A stretch of 7,248 nt of DNA, taken from Actinomycetes bacterium (GTDB lineage: Bacteria > Actinomycetota > Thermoleophilia > RBG-16-64-13). Location of the stretch: contig JAKAHF010000098.1 in the NCBI GenBank assembly GCA_021815245.1, positions 1 to 7,248 on the forward strand, read 5' to 3'. The position numbers were made by a program, and so were the translations under genes. The first letter of the stretch is position 1, and every line of letters starts with the position of its first letter. Positions 1-7,248 of this stretch are shown piece after piece. Below the pieces are notes generated by a model. The model was not told where the DNA came from, searched no databases, and saw nothing but the letters and a program-made list of their open reading frames with translations.

Positions 1-1
1 A

Positions 2-166
2 GTCAACAGCGCGAAAGCGGCCCTTGATGCCGGAGCCAAGGATGCTGCCGCGGTGCTCGCTGCGGTCGCGCTTGAGGACACCCTCAAGCGGTTCGCCGAG
101 GCCAAGGGGCTCGAGGTAGAAGACGGTGCGAACCAGGACCGCTGCCGGTTGACAAGTGTCACGTGA
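2..166 (+). CDS. C-terminal part of a HEPN-like hypothetical protein (partial, probably truncated)
   Basis: An open frame enters from the left edge and reads 54 codons to a TGA at 164-166. The part AGAKDAAAVLAAVALEDTLK followed by RFAEAKGLEVED resembles a helix pair found in HEPN-like proteins, in which an AA(A)VLAG..LE..LR.L helix is followed by a short Gly-Ile/Leu turn. In such proteins a further helical region with an R-N-x-x-x-H type motif normally follows. Here the frame instead runs into an unrelated tail (NQDRCRLTSVT) and stops, so the gene looks truncated at its 3' end. The tail is encoded by a small imperfect hairpin that may be an attC remnant. Family assignment is from pattern memory only. 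It could equally be an unrelated alanine-rich helical protein. Confidence 0.4.
   Translation, partial: VNSAKAALDAGAKDAAAVLAAVALEDTLKRFAEAKGLEVEDGANQDRCRLTSVT
121..154 (+). other. Possible degenerate attC right end ahead of the higBA cassette
   Basis: CGGTGCG at 124-130 pairs with CGCTGCCG at 140-147 (one wobble, one bulged base, 9-nt loop), followed by GTTGACA at 148-154. That heptamer fits GTTRRRY in five of seven positions and resembles the GTTGATA at the end of the site at 3621-3682. The position, directly before the first complete cassette, is where an attC end is expected. However, the stem is short and the left R'' box is not clear. If real, the recombination point G^TT lies at the -35 box of the higBA promoter. 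Confidence 0.3.
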
Positions 167-177
167 CCGGTTACATT
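149..177 (+). promoter_or_regulatory. higBA promoter with palindromic operator between -35 and -10
   Basis: A perfect -35 box TTGACA (149-154) is followed after exactly 17 bp by TACATT (172-177, four of six matches to TATAAT). The spacer holds a perfect 10-bp palindrome GTCACGTGAC (158-167), and CCGGTT occurs at 145-150 and 167-172. The predicted start of transcription is at about 184-185, on or next to the GTG start codon of the toxin gene at 185, so the transcript would be leaderless. The palindrome is in the right place for repression by the HigA antitoxin or the HigBA complex; that role is inferred from how this family is normally regulated. Confidence 0.65.
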
Positions 178-184
178 ACCAGCC

Positions 185-466
185 GTGGTCAAGTCCTTCG
201 CCGACGCGCAGACGCAGTCTCTGTTTGAGACGGGCACGTCTCGCCGTCTGCCGCCGGAGATCGTCAGGCGGGCGTTGCGAAAGCTCGAGTACGTCGATCT
301 CGCAACGTCACTTGATGACTTGGGTGCATCGCCGGGCAATCGCTTGCATGCACTCGAGGGAGATCGCAAGGGCCAGTACTCGATCTCGGTCACCGACCAA
401 TGGCGCATCTGCTTCGTGTTTGCCGACGGCGATGCCTACGACGTGGAAATCACCGACTACCACTGA
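185..466 (+). CDS. higB: HigB-like toxin, RelE/ParE superfamily (plasmid maintenance killer)
   Basis: This 93-aa protein matches the HigB/'killer' toxin family over its whole length: SFAD near the N-terminus, RRLPPEI..RALRKL, then SLDDL..PGNRLHALEGDRKGQ and the C-terminal DQWRICF...DGDAYDVEITDYH. Members are ribosome-dependent mRNA interferases that cut mRNA in the A site. R74 and the terminal Y92-H93 lie where catalytic residues sit in characterised HigB proteins. The start is GTG at 185, which gives the usual family length and N-terminus. There is no Shine-Dalgarno sequence before it, but a promoter lies just upstream, fitting a leaderless mRNA. The toxin gene precedes the antitoxin gene by 16 bp, the normal higBA order. 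As an integron cassette it would act as an array stabiliser, because loss of the pair would leave the longer-lived toxin free. Identification is secure; activity is inferred. Confidence 0.93.
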   Translation: MVKSFADAQTQSLFETGTSRRLPPEIVRRALRKLEYVDLATSLDDLGASPGNRLHALEGDRKGQYSISVTDQWRICFVFADGDAYDVEITDYH

Positions 467-482
467 TATCGAGGTGAGCTAG

Positions 483-797
483 ATGAGCATTCCCAACACC
501 GGCAAGCGGTTGATCCGCCCCACGCATCCCGGTGAGATGCTACGTGAGGACTTCCTGCCCGACTACGGGCTTAATGTCGCCGGCCTTGCTGCGGCGCTAG
601 GTGTCTCCCGTCAGACAATCAACGAGCTCCTGCGCGAGCGTCGTGCCCTCAGTCCGGAAATGGCCCTACGTCTGGCGCGGCTGTTCGGCAATAGCCCCGA
701 GTTCTGGCTGAACGCGCAACGCGCCGTCGATCTCTGGGACGCGCAGGAGGCGATCGGCACGAAGGTCGAGCGCATTAAGCCGCTGAAGGTCGCGTAA
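483..797 (+). CDS. higA: HigA-like antitoxin, XRE-family HTH regulator
   Basis: This 104-aa protein opens with the typical HigA segment PTHPGEMLREDFLPDYGLN. A helix-turn-helix follows at about residues 30-60 (AGLAAALGVSRQTINELL, RERRALSPEMALRLARLFG), and then the family hallmark SPEFWLNAQRAVDLWDA. It neutralises HigB by direct binding and represses the operon promoter. The ATG at 483 has a good ribosome binding site, GAGGTGAG, at 471-478. The palindrome at 158-167 is its likely operator. The TAA stop codon lies inside the R'' box (GCGTAAC) of the following attC site, so the cassette is packed with no spare sequence. A related but different HigA tail recurs at about 2970-3047. Confidence 0.94.
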   Translation: MSIPNTGKRLIRPTHPGEMLREDFLPDYGLNVAGLAAALGVSRQTINELLRERRALSPEMALRLARLFGNSPEFWLNAQRAVDLWDAQEAIGTKVERIKPLKVA

Positions 798-851
798 CAA
801 GCACTTCGAGCCGACCAGCTTCGCCGGCGGCTCAACTGCTGGACGTTAGAC
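792..851 (+). other. attC recombination site 1 (end of the higBA cassette)
   Basis: This 60-bp imperfect inverted repeat has R'' GCGTAAC (792-798) and R' GTTAGAC (845-851, a full GTTRRRY match). The left arm AGCACTTCGAGCC pairs with the right arm GGCTCAACTGCT, with unpaired or mismatched bases as in extrahelical positions of attC. The terminal loop region holds CAGCTTCGCCGG. Length, asymmetric stem, box sequences and position at the stop codon of higA all agree with an attC site whose bottom strand would be recombined by an IntI integrase. Confidence 0.75.
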
Positions 852-874
852 CAAACCGCACAGAGGGGGACCCG

Positions 875-1861
875 GTGAGACTGTGGCTTTCGTCGTTTCT
901 ATTGGCGGCTGTTGTCTGCTCCCTAGCGGTTTCCGGATGCGGCGCCACCGCAAACGTTGCGCCTCGCTCTACGCCTGTCGATGTCCACGTCGACGCGCTG
1001 CCCGCGGCGTCGGTGACTCTCGTGCGTGAGATTCCCAATGCCGGGATCTGTTCGGCCGTCGCATCGGGCCCACTGGTGGTGGAGAGCTTCGCTAGCGGTG
1101 AAGAGGGCGGCTTGCGGGTCTACAGCACTTGGGACTCGGATGATAGTTCCCGTCTTGCGGTTGGACTAGTCGCGGGGACGGGTTCGCCGTACACCGCGGC
1201 GGGTCCGGCGAACCCTTCGGCGTCGGCATCGGGTGTCTACTTCGATGCAGATGCGCGTCTCTACTTCCAGGGCTATGGTGACGATCAGGCGCGTGACCTT
1301 GGGATCAAGAATGTGTCGAGAGTCTGGGCCTCTCCCTCGGGAGAGTGCCTATTGGTGGAACAAGCCGGAACGAGCGGGCGTGGCTATGCCTATTCGTTCG
1401 TAGATCGGGTGACTTCTCTTCCCGAGATCGATTGGTCGCCCCGGGACGGGTCCGTGGGCGATGCGGTGTGGTTGTCGGACTCTCAGCTGATTGTTCAGGT
1501 AGACGACTCTCCACCAAACGGCGGGTGGGGAACTGTCTACTCTCTGCAGTTGGCCGGTGCATCCGTTCGCGAGGCAATAGCCGCGTCGGTCCCGATGTCA
1601 TGCCCTGCCCCGAACCCTTCCGGTGACATTTGGGCACACGTCTATGATGGAGGTCTGGCCTTCTCGAAACAGGGCCACCCCGAGCGAATGCTGTTGTGGA
1701 GGGCGGCCGAATGGGGTTTGGATGCATGGTGCTCCGGGGAGCTGGTATGGCTCGACGCGAAACATATCGCCATCGCGGTGACGGACTCCAGGAGCCATAC
1801 GACCGGTCTTTGGATCGTCGAGTGTACCGAGGCGTTGCGAAGGGTCGAAGCCGACAGCTAG
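875..1861 (+). CDS. Secreted lipoprotein of unknown function, possibly beta-propeller-like
   Basis: This 328-aa product begins with a lipoprotein signal: R2, a hydrophobic stretch to about residue 18, and lipobox V19-S20-G21-C22. It should be cleaved before C22 and anchored to the outer face of the cytoplasmic membrane. The mature part is rich in short Gly/Ser/Asp turns between predicted strands (for example VWASPSGECLLVE, VWLSDSQLIVQVDD, NPSGDIWAHVYDGG, VWLDAKHIAIAVTDS). This pattern recalls TolB/WD40-type propellers that report values with 'PSG'/'SDS' turns, but no family was recognised. The GTG start at 875 is preceded by GAGGGGGA (863-870) and lies 24 nt after the R' box of attC 1, normal for a cassette gene. 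The frame ends just before attC 2. No promoter is visible, so expression probably depends on upstream or integron transcription. Confidence 0.85.
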   Translation: MRLWLSSFLLAAVVCSLAVSGCGATANVAPRSTPVDVHVDALPAASVTLVREIPNAGICSAVASGPLVVESFASGEEGGLRVYSTWDSDDSSRLAVGLVAGTGSPYTAAGPANPSASASGVYFDADARLYFQGYGDDQARDLGIKNVSRVWASPSGECLLVEQAGTSGRGYAYSFVDRVTSLPEIDWSPRDGSVGDAVWLSDSQLIVQVDDSPPNGGWGTVYSLQLAGASVREAIAASVPMSCPAPNPSGDIWAHVYDGGLAFSKQGHPERMLLWRAAEWGLDAWCSGELVWLDAKHIAIAVTDSRSHTTGLWIVECTEALRRVEADS

Positions 1862-1871
1862 GTTGGGCGGT

Positions 1872-1930
1872 TCCTGACCGCCGGCGCAGCCAGACGGCAC
1901 AGTCGCCGCTGACCGGCCGAGCCGTTAGCG
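1872..1930 (+). other. attC recombination site 2 (end of the 328-aa lipoprotein cassette)
   Basis: This site is about 59 bp long. R'' is TCCTGAC (1872-1878) and R' is GTTAGCG (1924-1930, one mismatch to GTTRRRY). The left arm GCCGGCGCAGCCAGAC can pair with the right arm GTCGCCGCTGACCGGC with several unpaired bases. The right-arm sequence CCGCTGACCGGCCGAG is nearly the same as in the sites ending at 2321 and 3102, which argues that it is one of a family rather than a chance hairpin. Confidence 0.65.
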
Positions 1931-2001
1931 TTACAGGCGTGCCGCAGAGTTCTGGGGGGAAGTCGATTGTTGAGGCACATCCGACGACTGAGGGGGTTGA
2001 T

Positions 2002-2319
2002 GTGAGCGCCAAACGGGCCGTTCTCATGCTGACAATCATGCTCGCGGCGCTAGTCTGCATATCGGTTCTCGCAGCGTGTGGTTCCGCGTCGGAGGCTGCC
2101 GAGAGCGTCTCAACGACCGTCCCCATATCCGGAGAGGACGCCGCCATAATGGCTCAGATCGAAAGGATCCTTGCAGGGATCAAGGACGGTAGCGTCGTCG
2201 TCCGAGGAGGGATGCTCCAGGACGAGGAGCTGCCCACCGACATCGATGAGTTCCTGGACATGATCGGGTACTCAAGTTCCGACTCGGGCAGAGCCGCCGC
2301 TGACCGGTTGAGGTGCTAG
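2002..2319 (+). CDS. Small lipoprotein of unknown function whose end is encoded by an attC arm
   Basis: This 105-aa protein starts at GTG 2002, chosen because GAGGGGG (1990-1996) sits 5 nt upstream and the signal peptide begins here. The frame is open further upstream, but that part overlaps attC 2. The signal has basic residues K4-R5, a hydrophobic core and lipobox L23-A24-A25-C26. The mature chain has a Ser/Thr-rich linker, a predicted helix (SGEDAAIMAQIERILAGIKD) and an acidic segment (QDEELPTDIDEFLDMIGY). The last residues (GRAAADRLRC) are encoded by the right arm of attC 3, so the native C-terminus may have been lost or the gene uses the attC for its stop. No family was recognised. The product should be anchored outside the membrane. 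Confidence 0.72.
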   Translation: MSAKRAVLMLTIMLAALVCISVLAACGSASEAAESVSTTVPISGEDAAIMAQIERILAGIKDGSVVVRGGMLQDEELPTDIDEFLDMIGYSSSDSGRAAADRLRC

Positions 2320-2321
2320 AT
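2277..2321 (+). other. attC recombination site 3, short and with an altered core
   Basis: The right arm CCGCTGACCGGTTGAGG is almost identical to those of sites 2 and 5, and a short left arm (CGGGCAGAG, 2285-2293) can pair with it. The R''-like box is TTCCGAC. The R' heptamer is GCTAGAT (2315-2321), so the normally invariant GTT triplet is GCT. The site is about 45 bp instead of about 60. It is best read as a degenerate attC, possibly inactive, between the 105-aa lipoprotein and the DMP19 cassette. Confidence 0.5.
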
Positions 2322-2333
2322 AGGAGGGAGACT

Positions 2334-2768
2334 GTGGACGAACCCTGGTGGATGGCAAGTTGGCATGCCCTGTGCGACAAGTGCTCGAGTCAGGGCTATG
2401 GTGCGCTGAGCGCGGACGAGAGGGTGTGGCTCAATACCCGCGAGTTGATTGACGACGCCGAGAATGGTGGCCTAATCAGCTACTTCGAGAACCCCAGCAT
2501 CGGCACGCTCCCAGACTGTTTGATCGCGCTGGAGACCTTGGCCGCCAGCGATGTGAAGCAGCAGGTTGAGCGGGTGACCGCGTTGTTTCCCGGCGGCGTG
2601 CCCCTGTCAGAGGACGAGCGCAACGAGGTCATCGACTCGTGGGATGATGACGAGACTGACGAGCTGCTCGAAGATGTGGACGAGAGGCTCTTCGTGCTCT
2701 TCGAGGAACTCGAGGAGACGTTGGAGCTGTACATCCGGAACCGAGGACTCGCTCCAGCCTCTGCGTGA
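2334..2768 (+). CDS. DMP19/DUF4375 family protein
   Basis: This 144-aa acidic protein matches the DMP19 (DUF4375) family. It has an N-terminal LSADERVWLNTRELIDDAENGG, then GLISYFENPS (the family's NGGF.QYF.N motif), an alanine/leucine helix (DCLIALETLAASDVKQQVER), FPGGVPLSEDERNE, and LLEDVDERLF..FEELEETLELYIRN at the end. The Neisseria member DMP19 is reported as a DNA mimic that binds the repressor NHTF through an acidic surface. This protein is likewise strongly acidic (for example DSWDDDETDELLEDVDE), but its partner is unknown. GTG at 2334 is chosen over GTG 2313 because AGGAGGGAG (2322-2330) precedes it and the upstream GTG would lie within attC 3. The TGA stop falls inside the GCGTGAC R'' box of attC 4. 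Confidence 0.85.
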   Translation: MDEPWWMASWHALCDKCSSQGYGALSADERVWLNTRELIDDAENGGLISYFENPSIGTLPDCLIALETLAASDVKQQVERVTALFPGGVPLSEDERNEVIDSWDDDETDELLEDVDERLFVLFEELEETLELYIRNRGLAPASA

Positions 2769-2822
2769 CAGGCGGTTCGAGCAGACGCGTTTCGCGTGCG
2801 GCTCATCTGCCGGGAGTTGGCC
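2763..2822 (+). other. attC recombination site 4 (end of the DMP19 cassette)
   Basis: This 60-bp site has R'' GCGTGAC (2763-2769, containing the stop codon of the DMP19 gene) and R' GTTGGCC (2816-2822, one mismatch). The left arm GGCGGTTCGAGCAGACGCG pairs imperfectly with the right arm CGCGTGCGGCTCATCTGCC, with a short TTT-containing loop. The TTCGAGC segment is shared with attC 1, so this site belongs to the same subtype as that one. Confidence 0.7.
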
Positions 2823-2834
2823 TGAATCGAGGGA

Positions 2835-3047
2835 ATGAGAGTGCATCTTCCTGAGCGCATTGAATGCTCCCGCCTCGTGCTTCGGCGTCCCCGGCTCGAC
2901 GACGCCACCGCCATCTTCGCAGGTTGGGCGGCAGATCCCATCGCGACCCGGTACATGATGTGGCGCCGGCGCGCGGTCGACCTGTGGGACGCCCAGACGA
3001 TCCTCAAGGAAGACATGCAGCGCATCAAACCGTTGCGTGTCGCGTGA
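2835..3047 (+). pseudogene. Chimeric ORF: GNAT acetyltransferase N-terminus fused to HigA C-terminus
   Basis: This 70-aa ORF is made of two unrelated pieces. Residues 1-43 match the start of RimJ/RimL-type GNAT N-acetyltransferases: RIECSRLVLRRPRLDDATAI, then FAGWAADPIATRYMMW. Everything after that beta-alpha-alpha beginning is missing, including the acetyl-CoA-binding loop, so no acetyltransferase activity is expected. From about residue 46 the sequence is a HigA antitoxin tail: RAVDLWDAQ...RIKPLRVA, with 16 of 25 residues the same as the tail of the complete HigA in this window. Because it differs from that copy, it comes from another higA. The junction lies at about 2961-2970, in a GGCGCCGGCGCGC run. 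The TGA stop is inside the R'' box of attC 5, as in the true higA cassette. The ATG at 2835 has only GAGGGA immediately before it. It is probably a non-functional remnant, although the frame is intact. Confidence 0.8.
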
Positions 3048-3102
3048 CAGGCCGGTGCAGCGGACAGCCTTCGGCTGCCGCTGACCGGCTGAGGCGTTGG
3101 GC
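3042..3102 (+). other. attC recombination site 5 (end of the GNAT-HigA remnant cassette)
   Basis: This is the best-formed site in the window, 61 bp. R'' is GCGTGAC (3042-3048) and R' is GTTGGGC (3096-3102, a full GTTRRRY match). The left arm CCGGTGCAGCGGACAGCC pairs with the right arm GGCTGCCGCTGACCGG. Two left-arm bases have no partner (the G after CCGGT and the A after CAGCGG), as extrahelical bases do in attC. The loop is only TT-C-like between CC and GG. Confidence 0.8.
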
Positions 3103-3146
3103 AGAGCGGCCCGATGTGTACCGCTTAGTAGGGAGGAACGCGTAGA

Positions 3147-3575
3147 ATGGAGACGCTCGGCATCATGCTGTCGATGTTCGCGGCCTTCGCCGGGGTCTCG
3201 GTCTACTCTGTTCTTCTGAACAGGCTGGTGGCGCCGCGGCACTTGCTGCGCCGTGCCGTCTTGGCGGTCTCGATCGCCGTTCTTGGTGCCTTCTTCCTGG
3301 AAGTCGTGCTCGTGACGACTCTGGGTGCTGTTGCCAGTCGCGCGCTTCTCGGTCCGAGCTTCACCGTCGCCCACGTGGTCTTGTTCTTGGGAGCTATCCC
3401 GGCTCTGGCAGGGGTTCTCACGCTGGCGACCCCCCGGGGATTCGGCGAGGAGTGGTCCGTCGTAGCCGCCATCTGCGCGGTGTGCGCACCTGGCGTTGTC
3501 CTCATGCAGTACGGGGTCAGCGAGGCGCTCTTCGGCATTGATGGCTCGGGTGGTCCGTTTCCGGGTCCATGGTGA
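3147..3575 (+). CDS. Small four-helix integral membrane protein of unknown function
   Basis: This 142-aa protein has about four predicted membrane helices: residues 4-26, 36-62, 72-94 and 102-124. Basic residues lie between the first two (RHLLRR), and the C-terminal tail is Gly/Pro-rich (GIDGSGGPFPGPW). The ATG at 3147 follows GGGAGGA (3131-3137) at a suitable distance and lies 45 nt after the R' box of attC 5. No family was recognised and no catalytic motif is seen. It is a typical hydrophobic cassette protein; its role is unknown. Both neighbouring intervals end in attC-like repeats, supporting its status as one cassette. Confidence 0.8.
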   Translation: METLGIMLSMFAAFAGVSVYSVLLNRLVAPRHLLRRAVLAVSIAVLGAFFLEVVLVTTLGAVASRALLGPSFTVAHVVLFLGAIPALAGVLTLATPRGFGEEWSVVAAICAVCAPGVVLMQYGVSEALFGIDGSGGPFPGPW

Positions 3576-3620
3576 TGATCCCAGTCGACGTGCGTAGCGG
3601 GCGCCTGCAGACGACATCCT

Positions 3621-3682
3621 GCGTTGTCAAAGCATGGCGTACCATGGACAACGGACGCGGCTGACGCGCTGAATCGTTGATA
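3621..3682 (+). other. attC-like site 6 (end of the membrane-protein cassette)
   Basis: The spacing (62 bp) matches the other sites. The right arm GCGGCTGACGCGCTGAATC leads into GTTGATA (3676-3682, one mismatch to GTTRRRY) and echoes the GCTGACCGG-TGAG arm of sites 2 and 5. On the left, GCGTTGTCAAAGC resembles GCGTAACAAGC of site 1. Pairing of AGC, GCGT and CC blocks with the right arm is possible but interrupted. It is less certain than sites 1, 4 and 5. Confidence 0.5.
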
Positions 3683-4170
3683 TGAGATAGCCGGTCAACC
3701 CCACCCCCGTCAAGGCGATCTGCAGGGGTGTGAAAGTGCAAGCGGACGGGCACATGGGATCGGCGCTCGACCATGCTGATATCCGCGGATTGGAACCGCA
3801 CATCTCGGTCCTGCCGGAGCCTGCCTCCCACTAGGCACGCGCATGCTTTCGTCGCATAACGACTTCGAGGATCTCTCCGGGTTGTGTCGCCCGCCCGCGT
3901 GCATGCTGGTTCTCCTATGTCGCCATGCTCCCGGTCATCGCACCCCAGACGAATCCCGAGAGCTCGCGGGCCACGGCGACCACCGACGGCGTGGTGCCTG
4001 GCTGTCTGCGGTTGCAGCATGCCATTCGTGGCGTGCGTCCGGGGGGGCGTTCGAGCGTGGTCCCTGACAGCCTGGAAACGGAACGTCATCCAGTGTCGTC
4101 CAACGAGCCAGCGCAGCCGGACAGCCGGGGCCGCCGCCGGATGACACGTCTTGCTGAAGGGGGAACTACG
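3683..4170 (+). other. ORF-poor 490-bp stretch after the last clear attC
   Basis: I see no convincing protein gene here on either strand. Open frames on both strands are arginine-, proline- and histidine-rich, as expected for GC-rich noncoding DNA. One short frame, GTG 3730 to TAG 3834 (34 codons, including GSALDHADIRGLEPHISVLP), has normal-looking composition but no clear ribosome binding site. At 4098-4104 there is GTCCAAC, followed by AGCCAGCGCAGCCGGACAGCC-like sequence close to the left arm of attC 5, but the right half is not attC-like. GTCATCC (4085-4091) and GGATGAC (4139-4145) form a 61-bp outer inverted repeat around it. The stretch may be a decayed cassette, an ORF-less cassette or a leader region. 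Confidence 0.4.
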
Positions 4171-4470
4171 ATGAAGCGTGTCGGAATGCTTGCCGCAATC
4201 ATGGCGTTCCTGATCTTGGCTGCAGGTGGTTGCGCAAGAATTCCCAGCCAGCAGCCCATTTCGATCGCCATCCAAGGCGATCCGGTGGTTGTGGCCCAAG
4301 TCGCTCAGATCCTGGAAGAGAATCCGAACATCGTTGCTCCTGACACACAGATCGAATACTCCATAGCTGTAGTCAAACCCGACCCCAGTGTTGACTACAA
4401 GATCATGAAGGTAGCTCCCGACCCAAACGTTGAATACAAGATCAGTGTTTGGCGACGCTGTTGGGGATGA
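4171..4470 (+). CDS. Small repeat-containing lipoprotein of unknown function
   Basis: This 99-aa protein starts at ATG 4171, with GAAGGGGGA at 4156-4164 upstream. It has a lipoprotein signal with K2-R3, a hydrophobic core and C21 in LAAGGC. The mature part has a segment ISIAIQGDPVVVAQVAQIL, then tandem repeats with a 13-residue period: V(A/K)PD at 55, 68 and 81, and Y at 63, 76 and 89. The unit is roughly Y-K-I-x-x-V-x-P-D-P-x-V-D/E. The repeats stop in mid-unit after YKISV and are followed by an unrelated WRRCWG and a stop, so the 3' end may be truncated or frameshifted. No family was recognised. It would be exposed on the outer face of the cell membrane. By eye it is less GC-rich than its neighbours. 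Confidence 0.78.
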   Translation: MKRVGMLAAIMAFLILAAGGCARIPSQQPISIAIQGDPVVVAQVAQILEENPNIVAPDTQIEYSIAVVKPDPSVDYKIMKVAPDPNVEYKISVWRRCWG

Positions 4471-4557
4471 ACTACGGCAAGGGGAATAGAACGAGAGGAA
4501 GTGCGCCACAGGAGCGAGTCTTCTGCGACCGCCGGCCGAGCCCTGAAACTCCTCGCA

Positions 4558-4602
4558 TTTTGTCCGGGTGATATTGACACAGGGTTTTGTCCGGGTGATA
4601 AT
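4558..4602 (+). promoter_or_regulatory. Strong promoter overlapped by two direct repeats, upstream of the DUF2239 gene
   Basis: TTGACA (4574-4579, perfect -35) is followed after 17 bp by GATAAT (4597-4602, five of six). The 16-bp sequence TTTTGTCCGGGTGATA occurs exactly twice, at 4558-4573 and 4585-4600, with a period of 27 bp. The first copy abuts the -35 box and the second covers the spacer and most of the -10 box. A protein binding both copies would block RNA polymerase. Transcription should begin near 4609, leaving a leader of about 25 nt before the ATG at 4634. Confidence 0.75.
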
Positions 4603-4633
4603 CTTCGTCGTAACCCCGTGATGAGGAGTTGTC

Positions 4634-5197
4634 ATGCATCAGCACTCACGTACCGTCTTCGTTGGCTCTCAGGCAGTTGCGACAGGCACGCACGAGGAGG
4701 TCGTCGCCACCCTTCGCGACCTGGAGTCCAAAGGCGAGGCGCGATCGGTCCTCGTGTTCGACGACGTCACCGGAGAGCAGATCGACGTCGATGTGCGGGC
4801 GAGCCGACCCGCGTCCGCGCCCGAGCCCGCGCCCGAGTCTGAGCCCCGACGCCCGGGACGCCCGAAGCTCGGCGTGGTGGCACGAGAAGTCACGCTGCTT
4901 CCGCGACATTGGGAGTGGCTGAGCGCCCAACCCGGTGGCGCGTCTGTCGCCCTGCGCAAGCTCGTCGAGACCGCCCGCCGCGAGAACGCCCAGAGCGACA
5001 CCACGAGGCGGGCCCAGGAGGGGGCCGTCCGCTTCATGACCGCCATGGCCGGAAACGAGCCGGGGTTCGAGGAGGCATGCCGGGCGCTGTTCGCGGGCGA
5101 CCGCGACACGTTCCGATCGCAGATCGCCCGGTGGCCCAAAGACGTCGCCGACTACTCCGACCGGCTGGCGGCCGAGGCCTTCAGCGTGGCGGAGTAG
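4634..5197 (+). CDS. DUF2239 family protein, possible autoregulator
   Basis: This 187-aa protein matches DUF2239 along its length. It has an N-terminal beta/alpha domain (TVFVGSQAVATGTHEEVVAT, then LVFDDVTGEQIDVDVR), an Ala/Pro/Glu linker at about residues 60-74, and the family core GRPKLGVVAREVTLLPRHWE followed by WLSAQPGGASVALRKLVETA. The C-terminus is a helical domain (RFMTAMAGNEPGFEEACRAL, FAGDRDTFRSQIARWPKDV). The core looks like a beta-helix-helix unit of ribbon-helix-helix type behind a GRPK-like basic patch, which would suit DNA binding; that is inference. The start has TGAGGAG (4622-4628) at good spacing. It is the first gene of a likely two-gene operon, and the direct repeats over its promoter could be its own operators. 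The family's function is not established as far as I know. Confidence 0.85.
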   Translation: MHQHSRTVFVGSQAVATGTHEEVVATLRDLESKGEARSVLVFDDVTGEQIDVDVRASRPASAPEPAPESEPRRPGRPKLGVVAREVTLLPRHWEWLSAQPGGASVALRKLVETARRENAQSDTTRRAQEGAVRFMTAMAGNEPGFEEACRALFAGDRDTFRSQIARWPKDVADYSDRLAAEAFSVAE

Positions 5198-5210
5198 GAG
5201 CGCGCGCTCC
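5197..5210. repeat. Perfect 14-bp palindrome between the DUF2239 and DUF6544-like genes
   Basis: GGAGCGCGCGCTCC is a perfect palindrome beginning at the last base of the DUF2239 stop codon. An alternative pairing of GCGGAG (5189-5194) with CTCCGC (5207-5212) is also possible. No T-run follows, so it is not a standard terminator. It may be an mRNA-stabilising or attenuating hairpin within the operon. Confidence 0.45.
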
Positions 5211-5249
5211 GCTGAAACCCAAAATGTCAGACTCCTCGGGAGGGGATTC

Positions 5250-5999
5250 ATGTCCGACACGCCGTCGCTAGACGAACTCTGGGATTCTGTACCCACGGGC
5301 CAAGGGATCTTCGACCCCCTTGCGCTGACGAACTGTCCCCCCTCGGCAAGACGCTATCTCGAGCACGCCATCGAGCCGGGAACTCGGCTGGCGACGGCGG
5401 TCCGGCTCTCTATGAGCGGCGAGATCAAGCTGAACAAGTGGCTTCCCTTTGAAGCCGAGGAGGTCCTCATCCGCGACCGGGGGTTCGTTTGGTGCGCCAC
5501 CGTGAAGATGGGGGTTGTGCGGCTGAGGGGATTCGACCGTTTCGTCGACGGCGAGGGCCTCATGCGCTGGAAGCTGTTCGGGATCATCCCCGTCATGAGG
5601 TCATCGGGGCCCGATGTCTCCCGGTCGGCTGCCGGCCGGTTCGCCGCGGAGAGTGTCTGGCTCCCATCGGCGCTCATCCCGCACGTGGTCGAGCGGCCCG
5701 AGGGTAGACCCGGGGACCTCGGCGTCGCGCTGCCGGTTGCCGGTCAGCGTGTCGATGTGACGCTCTCGGCCGGACCCTCGGGCGACCTGCGGAGCCTGAG
5801 CCTGGAGCGCTGGGGGGAGCCTGGCACCGGGCAAGGCTACGGTCTGCGGAGCTTCGGAGGGTGGGTCGAGGATGAGCGGTCGTACGATGGCTATACGATC
5901 CCGACCAGACTCCGAGCCGGGTGGCACTTCAACAGCGACAGGTTCGAGTCGGAGGGTGAATTCTTCCGCTGCCGTATCGAGGCTGCCGCGTTCAAGTAG
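5250..5999 (+). CDS. DUF6544 (DUF6920)-like family protein
   Basis: This 249-aa protein matches, from memory, the family now called DUF6544/DUF6920. Features seen in order are RYLEHAIEPG near residue 31, LSMSGEIKLNKWLPFEAEEV, GFVWCATVKMG, DRFVDGEGLMRWKLFGIIPV, then the strongest block GPDVSRSAAGRFAAESVWLP (S/A-rich core) with SALIPH. These are followed by LERWGEP, RSFGGWVEDERSYDGYTIPT, and RAGWHFNSDRFESEGEFFRC close to the end. The function is unknown; the regular beta-rich pattern suggests a lipid- or ligand-binding fold. ATG 5250 is supported by GGGAGGGG at 5238-5245. The gap of 52 bp after DUF2239 and the absence of a promoter between them suggest co-transcription. Confidence 0.82.
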   Translation: MSDTPSLDELWDSVPTGQGIFDPLALTNCPPSARRYLEHAIEPGTRLATAVRLSMSGEIKLNKWLPFEAEEVLIRDRGFVWCATVKMGVVRLRGFDRFVDGEGLMRWKLFGIIPVMRSSGPDVSRSAAGRFAAESVWLPSALIPHVVERPEGRPGDLGVALPVAGQRVDVTLSAGPSGDLRSLSLERWGEPGTGQGYGLRSFGGWVEDERSYDGYTIPTRLRAGWHFNSDRFESEGEFFRCRIEAAAFK

Positions 6000-6000
6000 A

Positions 6001-6020
6001 GTTTCCGGGTCCGTGGAAAC
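6001..6020 (+). terminator. Weak hairpin after the DUF6544-like gene
   Basis: GTTTCC (6001-6006) and GGAAAC (6015-6020) form a 6-bp stem with an 8-nt loop directly after the stop codon. There is no U-tract, so termination would have to be Rho-assisted or incomplete. It could also only protect the 3' end of the message. Confidence 0.35.
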
Positions 6021-6056
6021 GGCCCACCGAGGGCGTGCTCGTGACGGCACATCGCG

Positions 6057-6067
6057 TATTCTAGAAT
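6057..6067 (+). promoter_or_regulatory. Possible -10 box within a palindrome upstream of the gene at 6111
   Basis: TATTCT (6057-6062) fits a -10 box in four of six positions. It overlaps a perfect 10-bp palindrome ATTCTAGAAT (6058-6067), the only AT-rich spot in this 110-bp interval. No good -35 box is seen 17 bp upstream. A start near 6069 would leave a leader of about 40 nt before the GTG at 6111, which has GGGGGGA just upstream. Confidence 0.3.
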
Positions 6068-6110
6068 CTGAGAGTCGCCGGGCAACGAGTGGCGCGAAGG
6101 GGGGATTCCT

Positions 6111-6449
6111 GTGAAAGAGAGCGCGATTGGGTCATCAGCTCCCACTGTGGTCTATGACGCGTACATCGACTACGCCAAGGAGCATGCCCTCGACGTGCCC
6201 ATGCCGCTCGCCGTGTCCATCTGCATGGACGTCGCGGCCGATCTTGGTCTCAGGCTGAAGTCTAAGTCCGACTCCACCCTCGTGTTTCGGGAGCGCTTGT
6301 TGTTGGGTGGCGCGTGGCTGACCACGTTCGGGCACTCTCCAGCACCTACCTCGCCGCTGTGGCGGAAGAGGCGCAGGCAGGTCTTCCGCGCATCCCTCCG
6401 CGCAAACCGACAGGACGGCGGCGGCTACTCCGCGCCTTGGCGCTCGTGA
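6111..6449 (+). CDS. 5' part of a probably frameshifted gene, unknown family
   Basis: The frame starts at GTG 6111 with AGGGGGGA about 6 nt upstream. The first 75 or so residues look like real protein: VVYDAYIDYAKEHALDVPMP, LAVSICMDVAADLGLRLKSK, and STLVFRERLLLGGAWLTTFG, an alpha-then-beta pattern. After that the frame becomes proline- and arginine-rich (PLWRKRRRQVFRASLRANRQ) and stops at 6449, which is typical of an out-of-frame tail. In the frame shifted by -1, a good amphipathic helix begins at the same place (SSTYLAAVAEEAQAG) and leads into three membrane helices. The simplest reading is a single gene 6111-6700 with an indel near 6320-6345. No family was recognised. It may also be two overlapping genes, or the frameshift may be a sequencing error. 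Confidence 0.6.
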   Translation: MKESAIGSSAPTVVYDAYIDYAKEHALDVPMPLAVSICMDVAADLGLRLKSKSDSTLVFRERLLLGGAWLTTFGHSPAPTSPLWRKRRRQVFRASLRANRQDGGGYSAPWRS

Positions 6450-6700
6450 ACTGGCTGCCCGTCGCCGTTCTGGTAGCATTCGCCGTCGGAGTCGTGGCGA
6501 TCATTGCGATGAATCAGGGCGGGCTCCATGCCCGAGCCCTCAGCCCCGTCGTCCCATCCCTGGCCGTGCTGATGGTGGTCAACTCGATCGGGCGCCGGCG
6601 GATCCTGGGGCTGTCGTGGCGGGAGTCGATCGCCGGAGCTCACGCGGTGATTGCGCTGGTCATCATCGCTCTCAACTTCGGGCTCACGTTCCTCGCCTAG
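6314..6700 (+). CDS. Membrane-spanning 3' part of the probably frameshifted gene
   Basis: This is a 128-residue frame if read from GTG 6314, which has no good ribosome binding site. It is more likely the continuation of the gene begun at 6111. It holds an amphipathic helix (YLAAVAEEAQAGLP), a basic stretch (RKPTGRRRLLR), then a membrane helix (LALVNWLPVAVLVAFAVGVV). Two more follow: SPVVPSLAVLMVVNSI and, after an RRRILGLSWRES loop, AVIALVIIALNFGLTFLA at the C-terminus. By the positive-inside rule the arginine-rich linker should be cytoplasmic. No family was recognised. It ends 37 bp before the stop codon of the convergent B3/4 gene. Confidence 0.68.
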   Translation: MADHVRALSSTYLAAVAEEAQAGLPRIPPRKPTGRRRLLRALALVNWLPVAVLVAFAVGVVAIIAMNQGGLHARALSPVVPSLAVLMVVNSIGRRRILGLSWRESIAGAHAVIALVIIALNFGLTFLA

Positions 6701-6717
6701 CCGGCCTGCTTGGCGGG

Positions 6718-6732
6718 CGTCGCTCTTCGACG
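6718..6732. terminator. Small hairpin between convergent genes
   Basis: CGTCG (6718-6722) and CGACG (6728-6732) form a 5-bp stem with a CTCTT loop in the 37-bp gap between two convergent stop codons. It is short and has no U-tract on either strand. It is noted because it is the only candidate bidirectional terminator here. Confidence 0.3.
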
Positions 6733-6737
6733 GCCTC

Positions 6738-7248
6738 CTACGGCGCCAACGAGATACGCGGATTGTCGGCCGTCAGATAGTCGATCCGGCTCGTGCCTCC
6801 GCAGAACCGCTTGATCAACTCGGCCACCTCGGCCGCGGCCTCTTCTACCTCCGACCGCGTGATCGGCGGCAGGCCGTCGACGTTGAACTCGATGGCGGTG
6901 GTCTCGGGCAGGGTCAGGGTGTGGTTGCCCTGGCGCCAGGTCCAGCGGCGGGTGAGCACCGTGTTGGTGCTGTTCTCGACGAAGATGACCTCGCCGGGGA
7001 GGGGATGCTCCAGCTCCTCCGAGCCGAAGGGCACGAAGTTCTCGTCACCGGTCGCGAAGCGCAGCTCGATGTCGCCCTGCAGCAAGTCGATGGCGTGGGC
7101 GCCGGCCGGCAGCATGTGGCGCAGCGACATGATGTTGCCCAGGTCGACGAGGGCGCTGATGGAGGGTAGCTCGTCGCCCCGTCCGGCGCGGCGGGCCATG
7201 GCCTCGATTGACGACCGGAATTCCGACGGCTTGGCCCCGAACGCCCGG
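6738..7248 (-). CDS. B3/4 (PheRS beta B3/B4-like) domain protein, 5' end missing
   Basis: The minus-strand frame runs in from the right edge and ends at a TAG at 6738-6740, giving 169 residues. It matches free-standing proteins with the B3/4 domain known from the beta subunit of phenylalanyl-tRNA synthetase. The matching features are RAFGAKPSEFRSSIEAMARR, LPSISALVDLGNIMSLRHML, AGAHAIDLLQGDIELRFATG, and GEVIFVENSTNTVLTRRWTW with RQGNHT and a C-terminal EVAELIKRFCGG. The ATG at 7197-7199 is internal, because homology continues upstream of it to the window edge. In PheRS this fold helps shape the editing site; what the stand-alone proteins do is unclear. This is an ordinary chromosomal gene, on the opposite strand to everything else here. 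Confidence 0.85.
   Translation of the reverse strand, partial: RAFGAKPSEFRSSIEAMARRAGRGDELPSISALVDLGNIMSLRHMLPAGAHAIDLLQGDIELRFATGDENFVPFGSEELEHPLPGEVIFVENSTNTVLTRRWTWRQGNHTLTLPETTAIEFNVDGLPPITRSEVEEAAAEVAELIKRFCGGTSRIDYLTADNPRISLAP

Follow-up and report, generated by a model that had tools for sequence, protein, structure and literature searches.

In the classical integron layout the integrase gene, intI, lies on the strand opposite to the cassettes. Clusters of attC sites lacking integrases are termed CALIN in IntegronFinder (PMC9024848). Archaeal integrons are described from uncultured lineages, mostly as CALIN, and attI is there placed directly downstream of intI (PMC9668308). Regarding Actinomycetota, the phylum is named in lists of integron-bearing phyla, and no array, site or integrase is given in the entries concerned (PMC8618304, PMC10500605); according to a genome survey of 2022, complete integrons are absent from its sequenced members (PMC9024848), and an older survey singled out Actinobacteria as being without integrons, its remarks leaving open whether biology or sampling was the cause (PMC2426708).

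The window (i.e., the whole stretch of 7,248 nt that was analysed) was searched with two covariance models: R1, built from six attC sites and run with filters off, and R2, built from 62 matches, none of these sites or matches coming from the window. (R1 left out one of two pattern matches in L005, which had no clear left arm; the R2 alignment, A4, kept L036:12299-12359 on the minus strand, which echoes a palindrome, and the shortened site L035:11110-11147 of 38 nt.) Positions 185-3682 are read, with a probability of roughly 0.9, as a section of an integron gene-cassette array carried by an uncultured actinomycetotal bacterium. The features are, in order:

149..177, + strand, sigma-70-like promoter TTGACA-17-TACATT for the higBA cassette (agrees with the consensus at 10 of 12 letters; palindrome between the hexamers)
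185..466, + strand, higB-like toxin gene, cassette 1 (Pfam HigB-like_toxin, 62.6 bits, cut-off 27)
483..797, + strand, higA antitoxin gene, cassette 1 (NCBIfam antidote_HigA, 107.1 bits, cut-off 47.7)
792..851, + strand, attC site 1, 60 nt (R1 42.2 bits, E 2.8e-10; R2 44.5 bits)
875..1861, + strand, ORF for a 328-aa protein of no family with a lipoprotein-like start, cassette 2 (no match in Pfam, NCBIfam or PADLOC)
1872..1930, + strand, attC site 2, 59 nt (R1 32.8 bits, E 1.3e-7; R2 26.9 bits)
2002..2319, + strand, short lipoprotein-like ORF, unit 3 (from translation; 3' end read out of the half attC)
2297..2319, + strand, right half of an attC, left arm absent (exact copy of the common right arm; no call by R1 or R2)
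2313..2768, + strand, gene for a DMP19-like protein, cassette 4 (Pfam DMP19, 57.6 bits, cut-off 25; GTG at 2334 is a possible start)
2763..2822, + strand, attC site 3, 60 nt (to 2821 in both models; R1 20.7 bits, E 3.6e-4; R2 23.6 bits)
2835..3047, + strand, 70-aa chimeric ORF, cassette 5, GNAT acetyltransferase start and HigA tail (Acetyltransf_3 match, tail alignment)
3042..3102, + strand, attC site 4, 61 nt (R1 70.8 bits, E 2e-18; R2 54.1 bits)
3147..3575, + strand, ORF for a 142-aa hydrophobic protein of no family, cassette 6 (no match in Pfam, NCBIfam or PADLOC)
3592..3682, + strand, attC site 5, the last confirmed site of the array, 91 nt (R2 match 3592-3681, 30.1 bits, E 1.7e-5)
6738..7247, - strand, gene for a B3/4-domain protein, truncated at the end of the window, outside the array and used as taxonomic marker (Pfam B3_4, 77 bits)

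All five full sites lie on the plus strand, and that two outside models find them in one orientation argues for the integron reading. Sites 1 to 4 had been named at these positions by the original prediction, and each was matched by an outside model; site 5 was matched by R1 only in part (3601-3675, 13.7 bits). On the minus strand R1 gave 17.4 bits at 3050-3088, an echo of the palindrome of site 4, and its next-best match in the window had 9.5 bits. R' starts with GTT in all five full sites, whereas R'' ends with GAC in three, AAC in one and AGC in one; R''-R' pairing is modelled in each of them in the R2 alignment. The R1 and R2 alignments contain an L''/L' stem with extrahelical bases, an unpaired central spacer and a variable terminal structure, with covariation in the outside sites, and all five lengths fall inside the range of 57-141 bp quoted for attC sites (PMC5371416), so that the proposed attC architecture is borne out in boxes, stem and spacer structure, and length. 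The right arm CCGCTGACCGGYYGAG, said to be common to three units, is present in exact copies at 1906, 2297 and 3078, all on the plus strand; with up to two mismatches allowed, three copies occurred in 0 of 200 shuffles.

Bottom-strand folds compared with shuffles gave z values of -3.04, -1.00, 0.14, -4.31 and -1.05 for sites 1 to 5; the fold of site 3 is no better than shuffles and those of sites 2 and 5 are only slightly better, which counts against the integron reading, as does the one unit ending in a half site (fold no better than shuffles, z 0.06). Successive site ends, the half site included, are spaced by 1079, 389, 503, 280 and 580 bp. Of the 'at least five, perhaps seven' units originally proposed, five end in full sites; a count of seven was not reached, the sixth site being the half site. 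The feature at 121-183 (candidate attC interval 115-185) was rejected as an attC site, as it contains the higBA promoter and neither model calls a site there. A match at 4098-4155 (R2 15.5 bits, E 0.028) was not counted, as it folds worse than shuffles (z 1.19). Rfam yielded two matches in the window up to E 5, both far below the gathering scores.

In a full unit an attC site comes after one gene or after the higBA pair; by analogy with known integrons, cutting, excision, capture and expression of the cassettes would proceed as in those systems. Units of one gene or one toxin-antitoxin pair in a single orientation were found as described, the exceptions being the half site and the chimera. The latter reaches 22.2 bits with Pfam Acetyltransf_3, below the cut-off of 25.4, and its tail together with its attC is 68% identical over 125 nt to the tail and attC of cassette 1; half site and chimeric cassette are read as decay, or as fusions through illegitimate deletion. 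PADLOC gave one weak match (HigA) among ten ORFs.

The B3/4-domain protein is 86-88% identical to that of four genomes of one class, including RBG_16_64_13 and AS10tlH2TH_230, and the host is therefore assigned, by this flanking protein, to an uncultured member of Actinomycetota, in agreement with the original prediction. Two of these four nearest genomes, G003 (RBG_16_64_13) and G005, the B3/4 proteins of which are each 86% identical to that of the window, contain attC clusters of this kind. Site 1 shares 80% identity with a G005 site, and site 5 is 81% identical to a G003 site adjoining integron-integrase pieces and 79% identical to a G005 site; this resemblance to sites of kin supports the integron reading. 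Against it stand the other two nearest genomes, G033 and G062, in which no attC matches were found, and G005, in which no IntI above the cut-off was found. The G003 integrase gene is interrupted by runs of N, and a reading of it as broken was dropped on that account.

Among 18 whole genomes searched, eight yielded attC matches, in one-strand clusters save for three single sites (G167:C1, G158:C8 and G003:C63), and no clusters were found in six genomes without an IntI match, a distribution that again favours an integron. Sites of this kind form clusters in G001, G002, G003 and G005. In the 62 outside matches the attC structure shows covariation, with both partners changed in 17 of 23 pairs, which also speaks for this reading; covariation as high was seen in 0 of 500 shuffles, the alignment having been fitted to the structure. 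A pattern scan of genome contigs (257 billion bases) returned 22 stretches, and one of viral contigs returned none; by eye, six of the 22 had attC architecture and the other 16 were judged chance. Seven of these 16 loci still score 15-23 bits with R1, since the scan pattern forms part of the model; the R1 score of site 3 overlaps theirs, but those loci were chosen for holding part of the model and site 3 was not. No IntI was found in the six genomes reached via chance loci.

IntI above the curated cut-off was found in 46/149 and 11/149 genomes sampled from two actinomycetotal classes and in 16/396 of a phylum-wide sample, counts that include a few genes with inner stops or partial. Several actinomycetotal IntI genes are followed by attC arrays. 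At 15 loci, of which 14 are actinomycetotal, a single contig carries both IntI and attC, a further argument for the integron reading. In related genomes intI lies on the same strand as the cassettes; in the 15-locus set the side of the attC is biased by the side fetched, except in L035, L036, L037 and L038, and the strand is unaffected. In other layouts, read from locus coordinates, attC sites and intI are on opposite strands (L094, which is actinomycetotal, L135 and L146). In a quick tree, in which 32 of 74 inner branches are open, two rows are the same gene, thinning removed 11 of the 39 rows for IntIs from the G006 class and reference L170 yielded no row, most sampled actinomycetotal IntIs fall in one broad branch, whose only other members are some spirochaetes.

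No IntI was found in the window by tblastn with an IntI (best E 1.2 over 12 residues), as had been claimed, which counts against the integron reading. With no intI adjoining the array within the window, the feature is classed as a cassette array or attC cluster and falls short of a complete integron; of the two states first offered, interior of a long array or integrase-less attC cluster, the latter describes the visible part. The strongest alternative, a stranded cluster (CALIN) whose integrase was lost from the genome and whose decaying row is mobile only with IntI in trans, differs from the preferred explanation only by what lies beyond the window, and its odds are put slightly below even. 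The lack of an IntI match in the window, the half site and the chimera fit such a state, as do G005 and the more distant G001, where the only matches to the IntI family alongside the attC clusters are weak and Xer-like; however, G003, equally close by its B3/4 protein, has integrase pieces beside attC, and the absence of IntI from a draft says little, since every genome is a draft and intI lies less than 4 kb from a contig end in 8 of the 12 contigs fetched.

That the cassette row was recently imported from another phylum, or that the contig is chimeric, the array being alien to the lineage, is very improbable. The best match of site 4 is in a Gemmatimonadetes MAG (87.5% over 56 nt), in the quick tree some IntIs of Actinomycetota fall with rows of Gemmatimonadota, Chloroflexota or IntI1, and positions 1-6737 are not common to close relatives at the corresponding place; yet site 4 is also 86% and 85% identical to sites of G005 and G002, and the matches of sites 1 and 5 to close kin and the clusters in related genomes point to the lineage itself. 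REP-like or transcription-terminating palindromes, suggested by imperfect palindromes at gene ends, can be dismissed as a negligible chance given the conserved unpaired bases, the AAC/GTT boxes, the single orientation, the IntI-bearing loci, and clustering rather than dispersal in both orientations in the whole related genomes searched.

The repeat-and-cassette observation is thus confirmed and its interpretation as an integron supported. The mechanism is already known; the host distribution is the interesting part. Uncultured Actinomycetota are probably a major, long-standing home of integrons, with IntI in about one in three species sampled from one class and in several percent of those from another, most sampled IntIs in one broad branch whose only other members are some spirochaetes, intI oriented toward the array, and a recognisable attC family. 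If so, the printed lack of complete integrons in the phylum would reflect the choice of sequenced genomes. The IntI counts speak for sampling as the cause of the reported absence. If active, these integrons would provide a large Gram-positive phylum with a cassette pool of its own, comprising toxin-antitoxin pairs as well as proteins that belong to no known family, and with attC sites ready for direct use in recombination assays.

Compared with known systems, the window resembles CALIN in having at least two attC sites without intI, but spans only 7.2 kb, so that loss of intI is putative here. The archaeal integrons described share uncultured host lineages and a prevalence of CALIN, and differ in host domain and in attC recombination having been tested there (PMC9668308). 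The listed Actinomycetota integrons are of the same phylum (PMC8618304, PMC10500605). Like the sedentary chromosomal integrons of Vibrio and Xanthomonas, the window contains a one-orientation row of attC-ended cassettes, many of unknown function and with toxin-antitoxin cassettes among them; it differs from these in having only five full sites and no intI seen, in its host phylum, and in that the intI of related genomes lies on the cassette strand, not opposite to it.

The window (7248 bases, G+C 64%) holds a real integron cassette array, in which the order R'', L'', L', R' can be read directly at five places and one further place holds a right half. The sites were scored with two covariance models, R1 (built from 6 attC sites outside the window) and R2 (built from 62 outside matches). 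The cassettes (+ strand) and their sites are:

Unit 1: higBA pair with its own promoter (149-177)
792-851 (+): attC site 1; R1 42.2 bits, R2 44.5 bits
Unit 2: 328-aa protein, no family
1872-1930 (+): attC site 2; R1 32.8 bits, R2 26.9 bits
Unit 3, 2002-2319: short lipoprotein-like ORF, its last codons and stop inside the right half attC
2297-2319: half site
Unit 4: DMP19-like protein
2763-2821 (+): attC site 3; R1 20.7 bits, R2 23.6 bits
Unit 5, 2835-3047: 70-aa chimeric ORF, a GNAT acetyltransferase start with a HigA tail running into attC site 4
3042-3102 (+): attC site 4; R1 70.8 bits, R2 54.1 bits
Unit 6: 142-aa hydrophobic protein, no family
3592-3682: attC site 5; R1 13.7 bits (part of the site), R2 30.1 bits

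The original prediction had placed attC sites at 792-851, 1872-1930, 2763-2822 and 3042-3102, and R1 and R2 matched all four coordinates. The remaining R1 matches in the window were a palindrome echo on the minus strand (17.4 bits) and then 9.5 bits at most; the window scan gave no call from either model for the half site or the higBA promoter. A weak attC-like match at 4098-4155 (15.5 bits, E 0.028), whose fold lacks stability, is perhaps a degenerate attC site.

As a guard against circularity, the shared right arm was first sought in other genomes. The pattern GCTGACCGGYYGANNCGTTRG matched 22 stretches in the genome collection, 6 of which contained a complete attC site as judged by eye; these came from metagenome-assembled genomes (MAGs) titled Gaiellales AS06, Actinomycetota AS06, Actinobacteria RBG_16_64_13, Gemmatimonadetes, Actinomycetota AS10 and Coriobacteriia Zod, and one site per MAG went into R1. 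The 62 matches behind R2 were taken from 30 searched loci, window excluded. R2 works as an attC model, because it detected attC sites at 14 of the 33 loci surrounding integron integrase (IntI) genes (11 of them among the 27 loci from the phyla of Gemmatimonadetes, Chloroflexi and Spirochaetes MAGs), and because nine stretches of kin DNA (164 kb) yielded a single match, an attC site beside the integrase pieces of G003.

Across the 62 aligned matches, 90.8% of cells were paired and 17 of 23 pairs showed change on both sides; none of 500 shuffles equalled any of five structure measures, on an alignment that was fitted to the structure and hence favours it. Compared with shuffles, the bottom-strand folds of site 4 (z -4.31) and site 1 (z -3.04) were clearly more stable, those of site 5 (z -1.05) and site 2 (z -1.00) gained slightly, and that of site 3 (z 0.14) was no more stable. 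In classical attC sites one base is conserved as the L'' bulge. On the top strand of the 62 matches this base (column 20 of alignment A4, sites of the L071 type) was C in 33, G in 28 and a gap in 1; direct reading of the window gave C at sites 1 and 3 and G at sites 2, 4 and 5.

Unit 5 aligned to positions 1-41 of the 138-position GNAT acetyltransferase profile, with a score below the cut-off, and its HigA tail plus attC was 68% identical to that of unit 1 over 125 nt. The half site and the unit 5 chimera look as if deletions had joined neighbouring units. At the left edge an open frame (2-166) stops just before the higBA promoter region; it had no NCBIfam or PADLOC match and may be a truncated gene. 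Outside the array, two copies of a direct repeat, TTTTGTCCGGGTGATA, lie 27 bp apart at 4558-4602, upstream of the DUF2239 gene, overlapping the top promoter-like site of the scan (TTGACA-17-GATAAT), and are possibly an operator. A 28-bp direct repeat (4378-4444; copies 86% identical, 39 bp apart) lies within a small ORF whose start resembles that of a lipoprotein.

The host lineage was approached through the B3/4 protein (6738-7247, minus strand), whose best matches were G033 (88% identity), G005 (AS10tlH2TH_230), G003 (RBG_16_64_13) and G062 (86% each). All four belong to the class sample of G002, which we take to be Thermoleophilia and which also includes G001, a MAG titled Gaiellales; 18 of its 149 genomes matched at E 1e-10. 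In the G006 class sample 53 of 149 genomes matched, with a best identity of 42%. The DUF2239 protein, a less telling marker, matched 7 of 149 genomes (best 57%). DNA similarity to the kin stops where the B3/4 gene ends, at about 6738; beyond this point the kin carry different genes, partly common among them, and R2 found no attC site near the gene in the kin stretches. Window 1-6737 is therefore accessory relative to the kin.

Repeats scattered in both orientations had been set against the array reading in the original prediction. R2 was run on 18 whole genomes, with the 150 best candidates scored in each, and matched in eight (G167, 27; G158, 10; G002 and G154, 7 each; G003 and G005, 5 each; G001, 4; G006, 3). 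The matches formed one-strand clusters, save single sites on G167:C1, G158:C8 and G003:C63, which, for these related genomes, bears out a cassette array and not a scattered repeat. No match was found in four relatives by B3/4 protein (G033, G062, G051, G016) or in six genomes without an IntI match (G007, G009, G010, G153, G155, G159). Two of the four closest genomes being among these, the feature is shown not to be universal in the window's lineage. Second clusters, far from the intI cluster of the same genome, were seen at G154:C1:383440-387341 and G167:C3:357935-360012.

Integron integrases (TIGR02249, cut-off 265 bits) passed in three of the six genomes of true attC loci (G002, G004 with one inner stop, and G006), in 11/149 genomes of the G002 class sample, 46/149 of the G006 class sample and 16/396 of the G002 phylum sample, which overlaps both, with 0/14 control genomes passing alongside each sample. 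A few of those passing were partial or had inner stops (G079, G220). In the phyla of the other MAGs the counts were 28/81 (Gemmatimonadetes), 12/151 (Chloroflexi) and 7/120 (Spirochaetes). The contig ended less than 4 kb from intI in 8 of 12 fetched contigs; where contigs continue, arrays come next, with 16 attC matches in G167 (on a contig of 182 kb), 7 in G158 and 3 after intI in G154. The last contig measures 1.84 Mb in a genome of about 1.8 Mb, a length that disfavours a binning error there.

In all 15 loci with both intI and attC (14 actinomycetotal, one Gemmatimonadetes), all 53 attC matches lay on the intI strand and 3' of intI, the side (not the strand) being partly set by the chosen region. 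Other layouts occur elsewhere, including once in the actinomycetotal phylum sample (L094). An attC-like match within about 50 nt of the intI 5' end at L129:2488-2559 (phylum of the Chloroflexi MAG; locus coordinates) could either belong to a cassette or form part of attI.

Identity to the G002 IntI was 62-78% in the two actinomycetotal classes, 43-59% in three other phyla, 58% for a cyanobacterial integrase and 51% for IntI1. A quick tree of 78 rows placed 40 actinomycetotal rows (28 and 10 from the two classes, 2 from the phylum sample) together with 5 spirochaete rows in one branch (support 99); of the remaining actinomycetotal rows, four fell among Gemmatimonadota, one beside IntI1 and one among Chloroflexota. 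The large branch and the scattered rows show several arrivals and one broad radiation. Within the branch the two classes are intermixed, and the G006 integrase is placed among integrases from the other class, which may reflect exchange between classes or a mixed bin.

In the available part of a 2008 survey, Actinobacteria were notably absent, the cause being left open (PMC2426708). The portions available of two reviews include Actinobacteriota in lists of integron-bearing phyla (PMC8618304, PMC10500605), the main text of the archaeal-integron paper, as available, does not mention them (PMC9668308), and a study of aquifer MAGs reports 2697 integrons, mostly from Pseudomonadota, with the phylum of the window unmentioned in the part seen (PMC12259885). 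Searches of this partly available literature, subscription papers and preprints being outside its scope, showed complete integrons nowhere described for the two actinomycetotal classes. The array and the genome searches together show that integrons are regular residents of some uncultured Actinomycetota. In substance the reading as an integron cassette array was right; the attC sites of the window would act by the known integron mechanism, and the weight of the finding lies in the host, not the mechanism.
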